From the NCBI RefSeq assembly GCF_028764065.1, contig NZ_JACOFN010000003.1, forward strand, positions 62,001-126,000: a DNA stretch of 64,000 nucleotides, read 5' to 3'. The stretch comes from Fructobacillus sp. CRL 2054. Lineage in GTDB: Bacteria; Bacillota; Bacilli; Lactobacillales; Lactobacillaceae. Positions 1 through 64,000 of the stretch are shown here, piece by piece (positions within the stretch are counted from its first letter, which is position 1; each line of letters opens with the position of its first letter). Made by a program: the position numbers and the translations under genes. The notes below the pieces were generated by a model, which made no database searches, was not told where the DNA came from, and saw only the letters and a program-made list of their open reading frames with translations.

Positions 1-85
1 AGGAATCCACTTCACGAGCAACATACGCACGAGATCCCTTACGGGTAAATTCATGGTTTAAAATTTCATCAGGTGTTAATGCCAT
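1..85 (-). CDS. divIVA: Cell division initiation protein DivIVA, N-terminal fragment (cut by window edge)
   Basis: Only the first 28 codons are inside the window. They read MALTPDEILNHEFTRKGSRA and then YVAREVDS, the conserved N-terminal membrane-binding region of DivIVA. DivIVA is a coiled-coil protein that collects at negatively curved membrane at the septum and poles. The start is well placed, with an AGGAAG ribosome binding site a few bases upstream. It is the last gene of the dcw-ylm cluster, directly after ylmH, its usual position in Gram-positive bacteria. The coiled-coil part lies outside the window. Confidence 0.9.
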   Translation of the reverse strand, partial: MALTPDEILNHEFTRKGSRAYVAREVDS

Positions 86-112
86 CTGTTCTTCCTTTCT
101 GCATCATTCTAT

Positions 113-907
113 TCAACGGTGAATGATTTGAAAAACTGCTTTTATTTTATCGCTTTTACTGTGTCCTGCCAAGCTTTGGAGAGCAATTCGCCCTTTTTTT
201 CGAACAGAAATCACATCATGTAAGTGAATTGTTCGATTTGCTTTCAAAGTCTTAGACCAATTCACTGCAACGAATCCGCTTTCAATCAATTCTTTGACTT
301 GGCTTCGAGAGAGGTTAAAACAACTTGCAATCACAGCATCCAAACGTAGTGAAGGAACAAGTAGAAACTTTTCCTCCCCTTCCTCTTCTTTTACAAGTGC
401 CTGTTCAATGGGAACAGACTGCCAGTCCGTGCTGACTTTTCCAATTTGTAAAATCTCTTGTTCGATAAAGGATTGCTGTCTTTTTTCAATCGCCACCTGG
501 GCAATGCCGGCATCCTTATCTAACAAAATATCGCCAAAAACAGAACGGTCGATACCGGCAGAAAGAAAAGCGCCAAGTAAATCCTTATGGCGTAACTCCA
601 AAAACTTTTTTGGAAAATGAATTTGCAAGAGTAATTCTTCAAAATCAGACTGTTCAATCTCGATGAATTCGGGAGCAATCACTACCCGCCTTTTTTCAGC
701 ACGATCAAACATCCCGAAGGATTCAAATTTAATATCCGTTCGATCACCAATAAGGATCGATAAGATATGTCGTTCTCTTGGATTCAAAAAATGTGTTAAA
801 ACAACCCGATATTCATTTGAAACTGTTTGCAACCAATCGGTTGCTTGTGAAACAAAAGCCCGCTCTTCGGAATCGAAGTGCTGGGCTACTGCTTGATTAT
901 CAACCAT
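113..907 (-). CDS. ylmH: YlmH family S4-domain RNA-binding protein
   Basis: 264 residues. An S4 RNA-binding domain lies at about residues 185-242, with the signature LSRSQVKELIESGFVAVNW. The preceding part matches the YlmH N-terminal region. YlmH-type proteins bind RNA, and in Bacillus are linked to the large ribosomal subunit. Its place between ylmG and divIVA is conserved in Gram-positive bacteria and suggests coordination with division, although its exact role there is unsettled. It starts one base after ylmG ends, so the two genes are surely co-transcribed. Length is normal for the family. Confidence 0.92.
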   Translation of the reverse strand: MVDNQAVAQHFDSEERAFVSQATDWLQTVSNEYRVVLTHFLNPRERHILSILIGDRTDIKFESFGMFDRAEKRRVVIAPEFIEIEQSDFEELLLQIHFPKKFLELRHKDLLGAFLSAGIDRSVFGDILLDKDAGIAQVAIEKRQQSFIEQEILQIGKVSTDWQSVPIEQALVKEEEGEEKFLLVPSLRLDAVIASCFNLSRSQVKELIESGFVAVNWSKTLKANRTIHLHDVISVRKKGRIALQSLAGHSKSDKIKAVFQIIHR

Positions 908-908
908 C

Positions 909-1175
909 TTAACTCACCAGCACCTGAAGGTATGCCAAAGCATAACTTAAGGCTTCCAAACCAAAGAAGGCAACAAGTGGACGTAAGTCCAAAATGCCAA
1001 GAGGCTTAATAAAGGAAAATAAAGCTAAGTATGGTTCAATAATTTTTCCTAATTCTCGACCAAACCATGTATGGTACAAGCCAGGTAACCAGGACATTAA
1101 AATGTATATCACCAGAGCATAGGAATAAATCTGAATGACATAACTAAGGATGATGAAAATCATCGATAAAATCAT
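909..1175 (-). CDS. ylmG: YggT family membrane protein (YlmG/SepG-like)
   Basis: 88 residues with two hydrophobic spans, at about residues 3-27 and 62-86. The loop between them carries the family motif IIEPYLALFSFIKPLGILDL. YggT/YlmG proteins are small integral membrane proteins encoded beside sepF in Gram-positive dcw clusters and are thought to help division or membrane organisation. The start lies 3 bases past the end of sepF, implying translational coupling. The family assignment is firm; the molecular function is not known. Confidence 0.9.
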   Translation of the reverse strand: MILSMIFIILSYVIQIYSYALVIYILMSWLPGLYHTWFGRELGKIIEPYLALFSFIKPLGILDLRPLVAFFGLEALSYALAYLQVLVS

Positions 1176-1178
1176 ATA

Positions 1179-1625
1179 TTAATACCGAGTTTGGTTGTCC
1201 AAATTTTCACTCATTGAACCGGCAACTTCATAAGTTGATGGTGTCAACAAGAAAATCTTCTCACCAATGCGTTCCATGGAACCATCAACAGCATAAACAG
1301 CGCCACCAATGTAGTCCAAAATTCGACGTGCAGGGTCTTCTTCGAGTTGAGAGAAGTTAACAATAACAGCGTCACCTTCAATCACTTGTGAGGCAATGGC
1401 ACGGGAATCGGCATAAACCTTTGGTTCAAACAAAGCGATACGTGCAATAGCATCACTTGTTTCCGCTGTGTTAACAGTGTTCTTGTTTTGCTTCTTCACT
1501 GGTGCCATCTGCTTATTTACCTTAGCAGGAGCAGGCTTTTCCTGTTCTTGCGCTGTTTCTTCATACTCTTCCTCATAGTAATCATCATCACCAGAGAATA
1601 GTGTTTTAATTTTATCAAAAGCCAT
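1179..1625 (-). CDS. sepF: Cell division protein SepF
   Basis: 148 residues. It has a short N-terminal amphipathic stretch (MAFDKIKTLFSG) typical of SepF membrane binding, an acidic and low-complexity linker to about residue 57, then the SepF core. The core includes RAIASQVIEGDAVIVNFSQL and RILDYIGGAVYAVDGSMERI. SepF polymerises into rings, binds the C-terminal tail of FtsZ and anchors the Z ring to membrane, partly overlapping FtsA in function. Here it follows ftsZ by 13 bases, its usual place. Confidence 0.96.
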   Translation of the reverse strand: MAFDKIKTLFSGDDDYYEEEYEETAQEQEKPAPAKVNKQMAPVKKQNKNTVNTAETSDAIARIALFEPKVYADSRAIASQVIEGDAVIVNFSQLEEDPARRILDYIGGAVYAVDGSMERIGEKIFLLTPSTYEVAGSMSENLDNQTRY

Positions 1626-1638
1626 CTGTCATTCCTCC

Positions 1639-2922
1639 TTAGCGCTTCTTAAAGAAAGGTGGTTTGTCATCGTCTTCTGAAGAGAGGTCGAGGTCAATAT
1701 TTTGGTTAACAGGCTCAACGGGATCAAAAGCTTGCTTGGCAACGCCATCGAATTGCTTTTCGTCTTGCTTTGGTTGTTGTTGCTTTGTGGTAATGTCCCA
1801 GTCAGCAAATGGGTCGTTCTTAGCATCAACACCTTCAGCTCCGTCTGAAGCTGAGCGTGAGAACAATCCGGCTTGGTTGTTCGTTGGTGCTGACTGTTCA
1901 GCGGCTGGCTTTTCAGCCTTTGGTGCTGCAACAGTGTTAGTGTGCGTTGCAGGACGCTTCTTACCATCTTGCAAACCGGTTGCAATAACCGTCACACGGA
2001 TGGCATCGTTCATGTCCATGTCAACGGAAGTTCCGAAGACAACGTTCACGTCACGGCCAGCTTCTTGGTTAATGACATCAGCAGCTGATTGTGCTTCGTA
2101 TACGGAAAGGTCTGGTCCACCCGTAACGTTCAAGAGCACTTCTGAAGCACCCGTCATATCCACTTCCAAAAGTGGTGATGAAATAGCTGAACGTGTTGCA
2201 TCAACGGCACGTGATTCACCAGTAGCAGAACCAACACCCATCAAGGCAGGTCCGGCATCTTCCATCACCGTCTTCACATCCGCGAAGTCCAAGTTGATGA
2301 ATCCTGGGTTGGTAATCAATTCAGAAATACCTCGAACACCTTGAGCAACCACATCATCAACAACCTTAAAGGCTTCGATAATTGGCAACTTCAAGTCGAT
2401 TTGGTCCTTCAAGCGTTCGTTAGTAATAACGACCAATGAATCAACTTGTTCTGAAAGAGCTTGGAGCCCTTCAGTCGCGTACTTTGAACGCTTAGGTCCT
2501 TCCCATGCAAATGGTCGTGTAACGACGGCAACAGTCAAGGCGCCCATGTCCTTGGCAATCTTAGCAACGACTGGGGCAGCACCGTTACCAGTTCCACCAC
2601 CCATTCCGGCGGTGATGATAACCATGTCGGCACCCTTCAATGCTTCTTCGATTTCTTCTTGTGATTCTTCGGCAGCCTTTGCTCCGCGTTCGGGGTTGGA
2701 ACCAGCACCCAATCCACCGGTCAACTTAGGACCAATCTGAATCTTTTGCTTTGCAGCAGACTTGTCTAAAGCCTGGACATCAGTATTGGCCACGATGAAG
2801 TCCACACCTTGGATATCATCTTCAATCATGTGGTTAATGGCGTTTGAACCTCCGCCACCAACACCGATGACCTTAATTACCGCGCCGGCTGTTCCCTGCG
2901 TTTCGTCGATTGTAAAGTCCAT
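1639..2922 (-). CDS. ftsZ: Cell division GTPase FtsZ
   Basis: 427 residues. The tubulin-like GTPase core holds the signature [10 protein letters not shown] from about residue 108 and the N-terminal loop [12 protein letters not shown] polar linker (about residues 320-405) follows, and the protein ends in the conserved tail DKPPFFKKR, which binds SepF and FtsA. FtsZ forms the cytoplasmic Z ring that organises septum synthesis. It lies between ftsA and sepF on one strand. No missing motif is seen. The linker is rich in Gln, Asp, Lys and Ala, as is common in lactic acid bacteria. Confidence 0.98.
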
Positions 2923-2943
2923 GAAAATACTCCTTTGGTATGG

Positions 2944-4284
2944 TTAGTCTTCGTCGTCTGTTTCTGCAAATAATGAGCTCAAAGAATTCTTCATCCGCTT
3001 AAAGATTCCTTCTTTAGGCGCATCTTCTTCAATAAAAGTCTCATCTTCTTCAGTAGTTTGTATTACTGGTTCACTAGTTTCAGCCTGGTGATAAGGCTTG
3101 GCAACCGCCTGGTAGACCTGTTGACCCATCAAAACTGACTTAATCATTTTTTGAAGGTCTGATTGGAACGCTTCATAGGAAGCGAACGCGAGGGCACGGG
3201 CGAAACTTGGATGGCGCAAGCCGATTTGGTTGGGACGTGCAATTTGTACGTTTTCACCGAAGTGTTCCTGTGCCTTTGCCAAGAGTCCAGGTGTCGCAGC
3301 TGAGCCACCCGTAATGATGTACCCACCAGGGAGGTCATCGGCTCCGACACTGTCTAACTGTTGGTCAAGGCGGTCAAAGATTTGGTCAAAACGTGCTTCC
3401 ATAATCTCTGATAAGTACTTTTCATCAACCGCTTTCTTCTCTGTTAAGCCCACGGCATCAACGTAGAAGATTTGTTCAGCTGAAGCCTGCTTTGAATCAG
3501 CAGAACCATACTTGACTTTAACAGCCTCCGCTTCCCTTTCAGAAATGCTAAGGACTGTTGAAATATCTTTGGTAACGTTCACGCCACCTTCATAATCAAC
3601 CGTCATGTACTTGACCTTATGATCATGAATAACGGAAGCCGTTGACTGACCACCAGCAATATCAATTAAGATTGCTCCAAAATTTTGTTCGGCATCAGAT
3701 AGGAAGGATGGCGCCAATGCCATTGGTGCCAAATCCATTGCAGCCAAATGTAGGCCCGCTTTTTTAACAGCGGTCTTAATACCGTCCACAACTTTATTTG
3801 GTGCCAGGTAGACAAGGCCTTGCACTTCCAGCCGAACACCAATCATATCCGTTGGATCTTTGATTCCATCAAAGCCATCCACGATAAATTGCGATGGAAT
3901 AAATTCAACGGGTGTTTGTTCAGCTAATGAAAGTGAGTTCAATGCCTGGTTAGTTACATTAACGACGTCTTGACCAGTAATCTGCTTGTTTTGATTCTCA
4001 ATTGATACAAGGCCGGAAATCTTTTGAATTGTGACCTGGTTAGCAGGCAAGCCAACCACTACTTCTTCAATTGAAACGTTTGCCTTAGCAGCAGCCTGTG
4101 AAACAGCCTTTGTAATAGCTTCAGCAGTCTGGTTGATATCGACGATTACGCCTCGTTTCAAACCAGCACCGGCCGCTGAACCTGTAGCAATGACGTTGAA
4201 TCGGCCACCATTATTTTGGGCAACAACCACTTTTACCATGGTTGTTCCGATATCTAAACCAACTATCACGCCATTTTGGGTCAT
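2944..4284 (-). CDS. ftsA: Cell division protein FtsA
   Basis: 446 residues. It belongs to the actin/Hsp70 fold: the phosphate-binding motif GLDIGTTMVKVVV is near residue 9, a second motif ILIDIAGGQSTASV lies mid-protein and GGYIITGGSAATPGL later. The C-terminus carries the amphipathic membrane-targeting helix EGIFKRMKNSLSSLF. FtsA links FtsZ filaments to the membrane and recruits later divisome proteins. A GGGGA ribosome binding site precedes the ATG. The 111-base gap to ftsQ leaves room for a separate promoter for ftsA-ftsZ. Confidence 0.97.
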   Translation of the reverse strand: MTQNGVIVGLDIGTTMVKVVVAQNNGGRFNVIATGSAAGAGLKRGVIVDINQTAEAITKAVSQAAAKANVSIEEVVVGLPANQVTIQKISGLVSIENQNKQITGQDVVNVTNQALNSLSLAEQTPVEFIPSQFIVDGFDGIKDPTDMIGVRLEVQGLVYLAPNKVVDGIKTAVKKAGLHLAAMDLAPMALAPSFLSDAEQNFGAILIDIAGGQSTASVIHDHKVKYMTVDYEGGVNVTKDISTVLSISEREAEAVKVKYGSADSKQASAEQIFYVDAVGLTEKKAVDEKYLSEIMEARFDQIFDRLDQQLDSVGADDLPGGYIITGGSAATPGLLAKAQEHFGENVQIARPNQIGLRHPSFARALAFASYEAFQSDLQKMIKSVLMGQQVYQAVAKPYHQAETSEPVIQTTEEDETFIEEDAPKEGIFKRMKNSLSSLFAETDDED

Positions 4285-4395
4285 GTACTTGTCCCCTTAT
4301 AATTTAAAATTTTGAAACTAAACCTAAAGATAATCTTAACATATCGACCGCCTATCCGGTAGGTTTTAGGACGAATTTGTTAGAAATTTTTCAGC

Positions 4396-5097
4396 TTAAG
4401 AACCATAGCTATATGAATAAGAACCCACCTGCAAATCAACAACACCATTTTGGCTCATCGACTGTGCAATACCAGCATAATAACGCATTTTTTCTGCTAG
4501 AGTCTTTTGACTGGCATATACGGTATTCCCATCATTCATAATCAATATTAACTTACTATCATTATTGCTATCTGGTGCAAAACGAATTTCACCGATATCT
4601 TGCCGAATAACTGAATCAAGTGAGGCAACCGCTTTAGCCACCGCCTTGATTCGACTGGTTGACTGGAAGTTTGAATAAACGGGTCCCCGGCCATCCGGCT
4701 CCTTAACCGACTGGCGGTTACCATTTGAATCCAACTGGTACCAGTGCCCATTCAATTTAACAAAACCAGCGTTAATTTTTTCAGAAACGACGATTGACAA
4801 CTTTTGCCCTGATAAGTGCATTTCGACTTGCGAAACCTTCGCATTCTTAGACTTTAATTTTCGAGCTAAGAAAGCCTCTTGCAAGGCCACTTCGTATCGG
4901 TAGGACCCTGCTTTAATACCTAGTTGATTCTCAATTGTTTCGGTCGGAATATTACCCGAATCAACCGACACGGTTTTAATCGGCAACCATGGTCGCCAAA
5001 CTAACAAAATTAATCCAGATACAGCAAAAAAAGCCAGGGCCCACCAGGCACTGGTCAGAATATTTTTCTTTGTTATTCTGCCTAGCTCTTCTTGCAC
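4396..5097 (-). CDS. ftsQ: Cell division protein FtsQ/DivIB
   Basis: 233 residues. It has a short cytoplasmic tail, one membrane span at about residues 14-36, then an extracellular POTRA domain starting at IKTVSVDSGNIPTETI and a DivIB beta domain. DivIB stabilises the FtsL-DivIC complex in the divisome. The protein is rather short for a lactic acid bacterial DivIB, which often has longer N- or C-terminal tails. It follows murG by 9 bases. The protein ends in the repeated SYSYSYGS, whose role is unclear. Confidence 0.92.
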   Translation of the reverse strand: MQEELGRITKKNILTSAWWALAFFAVSGLILLVWRPWLPIKTVSVDSGNIPTETIENQLGIKAGSYRYEVALQEAFLARKLKSKNAKVSQVEMHLSGQKLSIVVSEKINAGFVKLNGHWYQLDSNGNRQSVKEPDGRGPVYSNFQSTSRIKAVAKAVASLDSVIRQDIGEIRFAPDSNNDSKLILIMNDGNTVYASQKTLAEKMRYYAGIAQSMSQNGVVDLQVGSYSYSYGS

Positions 5098-5106
5098 GAT
5101 TCTCTC

Positions 5107-6204
5107 CTACTTAATAACGGACTTAAGTAAATTGTAGAAACGGTCGCCAGCATCTGTGATACCGACTTTCTTTGATTGCCCTTCCATTGCTTGAGCCTGT
5201 GCATCGTTTTCCAACAATGCATCCGCAGCCTTTACAAGGGACTGGCCATTCAAATCAGGTTCTTTAATTGACAAAGCCGCACCAGCATCAACTAAGGACT
5301 TGGCATTCTTAGTCTGGTGATCACCCGTAACGAATGGTGAAGGAACCAAAATGGATGGTAGCCCCAGAGCCGTCAATTCGGCAATCGACGTTGCCCCAGC
5401 GCGAGAAACAAGGACAGAGGCCTTTTGCATCACGGCTGGCATGTTATCGATATAAGGCAAAACCTTGATGTTATCGGATAGCGTCTTCCCCTGTTCCTTG
5501 AGCAAACGCATGAAGTTATCAATACGCTTAGGTCCAGCTACCAAAACAACTTGGTAGTTACGCTTGTTAAACTCTGGGATTGCTTCCAATGTTGCCAAGT
5601 TAATGGCTGGGGCTCCCTGTGACCCACCAAAGATTAAGAGGGTTTTCTTATCATCGGATAGGCCATAGGTCTTCCATGAAAAGTCAGACGTCATGTTGGC
5701 CACTTCTTGTGCTCGTGGGTTTCCAATTAATTCTGTCTTCTCAGCTGGGAAAAAGGCCTTCGCATCTGGAAAGGCAATTCCAATTTTAGTAGCCTTGCGT
5801 GCCAAAAACTTGTTTGTCACACCCGCTACTGAGTTTTGTTCATGGATGACCGTTGGAATGTGCAACTGTTGGGCGGCATACAACACAGCCCCTGAAACAT
5901 AACCACCAGTTCCAACAACAACGTCTGGTTGGAAGTCTTTAATAATCTTCTTGGCCTGAGAAACAGCCTTCAAAAACAGCCAAACAGTCTTAAAGTTCGT
6001 CATTGATAGTGAGCGAGAAAATCCCTGAACATGTAACTGTTTAAATGGGATTCCCGTCTTTGGTACGATATTTTTTTCAACACCGCGGAATGAACCAACG
6101 TACATAAATTCTGCATCCGGTTCCTTCTGCTTAATCACTTCTGCTAGTGCAAGTGCTGGATAAATGTGACCGCCTGTGCCGCCACCTGAGAGCATGACTT
6201 TCAT
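5107..6204 (-). CDS. murG: UDP-GlcNAc:lipid I N-acetylglucosaminyltransferase MurG
   Basis: 365 residues. It transfers GlcNAc from UDP-GlcNAc to lipid I to make lipid II on the inner face of the membrane. The N-terminal glycine-rich loop SGGGTGGHIYPALALAE and the C-domain motifs IFGGSQGAPAIN and SRAGATSIAELTALG, which bind UDP-GlcNAc, are all present. Length is usual for Gram-positive MurG. It begins 3 bases after murD ends, and the AAGGA site before its ATG overlaps the end of murD, so translation is probably coupled. Confidence 0.98.
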   Translation of the reverse strand: MKVMLSGGGTGGHIYPALALAEVIKQKEPDAEFMYVGSFRGVEKNIVPKTGIPFKQLHVQGFSRSLSMTNFKTVWLFLKAVSQAKKIIKDFQPDVVVGTGGYVSGAVLYAAQQLHIPTVIHEQNSVAGVTNKFLARKATKIGIAFPDAKAFFPAEKTELIGNPRAQEVANMTSDFSWKTYGLSDDKKTLLIFGGSQGAPAINLATLEAIPEFNKRNYQVVLVAGPKRIDNFMRLLKEQGKTLSDNIKVLPYIDNMPAVMQKASVLVSRAGATSIAELTALGLPSILVPSPFVTGDHQTKNAKSLVDAGAALSIKEPDLNGQSLVKAADALLENDAQAQAMEGQSKKVGITDAGDRFYNLLKSVIK

Positions 6205-6207
6205 GAA

Positions 6208-7569
6208 TTAATCCTTCTTTTCCAAAGCTTTTTCTAGTGCAGCAACGTACTTGTCACCACGAATTTCAAAATTAGGATACTGATCCCAAGAAGCAGCAGC
6301 TGGTGAAAGCAAAACCACTTCACCTGGCTTAGCCATCTTTACAGCAACAGGTGCCGCTTCCTCAACGTTTTCAACAACCTCTACCGGAATTCCAGCAGCC
6401 TTAGCCATCGCCACAACCTTATCCTTTGTTTGACCAAAGGCAATCACTTGAATGACGTGCTTTAAATCTGGAACCAAACGGTTGAGATCATCCCCACGGT
6501 CTAATCCACCGGCCAACAAAATGGTTGGCTGTTGAAAAGCTGATAGCGCAGCTTGTGTTGCTTCAATATCCGTCGCCTTTGAATCATTATAATAAATCAC
6601 ATCATTTTTCTTAAAGAGGAATTGCAAACGGTGTTTAACACCGGCAAAGGTCTTTAGAACGGAACGCATGGCATCCTGGCTGCATCCTGCAACCGTTGCA
6701 GCTGCCGTTGCGGCTAACGCGTTCTCCAAGTTTGGACGGCCTACCAATTTAACATCGGCAAATGGCATTAATTCTTTACCGTCCAAGACTAAATCACCCG
6801 CCTTATTTTCATGAGCAAAGGCGTTCTGGTCGTCAGGGTTAAACATCAGCACACGACCAGCAGTCAACTGGGCAATGGCTGGTGTATCTTTTCCATTCCC
6901 ATTCAAAATGAGGGCTTGGCCCGGCTTTTGATGAATTGCCACCCGTTCCTTAGCCGCCAAGTAATTTTCACGGTTATGGTGGAAGTCTAAGTGGTTAGCA
7001 AAAACGTTGGTAATCACTGAAATATCAGGCGCAATTTCTGGTATACCGACCAACTGGAAGGTTGAAAGTTCCAAAACAAGGGTATCTTCTTTACCCATAT
7101 CACCCACAACGTCACAGACCGGTGTCCCAATGTTACCAGCAATCACAACTTTGCCCTGCTTGGGGTCGTGTTGTAACATCAAGCCCAACAATGAAGTCGT
7201 TGTCGTTTTCCCATTTGATCCCGTTACGGTAATCAAGCGCCCTTCAAAGGTTGACAAAGCAACAGCAACTTCTGTCAAAACTGGTACACCGAGTGATTCA
7301 GCCTTTTCCACGATTGGGTGGTTATAAAAGATACCAGGATTTTTAACAAGGTAGTCACTATCAGCAGCAAGCGCTTCCGCCTTATCGTTTTCAATAAAAG
7401 TCACACCGGCTTCTTTTAAAGCAACCACATCGGCGTCTTCTTTAATTGCATCGCGATTAGCAACAGTAACCGTTGCCCCCAAATCGACCAGGCGCTTTGT
7501 AGCTGCCCTTCCTGACTTTGCCCAACCAAGGACAAGGACCTTTTTACCATTAAACGTTAAGGCTGACAT
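6208..7569 (-). CDS. murD: UDP-N-acetylmuramoylalanine--D-glutamate ligase MurD
   Basis: 453 residues. It adds D-glutamate to UDP-MurNAc-L-Ala in the cytoplasm. The Mur ligase P-loop TGSNGKTTTTSLLGLM and the downstream motifs VFANHLDFHHNRENYLAAK and VIYYNDSKATDIEATQAAL are intact, as is the N-terminal Rossmann-like motif VLGWAKSGRA. Its D-glutamate substrate is probably made by the murI product encoded near 43 kb. It sits in the normal order mraY-murD-murG, with a 57-base gap after mraY. Confidence 0.98.
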   Translation of the reverse strand: MSALTFNGKKVLVLGWAKSGRAATKRLVDLGATVTVANRDAIKEDADVVALKEAGVTFIENDKAEALAADSDYLVKNPGIFYNHPIVEKAESLGVPVLTEVAVALSTFEGRLITVTGSNGKTTTTSLLGLMLQHDPKQGKVVIAGNIGTPVCDVVGDMGKEDTLVLELSTFQLVGIPEIAPDISVITNVFANHLDFHHNRENYLAAKERVAIHQKPGQALILNGNGKDTPAIAQLTAGRVLMFNPDDQNAFAHENKAGDLVLDGKELMPFADVKLVGRPNLENALAATAAATVAGCSQDAMRSVLKTFAGVKHRLQFLFKKNDVIYYNDSKATDIEATQAALSAFQQPTILLAGGLDRGDDLNRLVPDLKHVIQVIAFGQTKDKVVAMAKAAGIPVEVVENVEEAAPVAVKMAKPGEVVLLSPAAASWDQYPNFEIRGDKYVAALEKALEKKD

Positions 7570-7626
7570 AAGTACTACTCCCCTTTTATATTTTTTATGT
7601 ACGGTGGATAACCCACCATTTAAATC

Positions 7627-8583
7627 TTATTGAAACAACCACAATCCAAAGGCTGCGGATAGCAAACCAAACGTCCAGAAGGCAGCGTCAATTTGCCATT
7701 CCGTCCAACCAAACTTTTCAAAGGAATGGTGGATAGGTGCCATTGGAAAGACACGGACTTTGAAGAAATGGTAAGAAATTGTCTGAATGATAACCGAAAG
7801 GGTTTCGATGACGAAAACCAAACCAATAATTAAGAGGGAAACAACCGCGTGTAGCTGAATGGATTCAACTGCTAAGCCGGCCCCAATGGCTAAGGAACCA
7901 CAGTCACCCATGAAAATCTTAGCCTTTGGCTTGTTAAACAACAAGAAACCAACAAGGGATCCCATCAAAACAAAGTTAAAGGAAACCATTGCCCAGTTTT
8001 CAACACGAACAGCCATTAGCGTATAAGCACCATAGGCAATCAAGGCTAAGCCTGTCAAAAGGCCGTCCAATCCGTCAGTCAAGTTTGTCGCGTTTGACCA
8101 ACCAACTAACCAGAACCAAAGAAAAATCACGTAGAAGAATCCCAAATGAACAACACCAAAGAACGGCAAGTTCAATTCGGCAGGCACGTGCATTGCCCAG
8201 AGTAGAAACATCACGACAACAGCTGAAACCGTTTGCGCTGCCAACTTTGGCTTAAAGGCAAAGCCATCCGTAGCATGATGAATCAACTTCAGCACATCAT
8301 CCACGGCTCCAATCACACCATATGAAGCAAAACCAACTGACAAAGCCAAGATAGTTGTTAATGAATGGTGATTTTGATAAGTCGATGGTAAGCAGAAGAC
8401 AATCACCACTGTTACTAATCCAAAGACGGCACCACCTAACGATGGTGTTCCGGCTTTTTGCTGGTGGTCAGGCCCAAGTACACGAATAACAGCCTGTTCC
8501 TTACTAGCTTTCAACTTTTTAATCACAGTTGGCATCGCAATGGCGGTTAGCACCATCCCCAACAGAAATTCTAATACAAGCAT
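7627..8583 (-). CDS. mraY: Phospho-N-acetylmuramoyl-pentapeptide transferase MraY
   Basis: 318 residues with about ten predicted membrane helices. It joins UDP-MurNAc-pentapeptide to undecaprenyl phosphate, forming lipid I. The catalytic aspartates appear in VIGAVDDVLKL, NATNLTDGLDGL and FMGDCGSLAIGAGLA, and the late histidine motif is APIHHSFEKFGW. The length matches Gram-positive MraY. It starts 3 bases after the penicillin-binding protein gene ends, indicating co-transcription and probably coupled translation. Confidence 0.98.
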   Translation of the reverse strand: MLVLEFLLGMVLTAIAMPTVIKKLKASKEQAVIRVLGPDHQQKAGTPSLGGAVFGLVTVVIVFCLPSTYQNHHSLTTILALSVGFASYGVIGAVDDVLKLIHHATDGFAFKPKLAAQTVSAVVVMFLLWAMHVPAELNLPFFGVVHLGFFYVIFLWFWLVGWSNATNLTDGLDGLLTGLALIAYGAYTLMAVRVENWAMVSFNFVLMGSLVGFLLFNKPKAKIFMGDCGSLAIGAGLAVESIQLHAVVSLLIIGLVFVIETLSVIIQTISYHFFKVRVFPMAPIHHSFEKFGWTEWQIDAAFWTFGLLSAAFGLWLFQ

Positions 8584-8586
8584 TCC

Positions 8587-10728
8587 CTAATCCTTCTCTT
8601 TAAACGTTACAGTTATATTCTTATGGTTGGATACGCCACTGCCAGCCTTTACAGACTGTTTCTCAACGTAGCCAGATCCCGATAATGTTATTTTAACACC
8701 AGCAAGATTACCCCATGACAAAACTTCATTTTTTGTCCAATCGGACATATCAGGTACGGTGACTGTTCCAGAAGCAGACAGCAAGATTAACTGTCCCTTA
8801 ACAGCCGATTGTCCACCCTTAATCGTCTGGGCGGTAATCTTTCCCTTACTTCCAACTGTGGTAACCTTCATACCCAAGTCTGTCAAAGTCTTTTCCGCAT
8901 CCTCAATAGACTTACCCCGAACGTCAGGAAGTTCAACCGTCTTAGTTGCCGACTTCACGGTCGCATCATTATCGTTTAAGGCCTGCAACATGACTGGACG
9001 GAAAACGTTGTTCAAAGTGATTTGAATATTGGCATCTGGGAAGACCTGTGGCTGGCGAACAACAATGTACATAATGTACTTTGGATTATCCCCAGGAACC
9101 AAGGCCATGACCGAGTGAATGGCATTCGTTAAGCCATCCAGGTACTTTCCGTTTTCTGCCACCTGGGCGGTTCCAGTTTTAGCCGCCACTTGGTAACCTG
9201 CATCGGCAAGCGAATACTGCTTAGCAGTACCATCATCAGCATTAACAACGCCTTCCATGTTTGACAAAACCTCTTTAGCTGTTGAAGCTGAAATTGGTTG
9301 ACCAACCTTGGTTGTCTTACCAGTTGAAATGGTTTTACCGGTGGTTGGATTGGTAGTTTTTGCAACCAGGTAGGGCTTAACCATCGTCCCCTTGTTGGCG
9401 AAGGCCGAGTAAGCTTGCAACATTTGAGCCGGTGTCGTTCGAATGGCCTGACCATATGAAGTGTTAGCCTGATCGATTGGCTGTTCAAATGACATTGAAC
9501 CTGACTGTTCATTTGGCAGTTCAACCCCCGTCTTCTTTAAGAAGTGGAAGCGGTTAATGTAAGACTTCCAGGTCTTTGCACCTAAGGACTGCTCAATTTT
9601 TGCAAAACCAACGTTTGAGGAACGTTCAAAAGCCTGTCGGTAAGTTAACATTCCGGCATTATTTCCAAAGGCATCAGTAACCTTCTGCCCGTTAATGTCC
9701 AAGGTACCAGACTTATAGGTAGCATTTGGTTGCCACTTTTTCTCCTGAATAGCAGCAGCCAAAGTAATAGTCTTCATTGTTGAACCTGGTTCAAAAGCTC
9801 CTTGGTTCAAAAGGTTTTCCCAGGCATCTGATAGTCCATCCTGCGTATTTGGATCAAAGTTTGGTCGCTGTGTGGCAGCCACGATTTTTCCAGTCTTGGC
9901 TTCCATCACAAAGGCGGAAGCGGACTTCGCCTTTGTTCCTGAGAACAAAACATCCATTCGGTTTTCCAGTGTCGCCTGCAACTTTTCATTAATCGTCAAA
10001 GTGACGTTTGAACCGTTTTTAACTTGATTCTTCTTAGAAGTCTGAACATCAGAACCAAGGGTCGTTGTTACCCCATCCTTACCTCGTAAGGCGGTATTCT
10101 TATAAGCTTCAATACCCAAAACACCATTCAGTGTTTTTTGACCCACACTATTTGAAACAGAATTCGTCAGGCCAATAATGTGAGAGGCCATTCGGTTATT
10201 TGGATAATAACGGGCAGGTTGTGCCGTAAACTTGATTCCGGATAAATTCAGTTTTTTAATCTGGTTATACTGATCAACCGAAAGGTTCTTGGCTTTCGTC
10301 CCCAATTCAACCTGCAGTTTATTTGAAGAAAGTAAGCTATACAAATCATTTTGATTTGCTCCAATAATTGGTGCAATTTCTTCAGCAGCCTTTTTAGGGT
10401 CGGTGACGTAGTCCGCCTTACCATTCACCTTTTGCTTTTTATCCAAAACCGCGTACATATCATACACCGTGGAATTGTCAGCTAGGACCGACCCATTCGA
10501 AGAAAGAATTTGGCCACGGGTTGCTGGCACCGTCGACTTTTGCATAAAAGTCATGCGAGTAGCAGCGGTCAAATTATGGTTGTTGACCGTTTTCACTCCG
10601 GCAATTTGAAAAAGACGACCACCCATAATCACGATGATAATTAATGCAAAAAGGCCCAAAAGGAGGCCGAATTTTTTGGCATTACCAGTGATTTTTTTAC
10701 CGAGTTGTCGTCTTTTACTTTGTTTCAT
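8587..10728 (-). CDS. pbpX: Class B penicillin-binding protein with two PASTA domains (PBP2x-like, FtsI)
   Basis: 713 residues. A cytoplasmic tail and one membrane span (about 20-42) lead into a dimerisation region and a transpeptidase domain with the three penicilloyl motifs S316-T-M-K, S370-S-N and K517-T-G. Two PASTA repeats, at about 596-654 and 655-712, end the protein, as in pneumococcal PBP2x. It is the septal transpeptidase that crosslinks new peptidoglycan with FtsW. The gene lies between ftsL and mraY, its standard place. PASTA repeats also occur in the Ser/Thr kinase encoded at 18.7 kb, which may sense the same wall ligands. Confidence 0.95.
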   Translation of the reverse strand: MKQSKRRQLGKKITGNAKKFGLLLGLFALIIIVIMGGRLFQIAGVKTVNNHNLTAATRMTFMQKSTVPATRGQILSSNGSVLADNSTVYDMYAVLDKKQKVNGKADYVTDPKKAAEEIAPIIGANQNDLYSLLSSNKLQVELGTKAKNLSVDQYNQIKKLNLSGIKFTAQPARYYPNNRMASHIIGLTNSVSNSVGQKTLNGVLGIEAYKNTALRGKDGVTTTLGSDVQTSKKNQVKNGSNVTLTINEKLQATLENRMDVLFSGTKAKSASAFVMEAKTGKIVAATQRPNFDPNTQDGLSDAWENLLNQGAFEPGSTMKTITLAAAIQEKKWQPNATYKSGTLDINGQKVTDAFGNNAGMLTYRQAFERSSNVGFAKIEQSLGAKTWKSYINRFHFLKKTGVELPNEQSGSMSFEQPIDQANTSYGQAIRTTPAQMLQAYSAFANKGTMVKPYLVAKTTNPTTGKTISTGKTTKVGQPISASTAKEVLSNMEGVVNADDGTAKQYSLADAGYQVAAKTGTAQVAENGKYLDGLTNAIHSVMALVPGDNPKYIMYIVVRQPQVFPDANIQITLNNVFRPVMLQALNDNDATVKSATKTVELPDVRGKSIEDAEKTLTDLGMKVTTVGSKGKITAQTIKGGQSAVKGQLILLSASGTVTVPDMSDWTKNEVLSWGNLAGVKITLSGSGYVEKQSVKAGSGVSNHKNITVTFKEKD

Positions 10729-10730
10729 TA

Positions 10731-11099
10731 TTATTGATTGACGTTGCGAACGTTATTAGTACTTTGTTCCATGTTAGCTGACTTCGCAACTTTCTCCAAG
10801 TTATCCTTGTTCGTCTTCGCCTGAATATCGCCACGGTAGGAATCGTTTTCTTCCTTCACCTTGTCGATCTTTTCGCTAACAGCCTGGTTTCGTGCATCAA
10901 CACGTTGCATTGAAACGGTCGTCCAAACGGTTGCCAACATCATGAAGAGAACCGTTACCGCCATAACAATCACAAGTGAACGTTCTTGCTTTGTCCAAAC
11001 GGCTGGCTGATAGCGTCTTTTAACCTTAACTTTTTTACGGGTAGTTTGCTTTGGTAGCGCTCTTGCCGCATCTTGATAATGGTATGCGTTTTGTGCCAT
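10731..11099 (-). CDS. ftsL: Cell division protein FtsL
   Basis: 122 residues: a basic cytoplasmic tail with RKKVKVKRRYQP, one membrane span at about 41-63, then an extracellular coiled-coil segment (QRVDARNQAVSEKIDKVKEE). This topology is that of FtsL, which pairs with DivIC and FtsQ to activate FtsW and the class B PBP. Sequence conservation in the family is low, so the call relies on topology and on the position between rsmH and the PBP gene. It starts 54 bases after rsmH ends. Confidence 0.9.
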   Translation of the reverse strand: MAQNAYHYQDAARALPKQTTRKKVKVKRRYQPAVWTKQERSLVIVMAVTVLFMMLATVWTTVSMQRVDARNQAVSEKIDKVKEENDSYRGDIQAKTNKDNLEKVAKSANMEQSTNNVRNVNQ

Positions 11100-11153
11100 T
11101 GAATTCTCTCCTTTACTACGAATTACCTTTAAATCATTACCTAGAATTAAAGG

Positions 11154-12110
11154 TTAGCTTTCGTCCGATACTTTTAACCGTTCAATTCCTCGCAGCTGTG
11201 CTGAAGAAGAACGGTGATTTTCTTCTTGTTCTTTTTCGCTTGGCTTAATTGCCTTGCGAGTTAATAGTTTATAATCTGGTTGCATTTCTGCCGGAATGAC
11301 TGGTAGTCCTCGTGGCAACTCTGGTGCCTGAGACTTTTCCTTAAACATCTGCTTAATCAAGCGATCTTCCTGTGATTGGAAGGAGATGGCCGAAATTCGA
11401 CCACCCACGTCCAATAGATTCAAAGCCTGCGTCAAGGAATCTTCCAGAGCCCCTAACTCATCGTTAACGGCCACGCGCAAGGCTTGGAAGGAGCGCTTGG
11501 CTGGGTGCCCACCGTGTCGACGAGCAGGAGCCGGAATGGCTTCTTTAATAATTTCGACTAATTCAAAGGTCGTTTCGATTGGCGCTACTTCCCGGTGCTG
11601 TTCGATTTTACGGGCAATCGCTTTACCGAAGCGGTCTTCACCATAACGGGTTAAGACACGCACCAAGTCATTAAATGGCCAATCATTCACAATTGTCTTA
11701 GCTGTTAACTCTTGACGCTGGTCCATTCGCATATCCAACGGCGCATCGTTATTATAGGAAAAGCCACGGTCACCCTGATCGAATTGGACGGATGAAACAC
11801 CCAAATCGTAAAGGACTCCGTCAACAGCAATAACACCTTGGTCTGCTAATGATGATTTAAGAGTACGGAAGTTGTTAAAAATTAAAACCAACTTACCCGC
11901 AGCAATCTCGTCCTTATACTGCTCTTTGTTATAAGCAATGGCTGTTTCGTCCTGATCAAAAGAATAAAGACGACCAGTTGTTAAGCGAGACAAAATAACA
12001 CCAGTGTGTCCACCGCCACCAAGGGTCGCATCAACGTATACACCATCAGGTTTCACGTTTAATAAATCAACGGCCTCTTTTTGGAGAACGGTTATATGTT
12101 CAAATGTCAT
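11154..12110 (-). CDS. rsmH: 16S rRNA (cytosine1402-N4)-methyltransferase RsmH
   Basis: 318 residues from the chosen start, whose protein begins [20 protein letters not shown]. An in-frame ATG five codons earlier exists, but GAGGAGGGGAAAG stands just ahead of the chosen ATG. RsmH methylates N4 of C1402 in the 16S rRNA decoding region using SAM. The motif [14 protein letters not shown] binds SAM, and [20 protein letters not shown] and [17 protein letters not shown] are family signatures. It follows mraZ at the head of the dcw operon. Confidence 0.97.
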
Positions 12111-12150
12111 CTTTCCCCTCCTCACGGTGTCCGATTCGTCTCATTCCCTA

Positions 12151-12582
12151 TTAAAAGTCGAAATCAACCAATCCTTCGGCAATTTCGTCAAAGTTTTCAG
12201 CAGTTTCAGCAGTGTAAGCCTGCCAGTTATCTGCTGACCAGATTTCAAAGGAATCACCGACTCCGGTCACAACGACTTCCTTTTCCAATCCAGCGTGCTC
12301 TTTTAAATTAGCAGGGATAATCACGCGTCCCTGCTTATCGAATTCAGCTTGCATGGATCCAGCCATTACAAAACGCTTAAAAGCCCGGGCGTCTTTCTTC
12401 CCGATTGGTAGATTATTTAACTGTTCTTCCAATAGATTCCAGACGTCCAAAGGCATTGCACGCAAGGAATGTTCCATCCACTTTGCAATCACAAAAGTTT
12501 CGCCTAATTGGTTTCGAAACTTAGCAGGAATCGTGAGCCGGCCCTTGGGATCTAAGTTATGTGATGATTCGCCCATGAACAT
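12151..12582 (-). CDS. mraZ: Transcriptional regulator MraZ
   Basis: 143 residues made of two SpoVT/AbrB-like half-domains, each with the signature seen here as HNLDPKGRLTIPAKFR and EFDKQGRVIIPANLKEH. MraZ forms ring oligomers and binds direct TGG-type repeats ahead of its own gene, controlling the dcw cluster. Three such repeats with 10-base spacing are present upstream (see the MraZ box entry). The start has an AGGGAGGAG ribosome binding site. It is the first gene of the dcw operon. Confidence 0.97.
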   Translation of the reverse strand: MFMGESSHNLDPKGRLTIPAKFRNQLGETFVIAKWMEHSLRAMPLDVWNLLEEQLNNLPIGKKDARAFKRFVMAGSMQAEFDKQGRVIIPANLKEHAGLEKEVVVTGVGDSFEIWSADNWQAYTAETAENFDEIAEGLVDFDF

Positions 12583-12619
12583 GATGGCCCACTCCTCCCT
12601 TCCTGTGGATTACTTACAT

Positions 12620-12650
12620 ATAATTTACCACATTCCCCCACTTCCCTCCA
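12620..12650 (-). promoter_or_regulatory. MraZ box: three TGG repeats at 10-base period, upstream of mraZ
   Basis: On the minus strand, GTGGAGGGAA, GTGGGGGAAT and GTGGTAAATT follow each other directly, so TGG recurs at plus-strand positions 12650, 12640 and 12630. MraZ is known to bind TGGGN-type direct repeats spaced by 5 bases. An AT-rich stretch with TTATAT follows and could supply the -10 element, which would place the repeats over the -35 region. The repeats are seen directly; binding is inferred. Confidence 0.75.
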
Positions 12651-12682
12651 CTTTTCTTTAAGACTTTTTTAAAGAACGGCAG

Positions 12683-12724
12683 CAAAAAAGGGCTAAAGGC
12701 TTGATATATCAAGCTTTTAGCCCT
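12683..12724 (-). terminator. Intrinsic terminator of the DUF3397 gene
   Basis: A near-perfect 34-base palindrome (12690-12723, one G-T pair) forms a 17-bp stem. On the minus strand it is followed by a run of T. It lies just past the end of the DUF3397 gene and separates it from the mraZ promoter. Confidence 0.92.
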
Positions 12725-12753
12725 GTGGGGGATTTTCCCTAATTTTATTCAAT

Positions 12754-13092
12754 TTATGCAACGATAGCCCAAATAATGGTGATAACACAGAGAACAGTCG
12801 CAACTAATCCCGAAGTTCGCCAAGCGATGTGGATAAATCGTAAAGCTGTCGTACTATTACGTCCAATTACCAAAAAGGCCCAAACGCCAGCTAGCAATAG
12901 GTACAAAACCACCGCCGCCAGCACATCCGACCGATAAAAAACCGTCCCCTCAATTTCATAAAAGGCTAACCATGTTGGAAGCGTAATCAAATCTACGAAT
13001 GATACTTTCGGAAAGGCACGGTACAAAAAGCGCCAAAGCATCACCAGCATTAATACTGCTACCCATATTCCAGTCCAAAAATACCATGCCAT
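12754..13092 (-). CDS. DUF3397 family membrane protein
   Basis: 112 residues with about four membrane helices (near 3-20, 30-48, 58-77 and 90-111). It matches the DUF3397 family, small membrane proteins that are often encoded just ahead of mraZ in lactobacilli and relatives. No catalytic motif is seen. It has its own terminator, so it is probably transcribed alone. Its conserved place beside the dcw cluster hints at an envelope role, but none is established. The start is supported by GAGAGGTG upstream. Confidence 0.8.
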   Translation of the reverse strand: MAWYFWTGIWVAVLMLVMLWRFLYRAFPKVSFVDLITLPTWLAFYEIEGTVFYRSDVLAAVVLYLLLAGVWAFLVIGRNSTTALRFIHIAWRTSGLVATVLCVITIIWAIVA

Positions 13093-13195
13093 TCATTTTC
13101 ACCTCTCGTTTACTTTACCAAGCAAAAGCCAAAATTTCAATTTTACAAATTCCTGTGTTAAGATATCCCTAGAACATTCAGGAGAACACGGGATT

Positions 13196-13423
13196 ATGTC
13201 AAAGAAGAAAAAGAAGCAGGTAGTTGCCGAGGCACCTTCCTCATCAGCAGTCGATAAAGCATTGGAAGAAGAAGTAAATCGCCAACTTGAAAAGCGCCCT
13301 CTTCCAAAGGTTGAAAAGAAAAAGAAGACGCGCTATCAAAAATGGACGCTCTTTATGTCCATCTTCATGGTCATCGTGATGGCTGGATCAGTTATTTACG
13401 CTGCTATCTCAGCAATTCGTTAA
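13196..13423 (+). CDS. DUF4044 family small membrane protein
   Basis: 75 residues. A lysine- and glutamate-rich cytoplasmic part (KKKKKQ, then KVEKKKKTRYQKW) leads to a single membrane span at about residues 51-72. The C-terminal half matches DUF4044, a family of very small membrane proteins of lactic acid bacteria with no known function. It is one of the few plus-strand genes here and diverges from the DUF3397 gene. CAGGAGAACAC stands before the ATG. It ends in a terminator. Confidence 0.78.
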   Translation: MSKKKKKQVVAEAPSSSAVDKALEEEVNRQLEKRPLPKVEKKKKTRYQKWTLFMSIFMVIVMAGSVIYAAISAIR

Positions 13424-13459
13424 TAAAAAAGTTCTGCTAGTTTTCAGCAGAACTTTTTT
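13424..13459 (+). terminator. Intrinsic terminator of the DUF4044 gene
   Basis: GTTCTGCT and AGCAGAAC form an 8-bp stem, flanked by A6 on one side and T7 on the other, so it may work in both directions. It starts right after the stop codon. Confidence 0.88.
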
Positions 13460-13479
13460 ATTTACTATTTATCTAGAAC

Positions 13480-13510
13480 TAAAAAAAGGCAAACCATATT
13501 GGTTTGCCTT
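13480..13510 (-). terminator. Intrinsic terminator of the asp23-fakA operon
   Basis: A 10-bp stem (AGGCAAACCA with TGGTTTGCCT) closes a 3-base loop, with seven T on the minus strand after it. It lies directly past the fakA stop. Confidence 0.92.
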
Positions 13511-13516
13511 TTTCTT

Positions 13517-15217
13517 TTATTCAACAGAAAGTAAGAATGGATACAAATCTTGTCCACCATCGTGAACTTCGATTTCAAGGTCTTCGTCAATCTCAGAAAT
13601 GGCTTCTTCCAAAGCTTTTTCTTCCTTTGGCTTCGCACCCTTACCAGAAATAATCGTAACAATTTCTGAATCATCATCACACATTTGTTCTAGCAAAGCC
13701 TTAGAAGTATCAACCAACTTTTTACCAACAACGACAATTTCGCCGTCCTTCATTCCAAGCCAGTCACCCTTCTTAATATCATGACCCTTCAAGCTCGTTT
13801 CACGAACCGCTTGCGTAACAGCACCAGAAACAACCGTTCCCAATTCATCCGTCATCGCAGCTTCGTTATCTTCAACTGAAGCATCAGGGTTATAAGCCAT
13901 CATCGCTGTCAATCCTTGCTGGATTGAACGAGACTTGACAACAGCCACTGGCACCTCTGCCATTTCCTTGGCTTGATCAGCCGCAAGGAAAATGTTTGAG
14001 TTGTTTGGCAAGATAATCGCCTTCTTTGCGCCAGACTGTTGAATAGCATCAACAAAATCCTTCGTAGAAGGGTTCATTGTTTGACCCCCGGTAATCACTT
14101 GGTAAACGCCGAGTGAATCGAAGAGTTTAGCAATACCGTCACCAGAAGCAACTGCGAAGACGGCTAATTCAGGCGCTTCAGCCTTTTCTGCTTTTTGAGC
14201 ATTAGCCTTGTTTTCAGCAGCCTGTTCATCAATAACAGCTTGCTGTTGGTTACGCATGTTATCAACCTTCACCTTGCGAAGCGAACCAAATTCAGTTCCC
14301 CAGTGAATGATTGTTCCAGGGTCTTCAGTATGAACGTGCACCTTCACAACGTCATCATCGTTAATTACTAAGAGTGAGTCACCCTTATCAGCGATAAAGT
14401 TGTAAAAAGTATCGTAGTCAAAGTCCTTCGTCCAAGTTGTTCCCTGGCCCAAATCAACCATAATTTCAGTACAGTAACTGAATTGAATATCATCTGGATT
14501 CAATGATTCATCAGCCTGTGCACCAGCGTGAAGGTTTGAAACCATCTGGTCCAACTCTGCGTTATCGGGTGCTTCCAAGTTATTCTCATCAAAAGTGCCC
14601 AGGATAACATCAGTAAAGGCTGACAATACCATTACCAATCCTTGTCCACCAGAATCAACAACGCCAACTTCCTTCAAAACAGGTAACAAATCAGGAGTTG
14701 AGTCCAAAGCCTTTTGGGCCGCAACTTGAACGTTCTTCATCATGACTGGCAAAGCATCGCCAGCGGAAGCAGAACGATCTGCTTCAGCAGCAGCTTCGCG
14801 AATCACCGTTAAAATCGTTCCTTCGGTTGGCTTCATGACAGACTTGTAAGCCACCTTGGCAGCTTCCATCAAGGCATCTGCCATATCACGGGCTGACAAA
14901 GTCGCCTTATCGGCCATTGAATTCGACATTCCACGGAAAATCTGTGACAAGATAACCCCAGAGTTTCCACGGGCGCCCATCAAAAGGCCCTTGGCCGTAG
15001 CCTTCGACAACTGACCGACGGTTTGATCCTGTGACTCCCGTTCGTATTCGGCACCAGATGCCATCGAAAGGGCCATGTTCGTTCCCGTATCGCCATCAGG
15101 CACAGGGAAAACGTTTAACTTATTAATATTTTCAGCATTGGCAGACAACTTCGCTGCAGCAGCATTCACCATCTTGCCATATTCAAGGGGCGTAATGGTT
15201 GTGATTTCTTCAGTCAT
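13517..15217 (-). CDS. fakA: Fatty acid kinase catalytic subunit FakA (DAK2/DhaL domain, YloV)
   Basis: 566 residues. The N-terminal DhaL-type ATP-binding domain carries NVFPVPDGDTGTNMALSM, which coordinates magnesium, and the loop GARGNSGVILSQIFRGM. A middle domain and a C-terminal YloV-type domain follow. FakA phosphorylates fatty acids presented by a FakB protein, yielding acyl phosphate for phospholipid synthesis; no fakB lies in this window. It sits 6 bases after the Asp23-type gene, a pairing conserved in Gram-positive bacteria. Older annotations call it a dihydroxyacetone kinase-like protein. Confidence 0.95.
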   Translation of the reverse strand: MTEEITTITPLEYGKMVNAAAAKLSANAENINKLNVFPVPDGDTGTNMALSMASGAEYERESQDQTVGQLSKATAKGLLMGARGNSGVILSQIFRGMSNSMADKATLSARDMADALMEAAKVAYKSVMKPTEGTILTVIREAAAEADRSASAGDALPVMMKNVQVAAQKALDSTPDLLPVLKEVGVVDSGGQGLVMVLSAFTDVILGTFDENNLEAPDNAELDQMVSNLHAGAQADESLNPDDIQFSYCTEIMVDLGQGTTWTKDFDYDTFYNFIADKGDSLLVINDDDVVKVHVHTEDPGTIIHWGTEFGSLRKVKVDNMRNQQQAVIDEQAAENKANAQKAEKAEAPELAVFAVASGDGIAKLFDSLGVYQVITGGQTMNPSTKDFVDAIQQSGAKKAIILPNNSNIFLAADQAKEMAEVPVAVVKSRSIQQGLTAMMAYNPDASVEDNEAAMTDELGTVVSGAVTQAVRETSLKGHDIKKGDWLGMKDGEIVVVGKKLVDTSKALLEQMCDDDSEIVTIISGKGAKPKEEKALEEAISEIDEDLEIEVHDGGQDLYPFLLSVE

Positions 15218-15223
15218 TCTCTC

Positions 15224-15604
15224 TTAATCCTCGGTTTCAATCCCTTGAACAATGACGTTCACTTCAGGTACTTGTAGGCCTAGGTAGGCGTTTAGATAGT
15301 ACTTCACACGGGCTTGAACGGAAGCTGAAATATCAGCCAACTTCATACCGTGTTGAACAACGATATAAACATCGATTGTTAACCCTTTTTCCTGCTGTGA
15401 AACCACAACCCCACGGCCATAGTTTTCGCGATTCAAGATTTGGTTAACACCATCTTTCAAAGCGGAACGAGACGCCATACCAACCACTCCAGGGTTAGCA
15501 ATGGTTGCTCCACCGACAACGGAAGCGATTACGTCGTTTTCAACCGTGACATCACCGTTTTTTGTTCGAATTTTAATTGCCATCGCACTGCTGTTGTGAA
15601 GCAA
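15224..15604 (-). CDS. Asp23/Gls24 family envelope stress protein (YloU-like)
   Basis: 126 residues if translation starts at a TTG (15604), 119 if at the in-frame ATG at 15583 whose product begins MAIKIRTKNGDVTV. The only plausible ribosome binding site, GTGGAG, is 8 bases before the TTG; nothing suitable precedes the ATG. The Asp23 fold is recognisable in IASVVGGATIANPGVVGMAS and VYIVVQHGMKLADISASVQ. Such proteins are small and abundant and act near the membrane; the cellular role of this YloU type is not settled. It is paired with fakA. Confidence 0.88.
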   Translation of the reverse strand: MLHNSSAMAIKIRTKNGDVTVENDVIASVVGGATIANPGVVGMASRSALKDGVNQILNRENYGRGVVVSQQEKGLTIDVYIVVQHGMKLADISASVQARVKYYLNAYLGLQVPEVNVIVQGIETED

Positions 15605-15642
15605 AAGACCCGCTCCACTTTCCTTTCAAATTACTTACTTAT

Positions 15643-15672
15643 ATTTTAACATGATTCGGCGAAAAGCCCCAA
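15643..15672 (-). promoter_or_regulatory. Promoter of asp23-fakA (extended -10)
   Basis: On the minus strand TGTTAAAAT gives an extended -10 (15643-15648 hexamer), with TTGGGG 18 bases upstream. The -35 lies inside a small AGCCC/GGGCT hairpin (15665-15680) in the short rpmB-asp23 gap. Confidence 0.5.
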
Positions 15673-15699
15673 CTCGGGCTGAGACTTTTGAGGGGCCTT

Positions 15700-15735
15700 A
15701 TCAAAATAAAAAAACCACCCAGTGGAGTGGTTTTT
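15700..15735 (-). terminator. Intrinsic terminator of rpmB
   Basis: AAAACCAC and GTGGTTTT form an 8-bp stem on either side of an 8-base loop, followed on the minus strand by a long T-rich run. It lies at the rpmB stop codon. Confidence 0.85.
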
Positions 15736-15934
15736 ATACACGTTCGATTGAGCCGTTCTTAAGACCGGCCTTCAAAGTACGTGCAGTCAAGTAAACTTTC
15801 TTAGGTGCGGAACCGTTAATCTTAACTGTTACCTTTTGCAAGTTTGGCTTCCAGCTACGACGACTTGAGTTCAAGGCGTGTGAACGTTGGTTACCAAAGC
15901 GGGTGCGTGCACCGTTAATTGCATCTTTTGCCAT
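15734..15934 (-). CDS. rpmB: 50S ribosomal protein L28
   Basis: 66 residues, basic. The family signature is plain in [20 protein letters not shown] and in [21 protein letters not shown]28 is a small protein of the large ribosomal subunit. It has its own promoter and terminator and a leader of about 50 bases with a hairpin. The start has an AGGAGGG ribosome binding site. It is read in the same direction as the neighbouring trxA and asp23 genes. Confidence 0.98.
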
Positions 15935-15951
15935 GTGTGACCCTCCTATCC

Positions 15952-16020
15952 GAGCCGCACGACGTGCTTGCTCTTCTTATCAACATGAAATATTTTACCA
16001 GAGCCATACAAAATTAGCAA
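15952..16020 (-). promoter_or_regulatory. rpmB promoter and leader hairpin
   Basis: TTGCTA (16015-16020) and TAAAAT (15992-15997) are separated by exactly 17 bases on the minus strand. The leader then holds a hairpin, GAGC with GCTC enclosing GCAC with GTGC (15952-15973), which ends shortly before the AGGAGGG site. The promoter is well supported; a role of the hairpin in L28 autoregulation is a guess. Confidence 0.7.
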
Positions 16021-16024
16021 GAAA

Positions 16025-16342
16025 TTAAGCATATTTATGCAAAATCTCGCTTAACTGTTCCTTATTGTGGAAACCGGTTAGTTTTTCTACTTCTTGACCA
16101 TCTTTCAAAACAACCAAAGTTGGGATTGCACGAATGGCAAACTCCGCTGGTACAGCCTTATTCTCATCAACATCAACCTTATAAAAGGAAATGTTATGAT
16201 ACGCTGCATCATCAGCCAAGGCATCTAGTACAGGTGACTGCATTCGACATGGGCCACACCAAGTTGCCCAAAAATCAACAATCGAAACGCCCGACTGAGT
16301 TTTTTCTTTAAAATTAGTATCTGTTAGTGCTTCAACTGCCAT
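16025..16342 (-). CDS. trxA: Thioredoxin
   Basis: 105 residues with the active site W28-C29-G-P-C32 and the conserved cis-proline region AIRAIPTLVVLKDG. It reduces disulfides in cytoplasmic proteins and is itself reduced by the thioredoxin reductase encoded near 54 kb. It starts 2 bases after thiN ends, so it is probably part of the rpe-thiN-trxA run; its end overlaps the rpmB promoter region. Possible substrates encoded in this window include MsrA and MsrB. Confidence 0.97.
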   Translation of the reverse strand: MAVEALTDTNFKEKTQSGVSIVDFWATWCGPCRMQSPVLDALADDAAYHNISFYKVDVDENKAVPAEFAIRAIPTLVVLKDGQEVEKLTGFHNKEQLSEILHKYA

Positions 16343-16344
16343 TG

Positions 16345-16989
16345 CTACCCCCTATCAACTGACTGTGTATACAGTACAATTCCTCTGTCAATGGAAACAT
16401 GTACCAATTCATTAACAAATTCATTTGATGAATACATTCTACCGCTTGTTTCTCTTAGAGTCAAAGGATACTCGGCATCTATGATTTTAAAATTATCAAC
16501 TATACCTAATGGCATAAACCCAAGGTAGTGATGTCCTGGAAGGCGTTTCACAACTTCGTGTTCTGGGTCTAAATAGCCAACCGTATTCTGGCAGTCAACA
16601 ATCCAAAAATGCCCAGGTAAACCAGGAAAATCCTCGTGAAGGGGAATTGATAAATTAGACAATTCATGGTCCAAGCGCCCCCCAGTTGCGCCGTATAACA
16701 TAATTTCATCGGCCCCCTGATCCAGAGCATAGGACACCGCTAACTCGGTATCCGTATAATCTTTTTTAGGTGGATACACACGAAAGTCCCGGTCCGCCTG
16801 ATAACTTTCCAACTCCTTCTTCTCAGCTGAATTCAAGGAATCAAAGTCACCGACGGACAGTAAGGGTTCAAACCCCTCCTGCATCAAATAGAAGCCACCA
16901 CGATCGGCGCCAATCCATTGACCAGGTTCCTGAAAAAGATTATCAGGCCAATTATCCTTAGGACCGCCAGCTAAAATGTTAATTCGCAT
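16345..16989 (-). CDS. thiN: Thiamine pyrophosphokinase
   Basis: 214 residues from the chosen ATG (protein start MRINILAGGP), which has GGAGG 6 bases upstream. Other in-frame starts upstream are less well placed. It makes thiamine pyrophosphate from thiamine and ATP. The motifs WIGADRGGFYLM, LSVGDFDSLN, YPPKKDYTDTELAVSYAL and LYGATGGRLDHELSNL are those of the thiamine pyrophosphokinase family. TPP is the cofactor of phosphoketolase, central in heterofermentation. A terminator lies just ahead of its ribosome binding site. Confidence 0.95.
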   Translation of the reverse strand: MRINILAGGPKDNWPDNLFQEPGQWIGADRGGFYLMQEGFEPLLSVGDFDSLNSAEKKELESYQADRDFRVYPPKKDYTDTELAVSYALDQGADEIMLYGATGGRLDHELSNLSIPLHEDFPGLPGHFWIVDCQNTVGYLDPEHEVVKRLPGHHYLGFMPLGIVDNFKIIDAEYPLTLRETSGRMYSSNEFVNELVHVSIDRGIVLYTQSVDRG

Positions 16990-17000
16990 CCTCATCCTCC

Positions 17001-17048
17001 AAAATAAAAGCGAGCTGAACAATCAGCCCGCTTGCAGCCAACTGGCTG
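17001..17048 (-). terminator. Terminator between rpe and thiN, two tandem hairpins
   Basis: Minus-strand order: a 6-bp hairpin (CAGCCA/TGGCTG, 17035-17048), then a 10-bp stem with one G-T pair (17009-17032) followed by CTTTTATTTT. The T-rich tail runs directly into the thiN ribosome binding site, so thiN expression from rpe would depend on read-through. Confidence 0.75.
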
Positions 17049-17056
17049 TTTAATCA

Positions 17057-17713
17057 TTACTTTGTGACGTCCAACAAGGTTTGCACCTTAGCTGCTGGAT
17101 CCTTTTTATCGTAAACATATGAACCGGCAACAAAGACGTTGGCACCAGCTTCAGCAGTCAACTTTGCCGTTTCGTTATTGATACCACCATCAACTTCGAT
17201 ATCAAAGTCCAAGCCGAGTTCCTTCTTGTAAACCATCAATTCCTTAATCTTATCAGTCATTTCAGGTAAGAAAGCCTGCCCCCCAAATCCAGGGTTAACC
17301 GTCATAACCAAAACCTGGTCAACCATTGAAAGAACGGGGACAATTGCAGAAACTGGTGTTCCAGGGTTGATCACAACTTCAGCCTTAACGCCGGCCTTCT
17401 TAATCATTTGCAAAACGCGGTGAATATGTGGTGTTGCTTCAACGTGCACACCAATCAAATCAGCACCGGCATCCGCCAATTCTTGCACGTGGTTTTCAGG
17501 ATGAACAGCCATCAAGTGGACGTCCAAGAACAAGTTTGTCTTTGGGCGCAATTGCTTAACCCATGCTGGTCCATAGGCCATTGAAGGCACAAATGAGCCA
17601 TCCATTAGGTCAATGTGCAAGTACTTAGCTCCTGCCTTTTCTACCAAAGTCACGTCTTCACCCAACTTTGTAACATCAGCGCTCAAAATTGATGGGGCAA
17701 TAATTCCTGCCAT
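17057..17713 (-). CDS. rpe: Ribulose-phosphate 3-epimerase
   Basis: 218 residues, a TIM barrel. It interconverts ribulose 5-phosphate and xylulose 5-phosphate, the step just before phosphoketolase in heterofermentative lactic acid bacteria. Motifs SILSADVTKLGEDV, HIDLMDGSFVPSMAYGP, VMTVNPGFGGQAFLPEM and IEVDGGINNETA include the metal-binding and catalytic residues. It follows rsgA by 35 bases, and its end is closed by a terminator ahead of thiN. Confidence 0.98.
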   Translation of the reverse strand: MAGIIAPSILSADVTKLGEDVTLVEKAGAKYLHIDLMDGSFVPSMAYGPAWVKQLRPKTNLFLDVHLMAVHPENHVQELADAGADLIGVHVEATPHIHRVLQMIKKAGVKAEVVINPGTPVSAIVPVLSMVDQVLVMTVNPGFGGQAFLPEMTDKIKELMVYKKELGLDFDIEVDGGINNETAKLTAEAGANVFVAGSYVYDKKDPAAKVQTLLDVTK

Positions 17714-17748
17714 ATCATTCCTCTTTCTTTGCTATCTTTTTTGTAAAA

Positions 17749-18666
17749 TCAGTTCAAACGGTCCAGTTTCCACTTAGCCGAATTCTTTTGATAAACCGGC
17801 CTTTTACCCTTAATAATCTGGTAAAAGAGTTCATAACTATTATAGCGCTCGGCACTAATGCTGCCAAGGTTGACCGCCTCTTTCACCGCACAACCGGGTT
17901 CATTTAAGTGGGAGCAGGTCCGGAAACGGCAGTTAACAGCAACTTCACGGATTTCAGGGAAGTAATTTCCCAGCTCTTCTGCTGGAAAGTCAAAGACTTC
18001 GTAAGATGAAAATCCCGGTGTATCAGCAATCAAGCTTTCATATTCCTTAACCGGAATTAAGGATACCTGACGGGTCGTGTGCTTTCCACGTGAAAGGGCC
18101 TGCGAAACCTCACCGACCTCTAACTTCAACTCTGGGGCTAACTGGTTCAACAAAGTTGATTTACCAGCCCCCGTCTGTCCCATGGCCACGACCACCTTGT
18201 CCTTAAGCAGCGGACCGAAGGTTTCCTTCAAATCATCCCCTGCAAAAATCACTGGATAACCGATTGATTGGTATAACGAGACTTTATTGCGAAAGGCTGC
18301 TTGTTCATCATCGGATAACAAATCAAGCTTTGAGAAGTACAGAACCGGTTTGACCTGTTCGGCCTCCAAGGCAACTAACTGCCGATCCAGTAAATTCTGA
18401 GAAAATGCCGGTTCCACAACGGAGGTCACCACAATCGCTAAATCAACATTAGCAACCGGTGGGCGCACCAAGCTATTCTCACGTGGATGGAGCGCCCAAA
18501 TCAATCCTTCACCATTTTCTGATTCAAAGTCAGCCCAATCGCCAACCAAGGGCTTTTGTCCTTTTTTTCTAAATTGTCCTCGAGCCCGGGTCCGTTCAAC
18601 CGTCCCATCTTCAAGCATTAAATCATAGTAACCGGCCAATGACCGAATAATTCGTCCTGTTTTCAT
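17749..18666 (-). CDS. rsgA: Small ribosomal subunit biogenesis GTPase RsgA
   Basis: 305 residues from the chosen start [16 protein letters not shown]; an in-frame ATG ten codons upstream lies inside the promoter and has no ribosome binding site. RsgA checks late maturation of the 30S subunit. It has an N-terminal OB fold, a circularly permuted GTPase domain (YFSKLDLL, then [18 protein letters not shown], then DTPGFSSYE) and a C-terminal zinc-binding region with cysteines in [16 protein letters not shown]. No ribosome binding site precedes the ATG; a -10 box ends 6 bases before it (see findings). Confidence 0.96.
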
Positions 18667-18681
18667 AGGAACATTATAACA
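18667..18681 (-). promoter_or_regulatory. rsgA promoter, predicted leaderless start
   Basis: TGTTATAAT on the minus strand (extended -10; hexamer 18673-18678) ends 6 bases before the rsgA ATG. Transcription would begin at or next to the A of ATG. The stkP terminator lies only some 30 bases upstream, so rsgA needs its own promoter. No good -35 hexamer is seen. Confidence 0.65.
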
Positions 18682-18706
18682 TGGCAATCCAAGCATTCAT
18701 TCTAAT

Positions 18707-18733
18707 AAAAAAAGGAATTCCAATTGGAATTCC
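18707..18733 (-). terminator. Intrinsic terminator of stkP
   Basis: A perfect 20-base palindrome (18714-18733, GGAATTCCAA with TTGGAATTCC) is followed on the minus strand by seven T. It lies between stkP and rsgA. Confidence 0.9.
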
Positions 18734-18747
18734 CTTTTAAAACTAGT

Positions 18748-20592
18748 TTAGTGGCTCGATGACGATGAAGAACTAGCACTTGAGCTAGAACTTGACGAGG
18801 AGCTATTGGATGACGAGCTAGCAGCACCCGAAGATACCGTTAGTGTCAACGTTTGGTCCAGACTAAACTTCGATCCAGCAGCAGGGTTTTGTGACAAAAC
18901 CGTACCGGCTTCTTTGTCAGAATCTTTAATCTGGAAGGACAAGGCTACTTGGTTCTGGTTAGCCCAAGACATGGCTGCCGACTGTGACCAGCCAGTCAAG
19001 TTTGGCAAGTTAATTGACTTTGCCCCCGATGAAACCGTCAAAGTGATGGTCGTATCCGATGGGTCAACGTGCGTTCCGGCAGCAATGGACTGTTCCATGA
19101 CCTGTCCGGAAGCAACAGAAGTGGAGTTTTCCGTCTTCTTTTTAACCGTGATTCCCTTATCCGTCAACTGGTTGGCTGCATCTGAATAGGAAAGCCCTGT
19201 GTAATCAGAAAGGGTGACAGAGTCACTTCCTGAAGAAATAATCAACTTTACCGATGAGCCCTTCTTAACCGAAGTACCCACACCCGGTTTCACCTTAATC
19301 ACGTTTCCCTTATCAACAGAACGTGAACTCGTCGTACTTGTTCCCGACACGGTCAGGCCGGCATCCTCAATCTTCGACTTTGCCGAAGATTCCGAGAGAT
19401 TGGCAACATCAGGCACAGACACAGTACTTGATTGAGTCTGAGCGGCAAAGTAGGAAATCCCCGCCACTGCGGCCAAGAAAATAACGAATAGGAAAATCCA
19501 CTTCCCCTTCTTAGAATATTTAATACCATTTTTCTTCAAAACATCACGAACAAACTTTGGCGTTCGATCAACTCGGTCAGAAATATCTTTTACAGAATAG
19601 CCTTTCTTACCCAAGTCGATGATTTGAGCCGTCACATCTTCTGGTTGCTCTTCGGCAGGTTCATCCTCAATCGGATCATCCTCAACGAATGGATGAGCAT
19701 TCCAGTCCGGTGTGACTAGCTTTGTTTCATCCGAAGCTTCAGGAACAAAACGGCCCTCACCAGAGCGACGCTTTGAAAGTGATGTCTTCAAATCATCCGC
19801 CATCGCTTCCGTTGAGAAATAACGGTCCTTGGCATCCTTAGCGGTAGCACGAAGAATCACGTTTTCCAATGGTTGTGGAATTTGTGGGTCAAAGTCGCGC
19901 ACGTAAGGCATTGGAACTTCCGCGTGCTGGTAAGCAATACGGTCAGCCGAATCCCCCTGGTATGGTACCTGGTTGGTCAACATCTCGTAAAGGATGACTC
20001 CCAATGCATAAATATCAGACTTTTCAGAGGCTGATTGTCCACGAGTCACTTCTGGCGCCAAGTAATGGATTGATCCAATGACCGGTTCCTGTGACGATGT
20101 CATCCCATACTTATTTTGAGCTAGCGCAATTCCAAAGTCAGTAATTTTTACCTGTCCTTGCTTGTTAATCAAAATATTCTGAGGCTTCAAATCACGGTGG
20201 ATAATCCCTGCTTTATGGGCAGCTGAAACAGCATCTAAAACCTGTTCCATGATATCCACGACTTCCTGATAAGGAATTGGGAAATGCTGCTTAATGAAGT
20301 CCTTCAAATCCGTGCCATCCACATACTCCATAATTAAGTATGGGCAGCCATCGGCTTCACCCATATCATAAAGTTGCACGATGTGGTCATTTACCAGCGT
20401 TGTCGCTGCCTTTGCTTCCTTTTGGAAACGAGACAAAGCTTCCGGCTGATTCTTAATATCCAATCGAATCATTTTTAGCGTTACATCACGCTTCAAATAG
20501 GTATCAAAGGCTTGGTAGACATTGGCCATACCGCCCTCACCTAAGGAGCGCACGATTTTATAACGATTATCGATTAACGTGCCTTGTTCCAT
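18748..20592 (-). CDS. stkP: PASTA-domain Ser/Thr protein kinase (PrkC/StkP family)
   Basis: 614 residues. The kinase domain (about 10-270) has the glycine loop LGEGGMANVYQA, K40, HRDLKPQN at 132-139 and D152-F-G. A linker holds an acidic stretch and, at about 318-357, a helix-turn-helix-like segment. One membrane span (about 365-384) precedes three PASTA repeats (about 390-455, 457-522, 524-588) and a serine-rich tail. The family senses muropeptides or lipid II and phosphorylates division and wall proteins. It overlaps the phosphatase gene by one base, so the pair is translationally coupled. Confidence 0.96.
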   Translation of the reverse strand: MEQGTLIDNRYKIVRSLGEGGMANVYQAFDTYLKRDVTLKMIRLDIKNQPEALSRFQKEAKAATTLVNDHIVQLYDMGEADGCPYLIMEYVDGTDLKDFIKQHFPIPYQEVVDIMEQVLDAVSAAHKAGIIHRDLKPQNILINKQGQVKITDFGIALAQNKYGMTSSQEPVIGSIHYLAPEVTRGQSASEKSDIYALGVILYEMLTNQVPYQGDSADRIAYQHAEVPMPYVRDFDPQIPQPLENVILRATAKDAKDRYFSTEAMADDLKTSLSKRRSGEGRFVPEASDETKLVTPDWNAHPFVEDDPIEDEPAEEQPEDVTAQIIDLGKKGYSVKDISDRVDRTPKFVRDVLKKNGIKYSKKGKWIFLFVIFLAAVAGISYFAAQTQSSTVSVPDVANLSESSAKSKIEDAGLTVSGTSTTSSRSVDKGNVIKVKPGVGTSVKKGSSVKLIISSGSDSVTLSDYTGLSYSDAANQLTDKGITVKKKTENSTSVASGQVMEQSIAAGTHVDPSDTTITLTVSSGAKSINLPNLTGWSQSAAMSWANQNQVALSFQIKDSDKEAGTVLSQNPAAGSKFSLDQTLTLTVSSGAASSSSNSSSSSSSSSASSSSSSSH

Positions 20593-21461
20593 TAGTCTAG
20601 TCTCCCCTTCAATCCATCTTTTAGAATTATTTCTTCTGCCTTAGCTGGCACTTCAGCTGACTTCATTGCTAACCGTTGACCAGAAGGCTGTTCCGACTTA
20701 GCCATATCAGTGACAAGCAGCGCCGTGACATTATCCGGTACATTGCGAGCAATGGCCGCCGTCGTCAAAACAGACAGCCGCTCAGATATATCCAAGACCG
20801 AGCCCAAAATTGGGTTATTCCCCGGCCGACGCTCCCCCGGTTGAATGAAATCCATCTGTTCTTTAATCGATAGGACTTTACCAAAACCATCTGAGGTCAA
20901 ATAGAGCCAATCCCCCTTTTCAGGAGTAACGGTCGTCCATTCGAGGTCAACTTGTTTATTAACACCAAAATAACGGGTCAGCGAATCGGCGTCTGGTAAA
21001 GCCGAATCGACCACTTCACCAGATTGCCGTTCCAACTCGTTCTTTAAAGTGTGATCAAAAGTCAGTAACCGTGCTTCACCATTTCGCAGTAAATAAGCAC
21101 GGGAATCACCGGCGTTGGCTACAAGCACTTGACCATGTAAACAAACGGCCAATACGATTGTTGTTGCCATCTGGCTAATTCCTTGGTCATGCTGACCGAC
21201 CAAAAGAATCGATTGATTCGCCAAATCCGCTTGGTGAATCAACCATTCCTTAACCTTTTGTTCATCATTTATGGCAACCTGTTCCCAGGCCCGTCCCAAA
21301 GCCGTCACCACCATTTGGGCGGCTTTTTTAGAACCTTTTTGAGAGCCAACACCATCCGCAACCATCACTAAAGGATCGCCGGCGCGATTATAAAAAGCGC
21401 CAACGGCATCTTGATTGTCGGGCCTAACCGGCCCTTTGTCACTTTGGTAGGCAATTGCCAT
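20592..21461 (-). CDS. stp: PP2C-type protein phosphatase (Stp/PrpC)
   Basis: 289 residues, PP2C fold. The metal-binding aspartates appear in RPDNQDAVGAFYN and VMVADGVGSQKG, with VANAGDSRAYLLRNG and LTSDGFGKVLS further on. It reverses phosphorylation by the adjacent PASTA kinase. The C-terminus is about 40 residues longer than the minimal Stp and rich in Lys, Glu and Ala. It lies 5 bases after rsmB. Cytoplasmic, since no signal or membrane segment is seen. Confidence 0.95.
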   Translation of the reverse strand: MAIAYQSDKGPVRPDNQDAVGAFYNRAGDPLVMVADGVGSQKGSKKAAQMVVTALGRAWEQVAINDEQKVKEWLIHQADLANQSILLVGQHDQGISQMATTIVLAVCLHGQVLVANAGDSRAYLLRNGEARLLTFDHTLKNELERQSGEVVDSALPDADSLTRYFGVNKQVDLEWTTVTPEKGDWLYLTSDGFGKVLSIKEQMDFIQPGERRPGNNPILGSVLDISERLSVLTTAAIARNVPDNVTALLVTDMAKSEQPSGQRLAMKSAEVPAKAEEIILKDGLKGRLD

Positions 21462-21466
21462 AACTG

Positions 21467-22813
21467 TTAGTCCTTTCTCTGAAAGGTGGCGATGTAAAAG
21501 CCATCAGTTTGATAATCATCTGGGTACAATTTCAAGGCCAGTGTCTCACGGTCAGCCTGCACATTCAACTTCGTCTCGGTCTTTACCTGAACAAAGTCTG
21601 GGTGCTTAGCCAAGAAGGCTGCGACAACTCCGTCGTTTTCCTGGTTCAAAATGGTACAAGTTGAATAAACCAGGTAGCCATTCTTCTTTAGCTTTGATGC
21701 AGCAGCTTCTAAAATATCAAGCTGCAACGTAGCCAAATGTTCCACATCCGCCAGTGTCTTATCGTAACGAATTTCTGGCTTACGACGTAGCAGACCCAAA
21801 CCAGAACAAGGAGCATCAACCAAGATTCGGTCGAATTCTTGATGAAGTTCATCTGGTACCTTACGTGCATCCAAGGCCATGGCATCAACACGGTCAGCCA
21901 CACCCATACGGGCGGCGTTTTGGGCAATCAACTTCACCTTGTGGTCATGAATATCCAAAGCCCTTACCCGAGCCCCGTCAGACAGGTACTGGGCGATTTG
22001 AGTCGTCTTTCCACCCGGTGCTGCGGCAGCATCCAAAACAGACTGAACGGAATCATCAATATGCAAGGCTTCGACCGGTAGCATGGCTGATTCGTCTTGA
22101 ATCGTCAAAAGGCCATCCTGATAGGCCTTTGATGAAGCAACATGCCCACCAGAGACAATCAAAGCGTCAGCGGCAAGCCTGCCGTCCTTAACCGTGTATC
22201 CTTCAGTTTCCAAAGATTCCTTAACGGCAGCCTTATCAGCCTTGGCCGTGTTCACGCGGGCGGACTGTTCCGGTGCATGGTTCAAAGATTGCAGGATGCT
22301 TTCCGCCTTCTTATCACCCAACTGCTTGCTGATTTCTGCAACCAGCCATTCAGGTACTGAATAGGTGATGGACAGACGCTTGGTCTCGTCCTTAATCTTA
22401 GCTGGATCTGGCAAGCCATGGCGGTCCATGCTATGTAAGATAGCCGTTACGAACTTTCCGGCACCAACGTTCCCCAAAGTTTTGGCCACTTCAATCGTTT
22501 CGTTAAAGATGGCGTGTTTTGGAATTCGGTCCAATTTCTTCCACTGGTAAAGGGCTGTCAATAGCAACTCCTTCAACCAAGGTTCCATCTTCTTTCCCTT
22601 AACGAAGGGATTCAACCAGTATTCCAAGAGTAAACGGTACTGAATTGTTCCGTAAACCAGACTGGTCAGCAATCCCTTGTCAGAGTCCTTCAAGGGATTT
22701 TGCTTAATAATTTGATTCAACTGCAAGTTCGAGTAAGCCCCGTTTTTGACTTTAGCCAAAGTCACAGCCGCCAATAGACGGGGGTTATTTGAACGTAACG
22801 TTTTCTTAGGCAT
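21467..22813 (-). CDS. rsmB: 16S rRNA (cytosine967-C5)-methyltransferase RsmB
   Basis: 448 residues. An N-terminal NusB-like domain (to about residue 140) is followed by a SAM-dependent methyltransferase domain. It carries DAAAAPGGKTTQIAQYL for SAM binding, DAPCSGLGLLRRKPEIRYD with one catalytic cysteine, and LVYSTCTILNQEN with the second. It methylates C967 of 16S rRNA. It overlaps fmt by 8 bases and lies within the conserved priA-fmt-rsmB-stp-stk order. Confidence 0.97.
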   Translation of the reverse strand: MPKKTLRSNNPRLLAAVTLAKVKNGAYSNLQLNQIIKQNPLKDSDKGLLTSLVYGTIQYRLLLEYWLNPFVKGKKMEPWLKELLLTALYQWKKLDRIPKHAIFNETIEVAKTLGNVGAGKFVTAILHSMDRHGLPDPAKIKDETKRLSITYSVPEWLVAEISKQLGDKKAESILQSLNHAPEQSARVNTAKADKAAVKESLETEGYTVKDGRLAADALIVSGGHVASSKAYQDGLLTIQDESAMLPVEALHIDDSVQSVLDAAAAPGGKTTQIAQYLSDGARVRALDIHDHKVKLIAQNAARMGVADRVDAMALDARKVPDELHQEFDRILVDAPCSGLGLLRRKPEIRYDKTLADVEHLATLQLDILEAAASKLKKNGYLVYSTCTILNQENDGVVAAFLAKHPDFVQVKTETKLNVQADRETLALKLYPDDYQTDGFYIATFQRKD

Positions 22814-23777
22814 TCGCCTCTCCTAAATCAATCCAAGCATCCCCAACGGCAAGATTTTGTCCTGCCCCGTTCAAGAATGCCGTAATTGGCATCACTGCCT
22901 TACCAGCTGGTTGCAATTCTTCCACGGCAATTTGACTACCATCAGCAGCCGCCACGTGCAAGTGCTTCTTATCCTTAAAAGTAATCACACCGGGCTTTGC
23001 GTCCGTCTTTTCAGGAAGTGGACTAACCTTCACAAACTTAATTGACTGGCCCTTTGACTTGGCATGGGCTGGGTGGGTTGGATACAAGCCACGAATGTGC
23101 CAGTCCAACTCCTGTGCCGTTTCCTTATCAAGGTGCAATTCCTGCTGTTCACGGGAGATATTAGGTGAAAAAGTCACCTCCGCTTCATCCTGTGGCTGAC
23201 CCTTCAGCTCACCAGAAGCAATCTTCTCCAAGTTCTCAGTCACAAGGCCAACGGCTGCTGCCCCTAACTTATCAAACATGGTGCCGACATTATCGGATTC
23301 CGTGATTGGGACTTTAACAACCGCCAAAGCATTCCCAGCATCCATCTTCTTCACCATGTACATCAAGGTTACACCGGTTTCTCGATCACCATTCATAATG
23401 GCGTAGTGAACGGGTGCCCCACCACGGTACTTAGGTAGCAAAGAAGCGTGGGCGTTAACCGCACCGTACTTCGCTGCCTCCAATAACTTCACTGGCAAGA
23501 ATTGACCGAAGGCCGCCGTCACAATGAAATCTGGTGCGATTTCAATGACCTTAGCCATTTCTTCTGAGCCAGAAATCTTCTCCGGCTGCAAAACCGGTAA
23601 TCCTAATTTTTCAGCAGCTTCCTTAACTGGGCTAGCCTTTAGTTGTCGCTTGCGCCCAAAAGGACGGTCAGGCTGCGTTACCACAGCTTTGACGTCAAAA
23701 CGATCATCTGAAGCAAGGGCTTCTAAAGTTGGAACCGCAAACTGTGGGGTTCCCATAAAGACGATTGATAAAGCCAT
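22806..23777 (-). CDS. fmt: Methionyl-tRNA formyltransferase
   Basis: 323 residues. It formylates initiator Met-tRNA using 10-formyltetrahydrofolate. The motifs FMGTPQFAVPTLEAL at the N-terminus, VNAHASLLPKYRGGAPVHYA (catalytic Asn-His region) and ETGVTLMYMVKKMDAG are all present, along with the smaller C-terminal OB-like domain. Length is usual. It follows priA by about 85 bases and has a GAGGT ribosome binding site. Confidence 0.98.
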   Translation of the reverse strand: MALSIVFMGTPQFAVPTLEALASDDRFDVKAVVTQPDRPFGRKRQLKASPVKEAAEKLGLPVLQPEKISGSEEMAKVIEIAPDFIVTAAFGQFLPVKLLEAAKYGAVNAHASLLPKYRGGAPVHYAIMNGDRETGVTLMYMVKKMDAGNALAVVKVPITESDNVGTMFDKLGAAAVGLVTENLEKIASGELKGQPQDEAEVTFSPNISREQQELHLDKETAQELDWHIRGLYPTHPAHAKSKGQSIKFVKVSPLPEKTDAKPGVITFKDKKHLHVAAADGSQIAVEELQPAGKAVMPITAFLNGAGQNLAVGDAWIDLGEANA

Positions 23778-23862
23778 GTTTTCTACCTCACTCTATTTTC
23801 TAAAAAAGTCTCAATATTTACATTATAACAAAAATTACTAAGGGCCAAAAAGACCAGGCCAA

Positions 23863-26286
23863 TCACATAAAGGAAACCGGGTCCCGCCGAACTTCCAAGC
23901 GGAAGCCCTTCTCGGCCTTTTGAGAACGGTCGACTAAGTCCCGCAACAGTTCGTCTGCCTCATGGGGCTTTTTCATCTTCAAAATCATCTGGAAGAAATA
24001 ACGGCCCTGTAGCTTTGCAATCGACCGGGGCGATGGTCCCAAAACTAAGACATCTTCTGGCAGGCGCTTTCGCAGCCAGGCAGCAATTTTGGCCGTCTGT
24101 AAGGCCACCTTGGATTCATCCACATCCGAACACTGAATCTGAATGGTGTAGAAGTAAGGCGGAAATTCTGCCGCATGACGAATCGCCATTTCCTGACGGT
24201 AAAAGCCCTCATAATCATGATTCTGTGCGAACTTTAAGGCGTAGTGGTCAGGATTAAAGGTTTGAATAACAACCTCCCCCTGCTGCTCGGCACGGCCGGC
24301 ACGGCCAGCCACCTGAGTTAGAAGTTGGAAGGTCTTCTCAGAAGCACGAAAATCCGGCAAGCCCAATCCCGTATCGGCGTTTAAGACACCGACTAAGGTC
24401 ACATCAGGAAAATCCAATCCCTTGGCGACCATCTGTGTTCCTAACAAAATCTGTGCTTTCTTCTTTCCAAAGTCGGCTAAGGCCTTAGCCATTGCCCCCT
24501 TCTTCCGGGTCGTATCCTGGTCCAATCGAATGACACCGTATTCGGGCAGCAATTTTTTGAGCTCCGCCTCGACTTTTTCAGTCCCCGTTCCGTAATAACG
24601 GATTCGGTGGGAACCACAGGCCGGACAGACTTGAGGAATCGGCTCCTGATAGTCACAATAGTGGCACTTCAGAGTACGTGTGTCCATATGCAGGGTCATT
24701 GCCAGGTTACAGTTTGGATCTCGTGGCACATAGCCGCAATCCCGACACATCACAAAGGAAGAAAAGCCACGGCGATTTAGCATCAAAACGGCCTGCTCGC
24801 CCCGTCCTAGGTGCTCCTTCAACTTATCTAAGAGTTTCTGAGAGAAGTTGGTGTCGCCACGGTCCAGTAATTCCTGTCGCATATCGACAATGTCAACTTT
24901 AGGAAGACTCGCCGCTGGATTCGCACGGGCTGTCAAAGTCAACAATTGATAAACGCCTTTTTGGGCACGGGCCCGACTCTCCAATGAAGGAGTTGCCGAA
25001 CCAAGCACAACCGGTGCCTGGTGGTAGGTGCCACGCCAAAGGGCGACGTCTCGGGCTGAATAATGGGGATTCTCACTTTGGCTGTAGGAAGCTTCATGCT
25101 CCTCATCCACAATAATCAAGCCCAGCTTATCGAGGGGAGCAAAAACGGCAGAACGTGCTCCGACAACCACCTGTACCTTTCCCTCACGGATACGGCGCCA
25201 CTCGTCATAGCGCTCACCAGCAGATAGGCCGGAATGTAGCAAGGCGGTTTTATCGCCAAAACGGTCCTGCACTCGCTTTTGCATTTGCGGCGTCAAGGCA
25301 ATTTCCGGCACTAAGAAAAGCACCTGCTCACCTCGGTTAATCGCCTCTTGGGCTGCCTGTAAATAAACCTCGGTCTTACCAGAACCAGTAATTCCTTCTA
25401 AGAGGAAGGTTGTCTTCTGCCTTTCTTTAATCGCCAGAGTGATGGCGTCATAGGCAGCCCGCTGTTCTGGATTCAGTACCTTTTCTTGCTCAACACGGTT
25501 ACCAGAAACAGTATCAGGACGACGCTTCACCTCAACCTGGACCTTTTTCAAAATCCCCTTTTCAACAGCCGTGTTCAAAGAGGCAGCTGAGGTATCTAGC
25601 TGGGTTAACCATTCTTGCTTCGAAAAAGTTTGCCCCGGGTGTTTCCTAGCAAAGTCGAGTAGGCGCTGTTGCTGCTTAGCCCCCTTACTTAACTGTTTCT
25701 CAATGTCTTCCAAAACTGACTGATCAGCATTTGTTTGGTAGGCCAAAATCGTTTTAATCTTCCCCTTATTTTCAATCACAGGGACAACCGCCAATTGCCC
25801 GGCCTTTTGCAATTCTCGAATCGCCCGCCAGCCCTTGGCCGTGAAGTCTTTGGTCTTCACAAGACGTTCTTGCTGACCGTCCAAATAGGTAACTCGGTCC
25901 TCATCGGATAGTCCAGCCAAAGCCGTTAACTTCTTTCGATAATCCGCCTTTAAGGCCGTGGGTAACATCAAAGCTAAAAAGGAAACCCAGTAAGAAAAGT
26001 TTGTTTCCGCTAGGTCATGGGCCAGAGTCAGTAACTCTTCTGAGAGCACTGGCTTGTCATCCAGTACAGTTAAAACATCCTTTACCTGCTCCTCTTTTAA
26101 ATCAGCTGGTAATTTGTCTACTAAACCAACAACATAGCCCAATACCGAACGGTGCCCAAAAGCAACCAAAACGCGAACGCCTGGGACGACTTGCTCATTC
26201 AATTCATTTGGGACCAGATAGGTATAAGGTCGGTTCGTCTGCTGGGTTGGTACGTCAACCACAACCTCTGCGTATGACTGCTCCAT
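23863..26286 (-). CDS. priA: Primosomal replication restart helicase PriA
   Basis: 807 residues. PriA reloads the replicative helicase at stalled forks. The N-terminal DNA-binding domain is followed by a helicase core with GITGSGKTEVYLQAAQ (Walker A) and IIVDEEHEASY (DEEH), and a zinc-binding module with cysteines in CRDCGYVPRDPNC and CHYCDYQEPIPQVCPACG. The start is backed by AAAGGAG. It sits between the nadR terminator and fmt. The full length indicates an intact gene. Confidence 0.97.
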   Translation of the reverse strand: MEQSYAEVVVDVPTQQTNRPYTYLVPNELNEQVVPGVRVLVAFGHRSVLGYVVGLVDKLPADLKEEQVKDVLTVLDDKPVLSEELLTLAHDLAETNFSYWVSFLALMLPTALKADYRKKLTALAGLSDEDRVTYLDGQQERLVKTKDFTAKGWRAIRELQKAGQLAVVPVIENKGKIKTILAYQTNADQSVLEDIEKQLSKGAKQQQRLLDFARKHPGQTFSKQEWLTQLDTSAASLNTAVEKGILKKVQVEVKRRPDTVSGNRVEQEKVLNPEQRAAYDAITLAIKERQKTTFLLEGITGSGKTEVYLQAAQEAINRGEQVLFLVPEIALTPQMQKRVQDRFGDKTALLHSGLSAGERYDEWRRIREGKVQVVVGARSAVFAPLDKLGLIIVDEEHEASYSQSENPHYSARDVALWRGTYHQAPVVLGSATPSLESRARAQKGVYQLLTLTARANPAASLPKVDIVDMRQELLDRGDTNFSQKLLDKLKEHLGRGEQAVLMLNRRGFSSFVMCRDCGYVPRDPNCNLAMTLHMDTRTLKCHYCDYQEPIPQVCPACGSHRIRYYGTGTEKVEAELKKLLPEYGVIRLDQDTTRKKGAMAKALADFGKKKAQILLGTQMVAKGLDFPDVTLVGVLNADTGLGLPDFRASEKTFQLLTQVAGRAGRAEQQGEVVIQTFNPDHYALKFAQNHDYEGFYRQEMAIRHAAEFPPYFYTIQIQCSDVDESKVALQTAKIAAWLRKRLPEDVLVLGPSPRSIAKLQGRYFFQMILKMKKPHEADELLRDLVDRSQKAEKGFRLEVRRDPVSFM

Positions 26287-26335
26287 GGCACTCCTTTCGG
26301 TAAAAATACTATATAGAATTCAAATTAAAATACTA

Positions 26336-26362
26336 TAAAAGGGCCTACCAACCGGTAGCCCC
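26336..26362 (-). terminator. Intrinsic terminator of nadR
   Basis: GGGCCTACC with GGTAGCCC form a stem with one bulged base (26341-26361), followed on the minus strand by TTTTATAG. It lies between nadR and priA. Confidence 0.75.
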
Positions 26363-26370
26363 CTCAAGTG

Positions 26371-27486
26371 TTAAACCTTTGTCAAGTTGACACCAACACG
26401 TTCTTCAATAATGTGTAAAGCTTGTAAGTAACGGGCGTAATAACCATCATGGTCAATTCCCTGTCCCTCGTGTTTCAAGGCCACAGCCTTCTCTTCAAAG
26501 CCGTACTCTTTAATAATCTGCCAAAGGTGCTTGTCAAAGAGGCGGGAATACTCTTCATCCGCTCCATTATCAACCGCTACCTCGGGTGGAATAACCAAAA
26601 TAAGGTCCAGCTCTTCTTCCCCGATGGTGTTATCAAAGAGTGCCTTTAACTTCTGGTTATCTTCAGCCGATAACCAGGCCCGTGTTTCGGCCATGGTCAC
26701 CATTGCATCCGTATCAAAGAAGGTCAAACCGTTGTTAGCGGGTGAATTAATTTCAGCCGAATTGGCATCGTACTGGCCCTGAATAATTCGCGTGTAGTCC
26801 TTTAGTAGCAGCTCAGAATCAAAGACATTCGACTTTTCTTGGTAAGTTCTTGAAAATTCAACTGAAAATGGTGAGTTCGATGTCCGGGCTAGGCGTCGCG
26901 TTAGCGTCGACTTACCAGTTTGCGGCGCCCCCACAACCAAGATTTTCTTAGCAAAGTGCCGACGAAAAACACGGTTAATGTAGTCCCAGTTCCCAAGTGG
27001 ATCCTTACGGACGGCAGTCGCCGAAACCTTCAAAATTGTCCGGTCCATCAGGGAAACCGACCAGTGCGCATCATCAGGTAGAAGTTTTTCGAGCATTTCT
27101 TTATAGTCTGCTTCACCAGTATATAGGGTTATGTGAGCATCAGGATTCATAATATTGCGCTTAATCGTTTCCACTAAACGGTTCGTCCATTCCTGCCAAC
27201 CATTGGGCATCTGTGGAATGTCATCTTCGTTAATATAATCAACCTTTATCCGCTTTTCATCATTAAAGGCCTCACGTAGATAACGAAAACGCTTTTCGAC
27301 TGGTAAACCGATTTGGTCGCCACGGTCTCCCGTATAGCCAGAAGTAATGACCACCACACCATCATTTAACGCCGCCGCCTTATAAATTTCAGCCTGGTGT
27401 CCGATATGCATGGGTGCTAAAGTCCCGAAGAACACACCAATTCGATTTCCTGCTAGGTTTTCTTTTACTAAATTTGCTTTAACCAT
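26371..27486 (-). CDS. nadR: NadR-type bifunctional NMN adenylyltransferase / nicotinamide riboside kinase
   Basis: 371 residues. The N-terminal nucleotidyltransferase domain has GVFFGTLAPMHIGHQAEI with the H-x-G-H motif. The C-terminal kinase domain starts at about residue 185 with the P-loop VVGAPQTGKSTLTRRLA. There is no N-terminal helix-turn-helix, unlike the enteric NadR repressor, so it should be an enzyme only. It would turn nicotinamide riboside into NMN and then NAD, which fits the vitamin dependence common in lactic acid bacteria. Transcribed with its own terminator ahead of priA. Confidence 0.93.
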   Translation of the reverse strand: MVKANLVKENLAGNRIGVFFGTLAPMHIGHQAEIYKAAALNDGVVVITSGYTGDRGDQIGLPVEKRFRYLREAFNDEKRIKVDYINEDDIPQMPNGWQEWTNRLVETIKRNIMNPDAHITLYTGEADYKEMLEKLLPDDAHWSVSLMDRTILKVSATAVRKDPLGNWDYINRVFRRHFAKKILVVGAPQTGKSTLTRRLARTSNSPFSVEFSRTYQEKSNVFDSELLLKDYTRIIQGQYDANSAEINSPANNGLTFFDTDAMVTMAETRAWLSAEDNQKLKALFDNTIGEEELDLILVIPPEVAVDNGADEEYSRLFDKHLWQIIKEYGFEEKAVALKHEGQGIDHDGYYARYLQALHIIEERVGVNLTKV

Positions 27487-27581
27487 TTTCTCCTACCGAA
27501 ATTGACTGACCGAAAGGCCGAATTGCTTTTATTATATCAAATTACTAGTAGGACTGAAAAAGTCCTTCCGCTTTATTAAAT

Positions 27582-27608
27582 AAAAAACACTCCCATAAGA
27601 GAGTGTTC
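27582..27608 (-). terminator. Intrinsic terminator of the padR-HAAS-DUF4097 operon
   Basis: AACACTC with GAGTGTT form a 7-bp stem (27586-27607) followed on the minus strand by T6. It lies just past the DUF4097 stop. Confidence 0.85.
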
Positions 27609-27623
27609 GTCATCGATAGTTCT

Positions 27624-28331
27624 TTATGTCAGTGAAATATCACCATTCAAATTTCGAAATGAAAGAACGGCCTGATCAGCTGTTACGTTTTGATAATTAT
27701 TGGTGATATTCAAATCACCAAAACGACTATAGCCCTTTAACTTAGGGAGCGTTGAATTCTTGACAATGATGTCACCGTTTCGATTTTCAACATTTCCAGA
27801 CTTGCTTACCTTACTATCTGAGATAAGAACATCACCATTAACATTGCCTATCTGAATTTCTTCAGTTTCCAACTTTGATAAGTGAATGTCTCCGTTCGTA
27901 TTAGACAACGAAACATTCTTCAAATCAAACTTTTCAGGAATAATCACGGTAATCTGATGGCGACCATGGTTCTTAATCCCAAAGGACCAGTTATTCTTTT
28001 CATCCCCCGTGACTTTCACGGTGCCATCAATCGCAGAAACCGTCACACTGGTCTTTTCAGCAGGGTCTGTTAATACGGCAAAATGCTCACCGCGTTTCAA
28101 AATAACATCAGCATCCTTCGTTGTCACGTCAAGGGCTGTCACATCCTGCTTTCCTGTCGTCACCTGGTCAGGGGTTATATCAGCCGTCCCCTTTTCATCT
28201 TGATCAGACAGATAGATTGGTCCATTATTCCAATACAATTCACCTGGCAAGCCACCACGCCAAACGGCCACTCCCGAAAGCGTTAAACCGACAACAATGA
28301 AAACAAGGCCAACTAAAACTTTTTTATTCAT
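27624..28331 (-). CDS. DUF4097 family protein with N-terminal membrane anchor
   Basis: 235 residues. One membrane segment at about residues 5-25 is followed by an extracellular region of repeating short beta strands (NTNGDIHLSKL, NVNGDVLISDS, NRNGDIIVKNS, LNGDISL), the beta-solenoid pattern of DUF4097 adhesin-like domains. These proteins often pair with HAAS and PadR partners in envelope-stress modules. The start overlaps the end of the HAAS gene by 4 bases (ATGA type). No enzymatic motif is visible. Confidence 0.85.
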   Translation of the reverse strand: MNKKVLVGLVFIVVGLTLSGVAVWRGGLPGELYWNNGPIYLSDQDEKGTADITPDQVTTGKQDVTALDVTTKDADVILKRGEHFAVLTDPAEKTSVTVSAIDGTVKVTGDEKNNWSFGIKNHGRHQITVIIPEKFDLKNVSLSNTNGDIHLSKLETEEIQIGNVNGDVLISDSKVSKSGNVENRNGDIIVKNSTLPKLKGYSRFGDLNITNNYQNVTADQAVLSFRNLNGDISLT

Positions 28332-28900
28332 CGTTTAGCCACCTTTCGAATCAGCCGGTAAAGGGTGTGGGTCAAGGCCTTAGCCCAATCGCTAGCCTTT
28401 AGTGATAACCAGCTAGCGTATGATGAGGCGATAATTGGAACGCCCAAAAGTGCTAAACCGATTCCGATATAGAATAAACCGGCCCAAATGTTTTGTGGAC
28501 AGACAACCGCCCCAGCAATGACAACGAAAGCAGAAGCCAGAATAAAGGCAATGGCGATAACCCATGCCATAAACGGCAATATCAAAATCAACACATAGGC
28601 AGTAATTAACAATGGGAACCAAACCGGCGCGCTAATTAATACCATTAACCAAAAAAGCCAGCCATCCCGTCGAAATAGTGATTGCTTTTTCTCATCATCA
28701 CTTTCAGCATGCTCTTCATTTAGATTAAATTCCGTACGAAGTTTCTTAGCCAGTGCAGAAGGTTCACCCAACTTTTCACGGGCCGTCTCATCCGACAACT
28801 TCCCATCCGTAAAGTAATTCCGATAGGAATTCATTATGTTTTCTCGCTCGCTGACTGGCAGGTCTTTTAAGGTCTGCTCGAGCTCTTGTATATAGGTCAT
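28328..28900 (-). CDS. HAAS/DUF1700 domain membrane protein
   Basis: 190 residues. The N-terminal HAAS domain (about 1-62) has the usual pattern YIQELEQTLKDLPVSERENI and EKLGEPSALAKKLR. Four hydrophobic segments follow between about residues 80 and 168. HAAS proteins are small membrane proteins often encoded beside a PadR-type repressor and thought to relay envelope signals. It starts 2 bases after the padR gene ends and overlaps the next gene by 4 bases, so the three form one operon. Confidence 0.87.
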   Translation of the reverse strand: MTYIQELEQTLKDLPVSERENIMNSYRNYFTDGKLSDETAREKLGEPSALAKKLRTEFNLNEEHAESDDEKKQSLFRRDGWLFWLMVLISAPVWFPLLITAYVLILILPFMAWVIAIAFILASAFVVIAGAVVCPQNIWAGLFYIGIGLALLGVPIIASSYASWLSLKASDWAKALTHTLYRLIRKVAKR

Positions 28901-28902
28901 TC

Positions 28903-29211
28903 TTACCCTTCTCCCAGTAACGAATTAATCTGGTCTTCAAAAGCCAACCAGTCCGCACAGGCTTCTTTTAAGTGTAACTGTCCTGCATCAGTTAATTCAT
29001 AATACTTACGAACTCGTTCCGCAAATACCTTTGAGCTAGTCGTGACCAATCCCGCTTTCTCTAAACGTCGTAATACCGGATAGGTTGTCGAGTCTGAAAT
29101 TGGCACTTCACTTTGAATCTTTTTTGTCAGGGCATACCCGTACAAAGGCTCCTCCTGTAAAACAGAAAGAATCACCGCTTCCAGAACTCGATTAGGAATC
29201 TTAATTGCCAT
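28903..29211 (-). CDS. PadR family transcriptional regulator
   Basis: 102 residues from the chosen ATG (protein start MAIKIPNRVLEAVIL), which has GAGGAG upstream; an extension further upstream would run through the promoter. The winged-helix PadR domain is clear in LYGYALTKKIQSEV, SDSTTYPVLRRLEKAGLV and VRKYYELTDAGQLHLKE. PadR proteins repress by binding dyads in their own operon promoter. Its neighbours are HAAS and DUF4097 proteins, so it probably controls an envelope-response operon including itself. The inducer is unknown. Confidence 0.92.
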   Translation of the reverse strand: MAIKIPNRVLEAVILSVLQEEPLYGYALTKKIQSEVPISDSTTYPVLRRLEKAGLVTTSSKVFAERVRKYYELTDAGQLHLKEACADWLAFEDQINSLLGEG

Positions 29212-29230
29212 ACTACTCTCCTCATACAAT

Positions 29231-29259
29231 ATTATATAAGATATAGTATTCGCCGTAAA
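29231..29259 (-). promoter_or_regulatory. padR operon promoter with overlapping dyad
   Basis: On the minus strand TTTACG (29254-29259) and TATAAT (29231-29236) are 17 bases apart. The TATAT-CTT-ATATA dyad overlaps the -10 and spacer, the position expected of a PadR autoregulatory operator. The promoter is visible; operator function is inferred. Confidence 0.55.
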
Positions 29260-29283
29260 TATTCTAATTAAAAAATTCAAATT

Positions 29284-29314
29284 AAAAAGTCCCTGCAGAT
29301 ACACAAGGACTTTT
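29284..29314 (-). terminator. Intrinsic terminator of msrA-msrB
   Basis: AAAAGTCC with GGACTTTT form an 8-bp stem around a 14-base loop, with a T-rich tail on the minus strand. It lies 10 bases past the msrB stop. Confidence 0.75.
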
Positions 29315-29323
29315 CTAAAAATA

Positions 29324-29761
29324 TTACTTAAATAATTTCAAGTAGCGGCCGTAGCCCTCTTTTTCCATGTCCGCTTTTGGAACAAAACGTAAGGAAGCAG
29401 AATTAATGCAATAGCGTAATCCGCCCTTATCAGCCGGCCCATCAGGAAAAACATGGCCGAGGTGGGAGTTAGCTTCCGCTGACCGCACTTCGGTTCGCAC
29501 CATTCCAAAGGAAGTATCGGTATTTTCCTTTAAATCAGCTTCATCAATCCCCTTAGTAAAGGCAGGCCAACCACAACCTGAATCGTACTTATCAGTTGAT
29601 GAGAAAAGGGGTTCGCCCGACACCACATCAACAAAGATGCCGTCCTCCCACCACTGGTCGTACTTACCAGTGAAGGGGCGCTCCGTTCCCGCGTTTTGGG
29701 TCACTTCATACTGTTCAGGAGTGAGCCGTTTTTTTAACTCTTCTTGGTTAAATTTTGTCAT
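29324..29761 (-). CDS. msrB: Peptide-methionine (R)-S-oxide reductase MsrB
   Basis: 145 residues. It repairs the R form of methionine sulfoxide in proteins. The catalytic cysteine lies in [13 protein letters not shown], and the resolving region is [14 protein letters not shown]. The two CxxC pairs that bind zinc in many MsrB proteins are absent, as in the zinc-free group. It overlaps msrA by 4 bases, so the pair is translationally coupled. The pair probably depends on thioredoxin, encoded elsewhere in this window. Confidence 0.96.
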
Positions 29762-30282
29762 CGCTTATCCCTCCAATACTTGGCCCGGTACTGCTGCCTT
29801 GGCACCATCATCATTGCTTCTCGCAATGGATCTTTCTTATAAAAGTCTTGATGGTACTCTTCAGCTTCATAAAAAGGCTTAGCATCTTCAATTGCTGTGA
29901 CAATTGGTTTCTTAAAGCGACCAGATTCTTCCAAGGCCTTCTTGGATTCTTCGGCCACCCGCCGCTGCTCAGCCGAGTTCACGAAAATCACCGGGCGGTA
30001 AGAATCACCACGGTCAGCAAACTGCCCCATGGCATCGGTTGGATCAGCCACCTGCCAGTAGAGGTCAACTAGTTCACGGTAGGTGATCACATCCGGGTCA
30101 AAGTCAATCTTGACCGCTTCCGTGTGCCCAGTCGTATGTGAACAAACCTGTTCGTACGTTGGATTTGCAACATGGCCACCGGTATAACCAGAACGAACTT
30201 TGATAATTCCTGGTAAAGAATCAAAGGGTTCGACCATACACCAAAAACAACCACCTGCAAAAATTGCGCTATCTTCTGCCAT
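29758..30282 (-). CDS. msrA: Peptide-methionine (S)-S-oxide reductase MsrA
   Basis: 174 residues. It reduces the S form of methionine sulfoxide. The active-site motif is [13 protein letters not shown] near the N-terminus, and [17 protein letters not shown] and [12 protein letters not shown] are family signatures. The start is set by AAGGAGG with 9-base spacing. That ribosome binding site lies in the 3' arm of an 18-bp hairpin (see next entry). First gene of the msrA-msrB pair, after ysxC. Confidence 0.97.
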
Positions 30283-30284
30283 AG

Positions 30285-30327
30285 AAAAAGACCTCCTTGG
30301 TACTCTATTGTACCAAGGAGGTCTTTT
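30285..30327 (-). terminator. Hairpin between ysxC and msrA containing the msrA ribosome binding site
   Basis: A perfect 18-bp inverted repeat (30286-30303 with 30310-30327) with a 6-base loop. On the minus strand a T5 run follows the stem, as in an intrinsic terminator, and the 3' arm holds AAGGAGG, the msrA ribosome binding site. Folding would therefore both stop transcription and hide the site. Confidence 0.8.
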
Positions 30328-30342
30328 CGGTCAATTCTAATT

Positions 30343-30927
30343 TTACATTCGTTCTTCAATCCAGTTCCAAACCGTATCCTTACCGGACTTAGTTACGGAA
30401 GAGAAAAAGCAGAAGTCTGAATTAGCGGGATCAAAACCAACCGCCTTCTTGATGATTGATTCCGACTGGTTCAACTTACCACGGGCAATCTTGTCCGCCT
30501 TAGTTGCCACCAAGAGAATTGGAATATTATAGTAATCCAACCACTGGTACATCATCACATCTTCTTCACTTGGCTTATGCCGGGCATCCACCAGTGAAAT
30601 CACACCGCGTAATTGCTTACGAGTACTGATGTAAGTTTCAATCATTTGGCCGAATTCTTCACGCTTCTTTTTTGAAACCTTAGCATAGCCGTAACCAGGA
30701 ACATCGACGAAGTACAGTTCGTCTTCGACTGAATAGAAATTCAAAGTCTGCGTCTTACCAGGTTGACTAGAAGTGCGGGCAAAATTCTTACGATTGATTA
30801 GGGTATTCGTCAATGAGGACTTCCCAACGTTTGAACGACCAACAAGGGCGAATTCAGGACGTCCGTCCTCTGGATATTGACTTGGGGAAACGGCCGACAT
30901 GACCATTTCAACGTTATGAACATCCAT
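30343..30927 (-). CDS. ysxC: Ribosome biogenesis GTP-binding protein YsxC/EngB
   Basis: 194 residues, TRAFAC GTPase. G1 is [13 protein letters not shown]3 is [10 protein letters not shown], and G4 is VATKADK. YsxC acts in late assembly of the 50S subunit. It starts 2 bases after clpX ends, the usual arrangement in Firmicutes, so the two are co-transcribed. Length is normal and no defect is seen. Confidence 0.98.
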
Positions 30928-30929
30928 AA

Positions 30930-32177
30930 TTACTTCTCTTCTTTCTTCAGAACCAACTTTGGTTCTTTACCAGATTCAACAGCAGCCTTGGTGATGACTA
31001 CCTTTTCAACATCGTCACGGGAAGGAATTTCATACATGATATCCTTCATGACTTTTTCGATAATGGAACGCAAGCCACGGGCACCAGTACCACGGGAAAT
31101 GGCCAAATCAGCCATCGCCTTCAAAGCAGCTGGCTGGAACTCTAAGTCGACACCATCCAAGCCCAAGAGAGCTTTGTACTGCTTAACAAGAGCGTTCTTA
31201 GGCTGGGTCAAGATGTGGGTCAAATCCTCGACCGTCAACTCGTCCAATACCGTGATAATTGGCAAACGACCAATAAATTCAGGAATCAATCCGAACTTTG
31301 AAAGGTCTTCTGGTTCCACGTTCTGGAGGATGTTGTCCTTTGACAAAGCTTCTGCGTTTTCAGAAGAAGCAGAACCAAATCCAATCACTCGCTTACCAAG
31401 GCGTTCCTTGATAATGGTATCCAAACCAGCAAAGGCACCACCAACGATAAAGAGAATATTGGTCGTATCCACCTGAATCAATTCCTGGTTGGGATGCTTA
31501 CGGCCACCCTGAGGTGGAACGGAAGCAATCGTACCCTCTAGCATCTTAAGCAATGCTTGTTGAACACCTTCACCAGAAACGTCACGGGTAATTGAGACGT
31601 TTTCAGACTTCTTGGCAATCTTATCGATTTCATCGACGTAGATGATACCACGTTGGGCTGATTCAACATCGAAATCCGCTGCTTGAAGCAACTTCAACAA
31701 GATGTTCTCAACATCTTCACCAACGTATCCGGCTTCTGTCAAAGTCGTGGCATCCGCAATCGCGAATGGCACTTGCAGAATCTTAGCCAATGACTGAGCC
31801 AAGTAGGTCTTACCGGAACCAGTTGGTCCAAGCAAGGCGATGTTTGACTTTTGCAACTCCACATCCGTTGTCTTCAAGGCGTTTTCGTTAACACGCTTGT
31901 AGTGGTTGTAGACAGCCACTGCCAAAGTCTTCTTCGCATCATCTTGTCCAATCACGTAGTCGCCCAGTGATTCAACAATTTGCTTTGGAGTTGGCAAATC
32001 AATTTGCTCTTCCTTAGCGTCGATAGCTAAGTCCTCTTTAATAATCTGCTCAGCCAGGTCAGTACATTCATTACAAATGTACAAGCCATCAGGTCCGGCA
32101 ACTAACTTTTTAACCTCATCGGCGCCCTTCCCACAGAAGGAACAGTGAATCATTGGTCCTTGATTTTGCTCAGCCAT
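30930..32177 (-). CDS. clpX: ATP-dependent Clp protease ATP-binding subunit ClpX
   Basis: 415 residues. The N-terminal zinc-binding domain has [14 protein letters not shown] and [10 protein letters not shown]. The AAA+ module has [12 protein letters not shown] (Walker A), [10 protein letters not shown] (Walker B), [11 protein letters not shown] (pore loop) and the ClpP-docking loop with IGF in KRVIGFGSA. ClpX unfolds tagged proteins and feeds ClpP. It has its own upstream region after the tig terminator, in which TATAAT (32209-32214) can serve as a -10. Confidence 0.98.
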
Positions 32178-32215
32178 AAGCCGTCCTTTCGTTTTTTACT
32201 TAAAACTCATTATAA

Positions 32216-32241
32216 GAAAAAAAGCCCGCAATGGGCTTTTA
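32216..32241 (-). terminator. Intrinsic terminator of tig
   Basis: AAAAGCCC with GGGCTTTT form an 8-bp stem (32220-32240), followed on the minus strand by T7. It separates tig from clpX. Confidence 0.88.
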
Positions 32242-32248
32242 ATCACGT

Positions 32249-33541
32249 TTACTTTGCCTTAGCAGAAGAAACGATCTTATCAACCGCTGCCTTCATGGCG
32301 ATGTCATGCTTCAACAAAGCGTCTGACAATGATTGCTTAACTTGTTCTTCAGAGATGTTGTACTGTGAAGCCAAATCCTTCACTTCGGCAGCAACTTCTT
32401 CGTCTGATGGTTGTACATCTTCAGCCTTAACGATGGCTTCCAATACCAAGTTAGTCTTAACACGGTTGTCGGCACCTTCAGCAAATTGCTTCTTTAATGA
32501 ATCTTCTGTTTGACCAGAGATTTGGAAGAACATTTGTGGTGAGATACCTTGTTGTTGCAATTGACCGAGGTATTGTTGCATTTGACGGTTAACGTCTTCA
32601 TCGATCATTTCTTGTGGAATGTCGCCACCAACAACTTCAGCGTTCTTTACAGCAGCTTCAACGGCTGCGTCTTCGAAGGCATCCTTGGCTGCTTCTTCAC
32701 GAGCTTCTTCCAAGTTCTTCTTAGTCTTGGCCTTCAATTCGTCAAGAGTGTCAACGTCTTCGTCAACATCCTTAGCAAATTCGTCGTCCAAGTCTGGCAA
32801 TGACTTGCGCTTGATTTCGTGAAGCTTTACTTCAAACAAAGCTTCCTTACCAGCCAAATCCTTAGCTTGGTAATCTTCTGGGAAGGTTACCTTCACATCA
32901 ACATCGTCACCGGCAACGTGGCCAACCAATTGGTCTTCGAAGCCAGGGATGAATGAACCTGAACCCAATTCAAGTGAGTAGTCCTTTGATTGTCCACCTT
33001 CGAAGTGGTCACCATCAATTGAACCGTCAAAGTCGATTACGACAGTATCGCCGTTTTCAGCCTTTGTACCTTCAGGTTGCAAAACCAATTCAGCTTGGTT
33101 TTCTTGCATACGCTTGATTTCAGCATCAACGTCTGCATCTGAAACAGTGGCATCTTGCTTTTCAACAGTCAAACCAGTGTAGTCACCCAACTTGATTTCT
33201 GGGGCAACGGCAACTTCAGCCTTCATTTCCCAGTCAGCACCCTTTTCCATTGAAACTGGAGCGATGTCAGGTTGTCCAACAACCGTAATACCTGCTTCTG
33301 CAACAGCAGCTTGGTAAGCGGCTGGCAAAACAAAGTCCATTACGTCTTGGTACAATGCTTCTTCACCAAACTTTTGCAAGAATAGTGACATAGGTACCTT
33401 ACCCTTACGGAAACCAGGAACGGCAATCTTGTCCTTGTTCTTTTCAAAAGCGGCCTTCAAGCCCTTTTGTACATCCGCTTGTGCGATTGAAAATTCTAAT
33501 GTTCCGCGGTTTGCATCCGCAGCTGCTGTCCATTTAGACAT
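32249..33541 (-). CDS. tig: Trigger factor (ribosome-associated chaperone and prolyl isomerase)
   Basis: 430 residues. The N-terminal ribosome-binding domain has the signature GFRKGKVPMSLFLQKFGEE, the central FKBP domain has NGDTVVIDFDGSIDG and LELGSGSFIPGFEDQLVG, and the C-terminal domain is helical and acidic. It catches nascent chains at the exit tunnel. The codon choice is strongly biased, as expected of an abundant protein. A good 17-base-spaced promoter precedes it. Confidence 0.98.
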   Translation of the reverse strand: MSKWTAAADANRGTLEFSIAQADVQKGLKAAFEKNKDKIAVPGFRKGKVPMSLFLQKFGEEALYQDVMDFVLPAAYQAAVAEAGITVVGQPDIAPVSMEKGADWEMKAEVAVAPEIKLGDYTGLTVEKQDATVSDADVDAEIKRMQENQAELVLQPEGTKAENGDTVVIDFDGSIDGDHFEGGQSKDYSLELGSGSFIPGFEDQLVGHVAGDDVDVKVTFPEDYQAKDLAGKEALFEVKLHEIKRKSLPDLDDEFAKDVDEDVDTLDELKAKTKKNLEEAREEAAKDAFEDAAVEAAVKNAEVVGGDIPQEMIDEDVNRQMQQYLGQLQQQGISPQMFFQISGQTEDSLKKQFAEGADNRVKTNLVLEAIVKAEDVQPSDEEVAAEVKDLASQYNISEEQVKQSLSDALLKHDIAMKAAVDKIVSSAKAK

Positions 33542-33572
33542 AGTAAATCCTCCAAGTTATTTCTTCCTACTA

Positions 33573-33627
33573 ATTTTAGACTAAATAGACGATTATCACA
33601 AGGTTTCTAGGCCCGATTTCCTAGAAA
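33573..33627 (-). promoter_or_regulatory. tig promoter with upstream inverted repeat
   Basis: TTGTGA (33596-33601) and TAAAAT (33573-33578) lie 17 bases apart on the minus strand. Directly upstream is the inverted repeat TTTCTAGG-N8-CCTAGAAA (33604-33627), in the gap shared with the divergent gtrA-like gene. The repeat could be an operator for either gene; I do not recognise it. Confidence 0.6.
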
Positions 33628-33722
33628 ATCACGACTTATTTCTAATTTGAAAATTTTTAATGTTCATTTTGTTAATCTTTGCTATTATATATTGCAATAA
33701 CACGGTTTAGAGGGAAGAAGCC

Positions 33723-34166
33723 ATGGTTAAACAATTACTAAAAAAATATGACCGCATCATTCGCTACCTTGTCTTAGGATTTGGTACTTTTTTGGTGAAC
33801 ATGTGGGCCTATGGTTTCATTTCCAAAGTCGCTAACTATTCAATCGCATACACACTGGCCTGGGGAATTGCGGTACTCTTCGCATACGTAACTAACCGAC
33901 AATGGGTTTTTGAATCAAAAGTTTCCGGTTGGCAGGTTGTCCCTGAGATTATCAAGTACTACTCCTCTCGTGGTCTCACTTTCTGGCTGGGATTAGTCAT
34001 CATGTGGATTGGTGTTAACCTAATGTCTTTCAACGACTTTTACGTTAATATCGCTCGTAACGCCATGCTACTGATTCCAAACTACTACTTAGCAAAGTTT
34101 TATGTTTTCCGCGATAAGCAGAAGCAAGAACAAGCTGCAATCGAAAGCGACCTAGTGGAAGATTAA
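33723..34166 (+). CDS. GtrA family membrane protein
   Basis: 147 residues with four predicted membrane helices, and the family features IIRYLVLGFGTFLVNM, FAYVTNRQWVFES and the end motif NYYLAKFYVFRD. GtrA-like proteins are thought to flip or present polyprenyl-linked sugars for wall or teichoic acid glycosylation. No glycosyltransferase gene lies beside it. Divergent from tig, ending at a strong two-way terminator. AGGGAAGAAG precedes the ATG. Confidence 0.88.
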   Translation: MVKQLLKKYDRIIRYLVLGFGTFLVNMWAYGFISKVANYSIAYTLAWGIAVLFAYVTNRQWVFESKVSGWQVVPEIIKYYSSRGLTFWLGLVIMWIGVNLMSFNDFYVNIARNAMLLIPNYYLAKFYVFRDKQKQEQAAIESDLVED

Positions 34167-34174
34167 TTTAAAAA

Positions 34175-34213
34175 AATAAAAATGCTGTGCAGAATCTGCA
34201 CAGCATTTTTTTA
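34175..34213. terminator. Bidirectional terminator between gtrA-like gene and pepV
   Basis: An 11-bp stem (AATGCTGTGCA with TGCACAGCATT, 34181-34207) with A-rich and T-rich flanks on either side. It lies between two converging genes and can serve both. Confidence 0.92.
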
Positions 34214-34223
34214 TTACCGTTAA

Positions 34224-35639
34224 TTATTCAGGCAAGTTGGCCAATTCGTAAATGGCTTGACCATAAATTCCCATTGAGCGAACCAAATCGTCAACCAAGG
34301 CAAATTCGTTGACTTGGTGCATCGTTTCTGGTGAGTCTGGGAACAAAGCACCGAAGGCAACCCCACGGTCCATCAAACGACCGTACGTTCCACCACCAAT
34401 AACTTGATCGTAGGCTGGCAAACCAGTTTGATCATGGTAAATGTTCAAAAGCGTACGAACAACTGGATCATCAGGTGCAACGTAGTGAGGTACCTGAGAA
34501 TGTCCGCCAATCTTGGCTTCGTGTGGCCAAGATGAAACAGCGTTTGCCAATTGTCCACGAATGAAGTCTGGTGAAATACCCTTTGGATAACGGAAGTTAT
34601 AGTTAATGAAAGCACCCTCTTCTTCGTTGAAACGAATGATTCCAACGTTCATTGACAAGGCACCCATTACTTCGTCTTCAAAGGCAACGCCTAGTTGACG
34701 ACCAGTTGGGTCATCGTGTGACCAAGTACCCAAGTAAGCCAAGAATCCAGCGGCCGATCCACCGAATTCATACTTTTCCAAGAAATGAGCCAAGTAAGTT
34801 CCAGCGTTTTCACCAGTTTCTGGTAATGAACCGTGGACTTGCTTTCCAATCAATTCAAGTTGGACTTCGTCGCCATCCAAAGTGACTTTTCCATGTACTT
34901 GAGGATGTGCTGCTAAGAAGGCCTTGAAGTCGTCATCGACTTGGTCAAAAGTCAAACCGCCAACCGTTGCACGAGCAACACCTGGCACCATGTTTGTACG
35001 CAAGCCAGACTCAAAGTTCAACAACTGAGCCTTATCGCCGTTTGTACCAGCGGCCGTCACGTTAACCTGCATGTTTCCCTTTTCACCGTTGATGATTGGG
35101 TATTCAGCATCTGGTGAGAACCCAAAGGCTGGCGCTGGTTCAACTTCGAAGTAGCGCGTCATTCCAGTCCAGTCGTTTTCTTCATCGGTACCAAAGATCA
35201 AACGAACACGGCGCTTCAATGGCAAGTTCATGTCACGAATCATCTTGAAGGCGTAGTAGGCAGCCAAACCAGGTCCCTTATCGTCAGATGCACCACGGGC
35301 AATCACCTTACCATCTTCAATCACTGCCGTAAATGGATCCGTATCCCAACCTTCACCGGCTGGCATGACATCGGCGTGGGCCAAGAGGGCAACGTATTCG
35401 TCACTGTCTTCTGGTCCAATCTCAATGTAACCAACAATGTTTTCAATGTTCTTAGTCTTGAAACCATCACGTTCTGCTAAGGACAAAACGTGAACCAATG
35501 CATCACGTGGTCCAGGGCCCAATGGGGCGTCCTTCGTTGCCTTACTATCGTCACGAACAGAAGGAATTGCTAAATAATCAGCTAGGTCGGCTAAATAAGC
35601 CGCCTCTTCTTCCTTTGCTTTCTCTTGCCAATTGATCAT
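34224..35639 (-). CDS. pepV: Dipeptidase PepV
   Basis: 471 residues, M20 metallopeptidase family. Zinc ligands and catalytic residues appear in ALLAHADVMPAGEGWDTD, ARGASDDKGPGLAAYYAF and FGTDEENDWTGMTRYFE. PepV is the broad-specificity cytoplasmic dipeptidase of lactic acid bacteria. The start is backed by GAGGAGG. It converges on the gtrA-like gene and diverges from nnrD. Confidence 0.96.
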   Translation of the reverse strand: MINWQEKAKEEEAAYLADLADYLAIPSVRDDSKATKDAPLGPGPRDALVHVLSLAERDGFKTKNIENIVGYIEIGPEDSDEYVALLAHADVMPAGEGWDTDPFTAVIEDGKVIARGASDDKGPGLAAYYAFKMIRDMNLPLKRRVRLIFGTDEENDWTGMTRYFEVEPAPAFGFSPDAEYPIINGEKGNMQVNVTAAGTNGDKAQLLNFESGLRTNMVPGVARATVGGLTFDQVDDDFKAFLAAHPQVHGKVTLDGDEVQLELIGKQVHGSLPETGENAGTYLAHFLEKYEFGGSAAGFLAYLGTWSHDDPTGRQLGVAFEDEVMGALSMNVGIIRFNEEEGAFINYNFRYPKGISPDFIRGQLANAVSSWPHEAKIGGHSQVPHYVAPDDPVVRTLLNIYHDQTGLPAYDQVIGGGTYGRLMDRGVAFGALFPDSPETMHQVNEFALVDDLVRSMGIYGQAIYELANLPE

Positions 35640-35708
35640 GGAAACCTCCTCATGTCATCTGAAAAGTCGCTCAGGGCTTTTTCATAATATTCTAATGATT
35701 TGATTTTA

Positions 35709-35733
35709 ATTATACACAAGTGAGCGTTAAAAT
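35709..35733. promoter_or_regulatory. Divergent promoter region of pepV and nnrD
   Basis: A minus-strand TATAAT (35709-35714) can serve pepV and a plus-strand TAAAAT (35728-35733) can serve nnrD. Neither has a convincing -35 hexamer. The two would overlap, so the genes may compete for polymerase. Confidence 0.4.
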
Positions 35734-35755
35734 GTTGCATAGGAGGAGAAATTTT

Positions 35756-36616
35756 ATGATTGAACTTTCACGGACAATTGCTGCCAATGTTATTCAACCA
35801 AGGCAGGCAAACAGTTATAAAGGAACATACGGTCGTGTACTCATTATTGGAGGCAACGCTAACCTTGGTGGCGCAGCCATTATGAACACACAGGCCGCCG
35901 TCCAATCGGGTGCCGGCTTAGTGACGGTTGCAACCGACATTTCCAATAAGACGGCCATTCACTCCCGCCTACCCGAAGCCATGGTTGTCGACTACCACGA
36001 ACATCTCGAAGACTACATTCAAAAGTCCGACGTTGTTCTCATCGGTTCCGGTCTGGGTGATGAAATCGATATTCTAAAAGAATGTCTGCAAACAATCCAA
36101 GAAAACCAAGTGCTCATTATTGACGGATCTGCCATCACAATGATTGCCGAAAATAATCTCTCCTTACCAAATGCCAAAATTGTATTCACTCCCCACCAGA
36201 TGGAATGGCAGCGTTTATCTAATATCGCCATTGCCAACCAAAAGCGTGAGGACAACAACTGGGAAGCCCTCGTAAACTTTAATCAGGAACCAATCTTAGT
36301 TTTGAAATCAGATGCCACCCAGGTATACTTGGAACATGAACTTTATCAACTCACTGTCGGCGGCCCTTATCAGGCAACAGGCGGTATGGGCGATACCCTA
36401 GCCGGTATGATTGCCGGCTTCGCCGCGCAATTCCATCCCCTTGGCGCGGCCGTTCTGGCCGCTGTTTACTGCCATTCGGCCATTGCTGATGAACTCAGCA
36501 AGACGGCCTACGTGACTCTGCCATCAAAGATTGCCGAAGCCATCCCCGCCTTTATGAAAAAACTAGCGGATACACCAATCACCGCTGACGGGCTTGATGA
36601 AGAACAAGAAGAATAA
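35756..36616 (+). CDS. nnrD: ADP/ATP-dependent NAD(P)H-hydrate dehydratase
   Basis: 286 residues from the chosen ATG (protein start MIELSRTIAANVIQPR), which has AGGAGG upstream. Ribokinase-like fold with YGRVLIIGGNANLGGAAIMN, VLIGSGLGDEID, KIVFTPHQMEW and GMGDTLAGMIAGF. It repairs hydrated NADH and NADPH. In many bacteria the epimerase domain is fused, but here it is a stand-alone dehydratase; no epimerase is seen nearby. It is followed 21 bases later by the exonuclease gene on the same strand. Confidence 0.92.
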   Translation: MIELSRTIAANVIQPRQANSYKGTYGRVLIIGGNANLGGAAIMNTQAAVQSGAGLVTVATDISNKTAIHSRLPEAMVVDYHEHLEDYIQKSDVVLIGSGLGDEIDILKECLQTIQENQVLIIDGSAITMIAENNLSLPNAKIVFTPHQMEWQRLSNIAIANQKREDNNWEALVNFNQEPILVLKSDATQVYLEHELYQLTVGGPYQATGGMGDTLAGMIAGFAAQFHPLGAAVLAAVYCHSAIADELSKTAYVTLPSKIAEAIPAFMKKLADTPITADGLDEEQEE

Positions 36617-36637
36617 TCACAAAGGAAGCGCACTCAA

Positions 36638-37456
36638 ATGAAACTGATTTCCTGGAACATCGATTCCATCAACGCAGCCGTCGAGCACAAATCCGACCGT
36701 GGCCTCATGACCTGGGGCGTACTCGAAGGGATTGCTGAAAAGCAACCCGACGTTGTGGCCATTCAAGAAACAAAGTTAAAAGTCGATGGGATGACCAAGA
36801 AGCAAAAGGAAGCCCTGGAAGGTCTCTTCCCCGACTACCACTTTTACGCCAACTCATCATCAGCTCGTAAGTCTTACGCTGGTACCATGTTGATTACCAA
36901 GAACGAACCACTAAAGGTTGACTTTCCAACCATCGGCGCACCCGGTGAAATGGATCAAGAAGGACGTATCGTAACGGCCGAATTTGAAGACTTTTACGTA
37001 TCAACTGTCTATACACCCAACGCCGGTGGCGAACTCGCCCGTTTGGACGATCGTCAACTTTGGGATGACGCTTACCGGAAGTACATCGATGGCTTAAACG
37101 AAAAGAAGCCCGTTATCTTCTCCGGTGATTTCAACGTCGCCCACGAAGAAATCGATTTGAAGCACCCTAAGCAAAACCACCATTCCGCTGGTTTCACGGA
37201 TGAAGAACGTGAACACTTCACCAAGCTTTTGGACGCTGGCTACACCGACACCCTCCGTGCCATGTATCCTGACCAACCAGATATCTATTCTTGGTGGGCG
37301 CAGCGTTCCAAGACATCAAAAATCAACAACTCCGGCTGGAGAATTGATTACTACTTGGTCTCAAACCGCATCGCCGATAAGGTCCAAGACATCCACGTCG
37401 TCGACACTGGCGCACGTCAGGATCACGCCCCATTGGAATTGGATATTGAGATGTAA
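36638..37456 (+). CDS. exoA: Exodeoxyribonuclease III (AP endonuclease)
   Basis: 272 residues, EEP superfamily. Catalytic motifs are SWNIDSINAAV, VVAIQETKLK, YTPNAGGELARLDDR, FSGDFNVAHEEIDL, WRIDYYLVS and QDHAPLELDI. It cuts DNA at abasic sites during base excision repair. The pattern fits the ExoA type of Gram-positive bacteria. It is probably co-transcribed with nnrD and closed by a terminator. Confidence 0.96.
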   Translation: MKLISWNIDSINAAVEHKSDRGLMTWGVLEGIAEKQPDVVAIQETKLKVDGMTKKQKEALEGLFPDYHFYANSSSARKSYAGTMLITKNEPLKVDFPTIGAPGEMDQEGRIVTAEFEDFYVSTVYTPNAGGELARLDDRQLWDDAYRKYIDGLNEKKPVIFSGDFNVAHEEIDLKHPKQNHHSAGFTDEEREHFTKLLDAGYTDTLRAMYPDQPDIYSWWAQRSKTSKINNSGWRIDYYLVSNRIADKVQDIHVVDTGARQDHAPLELDIEM

Positions 37457-37458
37457 AT

Positions 37459-37493
37459 AAAAAGCCTCGCAGTTATAACTACGAGGCTTTTTT
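37459..37493 (+). terminator. Intrinsic terminator of nnrD-exoA
   Basis: AAAGCCTCG with CGAGGCTTT form a 9-bp stem (37461-37490) followed by a T run. The loop contains a small AGT/ACT pairing. Confidence 0.92.
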
Positions 37494-37520
37494 ATGTAGG
37501 AAATTAAACAATGTAAAATA

Positions 37521-37548
37521 TTGGACATTTCTTCGTGTATGGTATATT
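37521..37548 (+). promoter_or_regulatory. Promoter of the membrane methyltransferase gene
   Basis: TTGGAC (37521-37526) and TATATT (37543-37548) are 16 bases apart, about 30 bases before the gene's ATG. Confidence 0.6.
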
Positions 37549-37577
37549 AAATAAACCATTCATTAGGGAGAATCAAA

Positions 37578-38279
37578 ATGAAAAAAGGTATCGATGCACC
37601 ATATGCACTGTTCGGAATGTCTTTTGTGACTGTTCTACTCTTTTTACAAGCACTTCGAACTGGTCACACTGTTCTATGGATTTTTACAATCATTTTATTC
37701 TTTTCAGCTATCACATACTTTCACACAAGCTACTTTGGAAAGTATAAAATCATCAAGAATGCTGTGCAACAGCTAAAAATCCAAAACACGGATAAAATTT
37801 TAGATTTAGGAACTGGACATGGCATTGTCCTAATTGAAGCTGCCCAATATTTGGAATTTCCTGGCCAAGCAACAGGAATCGATATCTGGCGAAACGGTGA
37901 TCAATCAAATAATTCAATCGAAGAAACTAAATCGAACATTTCAAAACTGGGATACGAAAAAGTGGCAAATGTTGCGACAGCAAACATGCTTGACCTTCCC
38001 TTTGCCGATAATAGTTTTGATATTGTAACAGCTAGTTTAGCCATCCATAACCTCAAATCAAAACATGAAAGAGCAGCTGCTTTAAAAGAAGCGACTCGCG
38101 TTTTAAAGCCAAATGGCCAACTATTAATTATTGATTTCAGCCATGACCGTGAATATCAAGTAACGTTAACGGAGGCAAAGCAGTATAACAATGTACAATT
38201 ATCGAAAACTGGTTACAACGGTTGGTGGGGTGGCCCTTGGATGGCAACCATAGTCATTACGGCTCAAAAAAGAAAATAA
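37578..38279 (+). CDS. SAM-dependent methyltransferase with two N-terminal membrane helices
   Basis: 233 residues. Two hydrophobic segments (about 10-26 and 32-52) precede a class I methyltransferase domain. SAM motif I is ILDLGTGHGIVLIEAA; ANMLDLPFADNSFDIVTASL and EATRVLKPNGQLLIIDF are motifs II and III of the Methyltransf_11/UbiE type. The substrate cannot be told. Base and codon use is more AT-rich than in the neighbours, and it stands alone with its own promoter and terminator, so recent acquisition is possible. Confidence 0.82.
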   Translation: MKKGIDAPYALFGMSFVTVLLFLQALRTGHTVLWIFTIILFFSAITYFHTSYFGKYKIIKNAVQQLKIQNTDKILDLGTGHGIVLIEAAQYLEFPGQATGIDIWRNGDQSNNSIEETKSNISKLGYEKVANVATANMLDLPFADNSFDIVTASLAIHNLKSKHERAAALKEATRVLKPNGQLLIIDFSHDREYQVTLTEAKQYNNVQLSKTGYNGWWGGPWMATIVITAQKRK

Positions 38280-38281
38280 AA

Positions 38282-38318
38282 AGAGTGGTATCAACAAATG
38301 TTGGTACCACTTTTTTTC
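38282..38318. terminator. Terminator between methyltransferase and DEDD exonuclease genes
   Basis: AGTGGTATCAAC with GTTGGTACCACT form a 12-bp stem with one G-T pair (38284-38311) and T7 on the plus strand. The minus-strand side also has a T-rich tail, so it can serve both converging genes. Confidence 0.9.
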
Positions 38319-38339
38319 GCTAACTTATCAAATAATCAA

Positions 38340-38873
38340 TCACTTATACCTGACCGCTTGTTTCAACGGCTCTGTTCCAAAAAGTTGACCCTGACGAATC
38401 AAGATTTCAGCACAGGCCACCGCGTCGGCCAAGGCGTTGTGGTGGTTCTTCAGTGAGATATCTAAGGAAGCCGATACCGTATTCAACTTATGATTTGGCA
38501 AATCCGGCATCAATTTACGCGAAGTACGGAGTGTATCCAGTACTTGGAAGTGCGCATCGGGCAAGTCGTAGTAATCCAGACAAGCTTTCAAAACCGAAAC
38601 ATCAAAAGTCGCATTGTGGGCAACGACCAGTTTCTCTTCTGTAAAGAAGGGCGCAATCGTTGGCCAAATCTCTTTGAAGTTTGGCGCGTCCACAACATCC
38701 TTTTCGTAAATACCATGAATCTGCGAATTACGAGCAGAAAAATGAGTGTCTGGCTTCAACAAGCTATAAAACTGGTCGACAATTTTATCATCGCGAACAA
38801 CAACGAGGGCTAGCGAAACGGCAGAATGCCGTTGGCCAGAGGCCGTTTCAAAGTCAATTGCTACAAAATTCAT
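38340..38873 (-). CDS. DEDDh 3'-5' exonuclease, DnaQ-like
   Basis: 177 residues. The exonuclease motifs are FVAIDFETASG (Exo I), VVAHNATFDVSVLKACL (Exo II) and HNALADAVACAEIL (Exo III with the catalytic histidine). It resembles stand-alone DnaQ-type exonucleases rather than the exonuclease region of PolC. Probable roles are DNA proofreading, repair or oligonucleotide turnover. It overlaps the GNAT gene by 4 bases and is the last gene of the tsaE-GNAT-exonuclease run. Confidence 0.9.
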   Translation of the reverse strand: MNFVAIDFETASGQRHSAVSLALVVVRDDKIVDQFYSLLKPDTHFSARNSQIHGIYEKDVVDAPNFKEIWPTIAPFFTEEKLVVAHNATFDVSVLKACLDYYDLPDAHFQVLDTLRTSRKLMPDLPNHKLNTVSASLDISLKNHHNALADAVACAEILIRQGQLFGTEPLKQAVRYK

Positions 38874-39427
38874 GCTAAACTCAACTCCCTTCGCTCCAAT
38901 TCGGCAACTCGGCCGTTTGGTAACTTGACCTGCTGCTCACCGCCAGGTTGAATATCAAAACCTAAAACATCATAAAGATGACGAGCTGGCGCATTCGTTA
39001 CATCAACATCCAGCCATAAACGGTCGTAGCCAACTTGTTCGGCCCAGTCGATCATGGCTTCGATTGTCAGTCGGCCTAGTCCCTGATTCTGATAATCTTT
39101 TAAAACAGCAATCCCAACTTCACCAGCTGAAATGGATCCAATCCCAACTGGATAAGAAACAGCAGGATTATCGGCAGAATCATCTGCCGACTCAGCTTCC
39201 GCCCAAATCAACCAAGACTTCGCTGGTAAATCATCTTCAGGGTCCAAATCATCTTCATCAAAGGACCGGGACTGCTGGCGGGCGAGTTCATCGGCCAATA
39301 AAAAGGTATCGGACTCCTTCTTCAAAACGGCCAACAAATCTTGAGCGGCCTGAGCATTGGACAGGTCCATCCCCTTTAAACTATAGGTCAAAGTCACTTC
39401 GTCATCGCCCCGATTTTCGGCCATCAT
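38870..39427 (-). CDS. GNAT family N-acetyltransferase
   Basis: 185 residues. The acetyl-CoA-binding motif is AVLKDYQNQGLGRLTIEAM, and DVTNAPARHLYDVLGFDIQ is the usual C-terminal GNAT pattern. An acidic insert (FDEDDLDPEDDLPAK and EAESADDSADN) interrupts the N-terminal half. The location after tsaE could suggest RimI, but the sequence is not RimI-like and the substrate is unknown. It overlaps tsaE by 4 bases and the next gene by 4 bases, so the three are translationally linked. Confidence 0.85.
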   Translation of the reverse strand: MMAENRGDDEVTLTYSLKGMDLSNAQAAQDLLAVLKKESDTFLLADELARQQSRSFDEDDLDPEDDLPAKSWLIWAEAESADDSADNPAVSYPVGIGSISAGEVGIAVLKDYQNQGLGRLTIEAMIDWAEQVGYDRLWLDVDVTNAPARHLYDVLGFDIQPGGEQQVKLPNGRVAELERRELSLA

Positions 39428-39879
39428 GATAGCCCCTCTTCAATGCTTTCAGCATAACCAAGTCCCTTGATAGTAATCACACGGTCCGACTCTGACTCCC
39501 CCGTTCGCTCAAAGGTCATCACTAAGCGATCGTTTGGTAGTAAGTCCGCCATAAACTGTGGCCACTCAATCAAAGTGACTCCATCGGTTCCCAAGTAATC
39601 TTCAAATCCCTGATCCGCCGCACCAGACTCTTCCAAACGGTAAGCATCAAAGTGGTACAAAGGAATTCGCCCTGATTCGTAGGTATTCAAGATATTAAAG
39701 GTTGGACTCTTCACACGGTCTTCCACGCCTAAAGCTTGGGCAAAGCCTTTCGTAAAAGTCGTCTTACCAGCCCCAAGGTCACCGTTCAAAGTGATAACTA
39801 GACCAGGCTTAGCCAAGTTGGCAATCTGTTCTGCCAAAGCCTGGGTTTCTTTTGCATTTTTGCTTTCGTATTTTTTCAT
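39424..39879 (-). CDS. tsaE: tRNA threonylcarbamoyladenosine biosynthesis ATPase TsaE
   Basis: 151 residues from the chosen ATG (protein start MKKYESKNAKETQAL); starting earlier would read through the promoter and the queA terminator. The P-loop is VITLNGDLGAGKTTFTKGFA, followed by VKSPTFNILNTYESG and LYHFDAYRLEE. TsaE works with TsaB and TsaD in making the t6A37 base of tRNAs that read ANN codons. There is no ribosome binding site before the ATG; a -10 box ends 7 bases before it. Confidence 0.95.
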   Translation of the reverse strand: MKKYESKNAKETQALAEQIANLAKPGLVITLNGDLGAGKTTFTKGFAQALGVEDRVKSPTFNILNTYESGRIPLYHFDAYRLEESGAADQGFEDYLGTDGVTLIEWPQFMADLLPNDRLVMTFERTGESESDRVITIKGLGYAESIEEGLS

Positions 39880-39895
39880 AGAATCTATTATAACA
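39880..39895 (-). promoter_or_regulatory. tsaE promoter, predicted leaderless start
   Basis: TGTTATAAT on the minus strand (extended -10; hexamer 39887-39892) ends 7 bases before the tsaE ATG. The queA terminator lies about 35 bases further upstream. Confidence 0.65.
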
Positions 39896-39929
39896 TGGTC
39901 CCGACACTGACGGTCTGGACCAGAATAAG

Positions 39930-39959
39930 CAAAAAAGCAGCCATCCAAGGCTGCTTTTG
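39930..39959 (-). terminator. Intrinsic terminator of queA
   Basis: AAAAGCAGCC with GGCTGCTTTT form a 10-bp stem (39933-39958) followed on the minus strand by T6. It lies at the end of queA. Confidence 0.9.
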
Positions 39960-39965
39960 TAACCA

Positions 39966-41027
39966 TTATTTGTGTACAAACATCGCATCCCCAAAGGAGA
40001 AGAAACGGTACTTGTCCGCCACCGCGTGCTTGTAGGCGTTCAAGATATTGTCACGGCCAGTAAAGGCGGCAACCAGCATCACAAGAGTCGACTTTGGCAA
40101 GTGGAAGTTCGTGATGAAGGCATCGACAACCTGCCAGTCGTAGCCAGGCTTGATGAAGATATCGGTCCAACCAGAATCGGCTTTTAACTCACCATGGAAC
40201 TTGCTTCCAATCGTTTCCAAAGTACGAATAGAAGTTGTTCCAGTCGCTACGACGCGACCACCGTTTGCGCGCACCTTGTTCAACTTTTCAGCAGCTTCTT
40301 CCGACAACTGGTAGAACTCGGAGTGCATCTTGTGGTCTTCGATGTTTTCTTCGTCCACCGGACGGAAGGTTCCTAGTCCGACGTGCAAAGTCAATTCCAC
40401 CAATTCAACACCCTTGTCGGCGACTTTTTGCAAAAGTTCTGGCGTCCAGTGCAAGCCAGCCGTTGGGGCAGCTGCTGAACCATCCACCTTTGAATAAACG
40501 GTCTGGTAACGTTCCTGATCATCAAGCTTTTCCTTGATGTATGGAGGAAGTGGCATTTCACCTAGCTCTTCCAAGCGTTCCATGAAGATACCCTGGTAGC
40601 TAAATTTAATGTAACGGCCACCGTGCTCCAATTCCTTAACAATGGTACCAGTCATCACTGGGTTCTCTGGGTCATCCCCAAAGACAATCGTTGAACCAAC
40701 CGGTGACTTCTTAGCTGGCTTTACCAAGACTTCCCAAACGTCGTCGTGGTCCTGGCGTAGCAAAAGCACTTCGGCATGGCCACCAGTTGTTGGACGAATA
40801 CCGTGCAAACGGGCTGGTAAGACACGTGAGTTATTCATCACCAGCGCATCGCCCGGGTTCAAATAGTCGATAATATCGTAAAAATGCTTATCCTCATAAG
40901 CACCAGTCACCGCGTTCAAAACCAGCAAACGGGATGACGAACGGTCCTTCAAAGGCGTTTGCGCAATTAATTCTTCAGGTAAATCATAGTCAAAATCAGA
41001 TAGTTGGTAATGTGGTGCTTCCGTCAT
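39966..41027 (-). CDS. queA: S-adenosylmethionine:tRNA ribosyltransferase-isomerase QueA
   Basis: 353 residues. It adds the epoxyqueuosine ring to position 34 of GUN-decoding tRNAs. Family motifs are [48 protein letters not shown] and [19 protein letters not shown]. It follows ruvB by about 30 bases, a common ruvB-queA linkage, and ends at a terminator. The start is backed by GGGGGG-type purines. Confidence 0.97.
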
Positions 41028-41058
41028 GGAAGGCCCCCCTTTTTATTCTTTATCTCTT

Positions 41059-42111
41059 TTACTTGTCAGGATATGGTCGTCCGAGATGTTCGTACGCCGC
41101 TTCGGTAACAACACGACCACGTGGTGTTCGCTTCAAGAAACCAATTTGTAGCAAGTAAGGTTCCACCATCGATTCAATGGTGTCCTGCTCTTCACCAATG
41201 TTGGCTGCAATCGTTGCCAGACCAACCGGTCCGCCATTGTACAAATCAATCATCAACAGCAACAATTTATGGTCGGTTTCATCCAAACCCTTTTGATCAA
41301 CACGCAGCTTATCCAAGGCCATGTCGACCAGTTCTGGTTCAATCGCTGTTTTACCAGCAACCTGGGCAAAGTCGCGCACCCGCTTTAACAAGCGGTTGGC
41401 AATTCGCGGTGTCCCACGGGAACGCAGGGCAACGGCCAAAGCACCTTCTTTAGTAATCGGTGCTTCAAAAATCGCCGCCGTACGTTTCACAATCTCCGCC
41501 AAATCTTCAGGCTCGTAGTAGGCCAAAGAGTTAATGATTCCAAAACGATCACGTAAAGGCTTTGACAGCATCCCGGGACGAGTTGTCGCCCCCACCAAAG
41601 TAAAGGGTGGTAATGGGAAATGGACGGCCCGGGCCGTTGGCCCCTGCCCGACCATGATGTCGATGTAGTAATCTTCCATGGCCGAGTAGAGCATTTCTTC
41701 CACGTTCATTGGTAAACGATGAATTTCATCGATGAAGAGAACGTCTCCTGGTTCCAGTCCGTTCAAAAGGGCAACCAAGTCGCCACCCTTTTCAATGGCC
41801 GGACCCGAAGCCGTCTTCAAGTGGACGCCCAACTCGTTGGCAATAATCATCGCCAAGGTGGTTTTACCTAAACCTGGAGGGCCAAAGAGTAGAACGTGGT
41901 CCAGTGCTTCTTCACGCATCTTAGCCGCCTGCAAGTAAACAGACAGTTCCTCTTTCAAAGCCCGTTGGCCAATGTATTCCGACAGCTTCTTTGGACGCAG
42001 TGAAAGTTCGCTCTCCTGCTCCTCCTGATTAGCCGAAGCGTTCTTCAAGAGTTCATCCGTCTCGTTTTGCCCCTCGTACCAGGCGTTAAATTGTGGGTTT
42101 TCGTCAGTCAT
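41059..42111 (-). CDS. ruvB: Holliday junction branch migration helicase RuvB
   Basis: 350 residues, AAA+ motor. Walker A is [18 protein letters not shown], Walker B is [10 protein letters not shown], sensor 1 is [11 protein letters not shown], and the C-terminal winged helix includes [21 protein letters not shown]. RuvB drives branch migration with RuvA; ruvA is not in the window. It follows the rdgB terminator and has its own promoter with the -10 box 7 bases before the ATG, so its mRNA is probably leaderless or nearly so. Confidence 0.98.
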
Positions 42112-42124
42112 TAGTCCTATTATA
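42112..42124 (-). promoter_or_regulatory. ruvB promoter, predicted leaderless or near-leaderless start
   Basis: TATAAT on the minus strand (42119-42124) ends 7 bases before the ruvB ATG. A weak AGGA overlaps the interval. No clear -35 is visible. The rdgB terminator lies about 55 bases upstream. Confidence 0.6.
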
Positions 42125-42173
42125 ACCTAATTATCGCTACTTTTGCCCGCCAGCCGAGCTGACTTTTATCAAC

Positions 42174-42197
42174 TAAAAAAGTCGGTTACCCGACTTA
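42174..42197 (-). terminator. Intrinsic terminator of murI-rdgB
   Basis: AAGTCGG with CCGACTT form a 7-bp stem (42179-42196) with a 4-base loop, then a T6 run on the minus strand. Confidence 0.88.
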
Positions 42198-42800
42198 TTT
42201 GGCCAACCATGTTGGCAATTTTGCAATCATTTCTTTCAAGGCGCGGCCGCGATGGGAAACAGCGTTTTTTTCATCCATCGTCATTTCCGCGAAAGTCATT
42301 TCCGCGGGTGCATAGTAGAAAATGGGATCGTATCCGAATGTCTCGTTCCCGTTCCAATCCTCGGTAATGAAGCCGTCAACCCGACCAGCCGCTTCCAAGT
42401 TTGGACGATTCTTGCCAGCCACCACCATCACCGTGGTAAAGAAGGCCTCCCGGTCAATCGCTTGAAGGCCAGCCATCTTTTCGAGCACCTTCTTATTGTT
42501 GGCTACATCATCATGATCACCAGCGTAACGGGCTGAATAAACACCAGGTTCACCATTCAAAGCTGGAATCACTAAGCCCGAATCATCAGCCAAAACATAG
42601 TCGTCTGGATAAACAGCCGCAATCGCTTCCGCCTTCTTCGTTGCGTTTTCCAAAAAAGTCTGACCATCTTCCAAAACATCGGGCAGCTCTGGTAAATCAG
42701 CTAAGGACAAAACCTCTAAATTAATCTTAGCCTTTTTCAAAGCTGCTTCGATTTCTTCCACCTTATGCGCGTTCTTACTTGCAATAATCAATCGTGCCAT
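42195..42800 (-). CDS. rdgB: XTP/dITP diphosphatase (non-canonical purine NTP pyrophosphatase)
   Basis: 201 residues, HAM1 family. It removes XTP, dITP and ITP from nucleotide pools. Motifs are IIASKNAHKVEEIEAAL, DDYVLADDSGLVIPALNG, GVYSARYAG, FGYDPIFY and SHRGRALKEM. It follows murI by 16 bases, a frequent murI-rdgB arrangement in Gram-positive bacteria, and the pair ends in a terminator. Confidence 0.97.
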   Translation of the reverse strand: MARLIIASKNAHKVEEIEAALKKAKINLEVLSLADLPELPDVLEDGQTFLENATKKAEAIAAVYPDDYVLADDSGLVIPALNGEPGVYSARYAGDHDDVANNKKVLEKMAGLQAIDREAFFTTVMVVAGKNRPNLEAAGRVDGFITEDWNGNETFGYDPIFYYAPAEMTFAEMTMDEKNAVSHRGRALKEMIAKLPTWLAK

Positions 42801-42816
42801 GACAGTCCCTCAATCA

Positions 42817-43644
42817 TCATTTTTGTTCTAATTCTTCAACTGGCAAGTGAGCGAAATGCCAATCACCTTGACCAAGCCAGTCGGTAGCAATGACTTCAAA
42901 AGCATCAACTGGACCAGTCGTATAGAGTTCATAACTTGCAGCAGCTGCTGACTCTGTGTCCAACAAGTCCATACTCTTTAAACTTTTTGCTAAATCAACC
43001 GCCGTTGCCGCACCGGCATCAACCAGTTTTACGCCGGAACCGACCGCCTTTTGAATGGACTTAGTCAGCAATGGAAAGTGGGTACAGCCCAAAATCAAGG
43101 TATCAATCTTATCAGCTCCAAAGTCCTGCAAGTGTTCAGCCACTTCTTCTTCAGCCGCAGTCGTCTGATAGGTATTCTTTTCAACCAATTGAACAAAGTC
43201 GGGCTCGGCCTGAGCGAAGACCTTAGCCCCAGGTTTTAGAGAATGAATCTCATCCTGATACTTAGCAGACTTCACAGTTCCTTCCGTCGCAATCAGACCA
43301 ATTCGACCCGTTTGACTGGTCTTAACGGCCGCTTTAGCCCCCGAATCAATGACCCCAATAACTGGAATATTGAGTTCCTTTTGCAAAACGGGTAAAGCAC
43401 AGGCCGTGGCTGTGTTACAGGCAATGACAAAGACTTTGATATCGTATTTTTCAATCAAAAAATGCGCAATTTGTCTTGCAAATTGCACCACTTCTTCGGG
43501 CCGACGTGGCCCATATGGGTTTCTCGCATTGTCTCCAACAAAGACAATTGATTCCTTTGATAAAAGGGCCTTAACCGCCTTCAAAACAGTCAAACCACCA
43601 ATACCGGAATCCATCATTCCAATTGCATTCATCGATTTCTTCAT
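42817..43644 (-). CDS. murI: Glutamate racemase MurI
   Basis: 275 residues. It makes D-glutamate for MurD. The two catalytic cysteines lie in FVIACNTATACALPVL and LILGCTHFPLL; GMMDSGIGGLTVLKA and VGDNARNPYGPR are family signatures. The first ATG has AGGAG only two bases upstream, which is too close for usual pairing; a second in-frame ATG four codons later (MNAIGMMDSG) has none. A CATAAT box ends 7 bases before the first ATG. Divergent from the YslB-like gene. Confidence 0.96.
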   Translation of the reverse strand: MKKSMNAIGMMDSGIGGLTVLKAVKALLSKESIVFVGDNARNPYGPRRPEEVVQFARQIAHFLIEKYDIKVFVIACNTATACALPVLQKELNIPVIGVIDSGAKAAVKTSQTGRIGLIATEGTVKSAKYQDEIHSLKPGAKVFAQAEPDFVQLVEKNTYQTTAAEEEVAEHLQDFGADKIDTLILGCTHFPLLTKSIQKAVGSGVKLVDAGAATAVDLAKSLKSMDLLDTESAAAASYELYTTGPVDAFEVIATDWLGQGDWHFAHLPVEELEQK

Positions 43645-43710
43645 AACTCCTATTATGGTAGATTCGTGAAAAAAAGCAAGAGAGACTGCGTCGTTTTGCT
43701 TTCCTTTTGT

Positions 43711-43716
43711 TATAAT
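43711..43716 (+). promoter_or_regulatory. Promoter -10 of the YslB-like gene
   Basis: TGTTATAAT gives an extended -10 (hexamer 43711-43716), 24 bases before the ATG, with AGAAAGGA as ribosome binding site between. No strong -35. Confidence 0.5.
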
Positions 43717-43740
43717 GGTTAGAAGAAAGGATTTTGCCTA

Positions 43741-44574
43741 ATGCCAAACGCTAAAGCCAATAAAAGAATCGGTTCTAACCGGACAGAAAACGCCTTCGCA
43801 TCCCTTCTTTTGCGAGACGCTTTATTGCAAAACTTATTAACTGATGATTACGCCAACATCACTTACTGGGCTGGTAAGGAATTGGCTCGTCAATTCCCAC
43901 TGGAATCAATCGCTGAATTATCAGAATTCTTCGATAACGCCTCTTTTGGTCAGCTTGAAATTGCCTACCAGGGTGAATCCGAACAGCAGTGGGTGTTAAC
44001 CGGTCCAGTGGTGGCTGACCGTTTGTCACTAAACCGTCAGGCTGACTTTTCACTGGAAACCGGTTTTCTAGCGCAACAGGTTGAAATGCAAAACCAAGCA
44101 ATCTCTGAAGGTTACTTCCAGGTTGTTAACCGTAAAAACTCCGTTACCATCACCATCATGGTGGATAACGAACATAAGATTAACTCACTCACTTCATCCG
44201 AACAGGTTACCCTTCGCGACCGCTTCTTCGATTTGATGGATGCCAAGACGGAATCCGTTCAAGAACAAATCGAAGAAACCGGTACGATTAAGCCCGCTTC
44301 CGAATCACACTTCATCGACGAAGAAACAGAGCTTTCAACGGATGAAGCCTTAAGCACTAGCGTTAACTCCGTCGCCCCGGACTCAACAGAAAACAGCCAG
44401 AGTCAATTAGAACAGGCTGCATCACTTGCTTCTGAAGCCGAAGTTGATGAACACGTGGCCATGTCTGAAGAAGAAGAGGAACTTTCAGTGGAACAATCCA
44501 TTACGAATTCCCTTCTCGCCTTCGATCCAAAGACTAAAAAGAACCGCGATTCAAAGAGTACCTTAGACTATTAA
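43741..44574 (+). CDS. YslB/DUF2507 family protein with acidic C-terminal extension
   Basis: 277 residues. The first half (to about 150) matches the YslB/DUF2507 family: LLLRDALLQNLLTDDYANI, ITYWAGKELARQFPLESI, LSEFFDNASFGQLEI and LETGFLAQQVEMQ. The family usually has around 150 residues; here about 120 extra residues follow, very rich in Glu, Ser and Thr and probably disordered. No function is established. As in Bacillus, where yslB neighbours racE, it lies next to the glutamate racemase gene, but divergent from it. Confidence 0.8.
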   Translation: MPNAKANKRIGSNRTENAFASLLLRDALLQNLLTDDYANITYWAGKELARQFPLESIAELSEFFDNASFGQLEIAYQGESEQQWVLTGPVVADRLSLNRQADFSLETGFLAQQVEMQNQAISEGYFQVVNRKNSVTITIMVDNEHKINSLTSSEQVTLRDRFFDLMDAKTESVQEQIEETGTIKPASESHFIDEETELSTDEALSTSVNSVAPDSTENSQSQLEQAASLASEAEVDEHVAMSEEEEELSVEQSITNSLLAFDPKTKKNRDSKSTLDY

Positions 44575-44580
44575 ACACAA

Positions 44581-44616
44581 TAAAAAAACACCCGAGAATA
44601 TCGGGTGTTTTTTATT
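44581..44616. terminator. Bidirectional terminator between YslB-like gene and cshB
   Basis: AAACACCCGA with TCGGGTGTTT form a 10-bp stem (44586-44610) flanked by A-rich and T-rich runs. It lies between two converging genes. Confidence 0.92.
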
Positions 44617-44625
44617 TACATCAAA

Positions 44626-45987
44626 TTAACCGTTTTGCTTATTCTTTCGCATGGTATTTCGACGTTCTTGACGCGCTTCAATACGACGGTCCATTTGTTG
44701 TTTACGCTTTAGGTTATTCTTAATCTGGCGCTTATAACCAGGCTTAACCTTCTTCTTTTTCTTCTTCACCATTCCGACCATTTCTGGATCGAGCTTCTTG
44801 GTGGTTGCTTGACGCTGATAACGGGCCTTACGGTCCTTGATATCAACAATCTCGCCGTTCTTAATCTGCTTGTTCTGGAAAACAATTCCAAGGGCTTCCA
44901 GTTCAGCAATCTTCTTTTCTTCGTCTGGTCCGTACAGCGTCACGGCTGTACCAGGCAAACCGTTACGGCCTGTTCGACCAACACGGTGCACGAAGAATTC
45001 CAATTCACCAGGTACACCATCGTTAATGACGTGAGAGACCCCTTCGATATCAATACCACGAGCAGCCAAATCGGTTGCAACCACGTATTGGTACTCAAGG
45101 TTCATAATGCCCTTCATGACACGGCGACGTTCGCGAGGTGGAATATCACCGTGGATTTCGGCAACCTTCAAACCCTGGTGGCGAAGATGCATGGCCAATT
45201 CCTTAACACGCTCCTTGGTGTTTCCAAAGATCAAAGCCAAGTAAGGGTTAAAGATTGACAACAACTTGTCAATCACTTCTTCCTTATCCTTTGAACGAGT
45301 TGAAATCAACCAGTTGTCAATGGTGTCGGCAATCGTGGCAGACGTTGGAATGGTCGTAAATGTTGGGTTCTCCAAATACTTACGCAAGAATGGCTTCAAC
45401 TTTTCTGGCATCGTGGCAGAGAAAACCAAAGTCTGCAAATCCTTTGGCATAGCAGCGGCCAAAAAATCAACGTCTGGCAGGAATCCCATGTCCAAAGTCA
45501 TGTCCGCTTCATCGACAACCAGTGTTTCGGCCTGGTTAACAACCAAGGCACCAGTCTTTACTAAATCAGCTAAACGACCAGGAGTTCCAACAACAACCTG
45601 TGGTTGATGCTTTTGCAGCTGGCGCATTTGGCGGGCCTTATCGGTTCCCCCAACGTATTCGACGATGGATACCTTTTCCATCTCCATGGCTTCCGCAAAG
45701 GTACGGGCAGCCTTGGCAATCTGAGCAGCCAATTCACGGGAAGGTGTCGTAATCACCACCTGGGTCTTCTGTAACTCAGGCTTCAAGTTATTAAAGACGG
45801 GTACCAAAAAGGCGTGGGTCTTACCCGATCCCGTCTGAGACTGACCAACGACATCCCCACCACGCAAAGCCGTTGGAATCAACTTTGCTTGGATTGGTGT
45901 TGGTTGATCAAAGCCGATTTTCTTTAGTGCTGAGAGCACTTCCGGCTTTAAATTAAATTGGCCAAATTGTTGGCTTTGTTCTGACAT
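44626..45987 (-). CDS. cshB: DEAD-box RNA helicase (CshB-like)
   Basis: 453 residues. The motifs occur in order: FDQPTPIQAKLIP (Q motif), GQSQTGSGKTHAFL (I), TPSRELAAQ (Ia), TPGRLADLV (Ib), VVDEADMTLDMGFL (II), VFSATMPEKL (III) and HRVGRTGRNG (VI). A basic C-terminal tail (KKKKKKVKPGYKRQIKNNLKRK) follows. It unwinds structured RNA in cold response, ribosome assembly or mRNA decay. Its length and order are closer to CshB than CshA. It follows nrnA by 15 bases. Confidence 0.93.
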   Translation of the reverse strand: MSEQSQQFGQFNLKPEVLSALKKIGFDQPTPIQAKLIPTALRGGDVVGQSQTGSGKTHAFLVPVFNNLKPELQKTQVVITTPSRELAAQIAKAARTFAEAMEMEKVSIVEYVGGTDKARQMRQLQKHQPQVVVGTPGRLADLVKTGALVVNQAETLVVDEADMTLDMGFLPDVDFLAAAMPKDLQTLVFSATMPEKLKPFLRKYLENPTFTTIPTSATIADTIDNWLISTRSKDKEEVIDKLLSIFNPYLALIFGNTKERVKELAMHLRHQGLKVAEIHGDIPPRERRRVMKGIMNLEYQYVVATDLAARGIDIEGVSHVINDGVPGELEFFVHRVGRTGRNGLPGTAVTLYGPDEEKKIAELEALGIVFQNKQIKNGEIVDIKDRKARYQRQATTKKLDPEMVGMVKKKKKKVKPGYKRQIKNNLKRKQQMDRRIEARQERRNTMRKNKQNG

Positions 45988-46002
45988 ATTGTCCTTACTT
46001 TC

Positions 46003-46965
46003 TTACTTCGCATTCTTAAGGGCAGCATCCACGCGGTCAACAACCTCTTGAATCTGCTCCTTACCGTATGCCCAAGCACCAGATGCCAGTGGGTGTCCCC
46101 CACCATCAAAGTCTTGCGCAATGGTGTTAATGACAACGGAACGAGAGCGCAAACGCACTCGGTAATCGCCGTTATCTTGTTCTTCAAAAATAGCCCAGGC
46201 CTTCACACGGTCAATTCGTGATGGAATCGAAACCGTGTAAGAAGTACCAGCATCCCCCAAGTGGAAGGAGTCGAGCAAATCACGGTCCAAGACCACGTAG
46301 GCAAATCCTGAATCAAGCACTGTAATGTGTTGCATGACCCAACCAGATAGCTTGACAGCGGCTTCTGGCAAAGTCGTCATCTGTGTGTACATCTTCTGGT
46401 AGTCAAATCCATAGGAAACCAACTTACCAGCCACGTTAAAGACATCTTCGTTCAAAGAATACATGAAACGACCAGTATCACCGGTAATTCCAATGTAAAG
46501 GAAGCGAGCGGCTTCCTTGGTCATCTTCAACCCTTGGTCCTTTAGCATCTCGTAAAACTTGTAAATCAAGACGGCAGTTGCAGCCGCATCGTCTTCGACC
46601 CACTGCCAATCACCATAAGGTTCAACGTTTGGGTGGTGGTCAATCTTAACCACTTCCATTCCGTCACGCCAGCGCTGGTCATCAACGCGAGGGTCGTTGG
46701 CGGTATCGACAACGATAACTAAGGCTTTCTTATAGGCTGAATCCGGCACATCATCAGCAATTGGCTGACCATCACCGATCCAGGCCAAACCAGGAATCTG
46801 CTTACCAGCTGCATAGATTTTCTTTTCAGGAAATGAGGCCTTTAAAATTGCCTGCAATCCGAGCTGAGAACCATAGGCATCAGGATCAGGTCGTTGGTGA
46901 CGGTGAATGATGATTGTGTCATAACGCTTAATTTGCGCCAAAATATCTTCTTGGATGCTTGCCAT
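46003..46965 (-). CDS. nrnA: DHH family phosphoesterase (NrnA-like oligoribonuclease/pAp phosphatase)
   Basis: 320 residues. The DHH domain shows TIIIHRHQRPDPDAYGSQLG, VVDTANDPR and VVKIDHHPNVEPYG, and the DHHA1 domain ends with GGGHPLASGAWAYG. NrnA degrades short RNA and DNA oligomers and removes the 3' phosphate of pAp. A promoter with TATAAT and AAGGA precedes it. It is co-transcribed with cshB, another RNA-metabolism gene. Confidence 0.93.
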   Translation of the reverse strand: MASIQEDILAQIKRYDTIIIHRHQRPDPDAYGSQLGLQAILKASFPEKKIYAAGKQIPGLAWIGDGQPIADDVPDSAYKKALVIVVDTANDPRVDDQRWRDGMEVVKIDHHPNVEPYGDWQWVEDDAAATAVLIYKFYEMLKDQGLKMTKEAARFLYIGITGDTGRFMYSLNEDVFNVAGKLVSYGFDYQKMYTQMTTLPEAAVKLSGWVMQHITVLDSGFAYVVLDRDLLDSFHLGDAGTSYTVSIPSRIDRVKAWAIFEEQDNGDYRVRLRSRSVVINTIAQDFDGGGHPLASGAWAYGKEQIQEVVDRVDAALKNAK

Positions 46966-46997
46966 AAATATATCCTTGTCTTTTTTGTCTACTTACT

Positions 46998-47026
46998 ATT
47001 ATACCCTAGCCAGACCGCGGAACCAA
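46998..47026 (-). promoter_or_regulatory. Promoter of nrnA-cshB
   Basis: TTGGTT (47021-47026) and TATAAT (46998-47003) lie 17 bases apart on the minus strand, about 35 bases before the nrnA ATG. Confidence 0.72.
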
Positions 47027-47040
47027 AAGGAAATCAATCC

Positions 47041-48135
47041 TTAGAATCGGTCGAAAAGCGAAACGGCCTCATACTTTTGTTCCACAATGTTTGAAAAAGT
47101 AATCCCTAACAAACGGATTGAGAATCCATCCGGATAAAGTTCATCAAAAATCAACATCGCCTGTCGTGCCATGAAGGCTGGGTCCAGGTCAAAAGTCGTT
47201 GGCTGGGTGATTCCCTTGGTCTGCGTCTTAAACTGGTCATCACGGATTTTCACCGTTAGTGTTCGTCCCAGGAGCTTTCGCTTCGTCATATTCGCTACGA
47301 CTTTTTCAGCTAAATCTTTAAAAGCAGCTTCAATCTGTGCGCGGTCATGTAAGGCAAACTCAAAGGTTGATTCCTTCCCAACGGATTGACGAACAGAGCG
47401 GTCTTTCACGGGAGAAAAATGAGTGGCCCGGGCTTGCCAGTACAACACATCCCCAAAGGATCCGAAATGAACACGCAAATCATCTAAGGACATGGCAAAT
47501 AAATCACGGCCATCCTTCACACCTAATTTTTCAAACTTCTCAAGGGTCTTTTGTCCAACACCACGGAACTTTCGAATTGGTAACTTCAGCATAAAATCTT
47601 GGGCCAATTCATGCGGAATCACCGTCACTCCGTTCGGTTTGTGGTGTTCCGATCCCAGCTTAGCCAGCACTTTATTATAAGAAACACCAACCGAACAAGT
47701 CAGATGAGTCTCTTCCCAAATTCGATGACGCAACTGGGCGGCTAAAGTTGGGGCTGCCATTTTATTAGCCGAAACATCTAAATAAGCTTCATCTAAGGCA
47801 ACCGGCTCAATCATATCGGTAAACTCATGAAAAATGGCATGAATCTGAGCCGAAATAGTTCGATACTTATCAAAGTCTGGTGCGACAAAAACTAAATTAG
47901 GACAAGCCTTCTTGGCCTCAATCGCCCCCATGGCTGAATGAACACCAGACTGCCGGGCAATGTAGTTTGCGGTCGCAATCACTCCATGACCATGGTGCTG
48001 ATCAGGATCACGTCCAATCCCAAGGGGGACCTGCCGCAACTTCGGATTATCCCGCATTTCGACTTGTGCGTAAAAAGCATCAATATCAACATGCAAAATT
48101 CGTCGATGGTCTTTGGCCTGTAAAAACTCTGACAT
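47041..48135 (-). CDS. dinB: DNA polymerase IV (Y-family)
   Basis: 364 residues. Catalytic carboxylates lie in LHVDIDAFYAQVEMRDN and EPVALDEAYLDVSA; SVGVSYNKVLAKLGSE and the little-finger domain follow. It carries out translesion synthesis at damaged DNA. The end lacks the usual beta-clamp motif QLxLF in exact form, but a VSLFDRF tail could serve. It is followed by nrnA without a visible terminator and preceded by the rplS terminator. Confidence 0.95.
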   Translation of the reverse strand: MSEFLQAKDHRRILHVDIDAFYAQVEMRDNPKLRQVPLGIGRDPDQHHGHGVIATANYIARQSGVHSAMGAIEAKKACPNLVFVAPDFDKYRTISAQIHAIFHEFTDMIEPVALDEAYLDVSANKMAAPTLAAQLRHRIWEETHLTCSVGVSYNKVLAKLGSEHHKPNGVTVIPHELAQDFMLKLPIRKFRGVGQKTLEKFEKLGVKDGRDLFAMSLDDLRVHFGSFGDVLYWQARATHFSPVKDRSVRQSVGKESTFEFALHDRAQIEAAFKDLAEKVVANMTKRKLLGRTLTVKIRDDQFKTQTKGITQPTTFDLDPAFMARQAMLIFDELYPDGFSIRLLGITFSNIVEQKYEAVSLFDRF

Positions 48136-48171
48136 TTCTGTCGCCCCCCCTTTCTAAATATTTAAGCAAAA

Positions 48172-48200
48172 TAAAAAGTCCCCACTAAGAGTGGAGACTT
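48172..48200 (-). terminator. Intrinsic terminator of rplS
   Basis: AGTCCCCACT with AGTGGAGACT form a 10-bp stem with one G-T pair (48177-48199) and a 3-base loop, followed on the minus strand by T5. Confidence 0.88.
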
Positions 48201-48210
48201 TAACTCGAAC

Positions 48211-48570
48211 TTAGACGTCGCGACGACGTTCCTTGATACGAGCTGCCTTACCTTGCAATGCACGCAAGTAGTAAAGCTTGGCGCGGCGAACTTGACCGTA
48301 GCGAGTAACTTCGATCTTGTCAACACGTGGTGAATGTACTGGGAAAGTACGTTCCACACCAACACCAGAAGAGATCTTACGAACAGTGTAAGTGGCCTGG
48401 ATTCCAGTTCCCTTACGCTTGATAACAACTCCTTCAAAGAGCTGAACACGTTCGCGAGTACCTTCAACGATTCGAGCGTGAACTCGAACAGTGTCCCCTG
48501 CACGGAATTCAGGAATATCGTTCCGCAATTGGGCTGAAGTAACTTTTTCTAACAAAATGTTTTGACGCAT
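48211..48570 (-). CDS. rplS: 50S ribosomal protein L19
   Basis: 119 residues. Signature stretches are [40 protein letters not shown] and [20 protein letters not shown]19 sits at the interface of the two ribosomal subunits. It has its own promoter, a leader of about 85 bases and a terminator, and is not next to trmD or rimM as in many bacteria. The start is backed by TTAGGAG. Confidence 0.98.
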
Positions 48571-48686
48571 GTCATTCTCCTAATCGCCAATCTTATGCTT
48601 GCCGAACCGACTATCGCACAGCGGATTACCGTTAATTATGGCTTATTGCCTTTTAATAGTATACCAAAGGGTAAACTTTCTTGCAA
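48571..48686 (-). promoter_or_regulatory. rplS promoter and structured leader (possible L19 leader)
   Basis: TTGCAA (48681-48686) and TATACT (48658-48663) are 17 bases apart on the minus strand. The leader to the ATG is about 80 bases, with complementary pieces such as CCG/CGG and GCC/GGC around 48600-48640. Ribosomal protein L19 leaders are known in Firmicutes; whether this one belongs to that family needs a covariance search. Confidence 0.55.
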
Positions 48687-48693
48687 TGGTCGC

Positions 48694-50400
48694 TTAACCT
48701 TGAACTTTAGCAGCCATTTCCTTTTCGTAGGCAGCCAACTTTTCTTCGGCTTCCTTCTCTGAATCAGCCACAACACCGATGTAGAGCTTCAACTTTGGTT
48801 CCGTACCTGATGGACGAAGGGCAATCCATGAACCGTCAGCCAACCAGTACTTCAAAACGTTGGCCTTTGGCTGTGGCATCTTCTTAACGGCACCGGCGCG
48901 GTCAACCTGTGTTTGGCTGGCAAAGTCCTGCGTAGCTAATACCAATTGACCAGCGACTTTTTCAAGCTTTTCGTTGCGGAACTTCGTCATCAAATCCGCC
49001 ATTTCCTGGTGACCAGAAACGCCTGGGAATTCGTAGGCGATTGTCTTTTCCTTGAAGTAACCAAACTTCTTGTACAAGTCTTCCAAACCATCCGCAAATG
49101 AACGACCTTCTGACTTGTAGTAGGCAGCCATTTCGGCAAAGAGTACCAATGCTTGGATGGCATCCTTGTCGTGTGAAAATGGCTTAATGAGGTAACCAAA
49201 TGACTCTTCAAATCCAAAGAGGTAAGTGTAGTCCTTCTTCTCGTCAAAGCGGTCAATCATGGCCGCGATGTACTTAAATCCAGTCAAAACGTCAAAGGTT
49301 GTCACACCAAATGACTTAGCAATTTCTGACGCAAAGCGTGATGACACGATTGACGTGACAATGGCCCCGTTATCTGGCAAAGTCTTGGTCTTCTTTTTTG
49401 CCGTCAACAAGTAGTTGACCATCAAAGCAGCAATCTGGTTACCAGTCAACACTTGGTATGAACCATCGGCCAAGCGAACAGCGGCACCCATTCGGTCGGC
49501 ATCTGGATCGGTTGCGACAACCAAATCCGCTTCTTCCTTCTTAGCATATTCAATACCAAGCGCTAGGGCAGCTGGATCTTCAGGGTTCGGCTTCTTAACG
49601 GTTGGGAAGTCCCCGTCCAAAATGGCCTGTTCCTTAACAATCGTATAGTTAGTAAAGCCTGCCTGCTGCAAGGCCTTTTCTCCAATATACTGACCCGTTC
49701 CGTGCAAAGGTGTGTAGACGAACTTCAAAGCCGCCCCTTCCTTCTTAATCAAATCATGGTCAACAGAGATGGTCTTAACTTGTGCTAAGTAAGCATCATC
49801 GACAACGTCATCAATCACTTGAACGGTCTTTTCTGATGCATCCTTTTGAATATCAAATGGGTTTGTAATCGCTGCACGAGCGTCAATAACGGCTTGAACG
49901 GCTTCAGGAATCATCTGACCACCGTCTTCACCGTATACCTTATACCCATTGTCTTCCTTAGGGTTATGAGAAGCCGTAATCATAATTCCTGCAAAGGCCT
50001 TCAAATCACGAACCGCAAAAGAAAGCTCTGGCGTTGGACGCAATGATGAGAAGCGGTACACCTTAATACCATGGGCAGAAAGCACTTGAGATGCTTCGAC
50101 AGCAAATTCAGTTGAGTGGTGACGTGAATCAAAGGCAATCACAACCCCGCGGTCCTTTGCGGCTTGACCATTTTGATCAATGTAAGTAGCTAAGGCTTCC
50201 GTAACCTTAGCAACGGTTACCACATTAATATGGTTTGTTCCAACACCCATATGGCCACGCATACCAGCAGTACCAAAGGCCATGTCTTGGTAGAAGGCTT
50301 CTTCAACAGTATCTTCTGGCATTGCCTTTAATTCAGCTTTTAAATCAGCAGGCAAATCTGCTTGCTTCCATTCATTAAACACTTCTTTATAATCTGACAT
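48694..50400 (-). CDS. pgcA: Phospho-sugar mutase (phosphoglucomutase PgcA type)
   Basis: 568 residues. It interconverts glucose 6-phosphate and glucose 1-phosphate, feeding GalU (55 kb). Motifs are FGTAGMRGHMGVGTNHIN, the catalytic serine in IMITASHNPKEDNGYKVY, the metal loop VATDPDADRMGA, sugar loop GFEESFGYLI, and phosphate loop RPSGTEPKLKLY. Length is typical of the large PgcA family. It begins one base after the DedA gene ends. Confidence 0.95.
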   Translation of the reverse strand: MSDYKEVFNEWKQADLPADLKAELKAMPEDTVEEAFYQDMAFGTAGMRGHMGVGTNHINVVTVAKVTEALATYIDQNGQAAKDRGVVIAFDSRHHSTEFAVEASQVLSAHGIKVYRFSSLRPTPELSFAVRDLKAFAGIMITASHNPKEDNGYKVYGEDGGQMIPEAVQAVIDARAAITNPFDIQKDASEKTVQVIDDVVDDAYLAQVKTISVDHDLIKKEGAALKFVYTPLHGTGQYIGEKALQQAGFTNYTIVKEQAILDGDFPTVKKPNPEDPAALALGIEYAKKEEADLVVATDPDADRMGAAVRLADGSYQVLTGNQIAALMVNYLLTAKKKTKTLPDNGAIVTSIVSSRFASEIAKSFGVTTFDVLTGFKYIAAMIDRFDEKKDYTYLFGFEESFGYLIKPFSHDKDAIQALVLFAEMAAYYKSEGRSFADGLEDLYKKFGYFKEKTIAYEFPGVSGHQEMADLMTKFRNEKLEKVAGQLVLATQDFASQTQVDRAGAVKKMPQPKANVLKYWLADGSWIALRPSGTEPKLKLYIGVVADSEKEAEEKLAAYEKEMAAKVQG

Positions 50401-50401
50401 T

Positions 50402-51079
50402 TTACTTTTCTTCTTTCTCTTGACTAGGTTTCATAATTAAGCGAAGGACGGCCTGGCGAAACCGCTTTGACCGTAAAGTGAACACCGCAATAATAAATCC
50501 ACCAACAATAATTGCTGGCAACACACCTTTAGGTAGTGTTAAATGGCCAAAGAAGTACCCGATAGTTACCATCGATAATGACCATAGGGCCGAAGCCTCA
50601 GCTGACATCTGAAAATAGGTTTTAAAAGGTAGATTCAACCGATGTGCCGACAGAGGGACAACGGTTCGCACATAGGGAATAAACCGTCCCATAATGATAA
50701 ATAACCGCCACCGTTTTGGATTCAGATTTTCTGCAATTTTTTCAGACAAATCATCGTTAACATGCTTCTTAACCCAGGGAATTTTATCGACCTGCTTAAC
50801 AATCCAGGCCCCCAACCAATAGTTAATCGAATCACCAATCGCTGATGCAACCGCAAATATAATCACTAAAATGACAAATTCAGTGAATGAATGGTGACGA
50901 CCAGCAAAACCAGCCGCCGTCATAACCAATGCATCTCCCGGTATAAAACCAGCAACAATGGCGCCGGTTTCAATCAGTATTAATAGGAAAAGTATTGATA
51001 ACTCAACTAATGAAAAATTGGCGTCTGCATGACCAATATGGGTTACCCAATCAGCCACAGAGCTAAAGGCTAATAACAT
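50402..51079 (-). CDS. DedA family membrane protein
   Basis: 225 residues from the chosen ATG (protein start MLLAFSSVADWVTHIG), which has GAGGAG upstream. About five to six hydrophobic segments. DedA signatures are AGFIPGDALVMTAAGFAG, GDSINYWLGAWIV and FIPYVRTVVPLSAH. Recent work links DedA proteins to lipid carrier or phospholipid scrambling; the substrate here is unknown. Ends with a basic tail and is directly followed by pgcA. Confidence 0.9.
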   Translation of the reverse strand: MLLAFSSVADWVTHIGHADANFSLVELSILFLLILIETGAIVAGFIPGDALVMTAAGFAGRHHSFTEFVILVIIFAVASAIGDSINYWLGAWIVKQVDKIPWVKKHVNDDLSEKIAENLNPKRWRLFIIMGRFIPYVRTVVPLSAHRLNLPFKTYFQMSAEASALWSLSMVTIGYFFGHLTLPKGVLPAIIVGGFIIAVFTLRSKRFRQAVLRLIMKPSQEKEEK

Positions 51080-51121
51080 GTGTTTCTTTCTCCTCTTTTG
51101 GCTGTTAAAAACAGTCGACAC

Positions 51122-51471
51122 ACTAGTAAAAAAACAAAAAGAATTGTTTTATCTTCTCCCCATTATTTTAATCATACTAGATTAACTTAAAATAAATGGT
51201 GCCTCTTTACCTACTTCCATCATACGCTATGACTGTATCAAAATCTTCCTCCAATTCTTCAATTTACTTTAAGAATCATTCTATCAAGTAAGTCATTCCG
51301 CCATCTTTTCTTGTTTATGACAAAGATTCCTTAAATCTGGTCATTCTTCTTTCTATAATAGAAAACAAAACACTCAATTAGAATCAAAAGGAAACATTGT
51401 TACATAATGTTCAATCGTAATATTTATAATAACGTCTATTAAAAGGCATTAAAAATAATTCTAAAATAGTA
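51122..51471. other. AT-rich intergenic region between dedA and mannitol dehydrogenase
   Basis: About 350 bases without a coding region on either strand. It contains the inverted repeat AACATT-N7-AATGTT at 51393-51411, an isolated TATAAT at about 51354, and long T- or A-rich stretches. The strong promoter of the mannitol dehydrogenase gene begins at its right end. I see no RNA gene, mobile element or terminator here. Confidence 0.6.
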
Positions 51472-51500
51472 TTGACAAAAGTTTGCTCAATTATTATTAT
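51472..51500 (+). promoter_or_regulatory. Strong promoter of mannitol 2-dehydrogenase
   Basis: Consensus TTGACA (51472-51477), 17-base spacer and TATTAT (51495-51500), with A-rich tracts upstream. The leader is about 37 bases and ends in GGAGG before the ATG. Confidence 0.87.
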
Positions 51501-51543
51501 ATATTGTGTAAAGAAGAACAAAGAATATTGGAGGACACAAGTC

Positions 51544-52560
51544 ATGGAAGCACTTGTATTAACTGGTAAGAAGCAATTGGAAATCAAGAACATTGATAAG
51601 CCAGAAGTTAAGCCTAACGAGGTATTGATCCACACTGCCTTTGCTGGTGTTTGTGGAACTGACCACGCTTTGTACGCCGGAGAACCAGGATCAGCTAGCG
51701 CTGTTCCACCAATCGTCTTGGGACACGAAAACTCAGGTGTTGTTGCTGAAGTTGGTTCAGCTGTTACAAACTTGAAGGTCGGTGACCGCGTGTCAGTTGA
51801 CCCTAACATCTACTGTGGACAGTGCAAGTTCTGCCACACAAACCGTCCTGAATTGTGTGAGCACCTTTCAGCTGTTGGTGTTACCCGTGATGGTGGTTTT
51901 GCAGAATACTTCACAGCCCCTGCAGAAGTTGTTTACCCAATCCCTGACAACGTTGACTTGAAGTCAGCTGCCATTGTTGAACCAATTTCATGTGCTATCC
52001 ACGGTATGAAGTTGTTGAAGCCATCTCCTTATCAAAAGGCTTTGGTTATCGGTGACGGTTTCATGGGAGAACTCTTCGTTCAAATCTTGCAAGCCTACGG
52101 TATTCACCAAGTTGACTTGGCCGGAATCGTTGACGAAAAGTTGAAGATGAACAAGGACTTGTTCGGTGTTAAGAACACTTATAACACAATGAACGGTGAC
52201 AAGATTCCTGCTTCAGAATACGACATCGTTATCGAAGCCGTTGGAATGCCACAAACACAGGAATCAGCCGTTGAATCAGCTGCCCGTGGTGGTCAAGTTT
52301 TGATGTTCGGTGTTGGTGGTCCTCAAGCTAAGTTTGAAATGAACACTTACGAAATCTTCCAAAAGGAATTGACTATTCAAGGTTCATTCATCAACCCTAA
52401 CGCCTTCGAAGATTCATTGGCATTGCTTTCATCAGGTAAGTTGAACGTTAAGCCATTGATGTCACACGAATTGTCATTGGCACAAGTTGATGACTTCGTT
52501 AACGGTAAGCTTGGTGTTGTTTCTAAGGCTGTCGTTAAAGTCGGTGGCGAAGAAGCCTAA
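51544..52560 (+). CDS. mdh: Mannitol 2-dehydrogenase (zinc-dependent MDR family)
   Basis: 338 residues from ATG 51544, which has GGAGG upstream; the frame stays open further 5' but that part overlaps the promoter. It reduces fructose to mannitol with NAD(P)H, giving an electron sink in heterofermentation. The sequence from MEALVLTG to VVKVGGEEA closely follows the Leuconostoc mesenteroides enzyme as I remember it, with the same length. Catalytic zinc ligands C37, H61 and E62; structural zinc C91, C94, C97 and C105; Rossmann loop GDGFMGELFVQ. Codon use is strongly biased (TTG, AAG, GAA), pointing to high expression. Confidence 0.93.
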   Translation: MEALVLTGKKQLEIKNIDKPEVKPNEVLIHTAFAGVCGTDHALYAGEPGSASAVPPIVLGHENSGVVAEVGSAVTNLKVGDRVSVDPNIYCGQCKFCHTNRPELCEHLSAVGVTRDGGFAEYFTAPAEVVYPIPDNVDLKSAAIVEPISCAIHGMKLLKPSPYQKALVIGDGFMGELFVQILQAYGIHQVDLAGIVDEKLKMNKDLFGVKNTYNTMNGDKIPASEYDIVIEAVGMPQTQESAVESAARGGQVLMFGVGGPQAKFEMNTYEIFQKELTIQGSFINPNAFEDSLALLSSGKLNVKPLMSHELSLAQVDDFVNGKLGVVSKAVVKVGGEEA

Positions 52561-52571
52561 AGGTAAGTATC

Positions 52572-53285
52572 ATGCAGAAAAGTAAACGAACACTTGGTTG
52601 GGGTGCGTCCCTTTCCTTCTTCGCCTTTTCACTGGTCATTAATTCCATGGGTAACGTGCTAACGATTGCAACGAGTCAAAAGATTCACCCTGCATTCCTT
52701 GGTTCTGCCTACTGGACGGCCGCCGAAAACGGCTGGAACATTTCCTTCATGGGAAATACGTCATTCGGTCTATCAATTACATTCTTCGTTGTTGGTGTTC
52801 TCATCGCTTTGTTGAATATGATTCTTGATCGAAAAGTTGATTTAATTCGTTTCTTCGGGAACTTGGCCTTTATGGTTCCCTTCTCAATGCTAATTGGTGC
52901 TTTCTCTGACTGGTTTAACAAAATCATGCCAGAGGCTGACGGATTCGGAATGCTAGCACTGTACGTTCTACTGAACTTCTTCGGTGTTACATTAATTGCT
53001 ATTGCCATTTCTATCTACCAGCGAACGAACATTGTTCTCCACCCCGCTGATGATTTGATGCAAATTCTACGCTTCAAATACTTCAAGGGAAACGCTGGAA
53101 TTGCGATGTGGGTATCCTATATCCCCCCTACTATTATTGGTCTAATCGCCCTCATCGCAGTTCCAGACTTCTCAAACTACGGTTTGGGAACAATCTTCGC
53201 CTTCCTCTTCCAAGGTAATATCACTGGATGGGCTGATAAAGCGGTTTTCAAGGATCTTAAGCACCAAGGCATTACAATCGAGTAA
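52572..53285 (+). CDS. Multi-pass membrane protein, YczE/YitT-like
   Basis: 237 residues with about five hydrophobic segments (near 10-30, 60-90, 95-115, 128-150 and 180-215). Its overall look recalls the YczE/YyaS/YitT membrane family, but I do not recognise it firmly. It starts 11 bases after mdh on the same strand, with only a weak AAAGG site, so it should be expressed from the strong mdh promoter. That linkage suggests a part in fructose or mannitol handling. No transport motif is certain. Confidence 0.65.
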   Translation: MQKSKRTLGWGASLSFFAFSLVINSMGNVLTIATSQKIHPAFLGSAYWTAAENGWNISFMGNTSFGLSITFFVVGVLIALLNMILDRKVDLIRFFGNLAFMVPFSMLIGAFSDWFNKIMPEADGFGMLALYVLLNFFGVTLIAIAISIYQRTNIVLHPADDLMQILRFKYFKGNAGIAMWVSYIPPTIIGLIALIAVPDFSNYGLGTIFAFLFQGNITGWADKAVFKDLKHQGITIE

Positions 53286-53321
53286 AATAGTATACTGTTA
53301 ATAAAAAAAGGATGTGTTCAC

Positions 53322-53708
53322 ATGGCATTAACTGATTATTTTGACGATATCCAACACGTTGGTGTTCCAACTACTGACTTAGACCGTGCTGAAAAGTTCT
53401 GGTCAAGCATCGGTTTTAAGAAGATTGGTGAATTTGCAGCTGGTCCTGTTAAGTTCATGCAATATGGTCACCTTGTTATCGAGACATGGCTTGGTGATGA
53501 AGGTACTGGTAAGCCTGGTGCCATTAACCATATTTCAATGAACACTTCAGACGCGGATGCAGCCTTTGAAGAAGCTAAGAAGATGGGACTTGATCTTATC
53601 GATACAGAAGTGCAGCACTTGCCTTTCTGGGAACACGGTATCAAGTTCTTCAACGTTCGCAACCCTGACGGTGTTATCGTTGAATTCTGTGAAAAAGTCA
53701 AAGGCTAA
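53322..53708 (+). CDS. VOC (glyoxalase/bleomycin resistance) family protein
   Basis: 128 residues forming one VOC module of two beta-alpha-beta-beta-beta units: IQHVGVPTTDLDRAEKFWSS and INHISMNTSDADAAFEEAKK, ending FFNVRNPDGVIVEFCE. Metal-ligand candidates are His-12, Glu-46 or nearby, His-69 region and Glu-122 region. It could be a glyoxalase-like or sugar-related lyase or isomerase; the substrate is not known. Codon bias is strong, like that of mdh. It has AAAGGATG upstream and its own terminator. Confidence 0.8.
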   Translation: MALTDYFDDIQHVGVPTTDLDRAEKFWSSIGFKKIGEFAAGPVKFMQYGHLVIETWLGDEGTGKPGAINHISMNTSDADAAFEEAKKMGLDLIDTEVQHLPFWEHGIKFFNVRNPDGVIVEFCEKVKG

Positions 53709-53716
53709 TCATAGCT

Positions 53717-53758
53717 GAAAAAAGCAACCTCAAGTTAATGCTTGGGGTTGCTTTTTTA
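53717..53758 (+). terminator. Intrinsic terminator of the mdh-membrane protein-VOC region
   Basis: A 14-bp stem with one G-T pair (53721-53734 with 53741-53754), followed by T6. Confidence 0.92.
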
Positions 53759-53770
53759 TTTGTATAAAAC

Positions 53771-53803
53771 AAAAAAGCATAGCTAAATTTAGCTATGCTT
53801 TTT
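53771..53803 (-). terminator. Intrinsic terminator of trxB
   Basis: A perfect palindrome (AAAAAGCATAGCTAAA with its complement, 53772-53803) followed on the minus strand by T-rich sequence. It lies just past trxB and faces the VOC terminator. Confidence 0.9.
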
Positions 53804-53820
53804 CTATCAAAATATTCTGT

Positions 53821-54762
53821 TTATCCTTCAGACCGGTTAGCAGCAATATAATTGTAAGCCGCTTGGCCAGCTAAGCCACCATCCCCAACGGCAGTGGTAA
53901 TTTGGCGCAATTCCTTGGCTAAGACATCCCCAGCAGCGAAAACACCAGGAATCTTTGTTTCCATCTTTTCGTTAGCTTGAATCCAGCCTTGCTGATTCGT
54001 AATACCAAGACTAGTTAAAGCTGCTGTATTTGGCTTTAATCCAATATAGATAAAGACACCGGCTGTTTCAAAGGTTGACTGTTCTTGCGTCTGGTTATTA
54101 AGCAATTCAACAGACTTTACTTCTTCCCCGTCCCCCTGAATAGCAGTAACAGACGTGTTATAAACGAAGCGTAAGTTATCCTTCTTCATTGCCCGTTGCT
54201 GCAAAATGGGTTGTGCTCGCAACTGGTCACCACGAACAAAAACCGTCACATCTTTTACGATGTTAGCCAGGTAGATAGCTTCTTCGACAGCCGAATCACC
54301 ACCACCAACAACAGAAACTGATTCGCCCTTAAAAAAAGCAGCGTCACAGACCGCACAGTAGGAAACACCCTTTCCTTGGTAATCTTCCTCACCAGGAACA
54401 CCAAGGTGGGTGTGCTCAGATCCGGTAGCGATAATCACAACTGGCGCCTGTAAGTCTCCCATGTCCGTATGAACGACTTTTTCTTGGTTATCTAGGACAT
54501 CAATCCCCGAAACAGAACCAAAGCTGTATTCGGCACCAAATTGGGTTGAAGAGGCATACATCTTTTCAGATAAGTCTGGGCCCATAATTTTGTTGTAGCC
54601 AGGATAATTCTCAATTTCGGCGGTATTGTTCATTTGACCACCATAGATACCCTGGTCAACCATCACAGTTTTTAATTCAGCTCGTGAGGCATAGGTAGCG
54701 GCCGTCATCCCCGCAGGACCTGCTCCGATAATGATGACATCATACTTTTCAATTTCAGCCAT
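53821..54762 (-). CDS. trxB: Thioredoxin reductase
   Basis: 313 residues from the chosen ATG (protein start MAEIEKYDVIIIGAGPAG), which has AAAGGAG upstream. FAD-binding loop VIIIGAGPAGMTAATYAS, redox-active pair SYCAVCDAAFF, NADPH loop VSVVGGGDSAVEEAIYL, and GVFAAGDV near the end. It reduces thioredoxin with NADPH. It is the downstream neighbour of galU, in the conserved hprK-gpsA-galU-trxB order, separated by the galU terminator. Confidence 0.97.
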   Translation of the reverse strand: MAEIEKYDVIIIGAGPAGMTAATYASRAELKTVMVDQGIYGGQMNNTAEIENYPGYNKIMGPDLSEKMYASSTQFGAEYSFGSVSGIDVLDNQEKVVHTDMGDLQAPVVIIATGSEHTHLGVPGEEDYQGKGVSYCAVCDAAFFKGESVSVVGGGDSAVEEAIYLANIVKDVTVFVRGDQLRAQPILQQRAMKKDNLRFVYNTSVTAIQGDGEEVKSVELLNNQTQEQSTFETAGVFIYIGLKPNTAALTSLGITNQQGWIQANEKMETKIPGVFAAGDVLAKELRQITTAVGDGGLAGQAAYNYIAANRSEG

Positions 54763-54830
54763 GGTCTCTCCTTTACCACTCAGAATTAACGTAACCATAT
54801 TGTACATTTAAAAGGTACAATAGTCTACAA

Positions 54831-54861
54831 AAAAAGAAGAGGTAATCTAGACCTCTTCTTA
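54831..54861 (-). terminator. Intrinsic terminator of galU
   Basis: AAGAAGAGGT with ACCTCTTCTT form a 10-bp stem (54834-54860) with a 7-base loop, then a T-rich run on the minus strand. Confidence 0.9.
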
Positions 54862-54870
54862 GAAAAAGAA

Positions 54871-55743
54871 TTAGAGCTTTGCAGCCAATTCCTTAATGTA
54901 AGCACGCAACTCGTCTTTAACTTGTGGGTGCTTCAAACCAAAGGTAATGTTCGTTTCAAGGAAGCCAATCTTTGAACCGATGTCGTAGCGATCACCAGTA
55001 AACTTGTGAGCGTAAACATGTTGACGGTTGTTCAACGTGTCAATGGCATCAGTCAATTGGATTTCGCCACCCTTACCAGGCTTTGTCTTTTCCAATTCTT
55101 CGAAGATTTCAGGAGTCAACAAGTAACGACCGATGATAGCCAAGTCTGATGGTGCTTCTTCTGGCTTTGGCTTCTCAACGAAGGACTTTACTCGGTAAAG
55201 ACCATCCTTAACCTTAGCAGCTGGGTCAATCACACCGTATTCAGATACTTGTTCGTGTGGCACTTCCATAACAGCCAACGTTGATTCACCAGTTTCGTGG
55301 TAACGGTCAATCAATTGCTTTGTCAATGGCACTTCATCTTGCATCAAGTCATCGCCCAAGAGAACAACGAATGGTTCGTCACCGATGAAGTCCTTGGCAG
55401 TCAAGATAGCATCACCCAATCCCTTAGGATGTGATTGGCGAATAAAGTACATGTTGATATCAGTTGTTTCTTCAACCAATTCCAACAATTCCAACTTATT
55501 CTTTTCACGCAAGTTGTTTTCCAACTCAGGGTTTGAATCGAAGTGATCTTCGATAGAACGCTTTGACTTCCCATCGACAACAACGATGTCTTCAATTCCA
55601 GAAGCAATCGCTTCACGCACGATATATTCAATCGTTGGTGTATCAACGATTGGCAACATTTCCTTTGCCAAAGCCTTTGTTGCTGGCAAAAAACGTGTTC
55701 CCAAACCGGCCGCTGGGATAATAGCTTTACGTACAGGTTTCAT
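54871..55743 (-). CDS. galU: UTP--glucose-1-phosphate uridylyltransferase
   Basis: 290 residues. It makes UDP-glucose from UTP and glucose 1-phosphate. Motifs are [49 protein letters not shown] and [17 protein letters not shown]-glucose supplies glycolipid, teichoic acid and exopolysaccharide synthesis. It has its own promoter within or after gpsA and its own terminator. Strong codon bias. Confidence 0.98.
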
Positions 55744-55794
55744 TGTTTCCTACTTTCTTTTCGGAGATAGTAATCTACCACCGTATTCTTTCTT

Positions 55795-55803
55795 ATTATA
55801 CCA
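55795..55803 (-). promoter_or_regulatory. Promoter -10 of galU
   Basis: TGGTATAAT on the minus strand (hexamer 55795-55800) forms an extended -10 ahead of a leader of about 45 bases with a purine-rich ribosome binding site. Confidence 0.5.
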
Positions 55804-55812
55804 AAAAAATCG

Positions 55813-56823
55813 CTAATCTTCAGCCTTTAAAGGTCGAGTCATCAAATCAGTAATGCCTTGATCAATTGTCTTGCCTTCATAGATTACTTGGTAAAGTGTC
55901 CGAGTGATTGGTAATTCCAAATCAAATTCTTTTTCAAAGTCGACCACGGCCTTGATGGTGTTCACACCCTCAATAACCATGCCCATCTCTTCTTCTACCT
56001 GAGCTAATGGCTTACCCGAAGCCAAGGCCACACCAGCACGGTAATTACGTGAGTTAGGTGACATTCCGGTCACAATCAAATCACCAATTCCAGCTAATCC
56101 TAAGAAAGTTTCGGGCTGTGCACCAAGCGCTTGGCCAACACGACGAATTTCAACTAACCCACGTGTGAGCAAGGCAGCTTGTGCATTGGCACCATAGCCC
56201 TTTCCAATCAACATTCCAGAACCAATAGCGATGATGTTTTTTAATGCACCACCAAGTTCTGAACCAATTAGGTCTGAATTAGTATAAGGACGGAAATTCT
56301 GATTAGCTAGGGCTTGCTGCAAAGCCTTCGCAGCAGCAACATCATCCGAACCAATTGAGATAGCTGTTAAGTCACCCTTCACAACGTCTTCAGCGTGTGA
56401 TGGGCCGGAAATAACGGCGAGACCAGTATATTGCTTAGCCGGTACTTCTTCCGCAATCATTTGTGAGATACGCAAGTGCGTTCCCTGTTCCAGTCCCTTT
56501 GCCGCATGGGCCAGGATAACCTGCTGATTCAATTCTTCTAAGACAGTGGTCAATTGTTTGGCTACCATACGAATTGCTTTCGTTGGTACCACAAACAGAA
56601 CAATTGAAGCACCGTCAACAGCTAACTTCATGTCATCAGTTGCAATTAGGCTAGAGTCTAAGCTTGCCCCTGGCAAGTAGCGTTCGTTGCGGTGGGTACC
56701 GTTGATTTCAGCAGCCTGTTGCGCCTTATGTGACCAAATTGTCACTTGATTACCATTTTTAGCCATCGTATTGGCTAAAGCCGTTCCCCAGGAACCAGCT
56801 CCAAGTACAGCAACCTTAGTCAT
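55813..56823 (-). CDS. gpsA: Glycerol-3-phosphate dehydrogenase [NAD(P)+]
   Basis: 336 residues. It makes sn-glycerol 3-phosphate for phospholipids from dihydroxyacetone phosphate. The dinucleotide loop is VAVLGAGSWGTALANTMAKNG; GLAVISGPSHAEDVVKG, GSELGGALKNIIAIGSGM with the catalytic lysine, and GLAGIGDLIVTGMSPNSRN follow. It overlaps the end of hprK by 8 bases, so translation is coupled. In most related genomes lgt lies between them; here there is no room for it. Confidence 0.98.
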   Translation of the reverse strand: MTKVAVLGAGSWGTALANTMAKNGNQVTIWSHKAQQAAEINGTHRNERYLPGASLDSSLIATDDMKLAVDGASIVLFVVPTKAIRMVAKQLTTVLEELNQQVILAHAAKGLEQGTHLRISQMIAEEVPAKQYTGLAVISGPSHAEDVVKGDLTAISIGSDDVAAAKALQQALANQNFRPYTNSDLIGSELGGALKNIIAIGSGMLIGKGYGANAQAALLTRGLVEIRRVGQALGAQPETFLGLAGIGDLIVTGMSPNSRNYRAGVALASGKPLAQVEEEMGMVIEGVNTIKAVVDFEKEFDLELPITRTLYQVIYEGKTIDQGITDLMTRPLKAED

Positions 56824-57781
56824 GTTTCTTTTCCTCTGCGTCTTCCTTCTCGTTAGCTGAAATTGCCTTATCCATTCGCTGCTCGAGAGTCTTCAAGGCG
56901 TCATAGCCCATGTTTTGAGTTCGGAACTTAACCGCCGCCGCATCAATTACCGAAGCTGTGTTTCGACCAGGCGTAACTGGCACAACCATCTTCTTAATTT
57001 TGACACCAAGGATTTCCAAAGTCTCGTCTTCATTGCCAAGACGGTCAAAGTTTTCCTCACCAATCTTTCCGTTGGAAAGGTGGATGTTCAAGCGCACTGA
57101 AGCATGGGAACGAACTGAAACCGCTCCGTAAACCTGTTGAACGTCAATGATTCCAACACCACGAACTTCCATCAAGTTTTGTAGAACTTCTGAAGGCTGT
57201 CCAATCAAACGTTGTTCATCCTCTTGGTGAATATCAACTCGATCATCGGCAACCAATCGAGCCTTCCCTTGCTGAATTAATTCCAATGCAGATTCGGTCT
57301 TACCAATACCGGCATCTCCAGTAATCAAAACACCCAATCCATGGACATCAATCAAAACACCATGTACCGATTGACGGGGCGTTAATTCGCCACCTAGGTA
57401 GTAAGTCATGTTTGACAAAATCTGTGAAGAAGTTAAATGAGTCGTTAAGATTGGAATATGTGCTTCATCAGCAGCTTGTTTCAATTCATCTGCAATTGGC
57501 AAATTAGTTGACACAACAAAGGCCGGTGTCTGCGCGTCTGCCATCTTGCGGTAAACCATTAATAGTTCATCGTGTGACATTCGCTTTGAAAAGGAGGTTT
57601 CAGTGATACCAAGCAGCTGAACACGCTCTGGTGCATAATACGTAAAGTACCCCGTCATCTCTAATCCAGGACGTGAAATGTCAGCCGTTGTAATTGGCCG
57701 ATTCAAATATTCAGTACCAGATACGATGTTTAGCCGGGTGTTATCAACCAGCTCTTTAACCGTTACAGTTTTTTCTGCCAT
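56816..57781 (-). CDS. hprK: HPr kinase/phosphorylase
   Basis: 321 residues. It phosphorylates HPr on Ser46 and reverses this, linking sugar status to CcpA control. The P-loop is GVLITGDAGIGKTESALELI, followed by the HPr kinase signature LMEVRGVGIIDVQQVYG. The N-terminal domain matches the MurF-like fold of the family. It begins one base after the YvlD-like gene and overlaps gpsA. Confidence 0.97.
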   Translation of the reverse strand: MAEKTVTVKELVDNTRLNIVSGTEYLNRPITTADISRPGLEMTGYFTYYAPERVQLLGITETSFSKRMSHDELLMVYRKMADAQTPAFVVSTNLPIADELKQAADEAHIPILTTHLTSSQILSNMTYYLGGELTPRQSVHGVLIDVHGLGVLITGDAGIGKTESALELIQQGKARLVADDRVDIHQEDEQRLIGQPSEVLQNLMEVRGVGIIDVQQVYGAVSVRSHASVRLNIHLSNGKIGEENFDRLGNEDETLEILGVKIKKMVVPVTPGRNTASVIDAAAVKFRTQNMGYDALKTLEQRMDKAISANEKEDAEEKKHD

Positions 57782-57782
57782 G

Positions 57783-58139
57783 TTATTGTCTCCTAATCTG
57801 AATATGTGTTGGGTTCATAAAAATTACATTCGCAATTGTGAGGAATAAGGCGACTAAGAAAGCCCACCAGAAACTTTCAAAATGAAATCCAGGTACAAAC
57901 CAAGCAGTTAATTCCAACATCATTGCGTTAACAATCAACGAAAAAGCACCTAGACTAATGATTAAAAGTGGTAAAGATAAAATCATCAACAGGGGTTTTA
58001 CTAACTGATTCAGTGCGGTTAAAACGACTGCAGCCACAGCAGCGGCCGTCATGTTTGCCAAAATAAAACCAGATGGAAACATTAAGGCACAGGCCAAGAA
58101 TACAGCCATGTTAATGGCCACTTGCATAATGAAACGCAT
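57783..58139 (-). CDS. YvlD/phage holin family IV membrane protein
   Basis: 118 residues with four hydrophobic segments. Database names call the family phage holin, but its usual home beside hprK and DUF4097/PadR-type genes argues for an envelope function. The motif VNAMMLELTAWFVPGFHFES is characteristic. It is the first gene of the hprK-gpsA operon. AAAGGAGAG precedes the ATG. Confidence 0.87.
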   Translation of the reverse strand: MRFIMQVAINMAVFLACALMFPSGFILANMTAAAVAAVVLTALNQLVKPLLMILSLPLLIISLGAFSLIVNAMMLELTAWFVPGFHFESFWWAFLVALFLTIANVIFMNPTHIQIRRQ

Positions 58140-58169
58140 AGGCTCTCCTTTGATTATTGTACTAGGTCT

Positions 58170-58178
58170 ATTATAACA
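58170..58178 (-). promoter_or_regulatory. Promoter -10 of the yvlD-hprK-gpsA operon
   Basis: TGTTATAAT on the minus strand (hexamer 58170-58175) forms an extended -10, with a leader of about 25 bases to the ribosome binding site and ATG. Confidence 0.55.
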
Positions 58179-58207
58179 AAATCTAAGTATAGCTTAAATT
58201 AAAACAC

Positions 58208-58236
58208 ATAAAAAAGCCCTAAAATAGGGCTTTTCG
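58208..58236 (-). terminator. Intrinsic terminator of the pst-phoU operon
   Basis: AAAGCCCT with AGGGCTTT form an 8-bp stem (58213-58233) followed on the minus strand by T6. Confidence 0.9.
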
Positions 58237-58246
58237 AGACTTTTAA

Positions 58247-58921
58247 TTAAATAAAGTAGTTATAACCAGGGTTCAATTCGATAATCTTACCTGTTCGCTT
58301 ATAAACAATCCATTCGGCAATGTCGGTTGTGTAATCACCAATACGCTTAATGTATCCAGCAATCACCAAGTAATCCGCAGCTGAGTCAACAAGTTCAGGA
58401 TCTTCTTTCATCCCCTTCACTGATTCAGTACGAACCTTAGCGGCTGCGTTTGACAACTGGTGGTTCTTAGAAGCAATCGCTTCGGCCCCTAAGGCGTCAT
58501 TCTTAACGTAGTAAGACATAACTTCAGAAACCATACCTGAAACCAATTCACCCATTTCACCCAGTTGCTTTTCAACTGGCTTCATGTGCTTTGTTCCCTT
58601 CACACGGATGGTTGACGTTGCAACGTTACGTGCCTGGTCACCCATTCGTTCAAGAACAGAAACCGCCTTCAAGATGGTCACAATTTCACGCAAGTCAGTT
58701 GTCACTGGCTGGTAAAGCGCAATCATTTCAAAGGTCTTCTTTTCCAAAGCCGCTTCACGTTCATTGATTTTATAATCGTTATCAATGATCTTACGAGCGC
58801 CTTCACGGTCGTGCTTAATAAAGGACTGCACAGCCGCTTGAATTGTTTTGGCAACCAATTCACCCATTTCAGTAAAGGATGAGTCCAAATCTGCTAATTC
58901 ATCATCAAATAGTCGACGCAT
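58247..58921 (-). CDS. phoU: Phosphate transport regulator PhoU
   Basis: 224 residues made of two three-helix PhoU repeats. The first holds DNDYKINEREAALEKKTFEM and VSVLERMGDQARNVA; the second GYIKRIGDYTTDIAEWIVY. PhoU damps phosphate uptake and signalling through the Pst system. It follows pstB by about 53 bases and ends the operon. No PhoPR two-component genes are present in the window. Confidence 0.95.
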   Translation of the reverse strand: MRRLFDDELADLDSSFTEMGELVAKTIQAAVQSFIKHDREGARKIIDNDYKINEREAALEKKTFEMIALYQPVTTDLREIVTILKAVSVLERMGDQARNVATSTIRVKGTKHMKPVEKQLGEMGELVSGMVSEVMSYYVKNDALGAEAIASKNHQLSNAAAKVRTESVKGMKEDPELVDSAADYLVIAGYIKRIGDYTTDIAEWIVYKRTGKIIELNPGYNYFI

Positions 58922-58974
58922 GGCAATGTTCCTTTCAAATTATATAGCCAATATAAAGCAAGTCAATCAAATCG

Positions 58975-59742
58975 TTATCCAAAACGTCCAGAAATATAAT
59001 CTGCCGTTTCTTGCTTCTTAGGGTTAATGAAAATCTTTCGTGTGTCGCCCACTTCAACCAAATCCCCATTCATAAAGAAGGCAGTTCGGTCAGAAATACG
59101 AGATGCCTGTGACAAAGAGTGCGTCACGATAATCATGGCGTACTTATCACGTAGTTCAAGCAAGGTATCTTCAATGTTGTGAGCAGATACTGGATCCAAA
59201 GCTGATGTTGGTTCATCCAACAAAAGTAACTTTGGCTGAGTGGCGAGCACTCGCGCAATTGAGACACGTTGCTGTTGTCCACCAGACAAGCCCAAGGCTG
59301 ACTTACCTAAAACATCCTTTACTTCATCCCAGATGGAAGCAGCTTTCAAAGATTCTTCGACAGCCTTATCCAAAACGGCCTTATCCTTCACGCCTGAGAG
59401 ACGCAAACCGAAGGCAACGTTATCATAGATTGAGAATGGGAATGGATTGGGCTGTTGGAAAACCATTCCAATTTGCTTACGCAATTCAACCGTATCCATT
59501 GTTGGCGCGTAAATATCCTGTCCCATGAAGTTAAAGGAACCAGTAACAGTCACGTTATCTTCCAAATCGTGCATGCGATTCAAGGCACGCAGGTAGGTTG
59601 ACTTACCAGAACCGGAAGGGCCGATTAGAGCCGTAATCCCCTTCTTAGGAAAGTCGAGGTCGATTCCATGCAAGGCTTCCTTTTTCCCGTACCAGAGCTT
59701 CACGTTACTTGTTTCTAAGATTGTTTCATTTTCTTTTGTCAT
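58975..59742 (-). CDS. pstB: Phosphate ABC transporter ATP-binding protein PstB (second copy)
   Basis: 255 residues. Walker A is [20 protein letters not shown], the Q loop is [17 protein letters not shown], the signature is [17 protein letters not shown], and Walker B is [13 protein letters not shown]. It powers phosphate import through PstC-PstA. It overlaps the first pstB by 4 bases, the tandem arrangement common in lactic acid bacteria. Confidence 0.97.
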
Positions 59743-60581
59743 CCAAAATTACCTGAAATATAATCGTCGGTCAACTTGACCTTTGGTCGTGTGAAAATCT
59801 TACGAGTCAAGTCATATTCAATGACCTTTCCCTGGTGGAAGAAGGCGGTGTAATCAGAGATACGAGCCGCTTGCTGCATATTGTGCGTCACAATAATGAT
59901 GGTGTAGTACTGCTTCAATTCCATCAAAGTCTCTTCGAACTTAGCTGACGAAATTGGGTCCAATGCAGATGAGGGTTCATCTAGCAACAGAATATCAGGC
60001 TTCAAAGCCAAGGCACGAGCAATCACAAGACGCTGCGCCTGACCACCAGACAAAGCCAAGGCAGACTTGTTTAATTCATCCTTCACCTGGTCCCACAAAG
60101 CAGCCTGCTTTAGTGTCGTTTCAACGATTTCGTCCAACTCTGCCTTGCTGTACTTACCACGACGAGTCAAAGCGAAGGTAATGTTGTCGTAAATGGACTT
60201 GGCAAATGGATTAGGACGCTGGAAAACCATCCCAATGTGGCGACGCATCTCATAGACATCGATGTCCTTTGAGTTAATGTCCAAACCACGGTACATGATT
60301 TTTCCAGTAACGTTAGCCACACCATCGTTCATTCGGTTTAAGGAACGAAGGAAAGTTGACTTACCAGAACCGGACGCCCCAATCAACGAGGTAATCTTAT
60401 AACGTTCAAATGATAAATCACCTTCAGAAAGGGCCAGCTTATCACCGTATCGAACTTGAAGATTCTCAGTCGACAAAGCAATTTCATGACGATCGCTATC
60501 CATTTGATAAACAAATCGTTCAGGACGCGTATCCGAAATAAACTCTGAAACTGGTTTTAATTCTTGCTGTTTATGTGTCAT
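59739..60581 (-). CDS. pstB: Phosphate ABC transporter ATP-binding protein PstB (first copy)
   Basis: 280 residues, about 25 longer at the N-terminus than the second copy. Walker A is [20 protein letters not shown], the Q loop is [17 protein letters not shown], the signature is [17 protein letters not shown], and Walker B is [13 protein letters not shown]. The extra N-terminal part ([20 protein letters not shown]) is polar. The two copies probably form a heterodimer. It starts 7 bases after pstA. Confidence 0.97.
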
Positions 60582-60588
60582 GTTAACC

Positions 60589-61473
60589 TCACGAATTCGT
60601 TAACTTCTTGTACAGTAAAGTACCAAGACGACGTGCAGAGAAGTTGAACAAGAGTACAACGATAATCAAGACCGCTGAAGCCCCTGCAGATACTGCTGAC
60701 AAATCGGGCATGATTCCTTCGGAGTTAATCTTCCAGATGTGCACGGCCAATGTTTCAGCAGGACGGAATGGTGAGAGAGGAGAAGCCAAGTTAAATGGGT
60801 TCCAATCGCCAAAGTCCAAAGTTGGGGCAGACTGTCCCGCAGTGTAAATCAATGCGGCCGCTTCACCAAATACTCGACCAGCTGAAATAACAACACCTGT
60901 CACGATTGATGGTACTGCTGCTGGCAAAATAATGTGAATAACCGTTTCAAAACGAGATAGCCCCAAAGCTGCACCAGCTTCACGCTGCAAGTTTGGTATC
61001 TGACTCAATGACGTTTCAATCGAACGAGTCAAAATTGGTAAGTTAAAAATCGTTAAGGCAATCGCCCCTGACAAGATTGAGAAGCCGAAATGGAACTTCA
61101 CAACGAAAATCAAGAAACTGAAAAGGCCAACAACAACTGAAGGCAATGAAGACATCACTTCAATGGCCGTTCGAATAATTGAGATAAATAGACTTGGCTT
61201 AGCGTATTCATTCAAATACATCGCCGCTCCCAAAGCAATTGGGAAGGAAATCAACATGGCCAAAATCAACAAGTAAAAGGAATTAAACAATTGAACTCCA
61301 ATTCCACCACCAGCTTCAAAAGAGCGGGCGGCCCCTGTTAAGAAATGCCAGGACAAGTGTGGCAAACCACGAGCGAGAATAAAGGCTAGCATGGCAACCA
61401 GGACGAGGGCAACGGAGGCAGCGATTGCGTAAATCACGCCTGTTGCGACTTTATCGGCAGTCTTTGCATTCAT
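60589..61473 (-). CDS. pstA: Phosphate ABC transporter permease PstA
   Basis: 294 residues with about six membrane helices. The permease motif that touches PstB is LQREAGAALGLSRFETVIHI, with GEAAALIYTAGQSAP further on. It pairs with PstC to form the phosphate channel. The ATG shares a base with the pstC stop, so translation is coupled. Typical length. Confidence 0.96.
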   Translation of the reverse strand: MNAKTADKVATGVIYAIAASVALVLVAMLAFILARGLPHLSWHFLTGAARSFEAGGGIGVQLFNSFYLLILAMLISFPIALGAAMYLNEYAKPSLFISIIRTAIEVMSSLPSVVVGLFSFLIFVVKFHFGFSILSGAIALTIFNLPILTRSIETSLSQIPNLQREAGAALGLSRFETVIHIILPAAVPSIVTGVVISAGRVFGEAAALIYTAGQSAPTLDFGDWNPFNLASPLSPFRPAETLAVHIWKINSEGIMPDLSAVSAGASAVLIIVVLLFNFSARRLGTLLYKKLTNS

Positions 61474-62396
61474 TATTTCATCGCTCCTTTATTTCCAATA
61501 AAACGAATCAAAATGTTAAAGAGTAGTGACATTAACAAAAGAATCATCGCTAGTGACCAGAGAACATTGTTTTGCAATGATCCCATGACCGTGTTACCAA
61601 TTCCCATGGTCAACACGGACGTCAAAGTCGCAGCGGGTGAAACTAGTGAATCTGGCATGTTGGCCGCGTTACCAATAACCATCTGCACAGCCAAAGCTTC
61701 ACCGAAGGCACGGGCCATTCCAAAGACAATAGCGGTTAAAATACCCGGCGTTGCCGCACGAAGCACCACCTTGTAAATCATTTGCCAGCGAGTTGCCCCA
61801 ATGGCCAAAGCTGATTCACGGTAGTGACGTGGCACCCCCTTCAAGGTATCAACGGTCATCGACGTAACCGTTGGTAAAATCATAACGAAAAGGACAACAG
61901 TTCCGGAAAGAATTCCCAATCCTGTACCACCAAAGACGCTTCGGACAGCCGGTACAACGACAGTCAAGCCGATAACACCGTAAACAACGGAAGGAATTCC
62001 AACAAGCAATTCGATAACAGGCTGCATAATCTTAGCACCACGCTTTTCAGCAATTTCGGTCATGAAGACGGCCGTTCCAATTGCAAATGGCGTAGCAATA
62101 ATAGCAGCTAGGAAGGTAACGGCCAGTGAGCCAGTAATTAGTGGCAAAGCACCAACATCTGGCTTACCAGTCGCTTTATTGACAACACTGGGATTCCAGT
62201 GAGTGCCAAATAAGAATTCTGAAACAGAGACTTTATCACTTGTAAAAGTCGCCATTCCACGGGTAATCACAAAGCCAAAAATCAACACCACGATTGCGGC
62301 AATCAAAATCAAGGCTGAAATTGAGATAGCTTTTCCAAATCGATCTTGCTTGGTCGATAAGGAAGTTTTTTTAATTTTTTCAGTAATTAAATCCAT
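61473..62396 (-). CDS. pstC: Phosphate ABC transporter permease PstC
   Basis: 307 residues with about six membrane helices after a polar N-terminus (KTSLSTKQDRFGKA). The family stretch is FLFGTHWNPSVVNKATGKPD, and the coupling motif is RESALAIGATRWQMIYKVVL. It forms the channel with PstA. It begins 17 bases after pstS. No defects seen. Confidence 0.96.
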   Translation of the reverse strand: MDLITEKIKKTSLSTKQDRFGKAISISALILIAAIVVLIFGFVITRGMATFTSDKVSVSEFLFGTHWNPSVVNKATGKPDVGALPLITGSLAVTFLAAIIATPFAIGTAVFMTEIAEKRGAKIMQPVIELLVGIPSVVYGVIGLTVVVPAVRSVFGGTGLGILSGTVVLFVMILPTVTSMTVDTLKGVPRHYRESALAIGATRWQMIYKVVLRAATPGILTAIVFGMARAFGEALAVQMVIGNAANMPDSLVSPAATLTSVLTMGIGNTVMGSLQNNVLWSLAMILLLMSLLFNILIRFIGNKGAMK

Positions 62397-62413
62397 TATT
62401 CAGTCTACCCCTT

Positions 62414-63295
62414 TTATTTCCGGGTAATTCGACCGTTTAAATCACGATCAATTTGCATGTTATACATTGAGATATAACCCAACTTTTTAACATACTTCTT
62501 CTGGAAATCCGCTGAGTTCATGTACTCCAGGAACTTTGCCGTATCACCAGTTGGCTTACCCTTGGTATAAATATGCTCATAAGACCAAATTGGGTAAGTA
62601 CCGTTTTCAACGTTGGCATCAATTGGAGCCACCCCGTTTACACTAACCGTCGTCACATCGTTAGACTTATAGGCGAAGGCTACGTAAGAAATGGCACCAG
62701 GCGTACTCTGGACAATGGACTTCACCATTCCAGAAGAATCCTGTTCCTGTGCTTCCTTCGAAGTCTTACCACCCATTGCCCACTTTTCAAAAGCGGCACG
62801 GGTTCCCGAACCAGCAGCACGGTTAACAAGAACAATCTTTTGGTCATTACCACCAACTTGTTTCCAGTTGGTAATCTTACCAGTAAAAATGTCTGTCAAC
62901 TGACTAAGGGTCAGGTTGTTAACACCAACGTTTTTATTAACGATCGGCATAATTCCAACAACGGCAACTCGGTGATCGACAATCTTCTTACTGTCAATCC
63001 CCTTCTTTTCTTCAGCATAAAGGTCTGAGTTTCCTAGAGAAACCGCTCCTTGTGCAATTTGCGACAGCCCAGTTCCAGAACCACCACCTTGAACCGTAAC
63101 AGAAACACCTGGGTGTGTTTTCTGGAAGTCTTCACCGGCAGCTTCAACCAATGGCTGAAGGGCCGTTGAACCGACGGCAGTGATTGGTGCATTGTTTCCA
63201 TTCTTATCTCGTGTTTGATAAGCAAATACGAGCAAAGCTCCAATGAAAACGACGACAAGGGTCGTTATGATGGACCCGCGATGCGATCTTTGCAT
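62414..63295 (-). CDS. pstS: Phosphate ABC transporter substrate-binding protein PstS
   Basis: 293 residues. A membrane segment at about residues 8-26 is followed by the phosphate-binding domain: AVGSTALQPLVEAAGEDFQ, GGGSGTGLSQIAQGAV and NRAAGSGTRAAFEKWAMGG. There is no cysteine lipobox after the membrane segment, although PstS of Gram-positive bacteria is usually a lipoprotein, so it may be tethered by an uncleaved signal anchor. A poor GGGGGA site precedes the ATG. First gene of the pst operon. Confidence 0.95.
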   Translation of the reverse strand: MQRSHRGSIITTLVVVFIGALLVFAYQTRDKNGNNAPITAVGSTALQPLVEAAGEDFQKTHPGVSVTVQGGGSGTGLSQIAQGAVSLGNSDLYAEEKKGIDSKKIVDHRVAVVGIMPIVNKNVGVNNLTLSQLTDIFTGKITNWKQVGGNDQKIVLVNRAAGSGTRAAFEKWAMGGKTSKEAQEQDSSGMVKSIVQSTPGAISYVAFAYKSNDVTTVSVNGVAPIDANVENGTYPIWSYEHIYTKGKPTGDTAKFLEYMNSADFQKKYVKKLGYISMYNMQIDRDLNGRITRK

Positions 63296-63347
63296 GAGCG
63301 CTTTTTTCCCCCACTGTGTGCAAAAGATAAACTAACAACAGAAAAAA

Positions 63348-63414
63348 TGTTCCTGAAAGTGTTTCGATTGCTACGCAAACACGAAACAAAATACTTAGGA
63401 ACAAGCACATTATA
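63348..63414 (-). promoter_or_regulatory. pstS promoter and leader hairpin with U-tract
   Basis: TATAAT on the minus strand (63409-63414, preceded by TGT) predicts a start near 63402. The leader begins with TGTTCCT, which pairs with AGGAACA about 50 bases later, enclosing a GTGTTT/AAACAC or alternatively GTTTCG/CGAAAC pairing, then T6. This looks like a leader terminator about 50 bases before the pstS ATG. Confidence 0.6.
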
Positions 63415-63416
63415 AC

Positions 63417-63443
63417 AAAAAAAAGCGTACTGGACGCTTTTTG
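63417..63443 (-). terminator. Intrinsic terminator of recA
   Basis: AAAGCGT with ACGCTTT form a 7-bp stem, followed on the minus strand by T8. It lies 20 bases past the recA stop and next to the pstS promoter. Confidence 0.85.
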
Positions 63444-63464
63444 AAATTAATTTAATATTAACTT

Positions 63465-64000
63465 TTAAATGATTGGTTCATCCGTTAATTGGTCGTCATC
63501 GGCTGGCTTAACCTTCTCAGAAACGTTTTCGGCCGCTTCTTCTTCGACTGGTTGTTCATCTCCAATACCGTATGCGTTACGAACCTGACGATACAAATCA
63601 GCACGTAATTCTGCGTGTTCAGGGTCATCAAGATATTCCTTAGCACGTTCACGTCCCTGACCAATACGCTCACCCTGGTATGCATACCAAGAACCAGCCT
63701 TATCGATGATATCTTGGTCAACAGCAAGGTCCAAAATTTCACCGGTTTGTGAAATACCCTTACCGTACATGATATCAACTTCAGCAACCTTAAATGGAGG
63801 GGCTACCTTGTTCTTAACCACCTTTACCTTGGTTAAGTTTCCCATGACATCGGACCCATCTTTAATTTGAGTTGAACGGCGCACTTCCAAACGAATTGTT
63901 GAATAAAACTTCAAGGCGCGACCACCAGGAGTCGTTTCAGGGTTTCCAAACATCACCCCGACCTTTTCACGAATCTGGTTAATGAAGATGGCAATGGTAC
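63465..64000 (-). CDS. recA: Recombinase RecA, C-terminal part (cut by window edge)
   Basis: The 5' end lies outside the window. The visible part begins [20 protein letters not shown], continues [20 protein letters not shown] and [15 protein letters not shown], and ends in an acidic tail ([19 protein letters not shown]). These are the L2 loop region and the C-terminal domain of RecA. RecA carries out homologous pairing and triggers the SOS response; dinB in this window is a typical partner. The stop is followed by a terminator. Confidence 0.98.

Follow-up and report, generated by a model that had tools for sequence, protein, structure and literature searches.

Probable leaderless expression of rsgA in the Fructobacillus–Leuconostoc clade

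The rsgA locus and its conservation in the clade

How is rsgA of Fructobacillus sp. CRL 2054 expressed, when the gene lies immediately downstream of a transcription terminator and its start codon is not preceded by a Shine–Dalgarno (SD) sequence? The window analyzed here is a stretch of 64,000 nucleotides of this genome. The rsgA coding sequence (17749..18666, minus strand) encodes the ribosome small subunit-dependent GTPase A (305 aa; TIGR00157, 215.7 bits versus a cut-off of 100), whose nearest named match was from F. durionis (97% identity). The upstream gene stkP (18748..20592, minus strand) encodes a PASTA-domain Ser/Thr kinase (NF033483, 583.7 bits versus a cut-off of 450) and is followed by an intrinsic terminator (18707..18736, minus strand) composed of the stem-loop AAGGGAATTCC-AATT-GGAATTCCTTT and a T-run reaching 18707. 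Downstream of this terminator, the minus strand presents, in order, the extended -10 element TGTTATAAT (18681–18673), the six-base discriminator GTTCCT (18672–18667), and the ATG of rsgA (18666–18664). No SD-like motif was found before this ATG using strict or loose motifs. The sequence thus confirmed every element that the earlier note had described, namely the stkP terminator ending at 18707, the extended -10 element ending six bases before the ATG, and the missing SD. Given a six-base discriminator, the transcription start would fall on the A of the ATG (A = +1). A generic promoter scan did not return this site because the scan demands a -35 element, and no good -35 is present there.

To evaluate the earlier suggestion that a conserved distance between the -10 element and the ATG in relatives would favor a leaderless mRNA, we compared the region upstream of rsgA in all clade genomes drawn (n = 31; 13 Fructobacillus, 14 Leuconostoc, and two each of the sister genera g6 and g39). 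These bacteria are harmless species of foods and plants. The motif TGnTAnnnT preceded the rsgA ATG in all 31 genomes, with a spacing of six bases in 28 and seven in three, a conserved distance of the kind that the earlier note had named as support. The start codon was ATG and the base at -1 was a pyrimidine (C or T) in 31/31 genomes. An SD at the orthologous position of close relatives, which the earlier note had named as evidence against its reading, was found in none of the 31 genomes with either strict or loose motifs. Among the 28 rows with a spacing of six, T-15, G-14, T-12, A-11, and T-7 were each invariant (28/28), and the mean information per column was 1.59 bits from -15 to -7, 0.30 bits from -6 to -2, and 0.23 bits from -60 to -23, with just 0.01 to 0.04 bit in columns -4 to -2. 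The discriminator itself occurred in 25 variants among the 31 genomes. The putative -10 element and its distance to the ATG are kept and the letters of the spacer are not, as expected if the promoter-to-ATG distance is under selection.

These data, which are confined to sequence, support well the leaderless reading of rsgA proposed in the earlier note, the same arrangement being present in 31/31 genomes of four genera. We consider it probable (roughly 0.86) that rsgA in this clade is an independently transcribed leaderless gene. According to this reading, transcription of stkP would end at the intrinsic terminator, and RNA polymerase would restart at the extended -10 element, which has no recognizable -35 partner, with the A of the rsgA ATG as the first base transcribed. 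The resulting mRNA would start with 5'-AUGAAAACAGG and would be translated as a leaderless mRNA. In 13 of the 14 Leuconostoc genomes, the hairpin ended just 17 to 20 bases before the rsgA ATG, and in loci L042–L051, L053, L073, and L074 of this genus the T-run of the terminator led straight into the TGTTAnnnT of rsgA, forming a terminator–promoter fusion.

RNA reading through from stkP would carry no SD before rsgA and would be poorly translated, so that RsgA would be left under its own promoter. Insulation, with most RsgA coming from its own small promoter, may be the most likely consequence of the arrangement, a view that we hold tentatively and at slightly less than even odds. An advantage of this kind for leaderless genes was mentioned in a genome-wide survey of 2011, as far as its consulted parts go (PMC3160421). 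Terminator-like hairpins within 130 bases upstream of rsgA were found in 30/31 clade genomes versus 14/58 other genomes; their presence in the latter counts against insulation, as does the distribution of stkP, which was upstream of rsgA in 27 of the 29 clade loci tested and was not found upstream in the other two.

rsgA in other Lactobacillales and known leaderless genes

We next compared rsgA in other genera of Lactobacillaceae. The first set comprised 59 regions from 16 genera including g7, or 58 without g7, these 58 loci being taken from the matches listed for a pool of 269 genomes that belong neither to the clade nor to g7. A -10 element at 5 to 7 bases before the rsgA start was found in 0/59 regions, and an SD-like motif preceded rsgA in 58/58 loci with the loose motif and in 50/58 with the strict motif. 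The second set comprised 25 further loci from 19 genera, excluding L140 (a fragment) and L141–L144 (below the cut-off or second copies). None of these 25 had a -10 element directly before rsgA; an SD-like motif was present in 21 (loose) or 13 (strict) and absent from 4 (loose) or 12 (strict). A weak or missing SD is therefore not peculiar to the clade, whereas the promoter is. When both sets without g7 were pooled, 0/83 loci had the -10 element and 79/83 (loose) or 63/83 (strict) had an SD-like motif. The start codons outside the clade, for which we chose in each locus the candidate preceded by the best SD, were ATG in 29, TTG in 22, and GTG in eight (n = 59 with g7), and stkP was located upstream in 26 of the 30 loci tested. 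In contrast to the clade, where rsgA lacks an SD, most related genera have an orthologous, SD-led rsgA after stkP, often with TTG or GTG as the start codon. As a test for convergence outside Lactobacillaceae, 24 loci were read from 77 genomes of other Lactobacillales families; these loci, including g43 (taken as Streptococcus), had no -10 element at 5 to 8 bases before rsgA (0/24), and 23/24 had an SD.

Some features of these relatives lie apart from this comparison. In the SD-led loci L066–L070, L072, L085, and L086 (genera g13, g15, and g20), a hairpin was followed by T's with a TATAAT-like stretch at the loop, upstream of the SD. All four g9 genomes lacked a match to this RsgA, and a search of one of them with TIGR00157 gave only hits below the cut-off. 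In g29 genomes, RsgA was divergent or none was above the TIGR00157 cut-off.

In a phylogenetic tree of 59 RsgA proteins, 29 of them labeled leaderless, a single label change sufficed. The leaderless rows occupied one side of a branch with support of 86/95 (not starred) that was recovered in 83% of bootstrap trees, and the tree fits a single origin of the putative leaderless arrangement. The g7 genome was sister to the leaderless group with support of 100/100, and its rsgA had no -10 element directly before it. This sister genome and the absence of an SD from some loci outside the clade both weigh against the leaderless reading. In the g7 locus (L052), TGATAAAAT was located 7 bases ahead of a ten-codon ORF (MTWKDKMSLI), the stop codon TGA of which overlapped the rsgA ATG; this ORF, observed in this one genome, may represent a leaderless mini-cistron to which rsgA is coupled.

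Leaderless genes were already predicted for the Oenococcus–Leuconostoc clade by the 2011 survey (PMC3160421). In the parts of it consulted, the predicted genes resemble rsgA in having TAtAAT approximately 12 bases (counted from the first T) before the start, in a peak of TG found for several low-GC genomes, and in belonging to the same clade. The survey differs in being genome-wide and statistical, and rsgA, rimM, or a per-gene switch from the SD are not named in those parts. Further cases have been mapped in Streptococcus and Lactococcus, as described in the portions available to us of three papers (PMC6212727, PMC4448216, PMC10986495). In pneumococcus, 70 of 768 operons begin exactly on the coding sequence (PMC6212727), and S. 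agalactiae has 78 leaderless mRNAs, all starting with AUG (PMC4448216). Across the three papers, AUG-initial mRNAs account for 8–9% of units in two Streptococcus species and for about 13% of mRNAs in L. cremoris, and pneumococcus proved able to translate a leaderless reporter. Those mRNAs share with our case the order Lactobacillales and the initial AUG, although their 5' ends were mapped, whereas that of rsgA is predicted, and the 24 loci from other families, g43 among them, differ in having no -10 element directly before rsgA. A literature search for leaderless rsgA, rimM, or Leuconostoc genes retrieved no paper on the rsgA arrangement by title, with subscription papers mostly outside its coverage, and, judged by titles, no mapped 5' ends for the clade. 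Leaderless genes are thus predicted for the clade and documented in Streptococcus and Lactococcus, and the predicted leaderless rsgA is a new and well-conserved case. It offers a clean evolutionary switch within one family, from the mostly SD-led rsgA of relatives to a presumably leaderless one.

Other genes with the architecture and its possible purpose

The earlier note reported the same architecture at tsaE and ruvB in the window. Both genes indeed have a -10 element near the ATG, but the spacing is seven rather than six bases, and ruvB departs further. The tsaE gene (39424..39879, minus strand; TIGR00150) has TGTTATAAT as an extended -10 element (39887..39895, minus strand) before the putative leaderless start at 39879, the open frame extending further upstream. 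The -10 element of ruvB (41059..42111, minus strand; NF000868) is a TATAAT (42119..42124, minus strand) without the TG extension, and AGGA lies between it and the ATG. Among the 17 clade genomes tested, tsaE had the -10 element at six or seven bases in all 17; ruvB had it in 12, with a spacing of seven in all 12 and a pyrimidine at -1 in just five of them. The architecture was also found at uvrC (16/17), xerC (17/17), and rnhC (14/17), where the 17 include the row of our own genome that had been chosen by the motif. Several outgroup rows of uvrC, xerC, ruvB, and tsaE stood at extrapolated positions and were left out of all conclusions. Genes for an ArsR-type regulator and an ABC-type ATPase had the architecture in this genome and in Leuconostoc.

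Additionally, rimM (TIGR02273), which functions in 30S maturation, had the architecture in 20/20 clade genomes that yielded the gene, 17 of these rows having been found by homology and three (our own genome and two Leuconostoc) via the motif itself; three of the 20 stretches fetched, all from Leuconostoc, did not yield rimM and are excluded from this count. The spacing was seven in 15 of the 20 rows. In our own genome, rimM lies outside the window (L346:17595, minus strand; contig C21:57595), and TGCTATAAT stands seven bases before its ATG. Together, rsgA, rimM, tsaE, uvrC, xerC, rnhC, and, in part, ruvB constitute a small conserved set for probing what leaderless initiation is good for.

Two other starts showed related but weaker features. 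The recX gene of this genome (NF010733; L358:12095, plus strand) had TAAAAT six bases before the ATG, but it lacks the TG extension and has AAGGA interposed, and is a weak further candidate. In the window at 42817-43644 (minus strand), CATAAT lay directly before AGGAG and the ATG, such that a -10-like and an SD-like motif crowd one start.

A leaderless start might allow 70S ribosomes to make RsgA when mature 30S subunits are scarce, as the earlier note had proposed, and thereby provide feedback on 30S assembly. Leaderless mRNAs start mostly via direct 70S binding, as stated in the part of the source consulted (PMC9031893), and two 30S maturation factors, RsgA and RimM, have the architecture clade-wide. 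The sharing by rimM keeps this idea alive: a 30S shortage would lead to more 70S-initiated translation and to a rise of both RsgA and RimM, forming a built-in homeostatic loop; a set of DNA-repair and recombination genes would share it, whether by chance or by design. However, once rsgA is given, a further 30S gene would turn up among the nine others with a probability of about 0.07, under the assumption, rather than a count, of 11 further such genes in 1299. The architecture is not confined to 30S maturation genes, being carried by uvrC, xerC, tsaE, rnhC, and partly ruvB as well as by the ArsR-type regulator and ABC-type ATPase genes. The 30S gene ksgA (TIGR00755) is led by the SD AAGGAGG, no such -10 element preceded rsgA in the Lactobacillales loci read elsewhere, and translation genes were less often leaderless in the 2011 survey, so far as its consulted parts report (PMC3160421). 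Searching 454 kb of this genome by motif identified no 30S maturation genes other than rsgA, rimM, and ksgA, and the comparison within this class covers these three. The start of YsxC, a ribosome assembly GTPase encoded in the window, likewise had no -10 element directly before it. Production of RsgA under 30S scarcity is accordingly unsupported as the specific purpose of the arrangement, and we regard the feedback as unlikely. The rsgA arrangement is real, and because several other housekeeping genes have the same arrangement, it is more likely a group habit than a special device for ribosome feedback.

The spacing of seven bases in some of these genes bears on a variant of the leaderless reading, in which the first transcribed base would lie 1 to 5 bases ahead of the rsgA ATG, leaving a very short leader. 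Such a spacing, which would place +1 one base before the ATG, was present in 3/31 rsgA rows, 15/20 rimM rows, and 12/12 ruvB rows with the -10 element. On the other hand, the pyrimidine at -1 in 31/31 rsgA rows favors a start on the A of the ATG, and a leader this short would hardly differ functionally from none. We therefore consider a short leader at rsgA rather improbable and retain the start on the A of the ATG.

Upstream start codon and chance occurrence

The rsgA start at 18666 was selected by homology and the geometry of the -10 element, and agrees with the N-terminus of RsgA in relatives. Mechanical ORF calling begins the gene at the in-frame ATG 18696, up to which the reading frame is open, but a longer N-terminus is very improbable and the start at 18696 was rejected. 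This ATG has no SD, and with it the -10 element would fall within the coding sequence. In 17/31 clade genomes, the stretch read contains no upstream start in frame, and in the remaining 14 every such start lacks an SD.

A chance match can be dismissed for rsgA as having next to no probability: the counts within the window did not exceed expectation, but the architecture is kept over four genera despite diverged surroundings, which makes chance untenable as an origin of this putative promoter arrangement. In the window, TATAAT-N6-ATG with at most one mismatch had 11 matches versus 13.2 expected. The earlier note had appealed to the recurrence in the window against chance; it is the conservation across genomes that speaks against it. 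In the whole genome, the exact TATAAT-N6-ATG had 14 matches versus five for the reversed-pattern control, and 10 of these 14 sites start ORFs of at least 71 aa: rsgA, uvrC, rnhC, xerC, an ABC-type ATPase, an ArsR-type regulator, a cold-shock-like protein, a small unnamed protein, and two near-identical ORFs. The last two encode 87 aa each on different contigs (L001 and L004) and are perhaps genes of a mobile element. Of the 407 ORFs in 454 kb of this genome, 10 had a -10 element at a spacing of six or seven, versus approximately six expected from the mean of 14 other spacings. With the TG extension, four ORFs (rsgA, tsaE, rimM, and arsR) had these two spacings, versus one over all 14 others. 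The excess at the gene level in the 454 kb is modest, which also weighs against the leaderless reading, and becomes clear only with the TG extension. Counts from the window and from a single genome are too weak to decide alone, and since the window counts do not exceed chance, the case for rsgA rests on the comparison across genomes.

We also counted TGNTATAATN6ATG against the control in other genomes. The 13 Fructobacillus genomes had 75 matches versus 0, and the 14 Leuconostoc genomes had 144 versus 36. The corresponding numbers were 9 versus 3 in g6, 7 versus 2 in g39, 3 versus 2 in g7, 45 versus 14 in g18 (inferred to be Weissella), 27 versus 6 in g26, 9 versus 7 in g2, 13 versus 18 in g4, 1 versus 7 in g24, and 26 versus 33 in g38. 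Among the genera tabulated, the habit is therefore strongest in the Fructobacillus–Leuconostoc clade, yet not confined to it. Of 25 such sites in two Leuconostoc genomes, 18 start ORFs of at least 85 aa, which include rimM, xseA, uvrC, and tsaE in both genomes, and dinB.
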